Below are positions 1-64,000 of a stretch of 64,000 bases of DNA, piece by piece. The notes under the pieces were generated by a model. It worked only from the letters and a program-made list of their open reading frames with translations. It made no database searches and was not told the DNA's origin. The position numbers and the translations under genes are program-made. The DNA comes from Kitasatospora acidiphila (GTDB lineage: Bacteria > Actinomycetota > Actinomycetes > Streptomycetales > Streptomycetaceae), in contig NZ_VIGB01000003.1 of assembly GCF_006636205.1 (NCBI RefSeq), forward strand, positions 1,550,001 to 1,614,000. The letters run 5' to 3'. Each line of letters opens with the position of its first letter. Position 1 is the first letter of the stretch.

Positions 1-1
1 G

Positions 2-283
2 GCGCTCGGCCTGGCGGTGATGGAGGAGATCATCGTCAGGGACGGCAAGGTGCGCAACGCCTCGTTCACCGACTACCTGATCCCCACCATCCTGGACACC
101 CCGCCGATCCCGGTGGAGATCCTCGAACTGCCTGACCCCAACGCCCCGTACGGGCTGCGCGGGGTCGGCGAGGCGCCCACCGTCTCCGCAACCCCCTCGA
201 TCGTCGCCGCGATCCGCCAGGCGACCGGGATCGCCCTGAACCGCATCCCGGTCCGTCCCGAGCACCTCACCGGGACGCTTTGA
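2..283 (+). CDS. Xanthine dehydrogenase-type molybdopterin subunit, C-terminal end (5'-truncated by window)
   Basis: The frame is open from base 2 and ends at TGA 281-283, giving the last 93 residues. The stretch GVGEAPTVSATPSIVAAIRQ followed by the ending RIPVRPEHLTG is the usual tail of the large molybdenum-binding subunit of xanthine dehydrogenases, which oxidise hypoxanthine and xanthine to urate. Its neighbours, a purine permease and XdhC, support xanthine dehydrogenase over other members of the family. The rest of the gene lies outside the window, so the active site cannot be checked. Confidence 0.85.
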   Translation, partial: ALGLAVMEEIIVRDGKVRNASFTDYLIPTILDTPPIPVEILELPDPNAPYGLRGVGEAPTVSATPSIVAAIRQATGIALNRIPVRPEHLTGTL

Positions 284-627
284 CGCGCTCCCCGGGCCCG
301 AAGGCCGGAGATTCTGGCCCGTACCGCACGTGGCGACACGACCGTGGCTTCCTGCTTCACTGACCAGCGCCGACATTTCTGACGGTCTTACCGAGTCTCC
401 ACAGGCTTTCGAGCCCGAAGGCTCCGCTCCCGCCCGTCCGGCGGTACCTGACACACCAATCCTACCGGACCCGCGTCCGACTTGACGGCGAATCGGCTGT
501 TCATGCCCCGCTGCCGCTGGAGGGTCGGCTTCACCTCCGCAGTAAACGGCAGAGCACTGCCGGTTCCCCCATGACCCGCCAGGTCGACTCGCCCACACCC
601 AACCCCCACTGACACTTGGGAGTGGAA
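284..627. other. Intergenic stretch before the purine permease
   Basis: I see no gene here. A small perfect hairpin lies at 547-562 (arms CGGCAG and CTGCCG, loop AGCA), about 65 bases before the permease start. It matches no riboswitch class that I recognise. No clear promoter is visible. Confidence 0.5.
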
Positions 628-2091
628 ATGACCCGAATTCCGACGGAACCCGACCCCACCGACACCAGACCCGCCGCGTCCGGCGCCCCGCCCCGAATCG
701 GCGCCCTGGACGCGTACTTCAGGATCTCGGCCCGCGGCTCGACCGTCGGCGCCGAGCTCCGCGGCGGCCTCACCACCTTCATGGCGATGGCCTACATCAT
801 CCTGCTCAATCCGCTGATCCTGAGCGGGCCGGACGCCACCGGCGCCCGACTCGACCACGCCCAACTGACCACCGCCACGGCGCTGGCGGCGGCCGTGACC
901 ACGATCCTGCTGGGCGTGGTCGGCAATGTGCCGCTGGCGGCCGCCGCCGGACTGTCGGTCTCGGGCGCGGTCTCGGCGCTGGTGGTCCCGCACACCACCT
1001 GGGCGCAGGCGATGGGCCTGTGCGTGGTCTACGGCCTGCTGATCGTGCTGCTGGTGGTCTCCGGGCTGCGCGAGAAGATCATGAACGGGATCCCGCTGCC
1101 GCTGAAGCACGCAATCACCATCGGGATCGGCCTGTTCGTCGCGCTGATCGGCCTGCACAAGGCGGGTGTGGTGGAGAGCGGCGGGCCCACCCTGCTGTCG
1201 CTCGGGCCGGCGGGCGAGCTGACCGGCTGGCCGGTGCTCTGCTTCGCCGTCACCCTGCTGGCCATCATCGTGCTACTGGCCCGCCAGGTCCGCGGCGCGA
1301 TCCTGATCGGCATCGCGAGCGGCACCGTGCTGGCCGTGCTCGTCAACTCGGCTGCGCACCTTCCGGCCAAGTCCTGGGGCAGCGCACCGCCCGCCCTGCA
1401 CGGCAGTCCGGTCGCGGCCCCCGACTTCGGGCTGCTCGGCCGCGTCGACCTGTTCGGCGCGTTCGGCGGCAAGGGCCTGGGGGCGATCAGCGCCTCGGTG
1501 GCGGTCTTCACCCTGGTGCTGGCCGGCTTCTTCGACGCGATGGCGACCATCATCGGGGTCGGCACCGAAGCGGGTCTGGCGGACGCCCGGGGCCGGATGC
1601 CGGGCCTGTCCAGGGCGCTGTTCATCGACGGGGCGGGCGGCGCGCTCGGCGGCCTGGCCGGCGCCTCGGGGCAGACGGTCTTCGTGGAGTCGGCCACCGG
1701 GGTCGGCGACGGCGCCCGCACCGGCCTCGCCTCCGTCGCCACCGGCGGGATGTTCGCGCTGATGCTGTTCTTCGCGCCGATCGCCGGCCTGGTCCCGGTG
1801 GAGGTGGGCTCGGCCGCGCTGGTGGTGATCGGCGCGATGATGATGAGCCAGGCCCGCCACATCGACTGGGGCGACCGCGAGACCGCCGTCCCGGCATTCC
1901 TGACCTGCGCCCTGATGCCGTTCACCTACAGCATCACCGCCGGGGTGGCCGCCGGGGTCGTCTCCCATCTGGTGATCAAGGCCGGCACCGGCCGGTGGCG
2001 GGAGCCCGGGGCGCTGATGTGGGTGCTCGGCGCCGTGTTCCTGGTGTACTTCGCGCTCGCTCCGATCAAGGAATGGCTGGGCGTGCACTGA
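628..2091 (+). CDS. NCS2-family purine permease (AzgA/PbuG-like)
   Basis: This 487-residue integral membrane protein should import hypoxanthine, guanine or adenine with protons. The segment YFRISARGSTVGAELRGGLT near residue 30, followed by TFMAMAYIILLNPLIL, is the typical start of the AzgA/PbuG branch. About a dozen hydrophobic segments follow, and GFFDAMATIIGVGTEAG near residue 300 is a conserved substrate-region motif. ATG 628 is chosen because GGGA lies 6 bases upstream; an in-frame GTG at 622 and TTG at 616 are too close to it. Its place between xanthine dehydrogenase and xdhC suggests that it feeds purines to that enzyme. The exact base specificity cannot be read from sequence. Confidence 0.9.
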   Translation: MTRIPTEPDPTDTRPAASGAPPRIGALDAYFRISARGSTVGAELRGGLTTFMAMAYIILLNPLILSGPDATGARLDHAQLTTATALAAAVTTILLGVVGNVPLAAAAGLSVSGAVSALVVPHTTWAQAMGLCVVYGLLIVLLVVSGLREKIMNGIPLPLKHAITIGIGLFVALIGLHKAGVVESGGPTLLSLGPAGELTGWPVLCFAVTLLAIIVLLARQVRGAILIGIASGTVLAVLVNSAAHLPAKSWGSAPPALHGSPVAAPDFGLLGRVDLFGAFGGKGLGAISASVAVFTLVLAGFFDAMATIIGVGTEAGLADARGRMPGLSRALFIDGAGGALGGLAGASGQTVFVESATGVGDGARTGLASVATGGMFALMLFFAPIAGLVPVEVGSAALVVIGAMMMSQARHIDWGDRETAVPAFLTCALMPFTYSITAGVAAGVVSHLVIKAGTGRWREPGALMWVLGAVFLVYFALAPIKEWLGVH

Positions 2092-2174
2092 TCCGCCGAT
2101 ATCGGGGCACGGAGGCAACACACTGCGGTATCGATCTTTGAGACCATCGTTGTGTAACGACAGGAGCCGCCGAC

Positions 2175-3362
2175 ATGCAGGACATCGCCGAACAGCTGCG
2201 GGCGTGGCACGCCGCCGGGCGCCGGTTCGCCGTGGCGACCGTGGTCGGCGTATCGGGCAGCGCGCCGCGCGATCCGGGGGCCGCCTTGGCGGTGAACGAC
2301 GCCGGGGAGGCGATCGGCAGCGTCTCCGGCGGCTGCGTGGAGGGGGCCGTCTACGAGCTGTGCCAGGCGGCGCTGGAGACCGGGCGGCCGGTGCTGGAGC
2401 GGTTCGGCTACAGCGACGAGGACGCCTTCGCGGTCGGCCTGACCTGCGGCGGGGTCCTGGAGGTCTTCGTGCAGCCGGTGGTGCCGGGGGGCGATGCCGG
2501 GCTGGACGCCGGAATCGCCCACCTGGGCGCCGGCACCCCGGTGGCACTGGCCCGGGTGGTCGACGGTCCGGCCGGGCTGCTGGGTGCCACGGTTGCCGTC
2601 ACGGGTGCCGGCCACGACGGCAGCCTCCCTTCGCTGACCGGCGAGCTGGAGCGCTCGGTGGTGGCGCAGGCGCGGGCGATGCTGGACGCCGGCCGCACCG
2701 GCACGGTGACCCTGGCGCCGGACGGCCGCCCGTGCACTCCAGCGATGTCAGCGGACACGTCCGCGGGATCGGTCGGCGGAATGGTCACCTTCTTCGTGGA
2801 GTCCTTCGTCCCCAAGCCGCGGATGCTGGTCTTCGGCGCGATCGACTTCGCCGCCGCCGTGGTCCGGATCGGCACGTTCCTCGGCTACCGGGTGACGGTC
2901 TGCGACGCCCGCCCGGTCTTCGCCACCGCCCGCCGGTTCCCCGAGGCCGACGAGGTGGTGGTGGACTGGCCGCACCGCTACCTGGACTCGCAGCTCGACC
3001 GGCTGGACGGCCGCACGGTGATCTGCGTGCTCACCCATGACGCCAAGTTCGACATACCGCTGCTGGAGCGGGCGCTGCGGCTGCCGGTGGGCTTCGTCGG
3101 GGCGATGGGGTCGCGCCGCACCCATCTGGAGCGCAACGCCAAGCTGCGCGAGGCCGGCCTGACGGAGCCGGAGATCGCCCTGCTGCACTCCCCGATCGGC
3201 CTGGACCTGGGCGCCCGCACCCCGGAGGAGACGGCGGTGGCGATCGCGGCCGAGATCGTGGCCGGCCGGCGCGGCGGCGGCTGCCTGCCGCTGTCGGCCG
3301 GCACCGGGCCGATCCACCACGACCTGGAGCGGCCCCGCAGCGGTGCGTTCCGAGTCGCCTGA
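2175..3362 (+). CDS. xdhC: XdhC-family molybdenum cofactor insertion protein
   Basis: XdhC proteins bind molybdenum cofactor, promote its sulfuration and deliver it to xanthine dehydrogenase. The 395-residue protein has the two expected parts: an N-terminal XdhC/CoxI domain with SGSAPRDPG (27-35) and SGGCVEGAVYEL (51-62), and a C-terminal Rossmann-like domain beginning near residue 215 (RMLVFGAIDFA) with GFVGAMGSRRTHLER near 310. The ATG follows AGGAG by 9 bases. It reads in the same direction as the dehydrogenase end and the permease, so the three probably form one purine-oxidation unit, although an 83-base gap leaves room for a separate promoter. Confidence 0.93.
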   Translation: MQDIAEQLRAWHAAGRRFAVATVVGVSGSAPRDPGAALAVNDAGEAIGSVSGGCVEGAVYELCQAALETGRPVLERFGYSDEDAFAVGLTCGGVLEVFVQPVVPGGDAGLDAGIAHLGAGTPVALARVVDGPAGLLGATVAVTGAGHDGSLPSLTGELERSVVAQARAMLDAGRTGTVTLAPDGRPCTPAMSADTSAGSVGGMVTFFVESFVPKPRMLVFGAIDFAAAVVRIGTFLGYRVTVCDARPVFATARRFPEADEVVVDWPHRYLDSQLDRLDGRTVICVLTHDAKFDIPLLERALRLPVGFVGAMGSRRTHLERNAKLREAGLTEPEIALLHSPIGLDLGARTPEETAVAIAAEIVAGRRGGGCLPLSAGTGPIHHDLERPRSGAFRVA

Positions 3363-3499
3363 ATCACATCCTGAGCCCTCGTCAGTTCCCAGGAACCTCC
3401 CAGTCTGATCATCCGTCAGGCGGGTTTCCTGAGTTTCAGCCCACGCCTTTGGCGCGTGCACGCACTCTGGGGGCTCGGGTGGTCACCCGGACCGCTTCG

Positions 3500-4267
3500 A
3501 TGGCGGATGATGTGGCAGTGCAAAACGCAGATCAGTTCGGGTTCGCCGATGCCGCCGGCCCGCCCCCGACCCCGCCAGCCGCTGCACCGCCAGGCGCCGA
3601 GCCCGAGGCAGCGGAGGCGCTCGACCGCGCCGTCCGGGCTGCCCAGGCCGGCGACGAGGACGCCTTCAGACAGGTGTTCCGCACGGTGCAGCCGCTGCTG
3701 CTGCGCTATCTGCGGGTACTAGTGGGAGGCGATGGGGCCGACGCCGAGGACGTCGCCTCGGAGGCCTGGCTGCAGATCGCCCGTGACCTGCACACCTTCC
3801 AGGGCGACGGGGACGGCTTCCGGGGCTGGGCCGCGACCATCGCCCGGAACCGCGCGATGGACCACCTGCGGGCCAAGCGCCGCCGCCCGGCCGCCGACCT
3901 GCCGGAGGAGTACCTGACCGAGCTCCCGGCCGGCGACGACACCGAGGGCGCGGCCCTGGCCACCGTCGGCACCCAGGAGGCGCTGGCGATGATCGCCGGT
4001 CTGCCCAAGGACCAGGCCGAGGCGGTGCTGCTGCGCGTGGTGCTGCAGCTGGACGCCGAGACCGCCGCCCGCGTGCTCGGCAAGCGGGCCGGTACCGTGC
4101 GGATGGCCGCCCACCGGGGCCTGCGTCGGCTCGCCAAGCTGCTGGAGTCCCCCACGACCGCACCCGCACCGCGAGGCGCCGTGGCCCGGCTGCGCGGCGG
4201 GCCGAGAAAAAACCCGGCCGAAGGTGTGACACCGCCCGGGGCCCCGACGCTGAAGGACATGAGATGA
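3500..4267 (+). CDS. ECF-type RNA polymerase sigma factor
   Basis: The 255-residue protein has sigma region 2 at about residues 55-125 (AEDVASEAWLQIARDLHTF, then WAATIARNRAMDHLRAKRRR) and region 4 at about 165-215 (LPKDQAEAVLLRVVLQLDA then RVLGKRAGTVRMAAHRGLRR). It lacks regions 1 and 3, as ECF sigma factors do. It would redirect RNA polymerase to a small regulon. ATG 3500 is chosen as the first ATG ahead of the domain; no good ribosome site is visible there, and GTG codons at 3512 and 3518 are alternatives. It overlaps the next gene by ATGA at 4264-4267, so the two are translationally coupled. Confidence 0.88.
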   Translation: MADDVAVQNADQFGFADAAGPPPTPPAAAPPGAEPEAAEALDRAVRAAQAGDEDAFRQVFRTVQPLLLRYLRVLVGGDGADAEDVASEAWLQIARDLHTFQGDGDGFRGWAATIARNRAMDHLRAKRRRPAADLPEEYLTELPAGDDTEGAALATVGTQEALAMIAGLPKDQAEAVLLRVVLQLDAETAARVLGKRAGTVRMAAHRGLRRLAKLLESPTTAPAPRGAVARLRGGPRKNPAEGVTPPGAPTLKDMR

Positions 4268-5241
4268 GCACCAACCGATCCGGTCGGATCGACCGCGACG
4301 CCGCCGAGCAGCTGCTCGGCGGTGCAGCCGTCGGTACGGACGGTGGTCACGGCGCCCTCTCCCGAGTGCTCGCGGCCGCGGCTGCCCCGGCGACCGACGG
4401 CGAGCTGGCTGGTGAGGAGGAGGCGGTGGCCGCGTTTCGGGAGGCCGCTCGGCTCGCCCCGACCCGTGCCGCCATTCCGATCCAGAGGAGCCGCCCGATG
4501 GCCGAGTGCGTCCCGGCGCGCCCGCGCGTGGCCGCGCGGTTCCTCGGCGCCCGCGCCGCGGTGGCGGCGCTCGCGGTGACTGCCCTCGGCGGGGTCGCGG
4601 TGGCGGCCGGCACCGGGCACCTGCCCGCGGTGCTCGGCGGCGACTCGCCGAACCTCTCCGCGCAGAACACCGCGGCCTCCGATCCGGCGGGCACCGGGCC
4701 CGGCAACGGCCCCCTCCGCTCCTCCACCGCGCCCCGCACCAGCAGCCCGCAGGCCGACCGGCCGCAGCCCGGCAGCCCGACGGTGTCCGGGAAGCCGACC
4801 GGCGGGCCCTCGAACAGCCCCTCCGGTGATCCGTCGGCCCAGCTCTCCGGGCCGGCTTCGGCCGCGCTGCTGGCGCTGTGCAAGGCCTGGCCGCAGGACG
4901 ACCGGCAGGGCAATTCGGACTCCCGGTTCGAGCCGCTGACGCGCGCGGCGGGCGGCTCGAACCGGGTTCGGGCGTACTGCGCCGACCTGGCGCGGCGGTC
5001 GCCGGACGCCGACGGGCCGACCGCCGCCGCGACCACGTCCTCAGCGTCCGGCGACCAGCACGGGCCGCCCGGCCACCCGGGGGACGACTCGGGTGGCACC
5101 GGCTCGGGCGGTACGCACGGCAAGCCCAGCGCCCCGGCCCCCGGGCCGACCGGCGATCCCGACGGGAACGGCGGCGGGCCCGACCACTCACACCCCGCCC
5201 AGGGCCAGAGCCAGCCGGCGGGAGGCCGCAACATGCAGTAG
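4264..5241 (+). CDS. Membrane-anchored protein co-translated with the ECF sigma factor
   Basis: I do not recognise a named family. The 325-residue protein has an N-terminal cytoplasmic part of about 100 residues, one hydrophobic segment near 100-120 (AAVAALAVTALGGVAVAAG), and a long Ser/Pro/Gly/Thr-rich tail of low complexity that would lie outside the membrane. The ATGA overlap with the sigma gene and this single-pass layout suggest a membrane-tethered partner of the sigma factor, possibly an anti-sigma factor. There is no zinc-binding HxxxCxxC motif, so it is not a classical ZAS anti-sigma protein. Confidence 0.7.
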   Translation: MSTNRSGRIDRDAAEQLLGGAAVGTDGGHGALSRVLAAAAAPATDGELAGEEEAVAAFREAARLAPTRAAIPIQRSRPMAECVPARPRVAARFLGARAAVAALAVTALGGVAVAAGTGHLPAVLGGDSPNLSAQNTAASDPAGTGPGNGPLRSSTAPRTSSPQADRPQPGSPTVSGKPTGGPSNSPSGDPSAQLSGPASAALLALCKAWPQDDRQGNSDSRFEPLTRAAGGSNRVRAYCADLARRSPDADGPTAAATTSSASGDQHGPPGHPGDDSGGTGSGGTHGKPSAPAPGPTGDPDGNGGGPDHSHPAQGQSQPAGGRNMQ

Positions 5242-5253
5242 GACCAGCAGACT

Positions 5254-5295
5254 TCCGACCGCTGGGGGGCTTCCCCGGGCACACCAGCGGTCGGA
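5254..5295 (+). terminator. Hairpin terminator after the sigma operon
   Basis: A perfect 12-bp inverted repeat (TCCGACCGCTGG at 5254-5265, CCAGCGGTCGGA at 5284-5295) encloses an 18-base GC-rich loop and starts 13 bases after the stop of the preceding gene. There is no T-tract, which is common for actinobacterial terminators. Confidence 0.7.
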
Positions 5296-5602
5296 CCTCC
5301 GACAGCCGTTCATGCATGGGTTCGGCTGTCGGCACCGCCGCCGTTGATGGTCTCCCCCGAGTCCATCAGGCGCGGCATCGCTCTGGGTCCGGCCCGGCTG
5401 GGGTCGGTCGGGCCGGACCCAGAACACCTGACGTCCCATCGGGTCGCCCGACGGCGCCCGGCGCTCCTTGCCACCGGCGACGGCGCGCGCCATGGTGGAG
5501 GCAAGGACCGACGACCGGCGCCGCGCGGTCGTGAGGGCGGCGCCGAGGGTCGAAGACGACCGGCGCGCCCGCCGGGTCGCGCCCTGATCGAGGACGCCCA
5601 CC
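5296..5602. other. Intergenic stretch
   Basis: I see no gene in this GC-rich segment. It presumably carries the promoter of the small gene at 5603, but no -35/-10 pair stands out. Confidence 0.4.
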
Positions 5603-5902
5603 ATGCGCACCCTGCTCCAGGTCGAGTTGGACACCGAGCTCTCCAACAAACTGATCAGCAACGGCAGCGTCCAGCAGACCATGAACGAACTGCTGGGCAC
5701 GCTCAAGCCGGAGGCCGCCTACTTCTACGCGGCGAACGGGCGCCGGGCGATGACCCTGGTGGTGGACCTGGCGGACGAGAGCGCCATCGTCACCACCTGC
5801 GAGCCGTTCTGGCTCAGCCTGCACGCCAAGGTCCAGGCCTACCCCTGCATGAACGCCGAGGAGTTGCAGACCGGAATCGGCCGACTGCCGGGCGCCGCCT
5901 GA
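5603..5902 (+). CDS. Small conserved-type protein of unknown function (99 aa)
   Basis: I do not recognise the family. The protein begins MRTLLQVELDTELSNKLISN, has alternating helices and strands, no signal peptide and no membrane segment, and a single Cys pair region (TTCEPFWLSL and YPCMNAEE). GAGGA lies 9 bases before the ATG. It is monocistronic, between the sigma operon terminator and the flavohemoprotein, and nothing nearby indicates its role. Confidence 0.75.
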   Translation: MRTLLQVELDTELSNKLISNGSVQQTMNELLGTLKPEAAYFYAANGRRAMTLVVDLADESAIVTTCEPFWLSLHAKVQAYPCMNAEELQTGIGRLPGAA

Positions 5903-6101
5903 CCGCGTTCCCGATCAGCGAATCGGCTGGCACGGCGTCGGCCGGCACGGCATCGACTGGCCCACGGGCAACTCATCCGTGCACCAAGTCACTACAGACC
6001 GTGCACACAATCGGATGACCAGCCGTCGCGGTACGTGTATGGTTCTGAAGGCCGTTTCAGCAACGCACAGTTGTCTCAAATCAGCCTGTCAGGAGCACGA
6101 C

Positions 6102-6128
6102 ATGACGGGCTCGCCATCCCGTCCCTGA
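6102..6128 (+). CDS. Possible 8-residue leader peptide upstream of the flavohemoprotein
   Basis: An ATG at 6102 preceded by AGGAG (6091-6095) opens a reading frame coding MTGSPSRP and closing at TGA 6126-6128. The flavohemoprotein ATG follows 25 bases later in a different frame and has no ribosome site of its own. The leader therefore has a better initiation signal than the main gene. Whether it is translated or regulatory is inference. Confidence 0.35.
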   Translation: MTGSPSRP

Positions 6129-6153
6129 CGAACGGTCACCACCCCCCGCCACC

Positions 6154-7368
6154 ATGACCGAGACCGACCAGCTCACGCTGATCCGGAGCAGCTTCGCCCT
6201 GTTCCGGGACCACGGCGACAAACTCGCCGCCCACTTCTACGCCACCCTGTTCCTGCACAACCCCCAGCTGCGGGAGCTGTTTCCGGCCGCCATGGACGTG
6301 CAGCGCGACCGGCTCTTCCAGGCCCTGGCCGGCGCCGTCCGGATGCTCGACCGGCCCGCCGAACTGACGGTCTTCTTACAGCAGTTGGGGCGCGACCACC
6401 GCAAGTACGGGGTGCGCAGCGAGCATTACGCGGCGGTCGGCCAGGCACTGCTGGCCACCCTGGCCAGGTTCGCCGGCCCGCAGTGGTCCCCGGCCCATGA
6501 GCGGGCCTGGACGATCGCCTACCACCAGATCGCCGCCACCATGAGCGGTGCCGCCGAGACCGAGGCCGACCGCACCCCGCCGTTCTGGCACGCCGAGGTG
6601 GTCGGCCATGAGCGGCGCGGATCCGACCTGGCGGTGCTCACCCTGCGGCCGCACGCCCCGTTCCCCTACCGGGCCGGCCAGTACACCACCGTGGAGACGC
6701 CGCGCTGGCCGCGGGTCTGGCGGCCCTACTCGATCGCCAACGCCCCTCGTCAGGACGGCCTGTTGACCTTGCAAGTGCGGGCCGTACCGGCCGGTTGGGT
6801 GAGCAACGCCCTGGTCCAGCACACCCGGGTCGGCGATGTGCTGCGGCTTGGGCCGGGCCGCGGCACCCTGGTGCTGCCCGAGCGGCCGGCCCGCCGGGTG
6901 GTCTGCGTGGCCGGCGGCACCGGGCTGGCGCCGATCAAGGCGCTGGTGGAGGCGATGATCACGCACAACCGCCCGCTCACCCTGCACCTGTTCGTCGGCG
7001 CCCGCCACCAGCGCGACCTCTACGACCTGGACGCGCTGCGGCAGTTGGCCGCGGCCTTTCCCCGGCTGCTGCTGGTGCCGGTGGTGTCCGACGAGATCGG
7101 CTGGGCCGGGGTGCAGGGGCGGCTGCCCGAGGTGGTCCCGGCCCAGGGGAACTGGCAGGACCATGAGATCTTCGTGGCCGGGCCGGACGCCATGGTGATC
7201 AGCATGGTCGAGCGGCTCCATCGGGGCGGTGTGCCGGCCGACCGGCTGCACTATGAACTCTCCACCACCCCCGAGGTGTTGGACATCACCTCGGGGCTGC
7301 TGGAACACACCGAGCCGCCGAAGCCGGGCTCGGGCCGGCCTGCGACGGGTGACATCACCCCGCGTTGA
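6154..7368 (+). CDS. Flavohemoprotein-like globin/ferredoxin-NADP reductase fusion
   Basis: The 404-residue protein joins a globin domain (1-135; candidate proximal histidine H82 in GRDHRKYGV) to a reductase module: FAD-binding domain with WRPYSIANAP near 190 and NAD(P)-binding domain with AGGTGLAPIKAL near 253. Flavohemoglobins convert nitric oxide to nitrate with O2 and NAD(P)H. The FAD motif RPYS and the order of domains fit this family, although the globin part is diverged and the usual distal residues are unclear. The ATG lacks an obvious ribosome site. Its last 14 bases overlap the 3' end of the opposing EphD-like gene. Confidence 0.85.
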   Translation: MTETDQLTLIRSSFALFRDHGDKLAAHFYATLFLHNPQLRELFPAAMDVQRDRLFQALAGAVRMLDRPAELTVFLQQLGRDHRKYGVRSEHYAAVGQALLATLARFAGPQWSPAHERAWTIAYHQIAATMSGAAETEADRTPPFWHAEVVGHERRGSDLAVLTLRPHAPFPYRAGQYTTVETPRWPRVWRPYSIANAPRQDGLLTLQVRAVPAGWVSNALVQHTRVGDVLRLGPGRGTLVLPERPARRVVCVAGGTGLAPIKALVEAMITHNRPLTLHLFVGARHQRDLYDLDALRQLAAAFPRLLLVPVVSDEIGWAGVQGRLPEVVPAQGNWQDHEIFVAGPDAMVISMVERLHRGGVPADRLHYELSTTPEVLDITSGLLEHTEPPKPGSGRPATGDITPR

Positions 7369-9100
7369 GCTTGGCCAACTGCCGCAGCAGCCCCGGCCAG
7401 AGCCGCCCGACCAGCCGCGCCGCCTTGGCCTCCGCGGTGACCGGCACCACCGGCTTGCCGGTGCGCACCGCCTTGACGATCTCCGTCGCCACCTTCTCCG
7501 GCGGGAAGCCGCGCCGGGCGTAGAGCTTGCTGACCCGGGCCTGCTTGGCGGCCTGCTGCTCTGCGGTCAGCCCGGAGAACGTGGAGGTGCGGGTGATGTT
7601 GGTGTTGACGATGCCGGGGCAGATCGCGCTCACCCCGATGCCACTGGTGGCGAGTTCGGCGCGCAGGCAGTCGGAGAGCATCAGCACCGCGGCCTTGCTG
7701 GTGGCGTAGGCGGCCAGCACCTTGGACGGCAGATACGCGGCCGCCGAGGCCAGGTTGACGATGTGTCCGCCCTGGCCGCGCTCGGCCATCAGGCTGCCGA
7801 ACGCCCGGCAGCCGTGGATCACGCCCCACAGGTTGACGTCCAGGACCCGCTGCCACTCCTTCTCGGTGGTCTGCAGGAAGGTCCCGGAGTGCCCGATGCC
7901 GGCGTTGTTGACCAGCACGTCCGGCACACCGTGGGTGGCAGCGACGGTCTGTGCGAAGGCGTCCATACCGGGGCCGTCGCTGACGTCCACCTGGTAGGCG
8001 TGGCCCGCGCCGCCGAGCAGGTCGACCAACTCGGCGGTGCGCTGGGCGGCGGCCAGGTCCAGGTCGCAGACCACCACGGTGGCCTGCTGCTGCTCGGCGA
8101 AGGCCAGCGCGGTGGCGCGTCCGATCCCGCTGCCGGCCCCGGTGATCACCACCAGTGGCCCGGTGCTGCCCCCAGTGCTGCTTCCCACTCCCGAACTCCC
8201 GTTCTCGATCCGGCCGGTGAACTCACGCACCATCCCGGCCACCTTCGGCCCCTGCTCCAGCAGCGCCGACCAGTGGGTGGCGTTCAGCTGACGGCGCGTC
8301 AGATCCGGCACCCAGCGCTCCAGGCCCTCGGAGAGGAAGGTGTTGACGTAGTGATCGCGCTGCAGCGTGATCAGCTGCACCGGCACCTTGGTGGGCCGCT
8401 CGCGCGGCGAGCGCAGCGTGGGCCGCATGTTGGCCCGGTACAACTCGATGCCGCGCACGGCATCCTGACGGAGCGTCGGCTGCGGGTGGCCCGCCCGGGG
8501 GCTGACCTCCTCCAGGTCGCGCAGCACCCGCGGCCAGGCCCGGGCCAGCCCGAACCGCCAGGTGGCGGGTGCCAGGAGCGGCAGGTGGAAGGCGGTGATG
8601 TACCAGGAGTGCGCGCCCTGGACCAGCAGTTGGCGCAGGTGCCGGGGGGTCGGGCGGCGCATCCGGTGCCGGATCCAGTGGCCCATGTGGTCCAGGCAAG
8701 GCCCGGAGATGCTGGTGTAGGAGGCGAGTCGGCGCTCCGCACCGGGCTCGGTGACGGCCTCCCAGGACTGCAGCGAGCCCCAGTCGTGGGCGACCACGTG
8801 CACCGGCCGGTCGGGGCTGACCGCGTCGGCCACCGCGAACAGGTCGGCGGCCAGCAGCGCGAGGCGGTAGCCCTCACGGCTGTCCGGGATCCCCGACTCG
8901 CCGGCGCCGCGCACGTCGTAGCGCACCACGTGGTGGTCGGCGGCGAGGTCGGCGGCCACGTCGTCCCACACCACATGGGTGTCCGGGTAGCCGTGCACCA
9001 GCAGCACGGTGGGGCCTTGCGGATCGCCCTGCTCGAAGACGGCGAGGTCGATGCCGGCCGAGTGCACGAAGCTGCGGCGGGGTTCGGTCCGGTCGGTCAT
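7355..9100 (-). CDS. EphD-like fusion: alpha/beta hydrolase plus short-chain dehydrogenase
   Basis: The 581-residue protein has two catalytic halves. Residues 1-295 form an alpha/beta hydrolase of the epoxide hydrolase type: HGYPD (36-40) for the oxyanion hole and the nucleophile D106 in VAHDWGS. Residues 315-581 form a classical SDR: GAGSGIG (321-327) for NAD(P), NNAG (398-401) and the catalytic YATSK (Y465, K469). The layout matches actinobacterial EphD, linked in mycobacteria to epoxide and lipid metabolism. ATG 9100 overlaps the stop of a repeat-encoded mini-ORF (ATGA) and has GGAGG 7 bases upstream. It is the last gene of the minus-strand operon starting at 12206. Confidence 0.9.
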   Translation of the reverse strand: MTDRTEPRRSFVHSAGIDLAVFEQGDPQGPTVLLVHGYPDTHVVWDDVAADLAADHHVVRYDVRGAGESGIPDSREGYRLALLAADLFAVADAVSPDRPVHVVAHDWGSLQSWEAVTEPGAERRLASYTSISGPCLDHMGHWIRHRMRRPTPRHLRQLLVQGAHSWYITAFHLPLLAPATWRFGLARAWPRVLRDLEEVSPRAGHPQPTLRQDAVRGIELYRANMRPTLRSPRERPTKVPVQLITLQRDHYVNTFLSEGLERWVPDLTRRQLNATHWSALLEQGPKVAGMVREFTGRIENGSSGVGSSTGGSTGPLVVITGAGSGIGRATALAFAEQQQATVVVCDLDLAAAQRTAELVDLLGGAGHAYQVDVSDGPGMDAFAQTVAATHGVPDVLVNNAGIGHSGTFLQTTEKEWQRVLDVNLWGVIHGCRAFGSLMAERGQGGHIVNLASAAAYLPSKVLAAYATSKAAVLMLSDCLRAELATSGIGVSAICPGIVNTNITRTSTFSGLTAEQQAAKQARVSKLYARRGFPPEKVATEIVKAVRTGKPVVPVTAEAKAARLVGRLWPGLLRQLAKLNAG

Positions 9101-9236
9101 CGGGCGGCCTCCGCCTGCTCGGTACGGTCGGTCATCGGGCGGCCTCCGCCTGCTCGGTACGGTCGGTCATCGGGCGGCCTCCGCCTGCTCGGTAGGGTCG
9201 GTCATCGGGCGGCCTCCGCCTGTTCGGTACGGTCGG
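9091..9236 (-). repeat. 35-bp tandem repeats (four copies) across a gene junction
   Basis: Units start at 9091, 9126, 9161 and 9196, followed by six bases of a fifth. Copies differ at only a few positions (for example 9195 and 9223). Read on the minus strand, each unit contains GGAGG, then CCGCCCG, then ATGA, that is, a ribosome site, a start codon and an overlapping stop codon. The array sits exactly between the M24 peptidase-like gene and the EphD-like gene, and both gene ends share the repeat sequence. Confidence 0.95.
9097..9205 (-). other. Chain of three coupled 12-residue mini-ORFs
   Basis: Three successive minus-strand reading frames (9205-9167, 9170-9132, 9135-9097) code MTDPTEQAEAAR once and MTDRTEQAEAAR twice. 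Each starts inside the stop of the one before (ATGA), and the last hands over to the EphD-like start at 9100. The peptides equal the C-terminal tail of the M24 protein plus the first residues of the EphD-like protein, so they arose by duplication of the junction. Ribosome coupling through the chain is inferred. Confidence 0.6.
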
Positions 9237-10071
9237 ACCCGCCGCGGGCGGGCTCGGCCCAGCGCCGCACGTGCGGCAGGTCGTCGTCCAGCCAGTAGGC
9301 ATCATCCTCGGTGACCACCAGCAGCTCCTCGAACTTGATGCCGGTGTCGCGGAAGCCGATGTGCGGTTCGACCGCCCACAGGCCGGGCGTCGGCGCGTGC
9401 CGGGAGGAGCGGCCGTCGGCCCAGAGCGGTGAACGGCCGTGCAGCCGTTCGGCGATGAGCTCGCGGCCCAGGGTCTGCAGGGTGCGCAGGCCGAAGCCGA
9501 AGAGGTTCACGCCGGCGGGGGCCCGGCTGGTGTTGCGGGTCACCTGGTGGCCGATCACCCGCCCAGGGTAGACCTGGTGGCGGTTGTCGTAGCCGTGCGC
9601 GGCGATCTGCGCGTCGACGGCGGCGTAGATCTCGTTCAGCGGCTTGCGGGCCCTGACCTCGCGCAGGATCAACTCCCGGTAGATCTGGAGGTCCTGGGCG
9701 AGCCGGTCCCAGATCCGGTTCTCGCCGACCTTGCCGCCGTAGCCGATGTCGGCGGTGTAGCCGTCCACCACCGGTGCGCAGTCCAGCACGTAGGGCATGC
9801 CCTCCTGCAGCACCCGCCCGCCGGCGAAGAACTGCAGCGGGGTGTGGAAGTGCCGGAACGCGGTGCGGTCACCGAACCAGGCGAACGGCACGTGGAAGAA
9901 GTCGGTCACCCCAGCGGCCACCAGATGTCGGCGCAGCCGGTCGGTGGCCTGCCGCTCGGTGACCCCGGGCTCGATCCAGGCGGCGGTCTTCTCCGCGCAG
10001 TCGTAAGCGAGTTGCTGGATCTCGCGGAACTTCGCCAGGTCGGCGTCGGAGTAGGTGAAGGTGGATGCCAT
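9202..10071 (-). CDS. M24-family metallopeptidase-like protein (Xaa-Pro peptidase fold)
   Basis: The 289-residue protein has a pita-bread fold signature with metal ligands in the expected order: two Asp in VLDCAPVVDGYTADIGY (near 96-108), His in VIGHQVTRN (near 177), Glu in VEPHIGF (near 237) and Glu in KFEELLVV (near 249). Family members cleave N-terminal residues, often before proline, or act as hydrolases on other amides. The ATG lies 3 bases after the reductase stop, so the genes are co-transcribed. Its last codons belong to the 35-bp repeat array and the stop overlaps the next start. Confidence 0.85.
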   Translation of the reverse strand: MASTFTYSDADLAKFREIQQLAYDCAEKTAAWIEPGVTERQATDRLRRHLVAAGVTDFFHVPFAWFGDRTAFRHFHTPLQFFAGGRVLQEGMPYVLDCAPVVDGYTADIGYGGKVGENRIWDRLAQDLQIYRELILREVRARKPLNEIYAAVDAQIAAHGYDNRHQVYPGRVIGHQVTRNTSRAPAGVNLFGFGLRTLQTLGRELIAERLHGRSPLWADGRSSRHAPTPGLWAVEPHIGFRDTGIKFEELLVVTEDDAYWLDDDLPHVRRWAEPARGGSDRTEQAEAAR

Positions 10072-10074
10072 CGG

Positions 10075-11297
10075 TCAGACCTCCAGGACCAGGGTCTCGC
10101 CCTCGGCCGCCCGGGACACGCAGGGCAGCAGGGCTCCGGCTGCGCGCTCCTCGGCGGTGAGCCGGCGATCGCGGTGTTCGGGGGTGCCGGCCAGCACCCG
10201 GACCTGGCAGGTGCCGCAGAACCCCTGGTGGCAGGAGTACGGCGTGCCGGGCCGGGCCTCGCGCAGCACGTCGAGCGCGGACTTGTCGGCGGGGACGGCC
10301 AGTTCCTCTCCGCTGCCGGAGAGCTTGAGGGTGAACGGCCGGCCGTCGCGCACCGGCGCGGCGCCGAACCGCTCGAAGTGCAGCGCGGTGGCGGGCGAGG
10401 CGTCGAAGGCCTGTTGGACAGCGGCCAGCATGGGGGTCGGGCCGCAGCAGTAGACGGCGGCGCCCCGGCCGGCCCGGGCCAGCAGTTGCTCGCCGGTGGG
10501 TGTGCCGCCGACCAGCAGGGTGACCCTCCCGGGGCCAGCGCCGTCAGCTCCTCGGCGAACGGCATGGTCTCGGCGCTGCGCCCGGCGTAGACCAACTGCC
10601 AGTCGAGATCCTGGTGTTGGGCTTCATGGGCGATCGGCAGCAGCGGCGTGATGCCGATGCCGCCGGCGATCAGCAGCAGCTTGGGTTCGGCGCAGAAGAC
10701 GAAGCCGTTGCGGGGGCGCCGGACGGTGAGCCGGGCGCCGACGTGGAGTTCGTCGTGGATCTCCACCGAGCCGCCGCCACCGCCGGCGATCCGGCGCACC
10801 GCGATCCGGTAGCCGCCGCGGTCGGCGGGGTCGCCGCAGAGCGAGTAGTGGCGCACCCGGCCGGAGGGCAAGGTGAGTCGGAGGTGGGCGCCGGGCTGCC
10901 AGGGGGGCAGCGGGCTACCGGCCGGGTCGGCGAGGCGCAGCTCCACCACGTCGTCGGCGACCGGGCGGTGGGCGGTCACCACCAGGACCAGCGGGGCGCG
11001 GCCGCGGCTGGGCGGGCGGCGCGGGCTGCGGCGCAGCGGCGGGCTGGCCAGGGCGGGGGTGTAGAGGTCGCTGAACCGGGTGAGCAGGCTGAAGAAGCGG
11101 TCGGCCCGGGGGCGGCCGTAGAGGTCCGGCGGCGGGGTGTCCAGGTCGTGGCGGCTGGTGCGGCCGAAGGCCAGGGTGGGGGCGGGGTCGGTGGCCTGCG
11201 GGGGTCCGGCGGGGGCGAATTCCGCGTCCCCTGCGCGTTCGGCGGCAGCTCTCGCGGCGGCGGGCTCGGTGGCCGGGTCGGCGGCCGGTGGGGTCAT
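10075..11297 (-). CDS. Ferredoxin-NAD(P) reductase with C-terminal [2Fe-2S] domain; frameshifted in this sequence
   Basis: The product would be an FAD- or FMN-dependent oxidoreductase of the phthalate dioxygenase reductase type, passing electrons from NAD(P)H to an oxygenase. The first frame (11297 to about 10530) holds a 95-residue extension, the flavin domain (VRHYSLCGD) and the NAD domain (AGGIGITPLLPI). The second frame (about 10530 to 10075) continues with YCCGPTPML and a plant-type ferredoxin, CHQGFCGTCQ, with a fourth Cys in LLPCVS. One extra C in the run at 10528-10530 rejoins the frames, so this may be a sequence error. It lies in the operon between the metal-dependent hydrolase and the M24 gene. 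Confidence 0.85.
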
Positions 11298-11318
11298 CTC
11301 GGGCTCCTGGAGGGTGGT

Positions 11319-12206
11319 TCAGCGGGCGGCGGCGGCCCGGGCGGCGGGCGAGGTGGCCAGGTAGCCGAGCGCCTGGGCGCTGGACCCCTCCTGGGTGGGG
11401 TGGTAGCGGACCTTGAAGTACCGCAGCCCGGAGCGGAGCGACTGGATCGGGTCCGGCAGCATGCCGCGCTGCGCGCCGTCCCAGGCCTGCCGCCAGCTGG
11501 GCTTCAGTCGGCCGCGCAGCTCCGGGTCGGCCGCCAGCAGGTAGCGCACGCCGCGCACCCACAGGTGCACCAGCAGCGGCCCGCCGAGCACCATGCCGCG
11601 GATCCGCCGACCGTAGCCCCGGTCCAGGTGGACCAGGAGGTCGAAGGCGACGCTGCGGTGCTCGACCTCCTCGGCGCCGTGCCAGCGCAGCAGGTCGAGC
11701 ATCGTCGGGTCGGCCTTGGCCCGCTCCAGGCCCGGCGAGTTGAGCGCCCAGTTGCCGAGGAAGGCGGTGAAGTGCTCGATCGCGGCGACGAAGGCCACCC
11801 GCTCGATGATGTTCTCGCGCCGCTGGCGGGGGCTCAGGTGCGGCTTCGGACCGAGGATCCGCTGGAACAGCCAGGCGATCTGGCGCACGTAGGGGCGCGG
11901 GTCGAGTCCCTGGCCGAGCAGGTGGTCCAGCACCTCCTGGTGGGCCTCGGCGTGGATCGCCTCCTGGCCGATGAAGCCGAGCACCTCCTCGCGCAGCTGC
12001 TCGTCGGTGATCAGCGGCAGCGCGTCCTTGAAGACCTCGGTGAACCAGCGCTCGCCCTCGGGCAGCAGCAGGTGCAGCACATTGATGGTGTGGGTGGCGA
12101 ACGGCTCGTCCGGGATCCAGTGCAGCGGCAGCCGGCTCCAGTCGAACTTCACATCGCGGGGCTCCAGCACGAGGTCGGTGTGGACCTCTGCGGCGGTTCT
12201 GGGCAT
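11319..12206 (-). CDS. Predicted metal-dependent hydrolase (PF10118-type)
   Basis: The 295-residue protein matches a family of predicted metal-dependent hydrolases with a helical, ferritin-like arrangement of acidic residues and histidines: EAIHAEAHQEV near 83, AAIEHFTAF near 145 and GAEEVEHRSVAFD near 178. The function in actinobacteria is not established; a diiron or other metal site is likely from these motifs. ATG 12206 is chosen because GGAGGG lies 6 bases upstream. It is the first gene of the four-gene minus-strand operon ending at 7355, and its neighbours (a ferredoxin reductase and an EphD-like enzyme) suggest a multi-step oxidation of a lipophilic substrate. Confidence 0.82.
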   Translation of the reverse strand: MPRTAAEVHTDLVLEPRDVKFDWSRLPLHWIPDEPFATHTINVLHLLLPEGERWFTEVFKDALPLITDEQLREEVLGFIGQEAIHAEAHQEVLDHLLGQGLDPRPYVRQIAWLFQRILGPKPHLSPRQRRENIIERVAFVAAIEHFTAFLGNWALNSPGLERAKADPTMLDLLRWHGAEEVEHRSVAFDLLVHLDRGYGRRIRGMVLGGPLLVHLWVRGVRYLLAADPELRGRLKPSWRQAWDGAQRGMLPDPIQSLRSGLRYFKVRYHPTQEGSSAQALGYLATSPAARAAAAR

Positions 12207-12417
12207 GGGGCCCTCCTGACCTGCGGGTGTGGGCAACTGACCTTGAGGTGGCAGCACCTCAAACTACTGGCCGGTACTTCGCCTCACAAGGGTTTGCGGC
12301 GTTCTTATCGACAGTGAGTCTAATAAGATCGCGAACGGTCCAACCCCGGTCGCCACCCGCCCTCTCCGCACCTAGCGTGAGGTCGCCGGTACCGTCCGGC
12401 AGGAGAGGAGCAGAATT

Positions 12418-12852
12418 ATGATCACCGCCCGTGACATCATGCACGCCAACGCGCAATGCATCGACGCCAACGAGACGCTGCGCGAGGCCTCGAAGATGAT
12501 GAGGGCCAGCGGAGTTGGCGCGCTGCCGATCTGCGGCCCGGACAAGAAGCTCAAGGGCATCATCACCGACCGTGACATCGTGCTGGAGTGTCTCGGCACC
12601 GGCAAGGACCCCGACACGATGCGGGCCATGGACCTCGCCGGTCACCTGCACTGCGTGCGCGCCGACGACGACATGGACGCGGTGCTGAAGAAGATGGAGC
12701 AGCACCAGATCCGCCGGATGCCCGTGATCGATGACGGCAAGCTGGTCGGCATCATCACCGAGAAGGACCTGGCGATGGGCCACCGGATGGCCAAGGGTGT
12801 GACCGACCAGCAGATCATCGACTTCATGGACAGCATGTTCGCCAAGCACTGA
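12418..12852 (+). CDS. Two-CBS-domain protein
   Basis: The 144-residue protein consists almost entirely of a CBS pair: first domain at about 1-60 (TARDIMHANAQCIDANETL and GIITDRDIVLECL), second at about 75-135 (RRMPVIDDGKLVGIITEKDLAM). CBS pairs bind adenine nucleotides or S-adenosylmethionine and act as sensors. No catalytic domain is attached, so it is probably a free-standing regulator, as found in many actinobacteria. A strong GGAGAGGAG lies just before the ATG. It is divergent from the metal-dependent hydrolase operon. Confidence 0.92.
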   Translation: MITARDIMHANAQCIDANETLREASKMMRASGVGALPICGPDKKLKGIITDRDIVLECLGTGKDPDTMRAMDLAGHLHCVRADDDMDAVLKKMEQHQIRRMPVIDDGKLVGIITEKDLAMGHRMAKGVTDQQIIDFMDSMFAKH

Positions 12853-12880
12853 GGCGGAGCGCGGGCACGCGAACAGCGAC

Positions 12881-12916
12881 GCGGGCCGGGGCCCCCGAGG
12901 AGGGGTCCCGGCCCGC
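12881..12916. terminator. Bidirectional hairpin terminator
   Basis: A 15-bp stem (12881-12895 with 12902-12916, one G-T pair) and a 6-base loop CGAGGA separate the convergent CBS and NTF2-like genes. The first ten pairs are GCGGGCCGGG with its complement. Confidence 0.85.
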
Positions 12917-12937
12917 GCCGCCGCCGTCAGCCGGCCG

Positions 12938-13378
12938 TCACTCGCCCTGGAGCTTCTCCACCAGCTCGGACAGGCCGCCGCGGGCCTTGATGAAGCCGAG
13001 GTGGTCGTGGAAGTCCCGGCTGTGCACGATCAGACCGTCGCGCACCCGGAGCACCTGGATGTTCGAGACCTCGAAGGTCGTGTCGGTCGACTTCTGGTAC
13101 ACCTCGTAGTCGTACTCGGCGACGATCACTTCCGGATCGTCGGTCTCCCGGATCACCTGGTTCTTCCCGGTCAGCGTGAACGGAACGTTCTCGCGCACCA
13201 TCCCGAAGCGCTCCCGGATCGCGGCCTGGCCCTCGATCCGCCGCGGCGCGAGCGGCTCGAAGACGATCTCCACCACGGCATCCTCGGCATAGAGGTCGGC
13301 CAGGCCGGCGAACTCGCCGGAGGTGATTCCGGCGTGCAGCTTCTCGAAGACCTCGCGCGGCGTTGCGGTTTCAGACAT
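12938..13378 (-). CDS. SnoaL/NTF2-like protein
   Basis: The 146-residue protein has the cone-shaped NTF2 fold pattern: an N-terminal helix (PREVFEKLHAGITSGEFAGLADLY), then AEDAVVEIVF and a long strand-rich half ending in VHSRDFHDHLGFIK. Members bind or isomerise small hydrophobic molecules. ATG 13378 is chosen over an upstream TTG because GGGGG lies 6-7 bases before it. It is divergent from a TetR gene across shared repeats, so it is a probable target of that regulator. Confidence 0.85.
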   Translation of the reverse strand: MSETATPREVFEKLHAGITSGEFAGLADLYAEDAVVEIVFEPLAPRRIEGQAAIRERFGMVRENVPFTLTGKNQVIRETDDPEVIVAEYDYEVYQKSTDTTFEVSNIQVLRVRDGLIVHSRDFHDHLGFIKARGGLSELVEKLQGE

Positions 13379-13395
13379 GATCAACCCCCAGACAT

Positions 13396-13466
13396 ACCGG
13401 TCGCTAGAATCGGACTAGCGACTCCGGTTTCTCTGGAGGCGACGATACGGACTGGCGACTCCGGTT
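13396..13466. promoter_or_regulatory. Candidate TetR operators between the NTF2-like and TetR genes
   Basis: A 19-bp direct repeat with one mismatch (CGGACTAGCGACTCCGGTT at 13411-13429; CGGACTGGCGACTCCGGTT at 13448-13466) lies 37 bp apart, start to start. The first copy is also part of an inverted repeat, CGCTAG (13402-13407) with CTAGCG (13415-13420), extended by ACCGG and CCGGT. The position between divergent genes fits autoregulation by the TetR protein. Confidence 0.6.
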
Positions 13467-13494
13467 GTCCAGCGACGGGAAGGACCAGGACGAC

Positions 13495-14070
13495 GTGAGC
13501 ACTGACCAGGCGCGCCCACTACGGGCGGACGCAGCCCGCAACCGGGCCCGGCTGCTGGACGTCGCCGCCCAGGTCTTCGCCGACCGGGGAGTCTCGGTGA
13601 CCACCGAGGAGATCGCGAAGGCGGCGGGCGTCGGCGTCGGCACGCTCTTCCGGCACTTCCCCACCAAGGAGGCACTGCTGGAGGCGGTGCTCCTGCGCCG
13701 CCTGGAGACGCTGAGCACCGAGATCGCCCGGCTGCTGGCCGAACAGGACCCGGCCGCGGCCTTCTTCGCCACCTTCACCCTGGTGATCGACCAGTCGGCC
13801 GGCAAGAACGAGTACGCCCGCGCCCTGGCAGCGGCCGGGATCGACGTCCACCAGAGCCTCCAGGAGCCGGCCCAGGTGCTCCGAGCCCGGCTGACCGAGG
13901 TCCTGACCGGCGCCCAGCAAGCGGGCGCGGTCCGGGCCGACTTGGGCGTCCCGGAGCTGCAGGCCCTACTGGTCGGCACCGCCGACATGGTGGAGCGCCT
14001 GAGCGCGGACCCGGCAGGCCGGGAGCGCATCTTCTCGGTGATCTTCAACGGCCTGCGACCGTCCCGCTGA
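13495..14070 (+). CDS. TetR-family transcriptional regulator
   Basis: The 191-residue protein has the TetR DNA-binding head at residues 8-55 (ADAARNRARLLDVAAQVFAD then VTTEEIAKAAGVGVGTLFRHF) and a C-terminal ligand-binding helical half (AALAAAGIDVHQSL). GTG 13495 is chosen because the upstream TTG at 13465 lies inside the operator repeat and would add an unusual acidic extension. It probably represses itself and the divergent NTF2-like gene; the inducer cannot be inferred. Confidence 0.92.
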   Translation: MSTDQARPLRADAARNRARLLDVAAQVFADRGVSVTTEEIAKAAGVGVGTLFRHFPTKEALLEAVLLRRLETLSTEIARLLAEQDPAAAFFATFTLVIDQSAGKNEYARALAAAGIDVHQSLQEPAQVLRARLTEVLTGAQQAGAVRADLGVPELQALLVGTADMVERLSADPAGRERIFSVIFNGLRPSR

Positions 14071-14202
14071 GCGAGCCGCTCGATCGGGGGCTCCGGGCCG
14101 GGAGTTCTTAGCCCGGCTCGGACGGGGATCTGGACGCCACCCTTGCAGGCGCTGGCTGACGGGCGGCCACCTCGGGGTGGCGAGGCGGCTTGGCGGGCAG
14201 CG

Positions 14203-15231
14203 TCACCTGCCGCTGTTGCGGATGTGGTCAAGTCCTTTCCGGGCCCCGGCTTGGAGCTGGGGGTCCTTGCAGCGCAGGGCGATTCGCAGGTGGTGCTCGG
14301 CGGTACGGGGGTCGCCGGCGTCGATCGAGAGCAGGCCGAGGTGGCCGTGGCCACGGGCGGCGGCGGGCTCGTAGCTGGACGCTGCGGCGAAGCCGAAGAG
14401 CTCGATGGCCTCGGCGGCTTCGCCGGCCTCCATGAGTAGGACGCCCAGGTTCAGGGCGCCCTTCGCGGAGAACTCCGGGTCGCTGGACCGACTTGCGGCC
14501 CTGAACTGCTCCCGGGCGCCGGCCAGGTCCCCGCGCTCCCGCAGGATGTCGCCGAGGTGGAAGGCGGCCTGTGCGGCGGCCCTGGGGACCGAGGCGCCGG
14601 TCGCCTCGCGGTACAGGAACTCCGCCATGTCCATGTCCCCGCTGCGGTCGGCCAGCGTCGCCTGGGCGAGCAGGGCGGAGCCGACGGCTTCGGGGAAGCC
14701 GCTGTCGACGGCGGCGCCGAGCACGTCGTAGGCGTCCTGATCCCAGCCCTCGGTCTCGCGCAGGAGCATCTCGCCGAAGGCGAGCGCGCCGCGGCCGATG
14801 CTCCGGTACCGCCCGGATTCGGCGACCAGCGCGTACTGGTGGCTCGCGTCGCGGTTGTTTCCGCGCCCTTCCAGGATGAGGCCCCGGGCGAAAGCCACCT
14901 CGGCCGCCACGTCCGGGTCGGTCACCTTGGCGGCCTTGCCGGCCCTGGCCCAGGCCCGGCGGTACCGGCCGCGGCTCAACTGGAGCAGGGCGGTGACCAG
15001 TTGGCCCGCCGCCTGGACCTTGGCGCTGCGCGAGGCCAGCGCGGCGGTGGCGACGGCCTCGGCGGCGGCCGACTCGCCGCGGTTGACGTAGCCCAGGCCG
15101 AGTTCGATCACGAGGTCGAAGTCGAACCACGGTACGTCGGGCTTCAGGCCCAGTGGCACGGCGTGCGGCGCGGCCAGCATGCCCACGAGATCCGCGTCGA
15201 ACTCCTCGTCCGCAGTGGTGCGGTTCGGCAC
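14203..15231 (-). CDS. Tetratricopeptide-repeat (Sel1-like) protein
   Basis: The 342-residue protein has repeated helix pairs of about 34-36 residues (for example VGSALLAQATLADRSGDMDM, AAFHLGDILRERGDLAGARE, ALNLGVLLMEAGEAAEAIEL), the pattern of TPR/Sel1 scaffolds used for protein-protein contact. No enzymatic domain, signal peptide or membrane segment is present. GTG 15231 is chosen because GGGAGGG lies 6 bases upstream; an earlier in-frame TTG at 15267 has no such site. It is related in style to the TPR gene at 57853. Confidence 0.8.
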   Translation of the reverse strand: MPNRTTADEEFDADLVGMLAAPHAVPLGLKPDVPWFDFDLVIELGLGYVNRGESAAAEAVATAALASRSAKVQAAGQLVTALLQLSRGRYRRAWARAGKAAKVTDPDVAAEVAFARGLILEGRGNNRDASHQYALVAESGRYRSIGRGALAFGEMLLRETEGWDQDAYDVLGAAVDSGFPEAVGSALLAQATLADRSGDMDMAEFLYREATGASVPRAAAQAAFHLGDILRERGDLAGAREQFRAASRSSDPEFSAKGALNLGVLLMEAGEAAEAIELFGFAAASSYEPAAARGHGHLGLLSIDAGDPRTAEHHLRIALRCKDPQLQAGARKGLDHIRNSGR

Positions 15232-15340
15232 GTTCGTCCCTCCCCAAGAGCGCAACGGCAAGGTCAAGTCATGGTAATAACTGTTGATTATCCGTCATTC
15301 TCCTTGTGGAAACGCCCGATTGCCCAAAGCCAGCCCCAGC

Positions 15341-15366
15341 CGGGCCGCCCCTCACGGGGTGGCCCG
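15341..15366 (-). terminator. Hairpin terminator after the acyl-CoA thioesterase-like gene
   Basis: The 11-bp stem (CGGGCCGCCCC at 15341-15351 with GGGGTGGCCCG at 15356-15366, one G-T pair) has a 4-base loop and lies 22 bases past the stop of the minus-strand gene ending at 15389. Confidence 0.65.
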
Positions 15367-15388
15367 GGTCCGCGGGCGCCGGTGCGGG

Positions 15389-16665
15389 TCAGTGGGCGGC
15401 GGCCGCCAGCAGCTCCAGCACCTTCGGCCAGCCGGCCGCCTGGGCCGCCGCGTCGCCCGCGCGGGTGCCGCCGAGGTCTTCCAGGTCCTTGGTGACCGGG
15501 TGGGCCAAGTGGGTGCCCTCCGGGAGGTAGGGGGTCACTCCGACGAAGTGGCCCGCCCCCGGGTAGACCAGGGCCTGGTGCGGCCCCGGGCGGTTCGCGG
15601 CCGTCAGCGCGGCGTCGATCTGCCGGGCCCACGGGGCCGAGTTCCACAGCTTGTCGTCCGAGCCGGCGATCGCCAGGACCGGGCCGTTCACCCGGTCGAC
15701 CGGGATGTCGCCCGTCGGCACGGGGCGCCCACCGAAGGTCCAGGCCGTGTCGCCGGTCGGGAAGCCGCGGTTGACCTGGGCGGAGGGTGCGTAGAGGACC
15801 GAGCCGTGGAACAGGTCGGGGTAGTCCTGGGCCAGCAGCAGCGCCGCCTCGCTGCCCCGCGAGTCACCCTCGACGACGATGTGCGCGGGATCGGTCTGGG
15901 GCTGGGCAGCCAGCAGGTGCGCGGCGGTGGCGAAGTACTCCAGCGGGATGTTCTGCAGGGTGTCCGGCAGGCCGGGCAGGTGGAAGTAGGCCACGACCAG
16001 GGCCGGGTAGCCGTGCGAGGCCAGCTGCGCCGCCGCCAGCTTCCCGACGGAGCTGAACCCGCCCTCGGAGCCGCCCAGCAGCAGCACCGCCGGGTGCCGC
16101 CCGGCGGTCGCCGGCGGCAGGAACAGTTCGCCGGTCACCTGGTCGCTCGCCTGCGTGAGCTGCTTCGTGGTCACCCCGGCGCTCATGACCTCGCGCGTGA
16201 GGGTGGTGGTGGCGAGTTGGCGCCCGTGCGCGGTGACGGTGATGTCCACCGGGAAGCCGGGGGCCGGTCCTGTGGAGAGCTTCGGGCCGAACGAGGCCTG
16301 GTCCGGATCTCCCCCGGCGGGGCCCATGGACCAGAACAGCCCCATGCCGTCCGCCCCTGGTAGGAGCCGCTGACCGGGGCGGTCGCACCGGGATCGACCA
16401 CCCCGTGGCCGTCCGCCTTGAACAGCGCCTGGGCGCTCCACGCGGTGCCCTGGTAGTCGGTGTCGTGCGAGCTGAGGGTGATCGTGTCACCAGGCGCGAG
16501 TCCGGTGATCCGTAAGTGAACCGGCTGGTCCAGCAACGCAGTCGGGGCGTCCACCTCGATCACCGCCCTGCTGCTCTCCGAGCCGCCCGACGAGCACCCC
16601 ACCAAGCCCCCGGACACCGCCAACGCCAACGCCAGCACGGCAGCGGCAGACCTCTCCCGTATCAC
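15389..16665 (-). CDS. Lipoprotein of the acyl-CoA thioester hydrolase/BAAT type; frameshifted in this sequence
   Basis: The N-terminal frame (16665 to about 16357) starts with GTG after GGGGGG and codes a lipoprotein signal peptide with lipobox LVGC (near residues 21-24) and a beta-rich domain (PVHLRITGLAPGDTITL). The second frame continues from GADGMGLFWSMG into a BAAT-like alpha/beta hydrolase: VLLLGGSEGG, nucleophile motif VVEGDSRGSEAALL, acid IAGSDDKLW and H in GAGHFVGV. One extra base in the C run at 16354-16357 restores a single frame. Such enzymes transfer or hydrolyse acyl groups; a secreted lipoprotein form is common in Streptomyces. Confidence 0.82.
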
Positions 16666-16762
16666 GACACCCCCCGGTCGCTCGAATCACAGAAATGATC
16701 AGCGAGCCACGATTGCCACTGCCCGAGTCCGTGTCAAGAGCCGACGAGGGCGACGATGTCAC

Positions 16763-16797
16763 GCACTGCCCCGGCCGGTGGACGGCCGGGGCAGTGC
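16763..16797 (-). terminator. Hairpin terminator after the secreted esterase gene
   Basis: A perfect 15-bp inverted repeat (GCACTGCCCCGGCCG at 16763-16777 and its complement at 16783-16797) with loop GTGGA lies 9 bases past the esterase stop. Confidence 0.85.
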
Positions 16798-16806
16798 GGT
16801 GCCGGT

Positions 16807-17865
16807 TCAGCTCGACGTGCTGAACGCGGCCTGCAGGTGCGGGATGTAGTCGGCCAGGGCCGGCGCCCAGCAGCCGTAGTTGTGGCCACCGTCGCAACTC
16901 GGCGCCAGCGAGGAGCCGTTGCCGTAGTCGTCCATCCGGTTGGGGATGCCGAGCTGGTCCAGGCCGGCCTTCACGTTCTCGGTGGCGGTCTCCGTGAAGG
17001 AGTCGAGCGGCAGGGTGCTGCCCGTGTAGAGGGTGATGTCGGTGTTGGACAGCTTGGCCAGGTTCACCGGAGCCGCGGGGTTGACCTGGTTCCAGACGTG
17101 GTCCGCGTTGAACACCGGGTAGGGCGAGCCGAAGACGGCGTCGCTGTCGACCACGGGTCCGAAGCTCGCGCACTGGAGGGAACTGACGGCGCACAGCCCG
17201 CCCGGGAGGTTGAGCTCCGTGGCCAGCACGGCCCCGCGCATCGCCGGCATGCCGAAGTCGATGGCGCCGGACAGCGCAGCGGTGTGGCCGAACAGGTCGG
17301 GGCGGTCCTCGGCGTAGTGCAGCGCGCCGTAGCCACCCATCGACAGACCGAGCACGGCCCGGTGCGAACGGTCGGTGAGGGTGCGCAGGTTGGCGTCGAT
17401 GAACGGCACCACCTGGTCGAGGTGGAAGATCTCCCAATTGGCCGTGCCCACAGCCGTGTTCTGCATGACCCAGTTCGAGTACCAGCCCTTCAGGCCGCCG
17501 TCCGGCACCACGGTGATCATCGAGTCCGAGTGCAGGGCGGGAGCGGCCGCCGCGTCGTCCACGTTGCCGGCGGCGCCGTGCAGGAAGTACGCCACCGGCC
17601 AGCGCTTGGTCGGGTCGGCCGCGTAGTCCTTGGGCAGGAAGATCCGGATCTGGTGCATGCCGGAGAGCTGCGGGGTGGTCACCGTGATGGTGAAGTCGGT
17701 GCTGGAGTGCACCACGGGGACGCCGGCCTGGCTGAGCCCGAAGCCGTCGCTGAGGGTCGGCGGGGCGGTGTCCGCGTGGGCGGCGGGGACGGCGGTGAGC
17801 AGGGCGGCCGCGGTCAGCGCGGCGGCGGCCAGCGCCGTCCGAGCGTGCATGCGCAGGGACGTCAT
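16807..17865 (-). CDS. Secreted esterase (esterase D/antigen 85-like alpha/beta hydrolase)
   Basis: The 352-residue protein begins with a signal peptide (MTSLRMHARTALAAA..., cleavage expected after AHA near 31). The mature part has the esterase/antigen 85 layout: FLHGAAGN near 95, the nucleophile elbow GLSMGGYGALHYA near 174 and a late His in CDGGHNYGCW near 328. Four to six Cys residues fit an extracellular protein. GAGGA precedes the ATG by 8 bases. It may act on cell-envelope or environmental esters; substrate unknown. Confidence 0.87.
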   Translation of the reverse strand: MTSLRMHARTALAAAALTAAALLTAVPAAHADTAPPTLSDGFGLSQAGVPVVHSSTDFTITVTTPQLSGMHQIRIFLPKDYAADPTKRWPVAYFLHGAAGNVDDAAAAPALHSDSMITVVPDGGLKGWYSNWVMQNTAVGTANWEIFHLDQVVPFIDANLRTLTDRSHRAVLGLSMGGYGALHYAEDRPDLFGHTAALSGAIDFGMPAMRGAVLATELNLPGGLCAVSSLQCASFGPVVDSDAVFGSPYPVFNADHVWNQVNPAAPVNLAKLSNTDITLYTGSTLPLDSFTETATENVKAGLDQLGIPNRMDDYGNGSSLAPSCDGGHNYGCWAPALADYIPHLQAAFSTSS

Positions 17866-17950
17866 CAGCGGGTCCTCATCGAAGAGTTGGTGGGAGCGGT
17901 GAGCGGTCAGAGCGCGCAGAAGGCGTTGTTCATGCCGGTGCCGGTGTCGT

Positions 17951-19051
17951 TCAGCCCTGGGTGTTGAGCGTCAGGTGGTACTCGTCGTTGGCCTCGATCA
18001 CCTGCTTGCTGCCGTCGTCGTTGCTGAGCCACTGGCTGAAGTAGCCGAGCACGGCGCCGTTGTGGAACCAGACCGTCTGCCCGCAGGGCAGCTTCTGCTG
18101 CATGATGCCCAGGCCGTAGCCGACGTTGGGGATCCCGGTGGGCACGGTGGTCTTGAGCTCGGCCTCCTGCGCGGGCGGCAGCAGTTTGCCGCCGATCAGT
18201 GCCCGGGTGAAGGTGGCCAGGTCGTCCAGGGTCGACACCATCGCTCCGGCGGTGCCGAAGGCCTGGACGTTGGAGACCGTGACGTCCCGGAGCACCAGAC
18301 TGGTCCAGTACTCGTAGCCTCGCAGGTAGTTGCCGTGCAGGGTCGGGTCCAAGGTGGGGAAGCTGGTGTTCGTCAGGCCGAGCGGCGTGATGATCCGGTT
18401 CTGGACCTCGGTGGCCGCGTCGTTGCCGGTGACGGCCTGGATCACCATGCCGGCCAGCACGAAGTTGGTGTTGGAGTAGGCCCACGTCTGACCGGGCGCC
18501 GAGGTGGGCTGCTGCTGCGCAAGCGCCATGTCGACCAGGGTCTGCGGCGCCCACACGCGGTTGGGCTCCAGGTTGGAGCCGTAGGAGGCGGTGAACACCA
18601 GGTTGTGCTCGTAGTCCGGCAGGCCGGAGGTGTGGTTGAGCAGTTCCCGGATGGTGATCGTGGTGCCGGTGTAGCCGTTGGCGTTGACCGCGTTCGGCAG
18701 CCACTTCGCCACGGTGTCGTCCAGCGAGAGCTTGCCCTCCGCCTCCAGCTGGAGCAGCACGGTGGCGATGAAGGCCTTGGTGTTGCTGCCGATCCGGAAC
18801 TGCGCCTTGGGGTCGGCTGGTGCGTTGGTGGACCGGTCGCCGGTGCCGTCCGAGATGTACTGGGTGCTGTCCCCGGAGCGGACCAGGCCGACGATGCCCG
18901 GGTACCCGTCGGCTATCCCCTTCTGGGCGCCGGCCTGCAACGCGCTCGCCGCACTCGGCACATCGGCACTGGCCGGCCCGGCACCGGCCAGCACGGCGAG
19001 CGTCAGCACCGCGCCGACGGCGGTCAGGCGTGCGGACTTGATGGACTTCAT
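17951..19051 (-). CDS. Secreted serine hydrolase (beta-lactamase class C / D-alanyl-D-alanine carboxypeptidase type)
   Basis: The 366-residue protein has a signal peptide (ending PASA near 29) and the three S12 motifs: SNTK near 88 (catalytic Ser and Lys), YSN near 192 and HNG in WFHNGAVLGY near 328. Such enzymes act on peptidoglycan stem peptides or small esters. GAGGAGGG lies 4 bases before the ATG. A 24-base site with a palindromic core, matching one next to the NACHT gene, lies about 120 bases upstream, so the two may share a regulator. Confidence 0.9.
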   Translation of the reverse strand: MKSIKSARLTAVGAVLTLAVLAGAGPASADVPSAASALQAGAQKGIADGYPGIVGLVRSGDSTQYISDGTGDRSTNAPADPKAQFRIGSNTKAFIATVLLQLEAEGKLSLDDTVAKWLPNAVNANGYTGTTITIRELLNHTSGLPDYEHNLVFTASYGSNLEPNRVWAPQTLVDMALAQQQPTSAPGQTWAYSNTNFVLAGMVIQAVTGNDAATEVQNRIITPLGLTNTSFPTLDPTLHGNYLRGYEYWTSLVLRDVTVSNVQAFGTAGAMVSTLDDLATFTRALIGGKLLPPAQEAELKTTVPTGIPNVGYGLGIMQQKLPCGQTVWFHNGAVLGYFSQWLSNDDGSKQVIEANDEYHLTLNTQG

Positions 19052-19167
19052 GGAACCCTCCTCGTCGCTGGTGATCGGTTGACGTCGCGTCAGTGAGCCC
19101 TGGCGTCAGCCGACCCCGATTCGCCTCCGAGCCTCGGTCAACGGCCGCTTGACGTACAGGCCAGATC

Positions 19168-19191
19168 GGGGGCCATATATGGCCGGTCGTC
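19168..19191. promoter_or_regulatory. Palindromic site upstream of the serine hydrolase gene
   Basis: The core GGCCATATATGGCC (19171-19184) is a perfect 14-base palindrome in a very GC-rich background. The 24-base segment matches 21 of 24 bases of the segment at 21751-21774 in inverted orientation. It could be an operator or the end of a former mobile unit. Confidence 0.6.
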
Positions 19192-19265
19192 ACCGTGTCC
19201 TGCCTGCGGCCCGCTGACCTGCGCTCAACCATCAGGCGGGGCGCTCAGGCCGCCGGCTCGCACCG

Positions 19266-21704
19266 CTACGGCCGGTCGGCGGGCGCCGTGCCGGCCAGTG
19301 AGCGGCTGGCGAGATGGTGCTGCAGCCGGATGTGCCGGAACTGGTAGACCGCGCCGGTCTGGCGCAGCACCCCGCGCTGGTAGGCGTCGTCCAGGAAGGC
19401 CACGGTGTCCCAGGGCAGGTGGCCGGTCAGCGGCAGCCAGATCCGGGACAACAGCACCCACTGCCCCCAGGCGGTGAAGCCCAGCACGTAGGAGACCCCG
19501 CCGCCCAACCCGCCGACCGCACCGATGAACAGCCCGTCTCGCAGCCCCCAGTTCAGCGGCCCGAAGGTGCCCTGAAAGACCGACATCACCAGCCGGCCCC
19601 CGACGCCGATGGCCAGGGTGAGCATCGGCACCAGCACCAGGAGCTGCCGGCTCACCGTCGCGCGGTTGGCGGCCAGCAAGCTGGTCGGGGTGGCCGCGGA
19701 GGTGATGTCGACCGGCGCCTCCAGCGCTGCCGTCATCCCGAAGACCAGCCCGCCGGCGAAGCCGAAGATCAGACCGAAGAGCAGCATGTTGATCAGCGCG
19801 GCGTCGATCACGCCGGGTCTGCTGAGCGGCACGCCGAAGTAGAGCGTCCGTTCCAGGGTCACGGCGCAGGAGTAGCCGATGCCCAGGACGAAGCCGCCGA
19901 GCAGTCCGTCCACAAAGCGGAACATGGCCGTCCGGATCGGGCGGTCGATGATGCCGCGCGTCAGGGGCAGCCTCAGCCGCACCCGGCTCGGTTCGAACAC
20001 CGCGCCGCCGCGGTACACGATGGTCACCGCGTACACACCGCCGAAGACCACGCCGACGACCGGTCCGATCAGGCTGCCAGCCAGGAAGAAGTCGCCGATC
20101 CCGATCCCGCCGCCGCTCGCGAACGGGCTGAGCACCACATCGGCGAGCGTGATGCACAGCGTGGTGGCCAGCACGACGGCGAGGATCCGGCTGGAGTACC
20201 GCAGCGAGTCGCCCAGTTGCCACCAGGCCAGGTCCTGCCGGTCGCGGTCGAAGCGCACCAGGTGGTGGGCCAGGTAGCCGAGCCAGCGCTGGGCGCTCTC
20301 CGGGTCCCAGCCCCGGCTGCGGCGCCCCGAACCGTCCGGGTTCGGCCGACGGGTCCGGCGCCGGTAGACGGCCGGCACGAAACCCGCCAGCAGGTGCTCC
20401 TCCAGGGACGTCGTGGTCGGAAACCGCGTCGCGCGCAGCAGTTCCGCCGGGTCCCGGTCGGGATCGTCGCTGTACATGGTGCGGGCCAGGTTGACCATCA
20501 GCGGGGTGGTCAGCACCTCGGCGAGCCGCGCGCTCGCCGGGGACCGGTCGGCGCGCAGCTCGTCGATGACGGCCTGCCACCTCGTGTCCGCCGCCGGGCC
20601 GCCGTCGCCGTCGGCAACCGTCCGGTCCGTGCGGGGCAGGTAGTCCGCCAGGTCGTCGACCGTGAGGTCGGCCAGCTCGATGCCGGCCGCCCACACCAGC
20701 GGTGCGCGGGCTGCCCGGACGGCCTCGGCGAACTCGCCCCGGCGGCTGGTGAGGACCAGCGGGTGCTGGGTCTCGTTCAGCGCCTCCAGGGCTTCCTGGC
20801 GAAGGCCGGCGGCCATCTCGTCGAACCCGTCGAGGACCGGGAGGATGAGGTCGGCGTCGACCAGCGCGGCGGCCAGTGTCGACCCGCCCGGGCTCCTGCG
20901 GCCCAGATGCGGGTGGTCGCGCAGCAGTCGGTCGACCAGCCAGTCGCGCAGCTCGATGGCGGTCGGGTCCCAGGCGCCCAGGCTGAGGACGATCGGCACC
21001 CGGCCGGGCGCGGGGGCCTGGTCGAGGTAGTCGAGGACGAACCTGATGGTGAGGATCGACTTTCCGGAGCCGGCCCGGCCGAGCACCACCAGACGGGCCG
21101 AGTCGATCTGCCGGTAGGCCTCGGTCACCCGGTGGAGGTCACCGCTCAGCTCCCGCCCCCGCGCCACCGCGCCCGGACCGAGGCGCTGGATGTTCTCCTC
21201 ACGGTCCGTCAGCGGTGCGGGCGCGGGGTGCCAGCGGACCGGCAGCGGGAACGGGTCGTGGACCCGGCGCTGCGCCTCCTCCCGCTGCCAGCGCCGCCTG
21301 ATCTCCCTCGCCAACTCCTGCACGGCGTCGGCAAGCCCCTCGGGCACGGGCGGCGGCGTGGGCCACGGGGGTGGGGGCGGCGGCTCCTCTGGCTCCTCGG
21401 GCGGCGCGCTGGGCCCGGAACGCGGCGTGCTGGGCTCCGAATTCGGCGCGCTGGGCCCTGAATGCGGAGGATCGGGCTCCGGAGAGCCCGTGAGCGTGGC
21501 GATCAGCCGCCGGCGCTGCTCCTGGGTGACCTTGAGCGCATCCGCCAACCGGTTCACCGTCGCCAGCCGGTGGTCGCCCGCCTTGCCGCTCTCCAACCGG
21601 CGGATGGTGCGCACGCCCAGCTGGGACTCCTCCGCCAGCTGATCCTGCGTGAGCCCCGCCTGCTTGCGGAACTCGCGTAGCAGCGCGCCGAGCTGATCGG
21701 CCAA
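19266..21704 (-). CDS. Helix-turn-helix NACHT NTPase with membrane domain
   Basis: This 812-residue STAND-type protein has four parts: an XRE/Cro-like helix-turn-helix at about 5-65 (GLTQDQLAEESQLGVRTIRR), a Pro/Ser-rich linker (73-121), a NACHT NTPase (Walker A GRAGSGKS at 209-216; Walker B LILPVLDGFDE at 286-296; sensor-like LVLTSRRGEFAE), and a C-terminal region of about seven hydrophobic segments (roughly 515-740). NACHT STAND proteins are signal-activated switches, several of them antiphage sensors; this fused form is widespread in Streptomyces with unknown role. TTG 21704 is chosen because GGAGGGGGAG precedes it; a TTG at 21731 has no such site. Confidence 0.85.
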   Translation of the reverse strand: MADQLGALLREFRKQAGLTQDQLAEESQLGVRTIRRLESGKAGDHRLATVNRLADALKVTQEQRRRLIATLTGSPEPDPPHSGPSAPNSEPSTPRSGPSAPPEEPEEPPPPPPWPTPPPVPEGLADAVQELAREIRRRWQREEAQRRVHDPFPLPVRWHPAPAPLTDREENIQRLGPGAVARGRELSGDLHRVTEAYRQIDSARLVVLGRAGSGKSILTIRFVLDYLDQAPAPGRVPIVLSLGAWDPTAIELRDWLVDRLLRDHPHLGRRSPGGSTLAAALVDADLILPVLDGFDEMAAGLRQEALEALNETQHPLVLTSRRGEFAEAVRAARAPLVWAAGIELADLTVDDLADYLPRTDRTVADGDGGPAADTRWQAVIDELRADRSPASARLAEVLTTPLMVNLARTMYSDDPDRDPAELLRATRFPTTTSLEEHLLAGFVPAVYRRRTRRPNPDGSGRRSRGWDPESAQRWLGYLAHHLVRFDRDRQDLAWWQLGDSLRYSSRILAVVLATTLCITLADVVLSPFASGGGIGIGDFFLAGSLIGPVVGVVFGGVYAVTIVYRGGAVFEPSRVRLRLPLTRGIIDRPIRTAMFRFVDGLLGGFVLGIGYSCAVTLERTLYFGVPLSRPGVIDAALINMLLFGLIFGFAGGLVFGMTAALEAPVDITSAATPTSLLAANRATVSRQLLVLVPMLTLAIGVGGRLVMSVFQGTFGPLNWGLRDGLFIGAVGGLGGGVSYVLGFTAWGQWVLLSRIWLPLTGHLPWDTVAFLDDAYQRGVLRQTGAVYQFRHIRLQHHLASRSLAGTAPADRP

Positions 21705-21750
21705 CTGGGCTCCCCCTCCTCGCCTCGGCAAGCGCCGGTGAGCCTACCCT

Positions 21751-21774
21751 GACGGCCGGTCATATATGGCCTCC
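21751..21774. promoter_or_regulatory. Palindromic site between the HTH-NACHT gene and the divergent membrane protein gene
   Basis: The core GGTCATATATGGCC (21758-21771) differs by one base from the perfect palindrome at 19171-19184, and flanking bases also match (21 of 24). It lies 47 bases before the NACHT start and 79 bases before the divergent gene, a good position for an operator, perhaps for the NACHT protein's own helix-turn-helix. Confidence 0.6.
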
Positions 21775-21852
21775 TCCATGGCCTGTACCCCGACCTGCAC
21801 AAAAACCCACGATTGACGGTGTGGCGACCGGAAGCGGAGGGAGTGGGTTCGG

Positions 21853-22446
21853 ATGGCACGCACCGGACCAGGCGCAGTGGGACCGGCGGCCGTGGGGCCG
21901 CCCTCGCAGACCGTTCCCAGCGCGGTCGACCAGCTGGCCCGAGCACACCGCCTCGGCGAACTCACCGACGTGCGGCGCGGGGTCTCACCGCTGCGCGTGG
22001 TCGCCGTGGGCTGGGGCAGCGCGGTCGTCGCCCTGCTGCTGACCGTGCTGATGGGCCACGAGGCGGCCGGTACCACGGCGTTCACCCCCGCCGGCTCGGC
22101 GCTGCACGCCCTGAGCATCGCCTTCCTGTTCATCTTCGCCGCCGGAACGGCCTACGGGCTGCGCGGCCTGCTGGCCGGATCCCGGGCGCTCTACCTGTAC
22201 GACGGCGGGCTCGTGCACGCCGACCGGTCCGGCGCCCGAGCCGTCCCCTGGTCCGAGATCGCCGGCCTCAGGGGCATCCACCAGCAGCCGGCCGGCCAGG
22301 GCGCCACCGGCCGCCTGCTCGGCTACCGGCTGCTGACCCGCTCCGGCACCTCGTTCGTCATCCCCCGGATCCCGGCGGACGGCCACGACCCGTTCACCGA
22401 CCGGATCGTCGACGCCGCGCGCCGGCACCACCGCCCGATCATCTGA
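21853..22446 (+). CDS. Two-pass membrane protein of unknown function
   Basis: The 197-residue protein has two hydrophobic segments (near 50-68 and 85-105), then a soluble domain with YLYDGGLVHAD and AVPWSEIAGLRGI. The latter pattern, a residue-rich strand pair followed by PWSEI, recalls PH-like DUF6585-type proteins of Streptomyces, but I cannot confirm this. A GGAGGGAG lies about 9 bases before the ATG. It is divergent from the HTH-NACHT gene and shares the palindromic site with it. Confidence 0.75.
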   Translation: MARTGPGAVGPAAVGPPSQTVPSAVDQLARAHRLGELTDVRRGVSPLRVVAVGWGSAVVALLLTVLMGHEAAGTTAFTPAGSALHALSIAFLFIFAAGTAYGLRGLLAGSRALYLYDGGLVHADRSGARAVPWSEIAGLRGIHQQPAGQGATGRLLGYRLLTRSGTSFVIPRIPADGHDPFTDRIVDAARRHHRPII

Positions 22447-22503
22447 CCGAGCCACCCGAACCAGGCGTGATCACGGCCGGGGCCAAGGGCCCGCCGCGGC
22501 CCG

Positions 22504-23283
22504 TCAGACCGCCATCGCCAGCATCAGCGGCGCCGCCCGCTCGGCCAGCAACTCGGCGGCGGCGCGCAGCCGGTGCGCGCTGCTGACCGGCAGCGACATC
22601 GCCAGGCAGCCCACCGTGCTGCCGGCCGTGACCGGCACGGCGGCGCAGACCGTGCCGAGCGCGTACTCCTGGAGGTCGAGCATCGGGGTGCCGCCCGACT
22701 GGCGCTCCAGGCGGTGCAGCAGCTGCTCGCTGTCCGTGATGGTGCGTGAGGTGAGGCGGGCGATCGGGTGCCGGGACAGGTGGTCCAGGCGGCCGTCGTG
22801 GTCGAGCTGGCTGAGCAGGCACTTGCCGATCGCACTGGCGTGCGCGGTGGCCTTGAAGTCCACCCACTCGTGCACGGCGGGCGCGTGCTCGCCCTCGGCC
22901 ACTGCTTCGACCCGCAGTTCGCCGTCGTGGTACCGGCTGAAGTAGACGGCGGCGCCGAGCTCGTCACGCAGTTCGGTGAGCTTGTGCTGGAGGCGGATCC
23001 GGACCAGCTGCTCGCGGTTGCTCTGGCCGAGCATGGCGAAGGTGCCGCCGAGCAGCCAGGCGCCGTCCACCGACTGCAGATAGCCCTCCGCGCTGAGCAG
23101 GTTGACCAGCTCGCGCACGGCGGGCTCGCTCATCGCCGTCTCGCGTGCCAGGTCGCGCAGGGTGGCGCCGTAGGGGTGTCGGTCGACGGCCTCCAGCAGC
23201 CGCAGGGCACCGCGAACCGCGCCCTGTGGTCCCGCCGCCCCCTGGTCCAGCGCGATCTGACCACTCTGGCCGTTTACCGGCAT
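22504..23283 (-). CDS. IclR-family transcriptional regulator
   Basis: The 259-residue protein has an N-terminal winged helix (ALRLLEAVDRHPYGATLRDL, then ETAMSEPAVRELVNLLSAEG, residues 25-70) and a C-terminal IclR effector domain (FKATAHASAIGKCLLSQL and YALGTVCAAVPVTAGSTVG). Effectors of this family are usually small acids. ATG 23283 is chosen because AAGGAG precedes it by 6 bases. It is divergent, across 652 bases, from the DUF4331 cluster; it converges on the membrane protein gene at 21853. It is distinct from the AllR-like IclR at 45782. Confidence 0.9.
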   Translation of the reverse strand: MPVNGQSGQIALDQGAAGPQGAVRGALRLLEAVDRHPYGATLRDLARETAMSEPAVRELVNLLSAEGYLQSVDGAWLLGGTFAMLGQSNREQLVRIRLQHKLTELRDELGAAVYFSRYHDGELRVEAVAEGEHAPAVHEWVDFKATAHASAIGKCLLSQLDHDGRLDHLSRHPIARLTSRTITDSEQLLHRLERQSGGTPMLDLQEYALGTVCAAVPVTAGSTVGCLAMSLPVSSAHRLRAAAELLAERAAPLMLAMAV

Positions 23284-23935
23284 GGTCCGCTCCTTCCGCC
23301 GCACTCGACAGCCCCGTCGGCTACCGTCGGCTGCAACCGGCGGGGGCCAACCTCCAGCCTATCTTCCGACGGGCTGTCAGGTTCGTCGGACGGGACGAAT
23401 TCCCGCAGGTGACGGGTATTGGCCGAATGGCATATGCCAGTCGGGCAAGGGGTCTGGCACCCTTGACAGGTAGGCCGGTGCCCGCTCCCGGCTGCCACCA
23501 CCAGGGTGCGGGAGCCCCTGGAAGTCGGTCCGGCGAACGAGAATGCACCCGTGGGGATACTGACGGAACGTCAGCCCGTGCGGAGGCGGATCCCTGCTCG
23601 GACCAGGCCATCGCAAAGCCACCGCCATTTATGCCGGTGCCTGGAATCCGCCGCGGATTTCCGGGGGCCCGGCCTATTCCATACGTCCATTCGGCCCGCC
23701 AAGCGGTGGACGGCAAAAGACGGTCAAGCGTGTCGTCTTGACCACCGGGAGCTCGCGCCGATTCACTTTCGCCTGACCGCTGAGCGGTCTATTCGTGAAT
23801 CCACCGGCGGCTGTCTTGCTGCGATCGGCCGTGTCGCACCGCACCAGCGAATCGCGGGGCACAGTCATTCGTGCACGGTGAAACGCGGTTCTCCATTCGG
23901 CGCGTCGGCCGTCCCACCGAACGAAGGGGCAGTGC
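23284..23935. other. 652-base intergenic region between IclR and the DUF4331 cluster
   Basis: I see no convincing gene. Two inverted repeats stand out: GGAATCCG (23643-23650) with CGGATTTCC (23654-23662), and GGTCAAG (23722-23728) with CTTGACC (23737-23743). The length suggests a large regulatory region or an unrecognised small RNA. Confidence 0.5.
23722..23743. promoter_or_regulatory. Inverted repeat upstream of the Tat-secreted protein gene
   Basis: Seven-base perfect arms GGTCAAG and CTTGACC are separated by eight bases. An overlapping alternative pairing, AAGACG with CGTCTT, uses nearly the same bases. A regulator site or a short hairpin are both possible. Confidence 0.35.
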
Positions 23936-24253
23936 ATGCCTGTCGAGAACTCCGCCGCGGACACACCACCCGAGGGCGTCTCGCGTCGCCGCCTGATGAG
24001 CCAGGCCGCCGCGGTCGGTGCCGCCGGACTGGCGGTCAACCTGCTCGCCGGAACCACGGCCGCCAGTGCCGCGCCGGCCGATGATCGCGCCGTGGGCGCC
24101 GGTGCGCCGCACGCGCCCGCCGACCACGACGAACCCGTGATCGTGCACGTACGCGACGTCCGGACCGGCCACCTCGACCTGTTCAGCGGCCACCGGCACC
24201 ACCGCGTCCAGGACCCGGAGTTGGCCGCCGCCCTGATCCGCGCCCTGGGCTGA
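23936..24253 (+). CDS. Small Tat-secreted protein (105 aa) of the DUF4331 cluster
   Basis: The twin-arginine signal is clear: SRRRLMSQAAAVGAAGLAVN near residues 16-35, ending in AASAAPA near 46. The mature part of about 60 residues is His-rich and holds VIVHVRDVRTGHLDLFSG and DPELAAALIRAL. AAGGGG lies 6 bases upstream of the ATG. I do not recognise a characterised family. Tat export implies folding, perhaps with a cofactor, before secretion. It leads a three-gene set with the DUF4331 protein. Confidence 0.8.
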   Translation: MPVENSAADTPPEGVSRRRLMSQAAAVGAAGLAVNLLAGTTAASAAPADDRAVGAGAPHAPADHDEPVIVHVRDVRTGHLDLFSGHRHHRVQDPELAAALIRALG

Positions 24254-24358
24254 ACCAGCCACCAGCACCGGCCGGCCCCGGCGGCAGCGCCCGTCGGGGC
24301 CGACCGGCCCGCCAACCTGCCAGAAGCCACCACCCACCACCCACCGAGCGAGGCTCCT

Positions 24359-25732
24359 GTGTCGTCCCACCGCGAAGCCCCCGAGATCTCCAAGGACCCG
24401 GTCGCCGACAGCACCGACGTCTACGCCTTCGTCAGCCCCGACGACTGCGACACCGTCACCCTGATCGCCAACTACATCCCGCTGCAGGGCCCGGCCGGCG
24501 GCCCGAACTTCTACGAGTTCGGCGAGGACGTCCTCTACGCGATCCACATCGACAACGACAACGACGGCCGCCCCGACATCAGCTACGAGTTCCGGTTCCG
24601 CGTCGAGGTCCGCAATCCCGACTCCTTCCTGTACAACACCGGGCCGATCGACTCGCTCGACTCCCCGAACTGGAACCGCCGCCAGACCTACAGCGTCACC
24701 CGGGTCGAGGGCGAACGCCGCCGGGTCATCGCCGAAGACCTCAGCTGCCCGCCGTGCAACATCGGACCGCTCTCCACCCCCGACTACACGACCCTGGCGA
24801 ACGAGGCGGTGCACCGGCTGGCGGACGGCGCCAAGGTGTTCGCCGGGCAGCGCGCCGAAGGCTTCTACGTCGATCTCGGCTCCATCTTCGACCTGCTCAC
24901 CCTGCGCCCGTTCCAGCAGCTGCACCTGATGCCGGCCTTCACCGAGCCCGCCCCCGGGGTGAACACCCCCAAGGCCCTCAACGTCCACAGCATCGCCCTG
25001 CAGGTGCCGATCACCGACCTGACCAAGGACCACCGCAAGCCCACCGGCGTCACGGACCCGCTCGCCACCATCGGGGTGTGGACCACCGCGTCCCGCCGCC
25101 GGGCCCGGATCATCGACCCCGACGGGCACAACACGGAGTCCGGTCCGTTCGTGCAGGTCTCCCGCCTCGGCAACCCCCTGGTCAACGAGGTCGTGATCCC
25201 GATGGGGAAGAAGGACCTGTGGAACTCCCAGCCGCCGGCCGACGACAAGAACTTCGCCCAGTACGTCGCAATGCCGGAGGTGGCCAAGCTGCTGCCCGTC
25301 GAGTACCCGGGCGTCTTCCCCAACCTGGCCGCCTACACCAAGCCGCGCGCCGACCTGCTGGCCATCCTGCTCACCGGCATCCCCACCGGGGTGGTGCCCG
25401 GCTTCCAGAACTTCACCGGCGACACCCAGGCCGACATGCTGCGGCTGAACGTGGCCGTGCCCCCGGCCACCAAGCCGAACATCCTGGGCCTGATCGCCGG
25501 TGACGCGGCCGGGTTCCCCAACGGCCGCCGCGTCTTCGACGACGTCGTCACCGTCGAGTTGCGCGCCATCGCCGGTGTCACCATCCCGCTGGTGGACAGC
25601 TCGTTCACCCCGGACGCGGCTGCCGGCGTGATCACCGACGGCCTGACCCCGGCCGACCTCAAGAACCCCTACCTCGACGTCTTCCCCTACCTCGGCGTCC
25701 CGTACGACGGCTACCACAACCCGTCCAACTGA
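24359..25732 (+). CDS. DUF4331 family protein
   Basis: The 457-residue protein matches DUF4331 along its length: start SSHREAPEISKDPVADSTDVYAF, then DDCDTVTLIANYIPLQGPAG near 30 and the ending NPYLDVFPYLGVPYDGYHNP. It has no signal peptide, although its partner at 23936 has one. Two close Cys in SCPPCN (near 130) could bind metal or form a disulfide. The biochemical function of DUF4331 is not established; a beta-rich fold is expected. GTG 24359 follows GAGG by 5 bases. Confidence 0.88.
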   Translation: MSSHREAPEISKDPVADSTDVYAFVSPDDCDTVTLIANYIPLQGPAGGPNFYEFGEDVLYAIHIDNDNDGRPDISYEFRFRVEVRNPDSFLYNTGPIDSLDSPNWNRRQTYSVTRVEGERRRVIAEDLSCPPCNIGPLSTPDYTTLANEAVHRLADGAKVFAGQRAEGFYVDLGSIFDLLTLRPFQQLHLMPAFTEPAPGVNTPKALNVHSIALQVPITDLTKDHRKPTGVTDPLATIGVWTTASRRRARIIDPDGHNTESGPFVQVSRLGNPLVNEVVIPMGKKDLWNSQPPADDKNFAQYVAMPEVAKLLPVEYPGVFPNLAAYTKPRADLLAILLTGIPTGVVPGFQNFTGDTQADMLRLNVAVPPATKPNILGLIAGDAAGFPNGRRVFDDVVTVELRAIAGVTIPLVDSSFTPDAAAGVITDGLTPADLKNPYLDVFPYLGVPYDGYHNPSN

Positions 25733-25762
25733 GCCGCCTCCCACCAGCGAAAGCAGCACGCC

Positions 25763-26134
25763 ATGCCGCATTCCCACCCGCACCCGCCGCTGCCCGCACC
25801 CTCGCGGGAGGGCAGCGTCGTCCTGGAGATCGGCGGCACCCTCGGCGCCCTGATCATCCACACGGGCCCGGCCGAGGACGGCCTGGAGATCGAGGTCAGC
25901 CTCGCCGAGGGCACGGCGGCCCGGACCCACGCGGCGGTCCGCCCCCGCCATCTGGCCGGCCGCACCGTCCACTGCGCGGTCATCTCCCCCCTTCCCGAGG
26001 GGGACTACCTGATCTGGCGCACCGGCGGGCTCGTCGAGGCCCGGATCGCCGTCCACGGCGGCCAGGTGAGCGAGTACCGCTGGAAGCCGGGGAACGCGCA
26101 CGCGTCGGGCGGAACCGTCACCGCGCAGGCGTGA
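25763..26134 (+). CDS. Unknown beta-rich protein of the DUF4331 cluster (123 aa)
   Basis: I do not recognise the family. After a His/Pro-rich start (MPHSHPHPPLPAP) the protein is strand-rich (SVVLEIGGTLGALIIHTG, then GDYLIWRTGGLVEARIAVHG), with no signal peptide or membrane segment. It begins 31 bases after the DUF4331 gene, in the same direction, and a strong terminator follows, so it is the last gene of that unit. Confidence 0.75.
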   Translation: MPHSHPHPPLPAPSREGSVVLEIGGTLGALIIHTGPAEDGLEIEVSLAEGTAARTHAAVRPRHLAGRTVHCAVISPLPEGDYLIWRTGGLVEARIAVHGGQVSEYRWKPGNAHASGGTVTAQA

Positions 26135-26143
26135 GCACCGACC

Positions 26144-26181
26144 GGGCGGCCCCGACCCCTGCGAAGGGGCCGGGGCCGCCC
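26144..26181 (+). terminator. Hairpin terminator after the DUF4331 cluster
   Basis: A 17-position stem (26144-26160 with 26165-26181, one mismatch) and loop GCGA begin 10 bases after the stop. The outer arm is GGGCGGCCCCG. Confidence 0.85.
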
Positions 26182-26266
26182 CGCGCGGGCGCCCGTACCG
26201 CCGCAGCAGGGCGCCAGCCGGGCACCCGGGCGGCATCAGCCACCCAGGTCCCGGCCCTGGGGTGGC

Positions 26267-27448
26267 TCACCGCAGTGCGGCGGGGAGGTCGGCGGCGCCG
26301 GTCAGTGGGCGGGCTGCGGTCAGGGCGGCGGCCTCGGTGCCGGTGAGCCCGGCCGCGACCAGCGCCGCGGTGGCCTCGGCGGCGGGCAGCGCGTTGAACC
26401 AGCGCAGCGCCAGGCTCGCCCGCCCGGCCTCGGTGAGCCGGCCGGTGAGGCGCAGCCGGGCGACGCCGCCGTCCGGGTAGACGCCGAGGCGCACATGGGT
26501 GGCGGCGCGGGCGCCGGAGAGCCGCAGCCGGTGCCGGGTGTCGGGCTGCAGCCGGGTGCGCGGCAGGATCTCGAACCAGCCCTCGGCGTCGGTGGCCGGA
26601 TCGCCCCCGCCGGTGGCGTCGTACCCCAGCAGGTCGGCCCAGCCGGGGGCGTTGGCGACGAAGTGGCTGGTGTCCACCTCGACGGCCAGGACCTCACCGC
26701 CCCCGGCCAGGGCGATCCGCACCCAGTCGTTGGCCTTGTCGCGCCGACGCCGGGTCTCCCAGCCCTCGCCCATGACGGTGGCGCGGCCGGGAGCGTTGAG
26801 GTTGTGCGGGGAGGAGAAGTAGCGGTCGGAGGCGGCCTCGGCCACCCCACCATGCTCCTGGGCGGCCAGGTCGAAGGTGAGGCCGGCCAGGTCGCGCGGG
26901 TCGGGCAGCACCTCGCCGTGCACCCGCAGCCGGGCGACGCCGCCGTCCGGCCAGATGTTGAGCCGCACATGGGTGTAGCGGGTGGGGTCGGTGACCGCGA
27001 ACTCGTGGGCGGTGTCGCCGCGCAGCGGGGTGCGGGGCACGAGGTCGGTCCAGGTGGCGGCCGCCACCTCCTCGGGTGACGGGTGGCCGGGGATCGAGGC
27101 GGCCTGCACCGAGCCGCTCTCCGGGTAGTTGCCGGTGAAGTGCGCGGTGTCCACGATCACGCCGTGGATCCGGCCGGCGGCGCCGAGGCGGACGATGGCC
27201 CAGTCGTGGTCCTCGTCGGTGGGGTGCGGCTGTTCGGCGCTGCGGCCGCGTCGGCGCCGGGACTCCCAGCCGTCCATGATCTGGCCTTTGAGTCCGAAGG
27301 TGTGCGGGCGGAACTCGGCGGGCTCGGCGAGCAGCAGGTGTTCGGCGTCGGCGAAGCTGTCCTCGTTGGTGGCGACCACCCCGGCGCCGAGCAGCCGGGA
27401 GGCGAGGTTGACCAGTTCGGTGAAGGTGGGTGTCTGACGCTCGGTCAC
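26267..27448 (-). CDS. alc: Allantoicase
   Basis: Allantoicase hydrolyses allantoate to ureidoglycolate and urea. The 393-residue protein shows the duplicated family domain: the first copy from LKGQIMDGWESRRRRG, the second from GEGWETRRRR with HNLNAPGRATVMG. Repeated elements such as DTAHFTGNYPES and DTSHFVANAPG, and THVRLNIWPDGGVARLRVHG and THVRLGVYPDGGVARLRLTG, mark the two halves. GTG 27448 follows AAGGAG by 8 bases. It is 19 bases downstream of allB and co-transcribed with it. Confidence 0.95.
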   Translation of the reverse strand: MTERQTPTFTELVNLASRLLGAGVVATNEDSFADAEHLLLAEPAEFRPHTFGLKGQIMDGWESRRRRGRSAEQPHPTDEDHDWAIVRLGAAGRIHGVIVDTAHFTGNYPESGSVQAASIPGHPSPEEVAAATWTDLVPRTPLRGDTAHEFAVTDPTRYTHVRLNIWPDGGVARLRVHGEVLPDPRDLAGLTFDLAAQEHGGVAEAASDRYFSSPHNLNAPGRATVMGEGWETRRRRDKANDWVRIALAGGGEVLAVEVDTSHFVANAPGWADLLGYDATGGGDPATDAEGWFEILPRTRLQPDTRHRLRLSGARAATHVRLGVYPDGGVARLRLTGRLTEAGRASLALRWFNALPAAEATAALVAAGLTGTEAAALTAARPLTGAADLPAALR

Positions 27449-27467
27449 AGCAGGGCTCTCCTTCAGG

Positions 27468-28814
27468 TCAGTTGGGGCGGCGCAGCTGCCGGCCGAACGG
27501 CTCGGCCTCGACGTCGACCGGTCGGCCGCGCAGCCAGGTGGTGCGCACGATGCCGGTGAGGGTGCGGCCCGCGTACGGGGTGACGGGGTTGCGGTGCTGC
27601 AGGCCGGCCGGGTCGACGGTGAAGGTGCCCTCCGGGTCGAAGGCCACCAGGTCGGCGTCGCAGCCCACCGCGATGCCGCCCTTGATGCCGGCGAGGCCGA
27701 CCAGTTCGGCCGGTCCGGCGGCCATCCAGCGGACCACGTCGGCCAGTTGGTGCCCGCGTCGGCGGGCCTCGGTCCAGATCGCCGGCAGGCCGAGCTGCAG
27801 CGAGGCTATGCCGCCCCAGGCCTTGGCGAAGTCGCCGCTGCCGCCGTCTTCTTGACGGAGCTTCAGTTCGCTGGTGGCGGGCGAGTGGTCGGAGACGATG
27901 CCGATGAACTCCCCGTTGGCCAGGGCCGCCCAGAGCCGGTCCCGGTTGGCCTCGTCGCGGATGGGCGGGCAGCACTTGAAGGCGGTGTCGCCGTCCGGTA
28001 TCTCCTCGGCGGCCATGGTCAGGTAGTGCGGGCAGGTCTCGGCGGTCACCCGCACGCCGTCGGCCCTGGCCTGGGCGAGCAGTGGCAGGACGTCGGCCGA
28101 GGAGACGTGCAGGATGTGCACCCGGGCCCCGGTTCGCCGGGCGGTGGCCAGCAACCGTGCCACGGCGGCGGATTCGGCGCCGGCGGGGCGGGAGGCCAGG
28201 AAGTCGCGGTAGTGGCTGCCGGGCAGTTGGGGTGCCGAGGCCAGCTCGTCGGGATCCTCGGCGTGGATGATCGCCAGGGCGCCGAGCCGGGCCTGCTCGG
28301 TGAGCGCCTCGCTGAGTTCGGCCGGGCCGAGGTGCCCGAACTCGTCCACCCCGGACGGTGAGAGGAAGCTCTTGAAGCCGAACGCCCCCTCCTCGTACAG
28401 GCCCTGGAGTTCGCCGGTGTTGCCGGGGACGGCGCCGCCCCAGAAGCCCAGGTCCACCCAGGTCTGCCCATGGGCCGCGCGGCGTTTTGCGGCCAGGCCG
28501 GCCACCGTGGTGGTGGGCGGTATGGAGTTGAGCGGCATGTCGATGACGGTGGTGACGCCGCCGGCGGCGGCCGCCCGGGTGGCGGTGGCGAAGCCCTCCC
28601 ACTCGGTGCGGCCCGGTTCGTTGACGTGCACGTGGGTGTCGACCAGGCCGGGCAGCAGGGCGGTGTCCCCGAGGTCGGTGAGTGCGGCGCCCGTGAGCGA
28701 ACCATGAGCTCCGATCCGCTCGATCCGGCCGTACCGGATCAGTACGTCGGCCGGCCGCTCGCCGTCCGGGAGGACCACGCGGCGGGAACGGATCACCGCA
28801 CTCGACTGCTGCAT
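27468..28814 (-). CDS. allB: Allantoinase
   Basis: Allantoinase opens the hydantoin ring of allantoin to give allantoate. The 448-residue amidohydrolase has the complete dinuclear metal set: H61 and H63 in THVHVNEPG, carbamylated K148 in FGFKSF, H184 in IIHAED, H236 in ILHVSS and D309 in VSDHSP. ATG 28814 is preferred over GTG 28817 because GGAGG lies 6 bases before it. It is the promoter-proximal gene of allB-alc. A 17-base palindromic motif lies 57 bases upstream (28871-28887), shared with four other promoters in this window. Confidence 0.96.
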   Translation of the reverse strand: MQQSSAVIRSRRVVLPDGERPADVLIRYGRIERIGAHGSLTGAALTDLGDTALLPGLVDTHVHVNEPGRTEWEGFATATRAAAAGGVTTVIDMPLNSIPPTTTVAGLAAKRRAAHGQTWVDLGFWGGAVPGNTGELQGLYEEGAFGFKSFLSPSGVDEFGHLGPAELSEALTEQARLGALAIIHAEDPDELASAPQLPGSHYRDFLASRPAGAESAAVARLLATARRTGARVHILHVSSADVLPLLAQARADGVRVTAETCPHYLTMAAEEIPDGDTAFKCCPPIRDEANRDRLWAALANGEFIGIVSDHSPATSELKLRQEDGGSGDFAKAWGGIASLQLGLPAIWTEARRRGHQLADVVRWMAAGPAELVGLAGIKGGIAVGCDADLVAFDPEGTFTVDPAGLQHRNPVTPYAGRTLTGIVRTTWLRGRPVDVEAEPFGRQLRRPN

Positions 28815-28870
28815 CACGAACCTCCGAGAAGGGTTGCCGCGGTGGGATCGGCTGGGAGCCTAGGTCCGCC

Positions 28871-28887
28871 TTCAACAAAACGTCAAT
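28871..28887. promoter_or_regulatory. 17-bp palindromic motif (type A) upstream of allB
   Basis: TTCAACAAAACGTCAAT is the most diverged of five related sites whose consensus is TTCAACAAAGTGTTGAC. The left half is fully conserved. Confidence 0.6.
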
Positions 28888-28916
28888 GCATCGACGCACC
28901 GGGATTCCCGCCTGCT

Positions 28917-30062
28917 TCAGGCCCGGGCCAGCAGCTCCCCGGCCAGCCGCTCCCCCGCACGTTCGGCCAGCTCGGCGGCCCTGGTCAGGCTGTCGCCGGG
29001 CTGTTCGGCCAGGTCGCCGAGGGCGTAGGCGGCGATGAAGCCGGCCCGGCGCCAGGCGCTCTCGGGCAGGTCGACACGGCCCGCCACCGCGGCCACCGGG
29101 ACCCCCGCCCTGGTGGCCGCCGCGGCGACTCCGGCGGGCGCCTTGCCGTGCAGCGTCTGCTCGTCAAGGCAGCCCTCGCCGGTCACGACGAGCCGCGCCC
29201 CGCGCACGGCCTCGTCGAAGCCCAGCAGGTCGAGCAGCAGCTCGATGCCGGGTCGCATGGTGGCGCCGAGCAGCGCCAGGGCGGCGAAGCCGACCCCGCC
29301 GGCGGCGCCGGCGCCGGGTGCGTCGCGCACCTCGCGCCCCGTCGTCTCCCGGACCACGTCGGCCCAGCGCGTCAACCCGGCTTCCAGCAGGGCGAGTTCG
29401 ACGCCCTCCGCGCCCTTCTGCGGGGCGTAGACGGCGGTGGCGCCATGCGGGCCGAGCAGCGGGTTGTCGACATCGCAGGCGACGGTGATCTCCACCCCGC
29501 TCAGGGTGTCGGCCAGTGAGCCGGGTTCCAGGCGGTGCAGCCGGCGCAGGGCCGCACCGCCTGGCGGGAGTTCGGCGCCGTCCTCGTCGTAGAGGCCGGC
29601 GCCGAGCGCCTGCACCAGACCGGCCCCGCCGTCAGTGCTGGCACTGCCGCCCAGGCCCAGCACGATCCGCCGGGCGCCGGCGCCGATGGCCCGTCCGATC
29701 AGCCGGCCGACCCCGTAGGTGCCGGCGGCCAGCGGTGCGGTGCGGCCGCCGGGCAGCCGGGCCAGGCCGGCGGCCTGGGCCAGCTCGATCACGGCGAGGT
29801 CGCCCCGGAGCGCGAAGGCGGCGTCCACCGGCAGGCCGGTGGGGCCGGACACCTTGGCGGGGATCCGGGTGAAGCCGGCTGCCAGGGCGGCGTCCAGGGT
29901 TCCCTCGCCGCCGTCCGCGACCGGGAGTTGGCGGACCTCGATGCCGGGCGCCACCCGGTCGATGCCCGCGGCCAGCCGGGCGGCGGCCTCGGCGGCGGTC
30001 AGGGTGCCCTTGAACTTGTCGGGGGCGACGACCACATGGCCCTGGACGGGGGTGACGGACAT
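28917..30062 (-). CDS. glxK: Glycerate kinase (PF02595 type)
   Basis: The enzyme phosphorylates D-glycerate, the product of glxR, to phosphoglycerate and so links glyoxylate use to glycolysis. The 381-residue protein has the glycerate kinase I signature: VAPDKFKGTLTAAEAA near 13, VADGGEGTLDAAL near 48, IVLGLGGSASTDGGAGLVQALG near 128 and VTGEGCLDEQTLHGKAP near 290. ATG 30062 is chosen because the family start (VVVAPDKFKG) follows at once; the upstream in-frame extension is Pro/His-rich and unlike the family. It is separated by a terminator from glxR. Confidence 0.92.
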   Translation of the reverse strand: MSVTPVQGHVVVAPDKFKGTLTAAEAAARLAAGIDRVAPGIEVRQLPVADGGEGTLDAALAAGFTRIPAKVSGPTGLPVDAAFALRGDLAVIELAQAAGLARLPGGRTAPLAAGTYGVGRLIGRAIGAGARRIVLGLGGSASTDGGAGLVQALGAGLYDEDGAELPPGGAALRRLHRLEPGSLADTLSGVEITVACDVDNPLLGPHGATAVYAPQKGAEGVELALLEAGLTRWADVVRETTGREVRDAPGAGAAGGVGFAALALLGATMRPGIELLLDLLGFDEAVRGARLVVTGEGCLDEQTLHGKAPAGVAAAATRAGVPVAAVAGRVDLPESAWRRAGFIAAYALGDLAEQPGDSLTRAAELAERAGERLAGELLARA

Positions 30063-30141
30063 TCGGCGGCTCGCTTCCGGGTCGGACCGATGATGCGGTC
30101 CATCTTGCGACGGGCCGGGTGGGCGGCTGAGCAGGTGGTGC

Positions 30142-30189
30142 CCTCCTGGTGGCGCTGGCACGACCGGACAGGTACACGCCACCAGGAGG
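30142..30189 (-). terminator. Hairpin terminator after hyi-glxR
   Basis: A perfect 13-bp inverted repeat (CCTCCTGGTGGCG at 30142-30154, CGCCACCAGGAGG at 30177-30189) with a 22-base loop lies 8 bases past the glxR stop and before the glycerate kinase gene. Confidence 0.8.
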
Positions 30190-30197
30190 AGTCGAGG

Positions 30198-31085
30198 TCA
30201 GCGCGGGTCGCGCCCGGCCAGCCGCTCCACGCCGCGCAGCAGCGCCGAGTGGTCCAGCGAGCCGTCGCCGTTGGCCCGGGCCGAGGCGACCAGTTGGGCG
30301 GCGACCGCGCCGAGCGGCAGCGGCGCCCCGACGGCGCGGGCGGCGGCGGTCACGATGCCCATGTCCTTGTGGTGCAGGTCGATCCGGAAGCCGGGCGCGA
30401 ACTCGCGGCCGAGCATGTTGGCCTTCTTGCGGTTGAGCACCGTGGAGCCGGCCAGGCCGCCGCCGAGCACCTCCAGCGCGGCCGCCAGGTCGACGCCCGC
30501 GTTCTCCAGGAAGACCACGGCCTCGGCCAGCACCTGGATGTTGACCGCGACGATCAGCTGGTTGGCCGCCTTGACGGTCTGCCCGGCGCCGGCCGGGCCG
30601 ACATGGACGACCGTGGTGCCCAGGGCGTCGAGGAGCGGCTTGGCCTCGGCGAAGTCCTCGGCCGCACCGCCGACCATGATCGACAGCACCGCCTCGACGG
30701 CCCCTGCCTCGCCGCCGGAGACCGGGGCGTCCAGGGTGCGGATGCCCTTCGCGCCGGCCGCGGCCTCGACCTTGATGGAGGTCTGCGGGGTGATCGAGGA
30801 CATGTCGATCACCAGGGTGCCGGGCTTGGCGTGCGCCAGTACGCCGCCCGCGCCGAGGATGACCTCCTCGACCTGCGGGTCGGCCGGGACCATGGTGATG
30901 ACGACCTCGGCCTCCCGCACCGCCTCGGCGATGCTGCCGGCACCGTGGCCGCCCACCGCCACCAGGGCGTCGATCTGGGGCTGGGTCAGGTTGTAACCGG
31001 TGACGTGGTGGCCGGCCTTGACCAGGTTGGCGGCCATCGGGCTGCCCATGATGCCGAGGCCGATGAAGGCGATCCTGCGACTCAT
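30198..31085 (-). CDS. glxR: Tartronate semialdehyde reductase (2-hydroxy-3-oxopropionate reductase)
   Basis: The enzyme reduces tartronate semialdehyde, made by gcl, to D-glycerate with NAD(P)H. The 295-residue protein is a beta-hydroxyacid dehydrogenase: FIGLGIMGSPMAANL (7-21) binds the nucleotide, DAPVSGGEAGAVEA near 120 binds substrate, and the catalytic Lys is in GAGQTVKAANQLIV near 172. AAGGAA lies 8 bases before the ATG. It is 31 bases downstream of hyi in the same operon. Confidence 0.94.
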   Translation of the reverse strand: MSRRIAFIGLGIMGSPMAANLVKAGHHVTGYNLTQPQIDALVAVGGHGAGSIAEAVREAEVVITMVPADPQVEEVILGAGGVLAHAKPGTLVIDMSSITPQTSIKVEAAAGAKGIRTLDAPVSGGEAGAVEAVLSIMVGGAAEDFAEAKPLLDALGTTVVHVGPAGAGQTVKAANQLIVAVNIQVLAEAVVFLENAGVDLAAALEVLGGGLAGSTVLNRKKANMLGREFAPGFRIDLHHKDMGIVTAAARAVGAPLPLGAVAAQLVASARANGDGSLDHSALLRGVERLAGRDPR

Positions 31086-31116
31086 CGTAAGGTTCCTTCG
31101 GTAGGAAAGTGGGCGG

Positions 31117-31968
31117 TCAGCGCGCGGCGCGCAGCTCGCGCGGCAGCCAGTCGAAGCTGTCGGCGCTGCCCCCCGCGGCGGGCCGGTACTCCAGGCCGAT
31201 CGGGCCGGTGTAGCCGGCCGCGGTCAGCCGGTCGAGCAGCGCGGCGAGGTCGAGCGAGCCGGTGCCCGGCTGGTGGCGGCCGGGGTTGTCGGCGATCTGC
31301 ACATGGCCGATCCGGTCCGCATGGGTGTCGATCACGGCTTCCAACTGCTCGCCGTTGACCGACAGGTGGTAGAGGTCGCAGAGGAACTTGGCGTTGCCGA
31401 GCCCGGTGGCGGCATTGACCCGGTCGACCACGGCGACCGCGCCGGCGGCGGTGTGCAGCGGGTAGTCGGGCGCGTCGTCGCGGTTGAGGGCCTCGATCAG
31501 CAGCACGGCACCGATCGAGTGGGCGGCCCGGGCCGCCAAGGTGAGGTTCTTCAGGGCGAGTTGGTCCTGGGCTGCCGGGTCGGCTCCGGCGATCCGGTTG
31601 CCGTAGAGGGCGTTCAGCCCGCCGGCGCCCAGCGATTCGGCCAGCGCCGCGGCCACCGGGAGGTTCTGCCGGAAGCGCTCGCTCGCGGCCGGCAGCGAGA
31701 CGGTGCCCTTGGCGCCCGCCGACAGGTCGTCCAGCAGGTTCAGGCCGCTGAGGCGCAGCCCGGCGTCCTTGAACGCGTTGCGCAGCGCGTCGAGTTGGGC
31801 CTTGCCCGGGACGGCCTGGGTGGCGAACGGCCACCACAGCTCGGCGCTGGTGAATCCGGCGGCGGCCGCCGCGGCGGGGCGTTCCAGCAGCGGCAGTTCG
31901 GCGAACAGGATCGACAGGTTGACGGTGGCGCGTCCGCCGATGGACGCGAACGCGGAGGCGGCGGCCAT
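31117..31968 (-). CDS. hyi: Hydroxypyruvate isomerase
   Basis: Hyi interconverts hydroxypyruvate and tartronate semialdehyde. The 283-residue protein is a TIM barrel of the xylose isomerase-like type: VNLSILFAELPLLERPAAA near 16, AGFTSAELWWPF near 37, LLIEALNRDDAPDYPLHT near 153 (metal Glu), FLCDLYHLSVNGEQL near 190 and GLEYRPAGG-like GLEYRPAAGGSADSF near 258. ATG 31968 follows GGGAGAGGG by 4 bases. It is the first gene of hyi-glxR; its promoter region carries one type A and two type B motifs. Confidence 0.93.
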   Translation of the reverse strand: MAAASAFASIGGRATVNLSILFAELPLLERPAAAAAAGFTSAELWWPFATQAVPGKAQLDALRNAFKDAGLRLSGLNLLDDLSAGAKGTVSLPAASERFRQNLPVAAALAESLGAGGLNALYGNRIAGADPAAQDQLALKNLTLAARAAHSIGAVLLIEALNRDDAPDYPLHTAAGAVAVVDRVNAATGLGNAKFLCDLYHLSVNGEQLEAVIDTHADRIGHVQIADNPGRHQPGTGSLDLAALLDRLTAAGYTGPIGLEYRPAAGGSADSFDWLPRELRAAR

Positions 31969-31988
31969 ATCCCTCTCCCTCACTCAAA

Positions 31989-32024
31989 TTCCGCAATACG
32001 AAAGATGGTTTCTGCTCACCGGAA
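31989..32024. promoter_or_regulatory. Pair of 15-bp type B palindromes upstream of hyi-glxR
   Basis: TTCCGCAATACGAAA (31989-32003) and TTCTGCTCACCGGAA (32010-32024) begin 21 bases apart. The same spacing is found at gcl and aceB. The pattern is TTCYGY-N4-RGAA, with one deviation in the first copy. Confidence 0.7.
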
Positions 32025-32060
32025 GCTTGCCATGTCCGCCCGAAGCACTGTCAAGGTCTC

Positions 32061-32077
32061 TGCAACACTTTGTTGAA
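32061..32077. promoter_or_regulatory. 17-bp type A palindrome upstream of hyi-glxR
   Basis: TGCAACACTTTGTTGAA, reverse complement TTCAACAAAGTGTTGCA, lies just upstream of a TTGACA hexamer (minus strand, 32049-32054) that may be the -35 of the hyi promoter. Confidence 0.65.
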
Positions 32078-32118
32078 GGCGGCAGTGCGCACCGGCTCCC
32101 CCCGGACCCGCCGCTCGC

Positions 32119-32131
32119 TACAGTGAACGCG
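32119..32131 (+). promoter_or_regulatory. -10 element for a leaderless transcript
   Basis: TACAGT (32119-32124) ends six bases before GTG 32131, the spacing seen when transcription starts at the first base of the coding region. No ribosome site is present. Confidence 0.5.
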
Positions 32132-32391
32132 TGCGATTGATGGTGGAATTCACGACAGAACCGTTTGAACTGGACGCCTTCCCGGACCACGCGGCCGCCG
32201 CCCGCCGGGTGGTGGACGAGGCCGGCCTGGAGGTCACGGTCGGCCCGTTCGGCACCAGCGCCACGGGCGAGGCCGAGCGGGTCATGGCCGCGGTCACCCG
32301 ACTGCTGCACGACAGCCTGGAGGCCGGCGCCAACCGGATCTCGTTCCAGGTGAGCGTGCTGCCGGTCGGCGAGGAGGTGGACGCGCCGTGA
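32131..32391 (+). CDS. Thiamine-binding-type small protein (MTH1187/YkoF-like)
   Basis: The 86-residue protein resembles the PF01910 family: a beta-alpha-beta fold starting MVEFTTEPF and carrying VGPFGTSATGEAERVM near 38. Some members bind thiamine or related molecules, but the physiological role is not settled. GTG 32131 fits a leaderless start; ATG 32140 is the alternative. The gene overlaps the next by GTGA (32388-32391), so the small ligand-binding protein and a helix-turn-helix protein are co-translated between hyi and the urate genes. Confidence 0.75.
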   Translation: MRLMVEFTTEPFELDAFPDHAAAARRVVDEAGLEVTVGPFGTSATGEAERVMAAVTRLLHDSLEAGANRISFQVSVLPVGEEVDAP

Positions 32392-32753
32392 CCGACGCCC
32401 AGGAGCATCCGCTCGCCGCGGCGATCAAGCCGCTGCTGGACGCCGTCGGCGCCACCCCGCTCGATCCGGCCGAGGCCCGGCCCGACGATGTGGTCCTGGA
32501 GTGGGAGGGCGTCCAGGCGGTCGCCGTCCGACTGCCGCATCTGAGCAGTGCGCTGGACCGGCTACTGGCCGAGACGACCCGCCAGTTCGGCGGCCGGCCG
32601 CTCAGCGAGCTGGACCGGCTGGAGAAGCAGCGCGTGGTGGCCCTACTGGAGGAGCGCGGCGCCTTCACGGTCCGCCACGGCGTGGAGACGGTGGCGTCGG
32701 CCCTGGGCGTCAGCCGCTTCACGGTCTACAACTACCTGAATCGCCAAGCCTGA
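32388..32753 (+). CDS. Helix-turn-helix regulator (DauR/YheO C-terminal type)
   Basis: The 121-residue protein ends in the HTH seen at the C-terminus of DauR/YheO-like regulators: LDRLEKQRVVALLEERGAF then TVASALGVSRFTVYNYLN (residues 75-118). The N-terminal 70 residues (LDAVGATPLDPAEARPDDV) are not the usual PAS-like YheO domain, so this is a short form. It is translationally coupled to the thiamine-binding-type protein and lies directly upstream of the urate operon, so it could be the protein that reads the type A motif. This is inference. Confidence 0.75.
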   Translation: MTDAQEHPLAAAIKPLLDAVGATPLDPAEARPDDVVLEWEGVQAVAVRLPHLSSALDRLLAETTRQFGGRPLSELDRLEKQRVVALLEERGAFTVRHGVETVASALGVSRFTVYNYLNRQA

Positions 32754-32762
32754 TCGGCAAGC

Positions 32763-32779
32763 TTCAACAAAGTGTTGAC
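32763..32779. promoter_or_regulatory. 17-bp type A palindrome overlapping the urate operon promoter
   Basis: TTCAACAAAGTGTTGAC is the copy closest to consensus. It overlaps the -35 hexamer TTGACG (32775-32780). Confidence 0.7.
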
Positions 32780-32803
32780 GGTCGGGGGTGGCGGATCTAC
32801 CTT
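32775..32803 (+). promoter_or_regulatory. Promoter of the uraD-uraH-uox-deaminase operon
   Basis: TTGACG (32775-32780), a 17-base spacer and TACCTT (32798-32803) lie 36 bases before the uraD start. Confidence 0.6.
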
Positions 32804-32838
32804 GTGCGAGTGGCACCACTCCCCCAGGAGGTCCACTC

Positions 32839-33366
32839 GTGACCAACCACCCCCACGCGTCAGTTGACCCACCCGGCGCCCTGAAGGCGCTCGCCACCGC
32901 CGAGCCCGCCGAACTGCTGGGGCTCCTGCTGGAGATCTGCACCAGCACAAACTGGGCCGCCGCGGTCGCGGCCACCCGCCCCTGGCCCGACCGGGCCGCC
33001 CTGCTGGCCGCCAATGCGGCGGCCACCGCCGCCCTGACCACCGCCGACCTGGCGGAGGCGATGGCCGGCCACGCCCGGATCGGCAGGCCCAGGCCGGGCG
33101 ACGCCGCCTCCGAGCGCGAGCAGGCCGGCCTCCGCGGCGCGGACCGCGCGCTGCTCGACGAACTCGACCGGGCCAACACCGCCTACGAGGCGAAGTTCGG
33201 CCACGTCTTCCTGATCTGCGCCACCGACCGCACCGCGGACAGCATGCTCGCCGCCCTGCGCGAGCGCTACCCGCACACCCCGGCCGCCGAGGCACAGGTC
33301 GTGCGCGGCGAACTGCGCAAGATCAACGACATCCGCCTCAACCGGCTTCTCGACGAGACCCGCTGA
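32839..33366 (+). CDS. uraD: OHCU decarboxylase
   Basis: This enzyme decarboxylates 2-oxo-4-hydroxy-4-carboxy-5-ureidoimidazoline to (S)-allantoin, the last step of urate breakdown to allantoin. The 175-residue protein has the catalytic His in MAGHARIGRP near 77 and the conserved YEAKFGHVFLICATDRT near 116. GTG 32839 is chosen because AGGAGG precedes it by 8 bases. It is first in an operon whose gene order (uraD, uraH, uox) follows the reverse order of the reactions. Confidence 0.95.
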   Translation: MTNHPHASVDPPGALKALATAEPAELLGLLLEICTSTNWAAAVAATRPWPDRAALLAANAAATAALTTADLAEAMAGHARIGRPRPGDAASEREQAGLRGADRALLDELDRANTAYEAKFGHVFLICATDRTADSMLAALRERYPHTPAAEAQVVRGELRKINDIRLNRLLDETR

Positions 33367-33424
33367 GCTACCGTCAGTTTCTGACGTCTCATCACATCAG
33401 GCACTAGCTAAGGTCGTTCACGCC

Positions 33425-33760
33425 ATGACCGGCATCTCCACGCATGTGCTCGACACCAGCCTGGGCCGCCCGGCCGAGGGCGTCCCGGTCGAGCTGGCGC
33501 TCAGCACCGAGGGTGGCTGGACGGTGCTCGGCGCCTCCGCCACGGACTCCGACGGCCGGGTCAAGGACCTGCCGGCCGTGGAGGCGGGCTCGGTCGTCCG
33601 GCTGACCTTCGACACCGCGGCGTACTACGCGCGCTCGTCGATCGGGACGCCGTTCTTCCCCGAGGTCACGATCGTCTTCACGGTCGCGCCCGCGCAGCCG
33701 CACTACCACGTGCCGCTGCTGCTGAATCCCTTCGGATATTCCGTCTACCGCGGAAGCTAG
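33425..33760 (+). CDS. uraH: 5-hydroxyisourate hydrolase (transthyretin-like)
   Basis: The enzyme hydrolyses 5-hydroxyisourate, the uricase product, to OHCU. The 111-residue protein has the family signature: N-terminal STHVLDTSLGRPAEGVPVEL, and the C-terminal active-site tetrapeptide as YRGS, here at the very end (GYSVYRGS). HYHVPLLLNPFGYSVYRG near 95 carries the catalytic His. It lies between uraD and uox. Confidence 0.96.
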   Translation: MTGISTHVLDTSLGRPAEGVPVELALSTEGGWTVLGASATDSDGRVKDLPAVEAGSVVRLTFDTAAYYARSSIGTPFFPEVTIVFTVAPAQPHYHVPLLLNPFGYSVYRGS

Positions 33761-33777
33761 ACACCAAGGAGCCGACC

Positions 33778-34698
33778 ATGGCCCACGTGCTCGGTCAGAA
33801 CCAGTACGGCAAGGCCGAGAACCGGATCGTCCGCGTCCTGCGGGACGGCACCCGGCACTCGATCAAGGACCTCAATGTGTCGGTGGCCCTCCAGGGCGAG
33901 TTCGCGGACGTCCACCTCACCGGGTCGAACGCCAACTGCCTGCCCACCGACACCACCAAGAACACCGTCTTCGCCTTCGCCAAGCAGTACGGCATCGAGT
34001 CGGCCGAGGCGTTCGGCATCCTGCTGGCCCGCCACTTCGTCACCGCGACCGAGCGCGGTGTGGTGCACAGCGCCCGGATCCGGATCGAGGAGTACGCCTG
34101 GAACCGGATCGAGGTCCCCGACGGCTCCACCGGCTCCAGCGATACCGGCGAGGCCGGCCACTCCTTCGTCCGCGACGGCGGTGAAGTCCGCACCACCGAG
34201 GTGGTGTTCGACGGCGAGCGGGTCCAGGTGGTCTCCGGCCTGCAGGACCTGGTCGTGATGAACACCACCGACTCGGAGTTCTGGGGCTTCATCAAGGACG
34301 GGTACACCACCCTGCCGGAGGCCTACGACCGGATCCTGGCCACCCAGGTCACCGCTCGCTGGCGGTACTCCTACTCCGGTGCCGACGGCCAGGACCAGCC
34401 CGACTGGGACCGCAGCTACCGGCAGGTCCGCCGCCACCTGCTGGAGGCCTTCGCCGAGACCTACTCCTACTCGCTGCAGCAGACCCTGCACGCGATGGGC
34501 ACCCGGGTGCTCGACAACCGCGCCGAGGTGGACGAGGTCCGCCTGGAGCTGCCGAACAAGCACCACTTCCTGGTCGACCTGGAGCCGTTCGGCCTGACCA
34601 ACGACAACGAGGTGTACTACGCCGCCGACCGGATGTACGGCTTGATCGAGGGCACCGTGCACCGCGACGGCGTGACCCCCGCCATTCCGGTGCGCTAG
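33778..34698 (+). CDS. uox: Urate oxidase (uricase)
   Basis: The cofactor-free enzyme oxidises urate with O2 to 5-hydroxyisourate and H2O2. The 306-residue protein is full length with two T-fold halves: VLGQNQYGKAENRIVRVLRD at the start, the catalytic Lys in QYGKAENRI near 11, the substrate Thr in PTDTTKNTVFAF near 60, and the second-half motif VEIALP-like DEVRLELPNKHHFLVDLE near 258. AAGGAG lies 6 bases before the ATG. It starts 17 bases after uraH. Confidence 0.97.
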   Translation: MAHVLGQNQYGKAENRIVRVLRDGTRHSIKDLNVSVALQGEFADVHLTGSNANCLPTDTTKNTVFAFAKQYGIESAEAFGILLARHFVTATERGVVHSARIRIEEYAWNRIEVPDGSTGSSDTGEAGHSFVRDGGEVRTTEVVFDGERVQVVSGLQDLVVMNTTDSEFWGFIKDGYTTLPEAYDRILATQVTARWRYSYSGADGQDQPDWDRSYRQVRRHLLEAFAETYSYSLQQTLHAMGTRVLDNRAEVDEVRLELPNKHHFLVDLEPFGLTNDNEVYYAADRMYGLIEGTVHRDGVTPAIPVR

Positions 34699-34751
34699 AG
34701 CCGAGCGCGAGCCCGAGAGCACAGCGCGAGCCCAGCGAGAGCACAGCGAGG
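34698..34751 (+). repeat. Short purine-rich direct repeats between uox and the deaminase
   Basis: GAGAGCACAGCG occurs twice within 30 bases, beside a similar GAGC-rich stretch. It is probably slippage and carries no visible signal apart from the following ribosome site GAGGAG. Confidence 0.45.
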
Positions 34752-34761
34752 AGTCCCCCAC

Positions 34762-36144
34762 ATGGCAGTCCAACCGCCGCCCGCCGGTCAGCGGGTCGTG
34801 ATCGAGAACGCGGCGATATCCACCGTCGACGCCGATGACACCGAGTACGCCCGCGGGCACGTGGTACTCAACGGCAACCTGATCGAGTCGGTCGGCGACG
34901 GCCCGGCCCCGCAGTGGCTGGACGGCGTGGTGCGCCGGATCGACGGCGCGGGCCACCTGGTCACCCCAGGGCTGGTCAACACCCACCACCACTTCTACCA
35001 GTGGATCACCCGCGGCCTGGCCCAGGACGACATCCTGTTCGACTGGCTGGTCGCGCTCTACCCGACCTGGGCCCGGATCGACGACCGGCTGGTGCACGCC
35101 GCCTCGCTCGGCTCGGCCGCCGCGCTGCTGAAGTCCGGCTGCACCACCGCGAGCGATCACCACTACGTCTTCCCGCACGGCGCCGGTGACGTCCTGGGCG
35201 CCTCGATCGAGGCCGTCCAGCAGCTCGGCCTGCGCTTCACCGCGCTGCGCGGCTCGATGGACCGCGGCCGCCGGGACGGCGGTCTGCCGCCGGACCACGC
35301 GGTCGAGGGGACCGAGGAGATCCTCAGTGCCAGCGAGGCGGCCGTGGACCGCTGGCACGACTCCTCGTTCGGCTCGATGCTGCAGATCGCGCTCGCCCCC
35401 TGCTCGCCGTTCTCGGTCTCCACCGAGCTGCTGCGCGAGTCCGCCGCACTGGCTCGCCGCAAGGGCGTGCGGCTGCACACCCACGGCTCGGAGACCGCCG
35501 AGGAGGAGCAGTTCTGCAAGGAGCTGTTCGGCATGGGCCCGACCGACTACTTCGAGTCCACCGGCTGGCTCGGCGAGGACGTCTGGATGGCGCACTGCGT
35601 GCACATGAACGACTCCGACATCGCCAAGTTCGCCGAGACCGGCACCGGCGTGGCGCACTGCCCGTCCTCCAACGCCCGGCTGGCGGCCGGCATCGCCCGG
35701 GTGCCCGACATGATCAGAGCGGGCGTCCCGGTCGGCCTGGGCGTGGACGGCACCGCCTCCAACGAGTCCGGCGAGCTGGGCACCGAGCTGCGCAACGCCC
35801 TGCTGATCAACCGGCTGCACGGCCGGCCGGACGCGCTGACCGCCCGCGGAGCTTTGCGCCTGGGCACCATGGGCGGCGCCCGGCTGCTCGGCCGCCAGCA
35901 CGAGATCGGCTCGATCGAGACCGGCAAGCTGGCCGACCTGGCGCTCTGGAAGGTCGACGGGATCATGCACTCCTCGATCGCCGACCCGGTCGCCGCCCTG
36001 GTCCTCGGCGCGCTGCCGCCGCTGGCGGTGCTTTTCGTCAACGGCAACGCGGTCCTCGAGCGGGGCCGGCTGACCACGGCGGACGAGGACCGGATCGCGC
36101 TGACCTGCGCCCGCGCCGCCCAGGAGCTGACCGCACGCGGCTGA
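34762..36144 (+). CDS. 8-oxoguanine deaminase (amidohydrolase family)
   Basis: Enzymes of this group deaminate 8-oxoguanine to urate, bypassing xanthine dehydrogenase. The 460-residue protein has the metal-binding NTHHHFYQW (H75 and H77), AHCVHMNDSDIA with its histidines near 275, THGSETAEEEQF near 233 and the Asp in GLGVDGTASNESG near 330. The length and NTHHHFYQW-LTRG-type start fit 8-oxoguanine deaminase over the related guanine and atrazine enzymes. Its place as the fourth gene after uox supports this. GAGGAG precedes the ATG by 8 bases. Confidence 0.9.
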   Translation: MAVQPPPAGQRVVIENAAISTVDADDTEYARGHVVLNGNLIESVGDGPAPQWLDGVVRRIDGAGHLVTPGLVNTHHHFYQWITRGLAQDDILFDWLVALYPTWARIDDRLVHAASLGSAAALLKSGCTTASDHHYVFPHGAGDVLGASIEAVQQLGLRFTALRGSMDRGRRDGGLPPDHAVEGTEEILSASEAAVDRWHDSSFGSMLQIALAPCSPFSVSTELLRESAALARRKGVRLHTHGSETAEEEQFCKELFGMGPTDYFESTGWLGEDVWMAHCVHMNDSDIAKFAETGTGVAHCPSSNARLAAGIARVPDMIRAGVPVGLGVDGTASNESGELGTELRNALLINRLHGRPDALTARGALRLGTMGGARLLGRQHEIGSIETGKLADLALWKVDGIMHSSIADPVAALVLGALPPLAVLFVNGNAVLERGRLTTADEDRIALTCARAAQELTARG

Positions 36145-36228
36145 CCTGCGTGAACCCCACAGACTCCGGGCCGCCCAGGGACGGTGCGTGACCCGGACTC
36201 CGTCCGCCGCCCTCTCACGGCGGGCGGA

Positions 36229-36267
36229 CCGCGGCCCCGGACCCACGGCGAGGGTCCGGGGCCGCGG
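36229..36267 (+). terminator. Hairpin terminator after the urate operon
   Basis: A perfect 16-bp inverted repeat (CCGCGGCCCCGGACCC at 36229-36244 and its complement at 36252-36267) with a 7-base loop follows a second, weaker hairpin near 36202-36229. Confidence 0.88.
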
Positions 36268-36333
36268 CGTGGCCGCGCGGAATCACCACGTAAGTTATTG
36301 GGTCGAAACCTTCGACTTCGAGAGAGATCCGCT

Positions 36334-37986
36334 ATGTCCACCGTGGGATCGGCGATTCCCGCCGCCCGGCTGCCCGCACTGCGCAGCTCGCTGCGCCGGA
36401 CTCTGCGGGCGGCCCCGCGCCACCCGGTGGTCGCCGCGACCGTGCTGTCCGCCCTGCTCCATCTGGTGTGGGTGTTCTGGCTGGCCAATGACGCGGGCGA
36501 TCTGTCCGCCCAGTACGCCTGGACCGACTTCGCCCGGCAGCATCCGGAGTCGGCCTACAACCTGTCCTGGTACGGCGGGATGCACATCGCGTCCTACAGC
36601 GTGCTGTCGCCCTATCTGATGAGCTTCCTCGGGGTGCGGACCACGGGGGCGCTGGCCGGCATCGCCAGTGCGGGCTTCGGTGCGCTGCTGCTCACCCGGT
36701 CAGGGGTGTCCCGGCCGATGTGGCCGGCGCTGTTCACGGCCTTCGCGCTCTGGTGCGACGTGGCCTCGGGCCGGGTGACCTTCGCGCTGGGGCTGGCCTT
36801 CGGGCTGGCCGCCACCGTGGTCGCCTTCACCTGCGCCGGCCCGCGGCTGCGCGGCACCCTGCTCTTCGTGCTGGCCGCACTGGGCACCATGAGCAGCCCG
36901 GTGGTGGGTGTGTTCCTCGAGGTCGCGGCCGCCGGCCTGTTCCTGACCGGGCGGCGCCGGGACAGCTACCCGCTGCTCCTTGCGCCTGCGGTGGTGGTCG
37001 GCGCGACCACGCTGCTCTTCCCGTTCAGTGGGGTGCAGCCGTTCTCGTTCCACAACATGGTGCTGGTGGTGGCGGCGGCGCTGGCGGTGATCCTGCTGGT
37101 GCCGCGCGAGTGGGCGGCGGTGCGCCGGGCCGGGATCGTCTATGTGATCGGCACGGTGCTGGTCTTCCTGATCCCGTCGCCGGTGGGCAGCAATGTGGAG
37201 CGGCTCAGCCTGCTGTTCGCGGGCACCGCGCTGCTGGCCGCGCTGACCAGCAGCGCGCAGAGCCGCAAGCGGGCGGCGCTGACGCTGATCGCCTTCCTGT
37301 CGGTGGCCGGCTGGATCACCGGCCGGACGATCGGCGACCTGCTGGCGACGGCGCCGAAGGCCCCGGCGGCGCGGGACGGCGGCGCGCTGATCAGCGAGCT
37401 GCAGCAGCTTGGCGCCGACCGGAGCCGGGTCGAGGTGGTGCCGCTCTCCTCGCACTGGGAGGCCAGCGGGGTGGCGCCGTACGTCGACCTGGCGCGCGGC
37501 TGGAACCGGCAGGCGGACGTCACCCGCAACCCGCTGTTCTACGCCACCAAGAAGCTCACCGCCGGCGACTACCACGACTGGCTGCGGCAGTGGGGGGTCG
37601 GCTACGTGGCGCTCTCCTCGGACAAGCCGGACAACGGCGCGACCGACGAGGCGGCGCTGATCCGGGCCGGCCAGCCCTGGCTGAAGCAGGTCTGGCAGCA
37701 CGGCGCCTGGACGGTCTACCAGGTGGCCGATGCCACCCCGCTGGCCGATCCGCCGGCCGTGGTGGAGCACGCGGGTGCGGCTTCGATGACCGTTGACATG
37801 CCGGTCGCCGGCACGGTACGGCTGAAGGTGCCGTGGTCGCCATGGCTGGGCGTGGGGCACCTCGACAGCAACCACGGCTGCCTGCGCCAGTCGGGCGACT
37901 GGACGGAGCTCTACGCGCCGGCTCCCGGCACCTACCGGATCAGCGGCGACTACGGGCTCGGCCGGGGCAATCCCTGCAACTCCTGA
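36334..37986 (+). CDS. Polytopic membrane protein of unknown function (550 aa)
   Basis: The protein has about ten to eleven hydrophobic segments in its first 360 residues (for example VVAATVLSALLHLVWVFWLA and LLFVLAALGTMSSPVVGVFL), then a soluble C-terminal part of about 170 residues (ELQQLGADRSRVEVVPLSSH, then GGTVRLKVPWSPWLGVGHLD-like region). Large N-terminal membrane units with an extracytoplasmic tail are typical of actinobacterial glycosyltransferase-C-like or exporter proteins, but no catalytic motif is clear. GAGAGAGA precedes ATG 36334. It lies inside the purine region yet has no evident link to it. Confidence 0.75.
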   Translation: MSTVGSAIPAARLPALRSSLRRTLRAAPRHPVVAATVLSALLHLVWVFWLANDAGDLSAQYAWTDFARQHPESAYNLSWYGGMHIASYSVLSPYLMSFLGVRTTGALAGIASAGFGALLLTRSGVSRPMWPALFTAFALWCDVASGRVTFALGLAFGLAATVVAFTCAGPRLRGTLLFVLAALGTMSSPVVGVFLEVAAAGLFLTGRRRDSYPLLLAPAVVVGATTLLFPFSGVQPFSFHNMVLVVAAALAVILLVPREWAAVRRAGIVYVIGTVLVFLIPSPVGSNVERLSLLFAGTALLAALTSSAQSRKRAALTLIAFLSVAGWITGRTIGDLLATAPKAPAARDGGALISELQQLGADRSRVEVVPLSSHWEASGVAPYVDLARGWNRQADVTRNPLFYATKKLTAGDYHDWLRQWGVGYVALSSDKPDNGATDEAALIRAGQPWLKQVWQHGAWTVYQVADATPLADPPAVVEHAGAASMTVDMPVAGTVRLKVPWSPWLGVGHLDSNHGCLRQSGDWTELYAPAPGTYRISGDYGLGRGNPCNS

Positions 37987-38007
37987 CGTGGCATCAGAAG
38001 ATATGAC

Positions 38008-38047
38008 CCGAGGGCCCGTTGGACATCACCGTCCGACGGGCCCTCGG
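38008..38047. terminator. Bidirectional hairpin terminator
   Basis: A 17-bp stem (CCGAGGGCCCGTTGGAC at 38008-38024 with 38031-38047, one G-T pair) and a 6-base loop separate the convergent membrane protein gene and gcl. Confidence 0.9.
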
Positions 38048-38061
38048 CGTCTTGGGAGCGG

Positions 38062-39849
38062 CTACACCTTCAACGTCTTGATGGCGGTGGGCGCATGGCC
38101 GGGCTCGGTGGCCAGCTCCTCCCACTCGACGACCTGCGCGATGTCGGCGGTCGGGCTCATCGAGATGTTGGTGACCCGCTCCAGGATCGCCTCGACCACC
38201 ACCGGCACCCGGTGTTCGGCGGCCAGCTTCTTGGCCGCCTCGAAGGCGGCACCCAGCTCGCCGGGGTCGGTGACCCGGATCGCCTTGCAGCCCAGCCCCT
38301 CGACCACCTTGACGTGGTCGACACCGTAGCCGCCCAGCTCGGGCGCGTTGATGTTCTCGAACTCCAGGTTGACCTGGAAGTCGATGTCCAGGCCGAGTTG
38401 CGCCTGCCGGATCAGGCCCAAGTAGGCGTTGTTCACCAGCACATGGATGTAGGGGATCCGGTGCTGGGCGCCGACCGCGAGCTCCTCCAGCATGAACTGG
38501 AAGTCGTAGTCGCCGGAGAGTGCGACCACCGGGCTCGCCGGGTCCGCGGTGGCGACGCCGAGCGCGGCCGGGATGGTCCAGCCGAGCGGCCCGGCCTGGC
38601 CGCAGTTGATCCAGTGGCGCGGCCGGTAGACGTGCAGCAGCTGGGCACCGGCGATCTGGGACAGGCCGATGGTGGTGACGTAGCGGGTGTCCGGACCGAA
38701 GGCCTTGTTCATCTCCTCGTAGACCCGCTGCGGCTTCATCGGCACGTCGTCGAAGTGGGTGCGGCGCAGCAGGGTGGCCTTGCGCTCCTGGGTCTGCGCG
38801 ATCCAGTCGGCGCGGTCCGGCAGCCGCCCGGCGGCCTTGAGCTCCTCGGCCACCTCGATGAACAGCTCCAGCGCGGCCCTGGCGTCGGAGGCGATGCCGA
38901 AGGCAGGGGCGAAGATCCGGCCGATCTGGGTGGGGTCGATGTCGACGTGGACGAAGGTGCGGCCCTCGGTGTAGACGTCCAGCCGGTAGCCGGTGTGGCG
39001 ATTGGCCCAGCGGTTGCCGATGCCGAGCACGAAGTCCGAGGCGAGGAAGGTGGCGTTGCCGTAGCGGTGCGCGGTCTGGACGCCCACCATGCCGGCGTTG
39101 AGCTCGTGGTCGTCGGGGATGGCACCCCAGCCCATCAGGGTGGGGATCACCGGGGTGCCGGTCAGTTCGGCGAACTCGACCAGCAGGTCGGCCGCGTCGG
39201 CGTTGATGATGCCGCCGCCGGCCACGATCAGCGGGCGCTCGGACGCCAGCAGGTGGGACAGCGCCCGCTCGGCCTGGGCCCGGGTGGCGGTCGGCCGGTG
39301 GACGGGCAGCGGGTGGTAGGTGTCGGGGTCGAAGTCGATCTCGGCCTGCTGGACGTCGATCGGCAGGTCGATCAGCACCGGTCCCGGACGGCCGGACCGC
39401 ATCAGGTGGAAGGCCTGCTGGAGCACCCCAGGGACCTGGGCCGCCTCCAGCACGGTGGTGGCGGCCTTGGTGACGGGCCGGGCGATGGCGGCGATGTCGA
39501 TCGCCTGGAAGTCCTCCTTGTGCAGCTTGGCGACCGGCGCCTGGCCGGTGATGCACAGGATCGGAACGGAGTCGGCGATCGCCGAGTAGAGACCGGTGAT
39601 CATGTCGGTGCCGGCCGGCCCCGAGGTGCCGATGCAGACCCCGATGTTGCCGGCCTTGGCCCGGGTGTAGCCGTCGGCCATGTGGGAGGCGCCCTCGACG
39701 TGCCGGGCCAGGGTGTGCCGGATCCCGCCGCCCTCCTTGAGCGCCTTGTAGAACGGGTTGATCGCGGCGCCCGGCACGCCGAACGCGACCTCGACTCCTT
39801 CGCGCTTGAGGATCTCAACTGCCGCGCGGGCGGCTGTCATTCGAGGCAT
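38062..39849 (-). CDS. gcl: Glyoxylate carboligase
   Basis: This thiamine diphosphate enzyme joins two glyoxylate molecules to tartronate semialdehyde and CO2, the entry to the glycerate pathway. The 595-residue protein has the three ThDP-family domains: N-terminal [20 protein letters not shown] with [14 protein letters not shown], where the usual catalytic Glu is replaced by Val as in known glyoxylate carboligases ([16 protein letters not shown]), a central FAD-type domain ([20 protein letters not shown]) and the C-terminal [24 protein letters not shown] ThDP motif. ATG 39849 follows GGAG by 8 bases. Its promoter has two type B and one type A motif. Confidence 0.94.
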
Positions 39850-39873
39850 CGGCTGACTCCTGCTCCTACTCGA

Positions 39874-39909
39874 TTCCACATCGCGGAAGCTTGGTTCTGT
39901 TATGCGGAA
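39874..39909. promoter_or_regulatory. Pair of 15-bp type B palindromes at the gcl promoter
   Basis: TTCCACATCGCGGAA (39874-39888) and TTCTGTTATGCGGAA (39895-39909) begin 21 bases apart. The upstream copy covers the expected transcription start, so a bound protein would block initiation. Confidence 0.75.
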
Positions 39910-39911
39910 TC

Positions 39912-39941
39912 ACGGTAGGCGGCGGCCAGTTGGAGCGTCAA
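39912..39941 (-). promoter_or_regulatory. gcl promoter
   Basis: On the minus strand, TTGACG (39941-39936), an 18-base spacer and TACCGT (39917-39912) form a good vegetative promoter. Confidence 0.65.
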
Positions 39942-39958
39942 GGCTTCCGGGTGCCGAA

Positions 39959-39975
39959 TTCAACAAGTCGTTGAT
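39959..39975. promoter_or_regulatory. 17-bp type A palindrome upstream of gcl
   Basis: TTCAACAAGTCGTTGAT lies 18 bases upstream of the gcl -35 hexamer, the position expected for an activator. Confidence 0.65.
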
Positions 39976-40005
39976 TCGTATACGGACTCAATGGGCGCGC
40001 GGAGC

Positions 40006-40029
40006 CCGGGAAGGCGAACGCCCTCCCGG
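40006..40029 (-). terminator. Weak hairpin after the TetR gene
   Basis: CCGGGAAGGCG (40006-40016) and CGCCCTCCCGG (40019-40029) pair with one mismatch; the inner bases must open to form a loop. It lies just past the TetR stop. Confidence 0.4.
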
Positions 40030-40035
40030 CACGGC

Positions 40036-40653
40036 TCATTCGCGGGGGCGCAGTCCGTCCGTGATCAGCTCCAGCATCCGGTCCAGCGCGATCTCCACGG
40101 TGCCCGGCTTGGGCTCGCAGGCCACCACCGCGGCGTGCACCAGTCGCAGCACCTCGGGCGCGGTCACGTCGCCGCGCACCGCCCGGGCCGCCTTGGCGTC
40201 GTCGATGAGCTCGTCGGCGGTGCCGAAGACCAGGTCGTGGCAGCTCTCCTTGAGGTCGTCGCGCTCCGCGAAGACCGCGCTCATCAGGGCCCGCAGCTCC
40301 CCGATGGCCCGCCAGTGCAGTGCCATCACCTCCAGCCAGGCGTACAGCGCGTCGCCCGGCTCGCACTCGGCCAGCAGCGCCCGGCCCTTGGCGCAGCTCT
40401 CCTCCAGGCCGCCCCGGTAGACCGCGGCCACCAGGTCCTCGCGGGCCGGGAAGTGCCGGTAGAGGGTGCCCGCGCCGACACCGGCCCGCTTGGCGATCTC
40501 GTCCATCGAGGCCCGCTCGCCGCGCTCGGCGAACGCCACCGCCGCCGCGCTCACCAGCCGCTCGTAGTTGCGGCGGGCGTCGGCGCGCATCGGCCGCGCC
40601 GGCGCGGCACCCGACGCCTCGTCAACAGCCGTGCCGGACTTGAGAGCTGACAT
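40036..40653 (-). CDS. TetR-family regulator of the divergent exporter
   Basis: The 205-residue protein has the TetR head at about 25-70 (ADARRNYERLVSAAAVAFAE then SMDEIAKRAGVGAGTLYRHF) and a helical effector domain. ATG 40653 is chosen over ATG 40662 because the AAGGAGG would be only one base from the latter. The divergent MFS exporter gene and two inverted 19-bp operators between them indicate local repression of drug export, relieved by an unknown ligand. Confidence 0.93.
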   Translation of the reverse strand: MSALKSGTAVDEASGAAPARPMRADARRNYERLVSAAAVAFAERGERASMDEIAKRAGVGAGTLYRHFPAREDLVAAVYRGGLEESCAKGRALLAECEPGDALYAWLEVMALHWRAIGELRALMSAVFAERDDLKESCHDLVFGTADELIDDAKAARAVRGDVTAPEVLRLVHAAVVACEPKPGTVEIALDRMLELITDGLRPRE

Positions 40654-40672
40654 GGCGTACATACCTCCTTGC

Positions 40673-40729
40673 TAAGCGGAGAGTGTCTCCGTATATTTCT
40701 GACCGTCAACTGGAGACTTCCTCCGCTTA
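40673..40729. promoter_or_regulatory. Two inverted TetR operators between the regulator and the MFS exporter
   Basis: TAAGCGGAGAGTGTCTCCG (40673-40691) contains the palindrome CGGAGA-GTG-TCTCCG. TGGAGACTTCCTCCGCTTA (40711-40729) is the same element inverted, 15 of 19 bases matching. They flank the space where both promoters must lie. Confidence 0.75.
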
Positions 40730-40750
40730 TTCTGCCCTGGAGTCCGACCC

Positions 40751-42166
40751 ATGACGACCCTTGCCCCCGTATCCAACACCGCCACGGCGTCCGACCGCGG
40801 TTCAGGAGCCACCCTGGCCGTGCTGCTCGGCGCCTACATGCTGATCGCCCTCGACGCCACCGTGGTGAGCGTGGCCCTGCCCGCCCTGCAGCGCCAAATG
40901 CACTTCAGCGCCACCGCGCTGTCCTGGGTGCCCAACGCCTACGCCCTGACCTTCGGCGGCTTACTACTGCTCGGCAGCCGGGTCGGCGATGTGCTCGGCC
41001 GCCGCCGCGCGTTCAGCGCGGGAGTGGCCCTGTTCACCATCGCCTCGCTGCTCGGCGGCCTGGCCCCCAACGCCGGGCTGCTGCTCGCCGCCCGCGCCGT
41101 GCAGGGCGTAGGCGCGGCGCTGAGCACGCCCAATGTGCTGGCGCTGATCGCCGTCAACTTCGACGAGGGCCCGGCCCGCAACCGGGCGCTCAGCTTCTAC
41201 TCGGCCGGCGCCGGGCTGGGCGGCTCGCTCGGCATGCTGCTCGGCGGGGCGCTCACCAGCTGGCTCTCCTGGCGCTGGGCGCTGCTGATCAATGTGCCGG
41301 TGGGCGTGGTGGTCGCACTGGCCGCGCCCCGGGTGATCCGGGAGCCGGAGCGGCAGCCCGGCCGGTTCGACGTCGCCGGCGCGATCACCGGCACCCTGGG
41401 CAGCACCGTGCTGGTCTACGGCGTGCTGCGGGCCTCCGACCGCGGCTGGACCGACGCACTGGCGCTGGCCACCCTGACCGCCGCCGCGCTGCTGCTGATC
41501 TCGTTCCTGGCCGTGGAGTTGAAGGCCCGCCAGCCGCTGCTGCCGCTGGAGTTCCTCCGCGACCGGGGCCGGATCGGCGCCTACCTCAACATGTTCCTGA
41601 TCCCGGCCGGCATGTTCCCGACGTTCTTCCTGCTCACCCTCTACTTCCAGGAGGTGCTGGGCTACAGCGCGCTGCGCACCGGGCTCGGCTTCCTGCCGAT
41701 GACCCTGGTGCTGTTCACCACCGTGCGGCTGATGCCCCGGGTACTCGCCCGCGTCAACCTCCGGGCGGTGCTGGTGACCGGCGCGGCACTGGTGGTGCTC
41801 GGCGGCGTCTGGCTCACCCGGCTGTCCGAACACGGCGGCTACCCCGCCCAGCTGCTGGGCCCGCTGGTGCTGATCGGCCTGGGCGGCGGCATGAGCTTCA
41901 TGCCGATGAGCGCACTGGTGCTGCGCGGGGTGACACCGGCCAGGTCCGGCGCGGCGGCCGGGCTGCTGCAGACCCTGCAGTGGACCGGCGGCACGGTGGG
42001 CACGGCGGTGCTGGTCTCGCTCTTCAGCAACACCAGCCGGCACGGCACCGGCAGCGCGGCGCACCGCCTGGTGCAGGGCATCGACGCGGCCTTCGTCCTG
42101 GGCACCGCGGTGGCGGCGGCCGCCGTACTGGTGGCGACACTGGTGATCCGCGACCGGAAGGCCTGA
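40751..42166 (+). CDS. MFS drug exporter of the DHA2 (EmrB/QacA) type
   Basis: The 471-residue protein has 14 predicted membrane segments and the DHA2 signatures: LDATVVSVALPALQRQ near 38 (motif D1), GSRVGDVLGRRRAF near 76 (motif A) and GAGLGGSLGMLLGGALT near 155 (motif C, exporter). Such pumps expel hydrophobic compounds with protons. GGAG lies 7 bases before the ATG. It is controlled by the divergent TetR, as judged from the shared operators. Confidence 0.93.
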   Translation: MTTLAPVSNTATASDRGSGATLAVLLGAYMLIALDATVVSVALPALQRQMHFSATALSWVPNAYALTFGGLLLLGSRVGDVLGRRRAFSAGVALFTIASLLGGLAPNAGLLLAARAVQGVGAALSTPNVLALIAVNFDEGPARNRALSFYSAGAGLGGSLGMLLGGALTSWLSWRWALLINVPVGVVVALAAPRVIREPERQPGRFDVAGAITGTLGSTVLVYGVLRASDRGWTDALALATLTAAALLLISFLAVELKARQPLLPLEFLRDRGRIGAYLNMFLIPAGMFPTFFLLTLYFQEVLGYSALRTGLGFLPMTLVLFTTVRLMPRVLARVNLRAVLVTGAALVVLGGVWLTRLSEHGGYPAQLLGPLVLIGLGGGMSFMPMSALVLRGVTPARSGAAAGLLQTLQWTGGTVGTAVLVSLFSNTSRHGTGSAAHRLVQGIDAAFVLGTAVAAAAVLVATLVIRDRKA

Positions 42167-42225
42167 CACCTCGACCGGAGCTCCCGGTCCCGGCTTCGCG
42201 GCCCGCGCGGCCTGTCGGAACGTCA

Positions 42226-42249
42226 GCCGGTGCCGCCTCAGGCACCGGC
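42226..42249. terminator. Bidirectional hairpin terminator
   Basis: A perfect 9-bp stem (GCCGGTGCC with GGCACCGGC) and loop GCCTCA lie between the MFS gene and the opposing LysE remnant, whose stop codon falls in the loop. Confidence 0.7.
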
Positions 42250-42678
42250 GGCGACGGCCGCGCCGACCACGATCAGCACCACCCCGGTGACCGCGCTGAG
42301 CCCGCGCTGCACGGCCGGCCGGGAGACCAGCGCCCGGCCCCGGCCGACCGCGAAGGTGAACAGCACGTACCAGGTGGCGTTCACCATGGCCCAGAGCCCC
42401 CGAGGGCGAGCCTGGAGAGCAGCACCGGGCCGTTGGTGGTCACGAACTGCGGCAGCACGGAGACCGCGAAGACACCCGCCTCGGGATTGCCCAGGTTGGT
42501 GGTCAGGCCCAGCAGGTAGCCCGTCCAGAACCCGGTGCGCGGGCCGGCCTCGGTGCTCGGCGCGGTGGGGGTCGCTTCGCCCGCCCGCCCGCGCGCCGCG
42601 CGGCGCGAGTACAGGGTGCTGATCCCCAGCGCGACCAGGGGGACTCCCCCGATGATCCGGATCGCCGCGCTGACTGGG
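42238..42678 (-). pseudogene. LysE-type exporter remnant, 5'-truncated and frameshifted
   Basis: Two frames together code the last two thirds of a LysE/RhtB-type amino acid exporter: AAIRIIGGVPLVALGISTLY, then GYLLGLTTNLGNPEAGVFAV and, after a shift at the C run 42397-42401, WAMVNATWYVLFTFAVGRGR. The N-terminal 70-80 residues (first membrane segments) are absent; the remnant abuts the stop of the alpha/beta hydrolase gene at 42679. The shift may be a sequencing error, but the 5' truncation is real. A complete LysE gene lies at 56143. Confidence 0.75.
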
Positions 42679-58770: not shown

Positions 58771-59784
58771 TCAGCCCTTGAAGAAGCCACTCAGCAGGTT
58801 CGTCACGAACTGCGGCTGCTCTTCCATCACCCAGTGGTTGGCGTTCGGCGCCACGACGGTGGTGACATTGGTGGCTGCCAGCTTGCCCGTGTCCTCGCCG
58901 ACCTCCGAGTTCATGCTGTACTGGCCGCCGACGCCGAGCACCGGGATGGTCAGCTTGCCGTCCTTGTCGATGAGGTCCTGGACCGCCCGCTCCCCGACAT
59001 CCTGCTGGCGGAAGAACTCCAAGCCCGCGTGGGTGCTGCCGGGCCGGCTGTACGCCTCGACGTACCGCTTGACCGCCTCCGGGCTGATCGTGCCGCCCTT
59101 GCCACCGGCCGGGCCCGCGTACACCGCTGAGTAGAAGACCTTCTCGCGGCCCGCCACCAACTGCTCGGCCATGTCACCCTGCGGGCCGTTCACCATCGCG
59201 TCCCACCACAGGTAATCCGACTTCGTCTGTACGAAGTTGAGGTAGGCGGTGGTCGGCGGCGCCTCCAGGATGGCCAACTTGTCGACCTGGTCCCGGTATT
59301 CGGCCGCGTAGGCGAGGGCCACCCCGCCGCCCACGTCATGGCCGGCCAGGTCGATCTTCTGGAGGCCGAGCTGCTGGGTGACCGCGTGCACGTCCGTGGC
59401 CAGCGTGAGCGCGGCGTAACTGCCCTGGGCGTCACTGGGGGCCGGCTGGGAGTCGCCGAGGCCGCGCAGATCGACCGCGATCACCGTGTGGTCCTGGGCC
59501 AGTTGGGGCGCGATGCCGCTCCAGGCCTGCCAGGTCTCCGGCCAGCCGTGCAGCAGCACCAGCGCCGGGCCGTGCCCGCCGACCACGTAGTGGATCCGGA
59601 TCCCGTCGTTCTCCACGTACCCGTCCCGGAACCCCGGGAGCGGGCCGGGGTGGTGGTGCGCGGCTTCCGGCGCCGCATCGGCAAAAGTGGCACCCGAGGC
59701 GGTGACCAGGGCTAACGCGGCCGCTGCGGCTACGCCTGCCGGCCGCCAGTTCCGACGGTTCGTCAGTTTCTTTGCCATTGACAC
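58771..59784 (-). CDS. Secreted alpha/beta hydrolase of the epoxide hydrolase type
   Basis: The 337-residue protein has a signal peptide (NWRPAGVAAAAALALVTASG, cleavage near 38) and the epoxide hydrolase motifs: HGWPETWQAW near 79 (oxyanion hole), LAGHDVGGGVALAYA near 146 with nucleophile Asp, and His in ANHWVMEEQ near 318. GTG 59784 is preferred because AAGGGG lies 6 bases before it; an ATG at 59778 also fits. It may act on environmental epoxides or haloalkane-like compounds. Confidence 0.85.
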   Translation of the reverse strand: MSMAKKLTNRRNWRPAGVAAAAALALVTASGATFADAAPEAAHHHPGPLPGFRDGYVENDGIRIHYVVGGHGPALVLLHGWPETWQAWSGIAPQLAQDHTVIAVDLRGLGDSQPAPSDAQGSYAALTLATDVHAVTQQLGLQKIDLAGHDVGGGVALAYAAEYRDQVDKLAILEAPPTTAYLNFVQTKSDYLWWDAMVNGPQGDMAEQLVAGREKVFYSAVYAGPAGGKGGTISPEAVKRYVEAYSRPGSTHAGLEFFRQQDVGERAVQDLIDKDGKLTIPVLGVGGQYSMNSEVGEDTGKLAATNVTTVVAPNANHWVMEEQPQFVTNLLSGFFKG

Positions 59785-59976
59785 GATTTACCCCTTGCAA
59801 GTGGCGATCAACTCAGGGTTCGCATCATAGGGACAAGCAGCCTCAGCGGTCACGGCAAGCCCACCACCCCCAGCGACTGCCGGGCCCTCCGGTCCGAACG
59901 GGTGACATGGGGCATGCGGAGCCGGGGCAGACGGGAAGACGTCGTATACCAACCACCTCTGTCGAAAGGTGCCACC

Positions 59977-60153
59977 ATGCGCCGCATCGCCGCCGTCCTC
60001 CTGGGAACCGCCGCGCTCGTCGGGCTCACGGTCACACCGGCAAGCGCCATCTCCGACCCGACCACCGTGGCCCGCTGCATCGTGGGGGGCACCACCGGTG
60101 GCCTCACCAATCCCATCGGGATCCCCAACGGAGTCCTCGGCTGCCTGAAGTAA
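59977..60153 (+). CDS. Small secreted protein (58 aa) of unknown function
   Basis: The protein has a signal peptide (MRRIAAVLLGTAALVGLTVT, cleavage after ASA near 24) and a 34-residue mature part with two Cys, one in VARCIVGG and one in GVLGCLK, likely a disulfide. GAAAGG lies 8 bases before the ATG. It resembles many short streptomycete extracellular peptides; no family is recognised. Confidence 0.7.
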   Translation: MRRIAAVLLGTAALVGLTVTPASAISDPTTVARCIVGGTTGGLTNPIGIPNGVLGCLK

Positions 60154-60206
60154 CGGCGTTCGCCCGTCCGGCCGACAAGGTCACCCATCCCCAAGGAGAA
60201 CTCAGC

Positions 60207-60566
60207 ATGACCACACCACGTCGCTCCCACGGGACCGCGATCCTGGCCCTGGCAGCCGGCGCCGTCGCGGCCCTGCTGGCGACCGCCGCCCCGGCCACCG
60301 CCGCCGCCCCGCACGGCGCGGCCGGGAGCAGCACTGCCGGGAGGAGCGCGCGCACGGCGCGGGCCGGGGAGGTCTTCACCTGCACCTACATCGACGACAA
60401 GAAGGTGCCCGATGTGTACGGGCGGGGCTGCACACCCCAGAAGGTCGGGGCCCTGTCCGACTTCACCATCCGCCCCGCCCTCCTCGGCTCCAGCTACCAC
60501 TGCCAGACCGGCTGGGCCGACGGCCTTGAGGTGATCAACGGCTCCGGCTGCCAGAAGATCTCCTGA
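60207..60566 (+). CDS. Small secreted protein (119 aa) with four cysteines
   Basis: After a signal peptide (cleavage near ATAAAPHG, 31-38) the mature part has four Cys (TCTYIDD, RGCTPQK, YHCQTGW, SGCQKIS), probably two disulfides. AAGGAG lies 6 bases before the ATG. Function unknown. It follows the 58-residue secreted protein by 53 bases and may be co-transcribed with it. Confidence 0.75.
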   Translation: MTTPRRSHGTAILALAAGAVAALLATAAPATAAAPHGAAGSSTAGRSARTARAGEVFTCTYIDDKKVPDVYGRGCTPQKVGALSDFTIRPALLGSSYHCQTGWADGLEVINGSGCQKIS

Positions 60567-60584
60567 CCGCTGCTCCCGCATGCA

Positions 60585-60616
60585 TGGCAGGGCCCCACCG
60601 GATGCGGGCCCTGCCA
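60585..60616. terminator. Bidirectional hairpin terminator
   Basis: A perfect 11-bp inverted repeat (TGGCAGGGCCC at 60585-60595 and its complement at 60606-60616) with a 10-base loop separates the secreted protein gene from the opposing gene ending at 60626. Confidence 0.85.
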
Positions 60617-60625
60617 GGCGTGCGG

Positions 60626-61000
60626 TCACTCGTCGTCGAGCCGCTGGAGAATGTGTTCGAAGTCGCCGGAGTCGAGCAGACCGGCGATCACCTCGGCCAT
60701 GTTGTCAACGCCGGAATCCCTGACGATCAGGCCATCGGAGCAGTGGAAGTACCGGCCGCCCATCGCCTCACCGGTACGAGCCCACACCCCCATCAGGCGC
60801 TCGACCTCCGCGAGAGTGAAGATCGTCGCACTCCAACGCGAGCCGTCCGCCAGCCGAACCTCGGCATCGACGTTGCAGACTCCGGCCAGCTCCTCCCCCG
60901 CACTGGGCAGGAAGCCCACCTCGAAACGGTCCGTCCTGATGCGGTACCAAGGTCCGTCCCAGCCCTGGCCGGTGATCTCATGCTGTGCGCTGCTGGTCAT
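60626..61000 (-). CDS. Unknown cytoplasmic protein (124 aa)
   Basis: The protein has alternating strands and helices (FEVGFLPSAGEELAGVCNVD, then IFTLAEVERLMGVWARTGEA and HCSDGLIVRDSGVDNMAEVI), no signal peptide and no membrane segment. I do not recognise a family. ATG 61000 is the first good start; a GTG at 61060 would give an extension. It is divergent from the short gene at 61070. Confidence 0.65.
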   Translation of the reverse strand: MTSSAQHEITGQGWDGPWYRIRTDRFEVGFLPSAGEELAGVCNVDAEVRLADGSRWSATIFTLAEVERLMGVWARTGEAMGGRYFHCSDGLIVRDSGVDNMAEVIAGLLDSGDFEHILQRLDDE

Positions 61001-61057
61001 CTGCGGAGTATCACGGGCCGACCCGGCGCTCTCAACCGAAAAAGCGGGCGGCTCCGC

Positions 61058-61070
61058 CACAATGGGCGCA
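61058..61070 (+). promoter_or_regulatory. -10 element for a leaderless transcript
   Basis: CACAAT (61058-61063) ends six bases before ATG 61070; no ribosome site is visible. The arrangement equals that at 32119-32131. Confidence 0.45.
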
Positions 61071-61255
61071 TGGAGTTCAACGGATCACGCCCAACCGCAC
61101 CACGGTCGTTGCTGGTTGACCGACTCGGCTGGTTCCACCTGGAACAGCCCGTGTTCATCGGCGCCGGCTGCCGCTTCTGGACGGAGCCGCGAGCTCTGGT
61201 GGTTGAGACGCCGGAGGGTGAGCAGCGCAGGTACGCGGGTCGGGTGTGTCGCTGA
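61070..61255 (+). CDS. Small protein of unknown function (61 aa)
   Basis: The frame from ATG 61070 to TGA 61253-61255 codes MEFNGSRPTAPRSLLVDRLG and, further on, FIGAGCRFWTEPRALVVETP, a plausible soluble protein with good streptomycete codon use (GC-rich third positions). A -10-like element ends six bases upstream, which fits a leaderless gene. No family is recognised, and the short length leaves doubt. Confidence 0.5.
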   Translation: MEFNGSRPTAPRSLLVDRLGWFHLEQPVFIGAGCRFWTEPRALVVETPEGEQRRYAGRVCR

Positions 61256-61265
61256 GGTCATCCGC

Positions 61266-61482
61266 TCAGCCCTCGGCCCGCATCATCGCGACGAGGCGTG
61301 GGGACTCGGGCGCCGGCCGCTGCGCATTGATGGCCACCTAGCCCCATGACCCGTACAGCGCTTGGACCTTGCCGTCTCCGGCGAGCGGGTTGACCAGCAG
61401 AGTGAGGCGCTACTGGGTGCGGTGGGCGAGGAGTTCGTCGTGGATCCGCCGGGCAGCCATCTGGAACACCTCGCAGAGGCAA
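61266..61482 (-). pseudogene. GNAT acetyltransferase remnant with two in-frame stops
   Basis: One minus-strand frame codes the C-terminal part of a GNAT N-acetyltransferase: VFQMAARRIHDELLAHRTQ, stop (61410-61412), RLTLLVNPLAGDGKVQALYG, SWG, stop (61338-61340), VAINAQRPAPESPRLVAMMR and the end. The motif LVNP...ALY.SWGY.AINAQRP...PRLVAM is typical of a streptomycete GNAT group. The N-terminal half is absent, as the LysR gene begins at 61489. It is a true decayed gene, not a frameshift artefact. Confidence 0.65.
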
Positions 61483-61488
61483 ATGGGT

Positions 61489-62391
61489 TCAGTTGACCGG
61501 CAGTTCGTCGTTCTCCCGTCGGGAGGCTGTGCCGAGCAATGTACGTGCGACGTCTTCCAGCGATCCGAGCAGCGGGTTGGGGTCGTCAGCGCGCGTGACG
61601 AGCACGACCTCGCAGGGATCGATGTCGATGACGGGCACCAGGGCGATGTCCTCGCGCACAGCAGCCCGTCGATCTCCGGCAGGGAAGATCGCGACACAGT
61701 CGCCGGTGGCGATGAGTTCCAGCTTGTCCTCGTAAGCGTCGTCGATCGCCGGCGGGGGTGGTGCCGGGTGGTTGCCGACGGGCTTGGGCGTGCTCCAGAG
61801 GACCGGAGTGCTGACGCAGGCGACCAGTTCCTCGTCCGACAGAGCCCGCAGGCTGACGGTCTTCTCGTTCGCCAGATGATGACTTGCCGACGTGACCAGT
61901 ACCCGCGACTCCTCACGGAGTTTGGTCACCCGCAAGCCGTCCGTGGGCAAGGGCAGGGGCCTGTACGCGACGAGGGCGTCGACCCGCCCCTCGGCGAGGG
62001 CCTGGGTGTCCCGCCAGTCGAGGTGCCTGGTGCGGACCTGGCCGTCAGGGTGCCGGCGGCGCAGTTCCTGCACACAGGCGGTGATGACCAGTCCTTCGGC
62101 GCAGCCGATGGTGATGGTAGGGGGCTGGACGGCGGCTCTGGCCGTGTGAGCGGCTTGCTCGGCCTCTTGGAGCAGTATCCGGGCCCCGGAAAGGAAGGCC
62201 TGCCCGGCGTCGGTGAGGCTGCTGCCTTGCGGCGAGCGGTCGAACAGCCGGACCCCGAGCTGAGCCTCCAGGCGCTGGATCTGACGGCTCAGCGACGGCT
62301 GCGCCAGGTGGAGCCTGGTGGCGGCCCGGCCGAAGTTGCCGTACTCCGCCACGACCGTGAAGTAGCGCACGAGTCGCAGGTCTAGGTCCAT
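61489..62391 (-). CDS. LysR-family transcriptional regulator
   Basis: The 300-residue protein has a classical LysR head (MDLDLRLVRYFTVVAEYGNF then TRLHLAQPSLSRQIQRLEAQ, residues 1-45) and a substrate-binding domain (ITIGCAEGLVITACVQELRR near 93). It is divergent from an SDR gene at 62491 across 99 bases, the usual arrangement for a LysR regulator and its target, so it probably activates that gene. Confidence 0.93.
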   Translation of the reverse strand: MDLDLRLVRYFTVVAEYGNFGRAATRLHLAQPSLSRQIQRLEAQLGVRLFDRSPQGSSLTDAGQAFLSGARILLQEAEQAAHTARAAVQPPTITIGCAEGLVITACVQELRRRHPDGQVRTRHLDWRDTQALAEGRVDALVAYRPLPLPTDGLRVTKLREESRVLVTSASHHLANEKTVSLRALSDEELVACVSTPVLWSTPKPVGNHPAPPPPAIDDAYEDKLELIATGDCVAIFPAGDRRAAVREDIALVPVIDIDPCEVVLVTRADDPNPLLGSLEDVARTLLGTASRRENDELPVN

Positions 62392-62490
62392 TCGCCCAGG
62401 GTACGTCGCGCGCCGTCATGCGCCTGGGACATGACGGCATGCGGAACAGGTCTTGGACAGGGTGTGCGGGTGGGCATTTGGCTTGAGGGC

Positions 62491-63234
62491 ATGACCACTT
62501 ATGACGGCAAGAAGATCGTGATCACGGGCGGGAGCAGCGGTATCGGCCTGGCTACGGCCCGGTTGTTCGCGGACGGCGGGGCGCACGTACTGATCACCGG
62601 CCGTACCCGATCCACCCTGGACGCCGCGCTGGAGCAGTTGGGGGACAAGGCGATCGCCGTCTGCAGCGATGCCGCGTCCCTGAAGGACATCAAGGCGCTG
62701 GCCGGCACGGTCCAGGAGCGGTTCGGCGTGGTGGACGCGCTGTTCGTCAACGCCGGCGTCACTGCGTCCGCGCCGTTCGACTCGACGACGGAGGAGATGT
62801 ACGACGCGCTGTTCGGCGTCAACACCAAGGGCCCGTACTTCACGGTGCAGGCGTTGGCGCCGCTGTTGCGCGAGGGAAGCGGCGTGGTCCTCACCACGTC
62901 GGTGGTGAACGTCCTGGGCCTGGACGCGCTCAGTGTCTACTCGGCGAGCAAGGCAGCCCTGCGGTCGATGACGCGCACCCTGGCCCGCGAGCTGCTGCCG
63001 CGCAAGGTGCGCGTCAATGCCGTGAGCCCCGGGCCGATCGACACTGGCATCCTGGACCGCTCCTTGCCTGCCGACGTCCTCGAGATGATGAAGGACACCT
63101 ACCGGAGCACGAACCCGATGCAGCGGCTGGGGGCGTCCGAGGAAGTGGCCGCCGCGGTGGCGTACTTGGCGTTCGGTGCGACCTTCTCGACGGGAGCGGA
63201 GTTCCCTGTCGACGGAGGGGCTTCGCAACTCTAG
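62491..63234 (+). CDS. SDR-family oxidoreductase
   Basis: The 247-residue protein is a classical short-chain dehydrogenase: GGSSGIG near 13-19 for NAD(P) binding, NAGV near 88, Ser in TTSVVN near 136 and the catalytic YSASKAAL (Tyr and Lys near 150). The end PVDGGASQL is typical. ATG 62491 follows GAGGGC directly; an upstream ATG at 62431 adds a non-family extension. It is divergent from and probably regulated by the LysR gene. Confidence 0.92.
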   Translation: MTTYDGKKIVITGGSSGIGLATARLFADGGAHVLITGRTRSTLDAALEQLGDKAIAVCSDAASLKDIKALAGTVQERFGVVDALFVNAGVTASAPFDSTTEEMYDALFGVNTKGPYFTVQALAPLLREGSGVVLTTSVVNVLGLDALSVYSASKAALRSMTRTLARELLPRKVRVNAVSPGPIDTGILDRSLPADVLEMMKDTYRSTNPMQRLGASEEVAAAVAYLAFGATFSTGAEFPVDGGASQL

Positions 63235-63320
63235 GTGCTCTGACCTGTGCTGTGACCGGAAACGATCACCGGGATGATTACTCGGTGCCCAACGCCTGGT
63301 CTGTGAACCATGATGAGGAG

Positions 63321-64000
63321 ATGACTGCCAGCTCCCGTGCTCTTTCATTCAACTCGGCGGCCGTCCAGTACGAGGCGAGCCGCCCGTCGTATCCGCCCGC
63401 GCTTTTCGATGCCGTCGAGGAGTTCATGAGCCGTTCGCTGGTGGGTGTCCGCGTCGCGGACATCGGTGCGGGCACTGGAATTGCGACCAGGCTCCTGCGT
63501 GAGCGGGGTGCTGACGTGATCGCCGTCGAGCCCGGTGACGCGATGGCGGTCGAGTTTCATCGAGTGCTCCCGGATGTGCCGGTCGTCCGGGGTGACGGTA
63601 ACGCCCTGCCGCTTGCCGATTCCTCGCGCGACCTCATCACGTACGCGCAGTCATGGCAGTGGACCGATACCAGCCGTTCGGTCCCTGAGGCGCTGCGCGT
63701 TCTGTGCTCGGGTGGCGCGCTGGCAATCTGGTGGAACACCACCGCCTTCGACGTGCCGTGGATCCGTGCCCAGCACGAGCGCATCGCGCACCACTGCGGG
63801 GTTCCCGTGCGTTCTGCGGTGCGTCCCGATGACAGCGAGGCCATCCGGCTTGCGGGGCTGAGCGGCTTGCGGGTCACGCGCCGACAGATCCGCTGGCAGC
63901 GCAAGGTCTCTCTCGACACACACCTCGCCAATATCACCAGTCGCTCGGCGTTCCTTGTCCTCGGCCAGGCCGCAAACCGGGCCTTCCTTGCCGAGGAGCG
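63321..64000 (+). CDS. SAM-dependent methyltransferase (3'-truncated by window)
   Basis: The 226 visible residues start MTASSRALSFNSAAVQYEAS RPSYPPALF and hold the class I motif VADIGAGTGIATRLLRERGA near 47, AVEPGDAM near 72 and GNALPLADSSRDLITYAQSW near 93, the Methyltransf_11 pattern. The start is uncertain: GAGGAG touches ATG 63321, and an in-frame GTG at 63303 is possible. The gene runs past the end of the window. Confidence 0.85.
   Translation, partial: MTASSRALSFNSAAVQYEASRPSYPPALFDAVEEFMSRSLVGVRVADIGAGTGIATRLLRERGADVIAVEPGDAMAVEFHRVLPDVPVVRGDGNALPLADSSRDLITYAQSWQWTDTSRSVPEALRVLCSGGALAIWWNTTAFDVPWIRAQHERIAHHCGVPVRSAVRPDDSEAIRLAGLSGLRVTRRQIRWQRKVSLDTHLANITSRSAFLVLGQAANRAFLAEE

Follow-up and report, generated by a model that had tools for sequence, protein, structure and literature searches.

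Mycobacterial interspersed repetitive units (MIRUs) are short units that lie at gene starts and carry an open reading frame coupled by a 4-nt overlap (PMC12548453); they are apparently mobile and occur in many mycobacteria, according to the same source. At senX3-regX3 the repeats are 77 bp long and stand in tandem; BCG Pasteur has two of them, BCG Danish three (PMC9392950). Translational coupling between neighbouring genes needs overlaps or very short gaps: it nearly vanished over a gap of ~20 nt in three E. coli and three Haloferax gene pairs, and the last 15 nt of the upstream gene were enough for restart in two E. coli pairs (PMC10666635). One E. coli pair was ~60% coupled, with nearly 40% fresh initiation (PMC6728339). 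Termination-reinitiation at ATGA combines a 4-nt overlap with an internal Shine-Dalgarno motif, usually at one junction between two real genes. Bicistronic designs, which are synthetic and single, place a short leader cistron first, from which ribosomes pass to the following start (PMC5995908). The TAACTGA direct repeats of Beggiatoaceae lie just upstream of gene starts, some overlapping the upstream stop (PMC4679880). There are also VNTR loci, with tandem repeats at gene starts, that alter expression. No report of a tandem duplication of coupled junctions was found in the literature searched, which was mostly literature outside subscription, nor in the available parts of PMC3711429 and PMC4679880.

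The locus described here lies in a 64,000-nt stretch of Kitasatospora acidiphila DNA (the window) from a genome of 8.58 Mb in 3 contigs. At the boundary of two operon genes, a complete stop/start junction stands four times in series, with the following features:

9202..10071, minus strand: upstream gene, M24-family metallopeptidase, 289 aa (PF00557, E 8.2e-21)
7355..9100, minus strand: downstream gene, EphD-like alpha/beta-hydrolase plus short-chain dehydrogenase, 581 aa (PF00561, PF00106)
9084..9236, minus strand: tandem array across the gene junction, period 35, 4.4 copies (Tandem Repeats Finder)
9206..9240, minus strand: M24-tail copy of the unit, 31/35 (by comparison with full unit 3)
9171..9205, minus strand: full unit 1, with one substitution (R to P in mini-ORF 1)
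9136..9170, minus strand: full unit 2
9101..9135, minus strand: full unit 3
9213..9217, minus strand: GGAGG Shine-Dalgarno motif for mini-ORF 1, 7 nt before the ATG
9167..9205, minus strand: mini-ORF 1, MTDPTEQAEAAR, with a 4-nt overlap with the M24 stop
9178..9182, minus strand: GGAGG for mini-ORF 2
9132..9170, minus strand: mini-ORF 2, MTDRTEQAEAAR
9143..9147, minus strand: GGAGG for mini-ORF 3
9097..9135, minus strand: mini-ORF 3, MTDRTEQAEAAR, its stop overlapping the EphD start by 4 nt
9108..9112, minus strand: GGAGG for EphD
9222..9236, minus strand: direct repeat, tail arm, CCGACCGTACCGAAC, likely slippage site
9082..9096, minus strand: direct repeat, head arm, CCGACCGGACCGAAC, 14/15 match to the tail arm

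The array (96% matches) has the highest score, 285, among the 42 Tandem Repeats Finder rows of the window; other tandem repeats there, at 47770-47934 and 51249-51337, consist of short GC-rich units and of a 17-bp unit in 5.2 copies. The M24 stop is the TGA of the first ATGA of the array. On the minus strand there are ATGs at 9205, 9170, 9135 and 9100. Three of them, in that order, open frames of exactly 12 codons, each closed by the TGA of the next ATGA, and the fourth starts the 581-aa EphD-like frame; all four sites have GGAGG and a 7-nt spacer ahead of the ATGA. The array thus puts 105 nt between M24 and EphD, each unit restoring the 4-nt overlap with a GGAGG of its own. These frames and overlaps bear out what the initial annotation had described, namely a tandem duplication of a complete junction at a two-gene boundary (four 35-bp units, each with GGAGG and an ATGA) and three 12-residue mini-ORFs, each overlapping the next start. 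The name EphD is also carried over from there. The EphD-like protein matches NF004514 (‘SDR family oxidoreductase’) with 825.5 bits against a cut-off of 455, and the best named matches to the M24 protein (among the best 80 of 191) come from Kitasatospora and Streptomyces-labelled strains.

Like a MIRU, the array is a short unit at a gene start, in tandem copies with a 4-nt coupled reading frame and a period of 2 mod 3 (77 bp at senX3-regX3, 35 here); unlike the apparently mobile MIRUs, it is a local junction duplication at one genome site. The common coupling architecture (PMC12548453) and period phase would suit the insertion, at the start codon, of a MIRU-like element that is mobile or dispersed, but the unit is built from the two genes' own tail and head and, where MIRUs form a dispersed family, the four genome matches with up to 3 mismatches all lie within this array. 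We therefore regard insertion, a reading already disfavoured, as very improbable, and the best reading, to judge by published descriptions of MIRUs, is that the array would work like a MIRU but is not one. Compared with ordinary termination-reinitiation, the same overlap and internal Shine-Dalgarno motif occur four times, in series via 12-codon frames; compared with bicistronic designs, the array is natural, serial and within an operon. The Beggiatoaceae repeat, in contrast, is a dispersed heptamer without Shine-Dalgarno character, and no coupled mini-ORFs are described in the available part of that account (PMC4679880). The array shares with expression-altering VNTRs its position at a gene start and a copy number changeable in principle; it is known, however, from one genome's sequence.

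A likely origin can be read from the edges of the array. Once the three full units are removed, CCGACCG-T/G-ACCGAAC (14/15) is present in both the M24 tail and the EphD head, exactly 35 bp apart, and slippage would explain the origin, since a tail/head direct repeat at that distance would yield exactly this unit. Replication slippage or unequal exchange between the repeat arms would copy a stretch holding Shine-Dalgarno motif, start and stop, and the array would now have three extra units. Relative to full unit 3, matching sites number 35 of 35 in unit 2, 34 in unit 1 (a single private change) and 31 in the M24-tail copy, where three of the four differences sit at the outer edge. There was probably more than one duplication step, with some time elapsed since, and the private substitution of unit 1 together with the divergence of the M24-tail copy inside the repeat indicates that the array has lasted some time and is not brand new. 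The same genome has 100 tandem repeats of period 17-60 in the 900 kb sampled (175 in 1.56 Mb over all genomes sampled). One of 34 bp and 4.4 copies lies ~18 kb from the array (L262 1143-1289; contig C3, 1541143-1541289), which suggests that such repeats are common in this genome.

An assembly or sequencing artefact was also considered. Upstream of M24 lies an FAD/ferredoxin reductase gene (10075-11297, minus strand) which, relative to its counterpart in the congener G065, is split at ~10520-10540, where one nucleotide of a G-rich run is apparently missing. Either the gene is a pseudogene or the sequence is wrong there, and errors at single bases are accordingly possible. The repeat copies, however, differ at specific sites over an array of ~153 bp, and the contig measures 8.3 Mb, suggesting long reads, so that we consider an artefact highly unlikely.

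We consider it likely, on balance, that the array is a tandem duplication that arose by slippage and copied a complete stop/start junction; each unit would restore coupling, and the duplication would be near-neutral. A ribosome ending M24 would restart at the overlapping ATG, make 12 residues and stop in the next ATGA, and this stop and restart would recur along the array until EphD is reached, with four hand-ons possible. Such a chain could bridge 105 nt, a distance over which one would expect coupling to fail without it, both proteins being left unchanged, and expansion would therefore be tolerated. This relay through mini-ORFs is plausible and consistent with the published coupling data. 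The chain closes because 35 is 2 mod 3: reasoning from the frame, with a period of 1 mod 3 a mini-ORF would not end in the next ATGA, and with a multiple of 3 the starts would share a frame and the EphD N-terminus would be lengthened. The reasoning of the initial annotation on coupling stands, but its condition that the period is not a multiple of 3 was too loose, as the period must be 2 mod 3; its statement that the chain is unbroken at any copy number agrees with the sequence, each unit's stop lying within the next ATGA. Gene finders are unlikely to report such mini-ORFs.

Relatives within the genus were compared by searching 70 Kitasatospora genomes, this one included, all of which match the region. 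Junctions were located from the last 60 conserved M24 residues and the first 80 EphD residues; G071, whose junction is divided between two contigs, was left out, giving 69 junctions. In all 68 other genomes a single start overlapping the M24 stop by 4 nt (ATG in 66, GTG in 2, i.e. ATGA or GTGA) leads straight into at least 100 codons of EphD, and only here does the overlapping start close after 12 codons. Because all 68 relatives have the single direct junction, the overlap is ancestral and rigorously conserved, and the array new. The lengths on either side vary across the genus (M24 tails 6-52 residues, EphD heads 5-56), and several M24 tails contain low-complexity repeats. A nearly full-length M24 gene was found in 36 of the 68; the other 32 lay outside that check, G065 among them with a remnant only. 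G065 is the best match to the region (84% DNA identity) and has one junction; immediately upstream of it stand ~4 copies of an in-frame repeat that is different and 30 bp long. Its M24 remnant, in which 35 query residues match, directly follows the reductase gene, and most of the M24 gene has apparently disappeared from this locus in G065; the C-terminal part left (L116, 1497-1730) still ends in the ATGA overlap with EphD. No plasmid relatives of the junction were found. The comparison also bears on whether the mini-peptides themselves are functional: three nearly identical 12-mers are encoded, but their sequence is simply the end of M24 fused to the beginning of EphD, and such mini-ORFs are absent from all 68 other junctions, making a function of the peptides extremely improbable.

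The initial annotation had further proposed that a changing repeat number could tune EphD. In such a reading copy number would be a mutable setting, and, with some ribosomes lost at every added restart, EphD would fall roughly as e^n, e being the efficiency of a single restart. The effects of serial restarts must multiply whenever a single step falls short of 100%, as in the E. coli pair with ~60% coupling (PMC6728339). By simple arithmetic, with restart probability e and no other initiation, EphD would be reduced by a factor of e cubed compared with a single junction, to 0.73 for e = 0.9 and to 0.22 for e = 0.6, but fresh initiation at each GGAGG could offset or cancel this loss. The energy predicted for opening the EphD start is 13.7 kcal/mol when extra units are absent; for 1, 2, 3, 4 and 6 units the values are 16.3, 17.6, 16.7, 16.0 and 15.7 kcal/mol, respectively, a prediction without a steady trend past the first extra unit. 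A special RNA structure was considered and rejected, as array (z = 0.68) and unit (z = 0.15) fold no better than shuffled sequence. Compared across related genomes, as had been suggested, repeat number is informative to the extent that the array occurs at one of 69 junctions and the other 68 have one junction each. Expression tuning by copy number is possible; the comparative evidence, including the sporadic relays in two other operons described below, does not favour it.

To place the array among other actinomycetes, pairs of GGAGG-N7-ATGA motifs 24-54 nt apart were sought, with the reversed pattern as control. With the 7-nt spacer, matches occurred in 35 of 394 Streptomycetaceae genomes against 1 reversed, and in a class-wide sample in 17 of 394 against 3; a 6-nt spacer gave 16 of 394 against 8. 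The three samples overlap and each includes this genome. The reversed pattern is a rough control only, because the single motif is itself commoner than its reverse (90 in this genome, 4 of them in the array, vs 9). In all, 71 rows were entered (59 + 12), omitting further units of the same arrays and two places of identical sequence in G053, and 63 hits remained after orthologues and one duplicate array had been collapsed from a list drawn up by eye; the periods of three arrays (23, 17 and 18) were set by hand, since the pattern had jumped two units. A hit was taken as an operon junction if an upstream frame ended in the first ATGA (or one period earlier) and a downstream frame began at the last ATG. 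By this test 38 of the 63 non-redundant hits, this array included, are serial junctions, and 25 fail. The array belongs to a recurrent class; the feature is real, its origin probably ordinary and its mechanism plausible.

Among the 38, the period is 2 mod 3, giving closed mini-ORF chains, in 30 (18 among the 25 clear tandem repeats, 12 among the 13 junctions whose units show little similarity), 0 in 5 and 1 in 3; an earlier version of the count gave 31/39. The low-similarity serial junctions may be old duplications or have another origin. As a phase control, short direct repeats able to seed duplication were sought at 124 single-copy junctions under a stricter strand test, and 2 mod 3 accounted for 33/69 repeats of at least 6 bp, 19/30 of at least 7, 6/11 of at least 8 and 4/8 of at least 9; recombining halves of different junctions gave 52-54%. 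Looser earlier controls, with a weakness in strand, had given 63-75% on 74 junctions and 43-59% (6-9 bp) on 153. Against expectations of 0.5 and 0.6, respectively, P was 2e-4 and 0.011 for all 30/38, 0.02 and 0.15 for the clear tandem repeats, and 0.002 and 0.013 for the group with little similarity, the two groups not differing significantly (Fisher p 0.23, on the 31/39 version). The control probably favours 2 mod 3 through the two genes' codon phases, which would line up at that spacing. Since slippage-prone repeats at single junctions already favour this phase (about half), the excess is modest, and not firm when the clear tandem repeats are taken by themselves, and most of it may be mutational; phase as proof of selection was accordingly rejected. 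The higher share in serial junctions (30/38 vs about 0.48-0.63 in the control), clearest in the 12/13 group, nevertheless leaves room for selection.

Two further repeats were noted outside this count. A 32-bp repeat of 3.2 copies in the same genome (L256 15326-15426; contig C3, about 1035326), between genes judged from their sequence to be of VWA type and an ATPase, repeats the first gene's end; it had been considered as a second relay array and was rejected, the genes lying on the other strand and the repeat holding gene ends. The 39 candidates from the same search were regarded as unreliable for that strand error and left unused. In G384 (L319 12835-12960), GGAAGGAGGGACGCCGATGA occurs twice, 104 nt apart (2 mod 3), as a candidate junction beyond the surveyed size range.

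Conservation of relays was followed at two other junctions. The first, which the sequence it encodes suggests to be an ABC-transporter junction, had matches in 41 of 121 genomes, and the 30 best loci (Streptomyces) were read: the overlap of start and upstream stop is kept in all 30, 25 have no relay, four have one (one of only two codons) and one has a larger GTG array. Inner mini-ORFs number one each in G347 and G209 and two in G221; in the GTG array (L333, G794) seven GTG sites lie 34-37 nt apart, six of them GTGA. The relays at the five loci, query included, differ in sequence and length, which at one orthologous junction suggests independent origins and repeated gain. For a sugar-isomerase junction (87 of 121 genomes matched, 30 best loci read), a complete relay is present in the query and one other, and G335 also has one; 28 loci are without, one of them with a four-codon overlap leading nowhere. 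Relay conservation was not seen in these two junction sets, and relays mostly come and go. Some retention may be indicated by two pairs of genomes, with a shared 10-codon relay in G187 and G171 and an 11-codon one in G219 and G321. In the former pair, a candidate retained relay, the mini-ORF lies between the same two genes (L172, L173) and its sequence has diverged with the overlaps kept.

These data speak on both sides of a copy-number setting for EphD. Orthologous ABC-transporter junctions with none, one or two inner mini-ORFs, or seven GTG sites in one species, speak for it, as do the 12 of 13 low-similarity serial junctions in the closing phase; but the array occurs at a single Kitasatospora junction, 25 of the 30 ABC-transporter loci lack a relay and the predicted opening energy shows no steady course after the first added unit. 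We consider such a setting unlikely. A wider proposal seems to us similarly unlikely: that MIRU-like relay cistrons of local origin arise again and again at the ATGA junctions of actinomycete operons, that arrays with a 2 mod 3 period, the only ones in which the chain stays closed, preferentially survive selection, and that they provide a heritable and reversible control over the proportion of two operon proteins, with the present array among the longest seen.

The slippage-born, probably near-neutral duplication that we favour has consequences of its own. The array has the look of an accidental copying event that, by chance, leaves the operon functional, and arrays of this kind show an operon junction gaining DNA with both proteins unchanged. 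Natural arrays of two to several overlapping junctions would be ready-made tests of serial ribosome stopping and restarting and of the loss per step, and junction duplication would be a simple local route to MIRU-like units.
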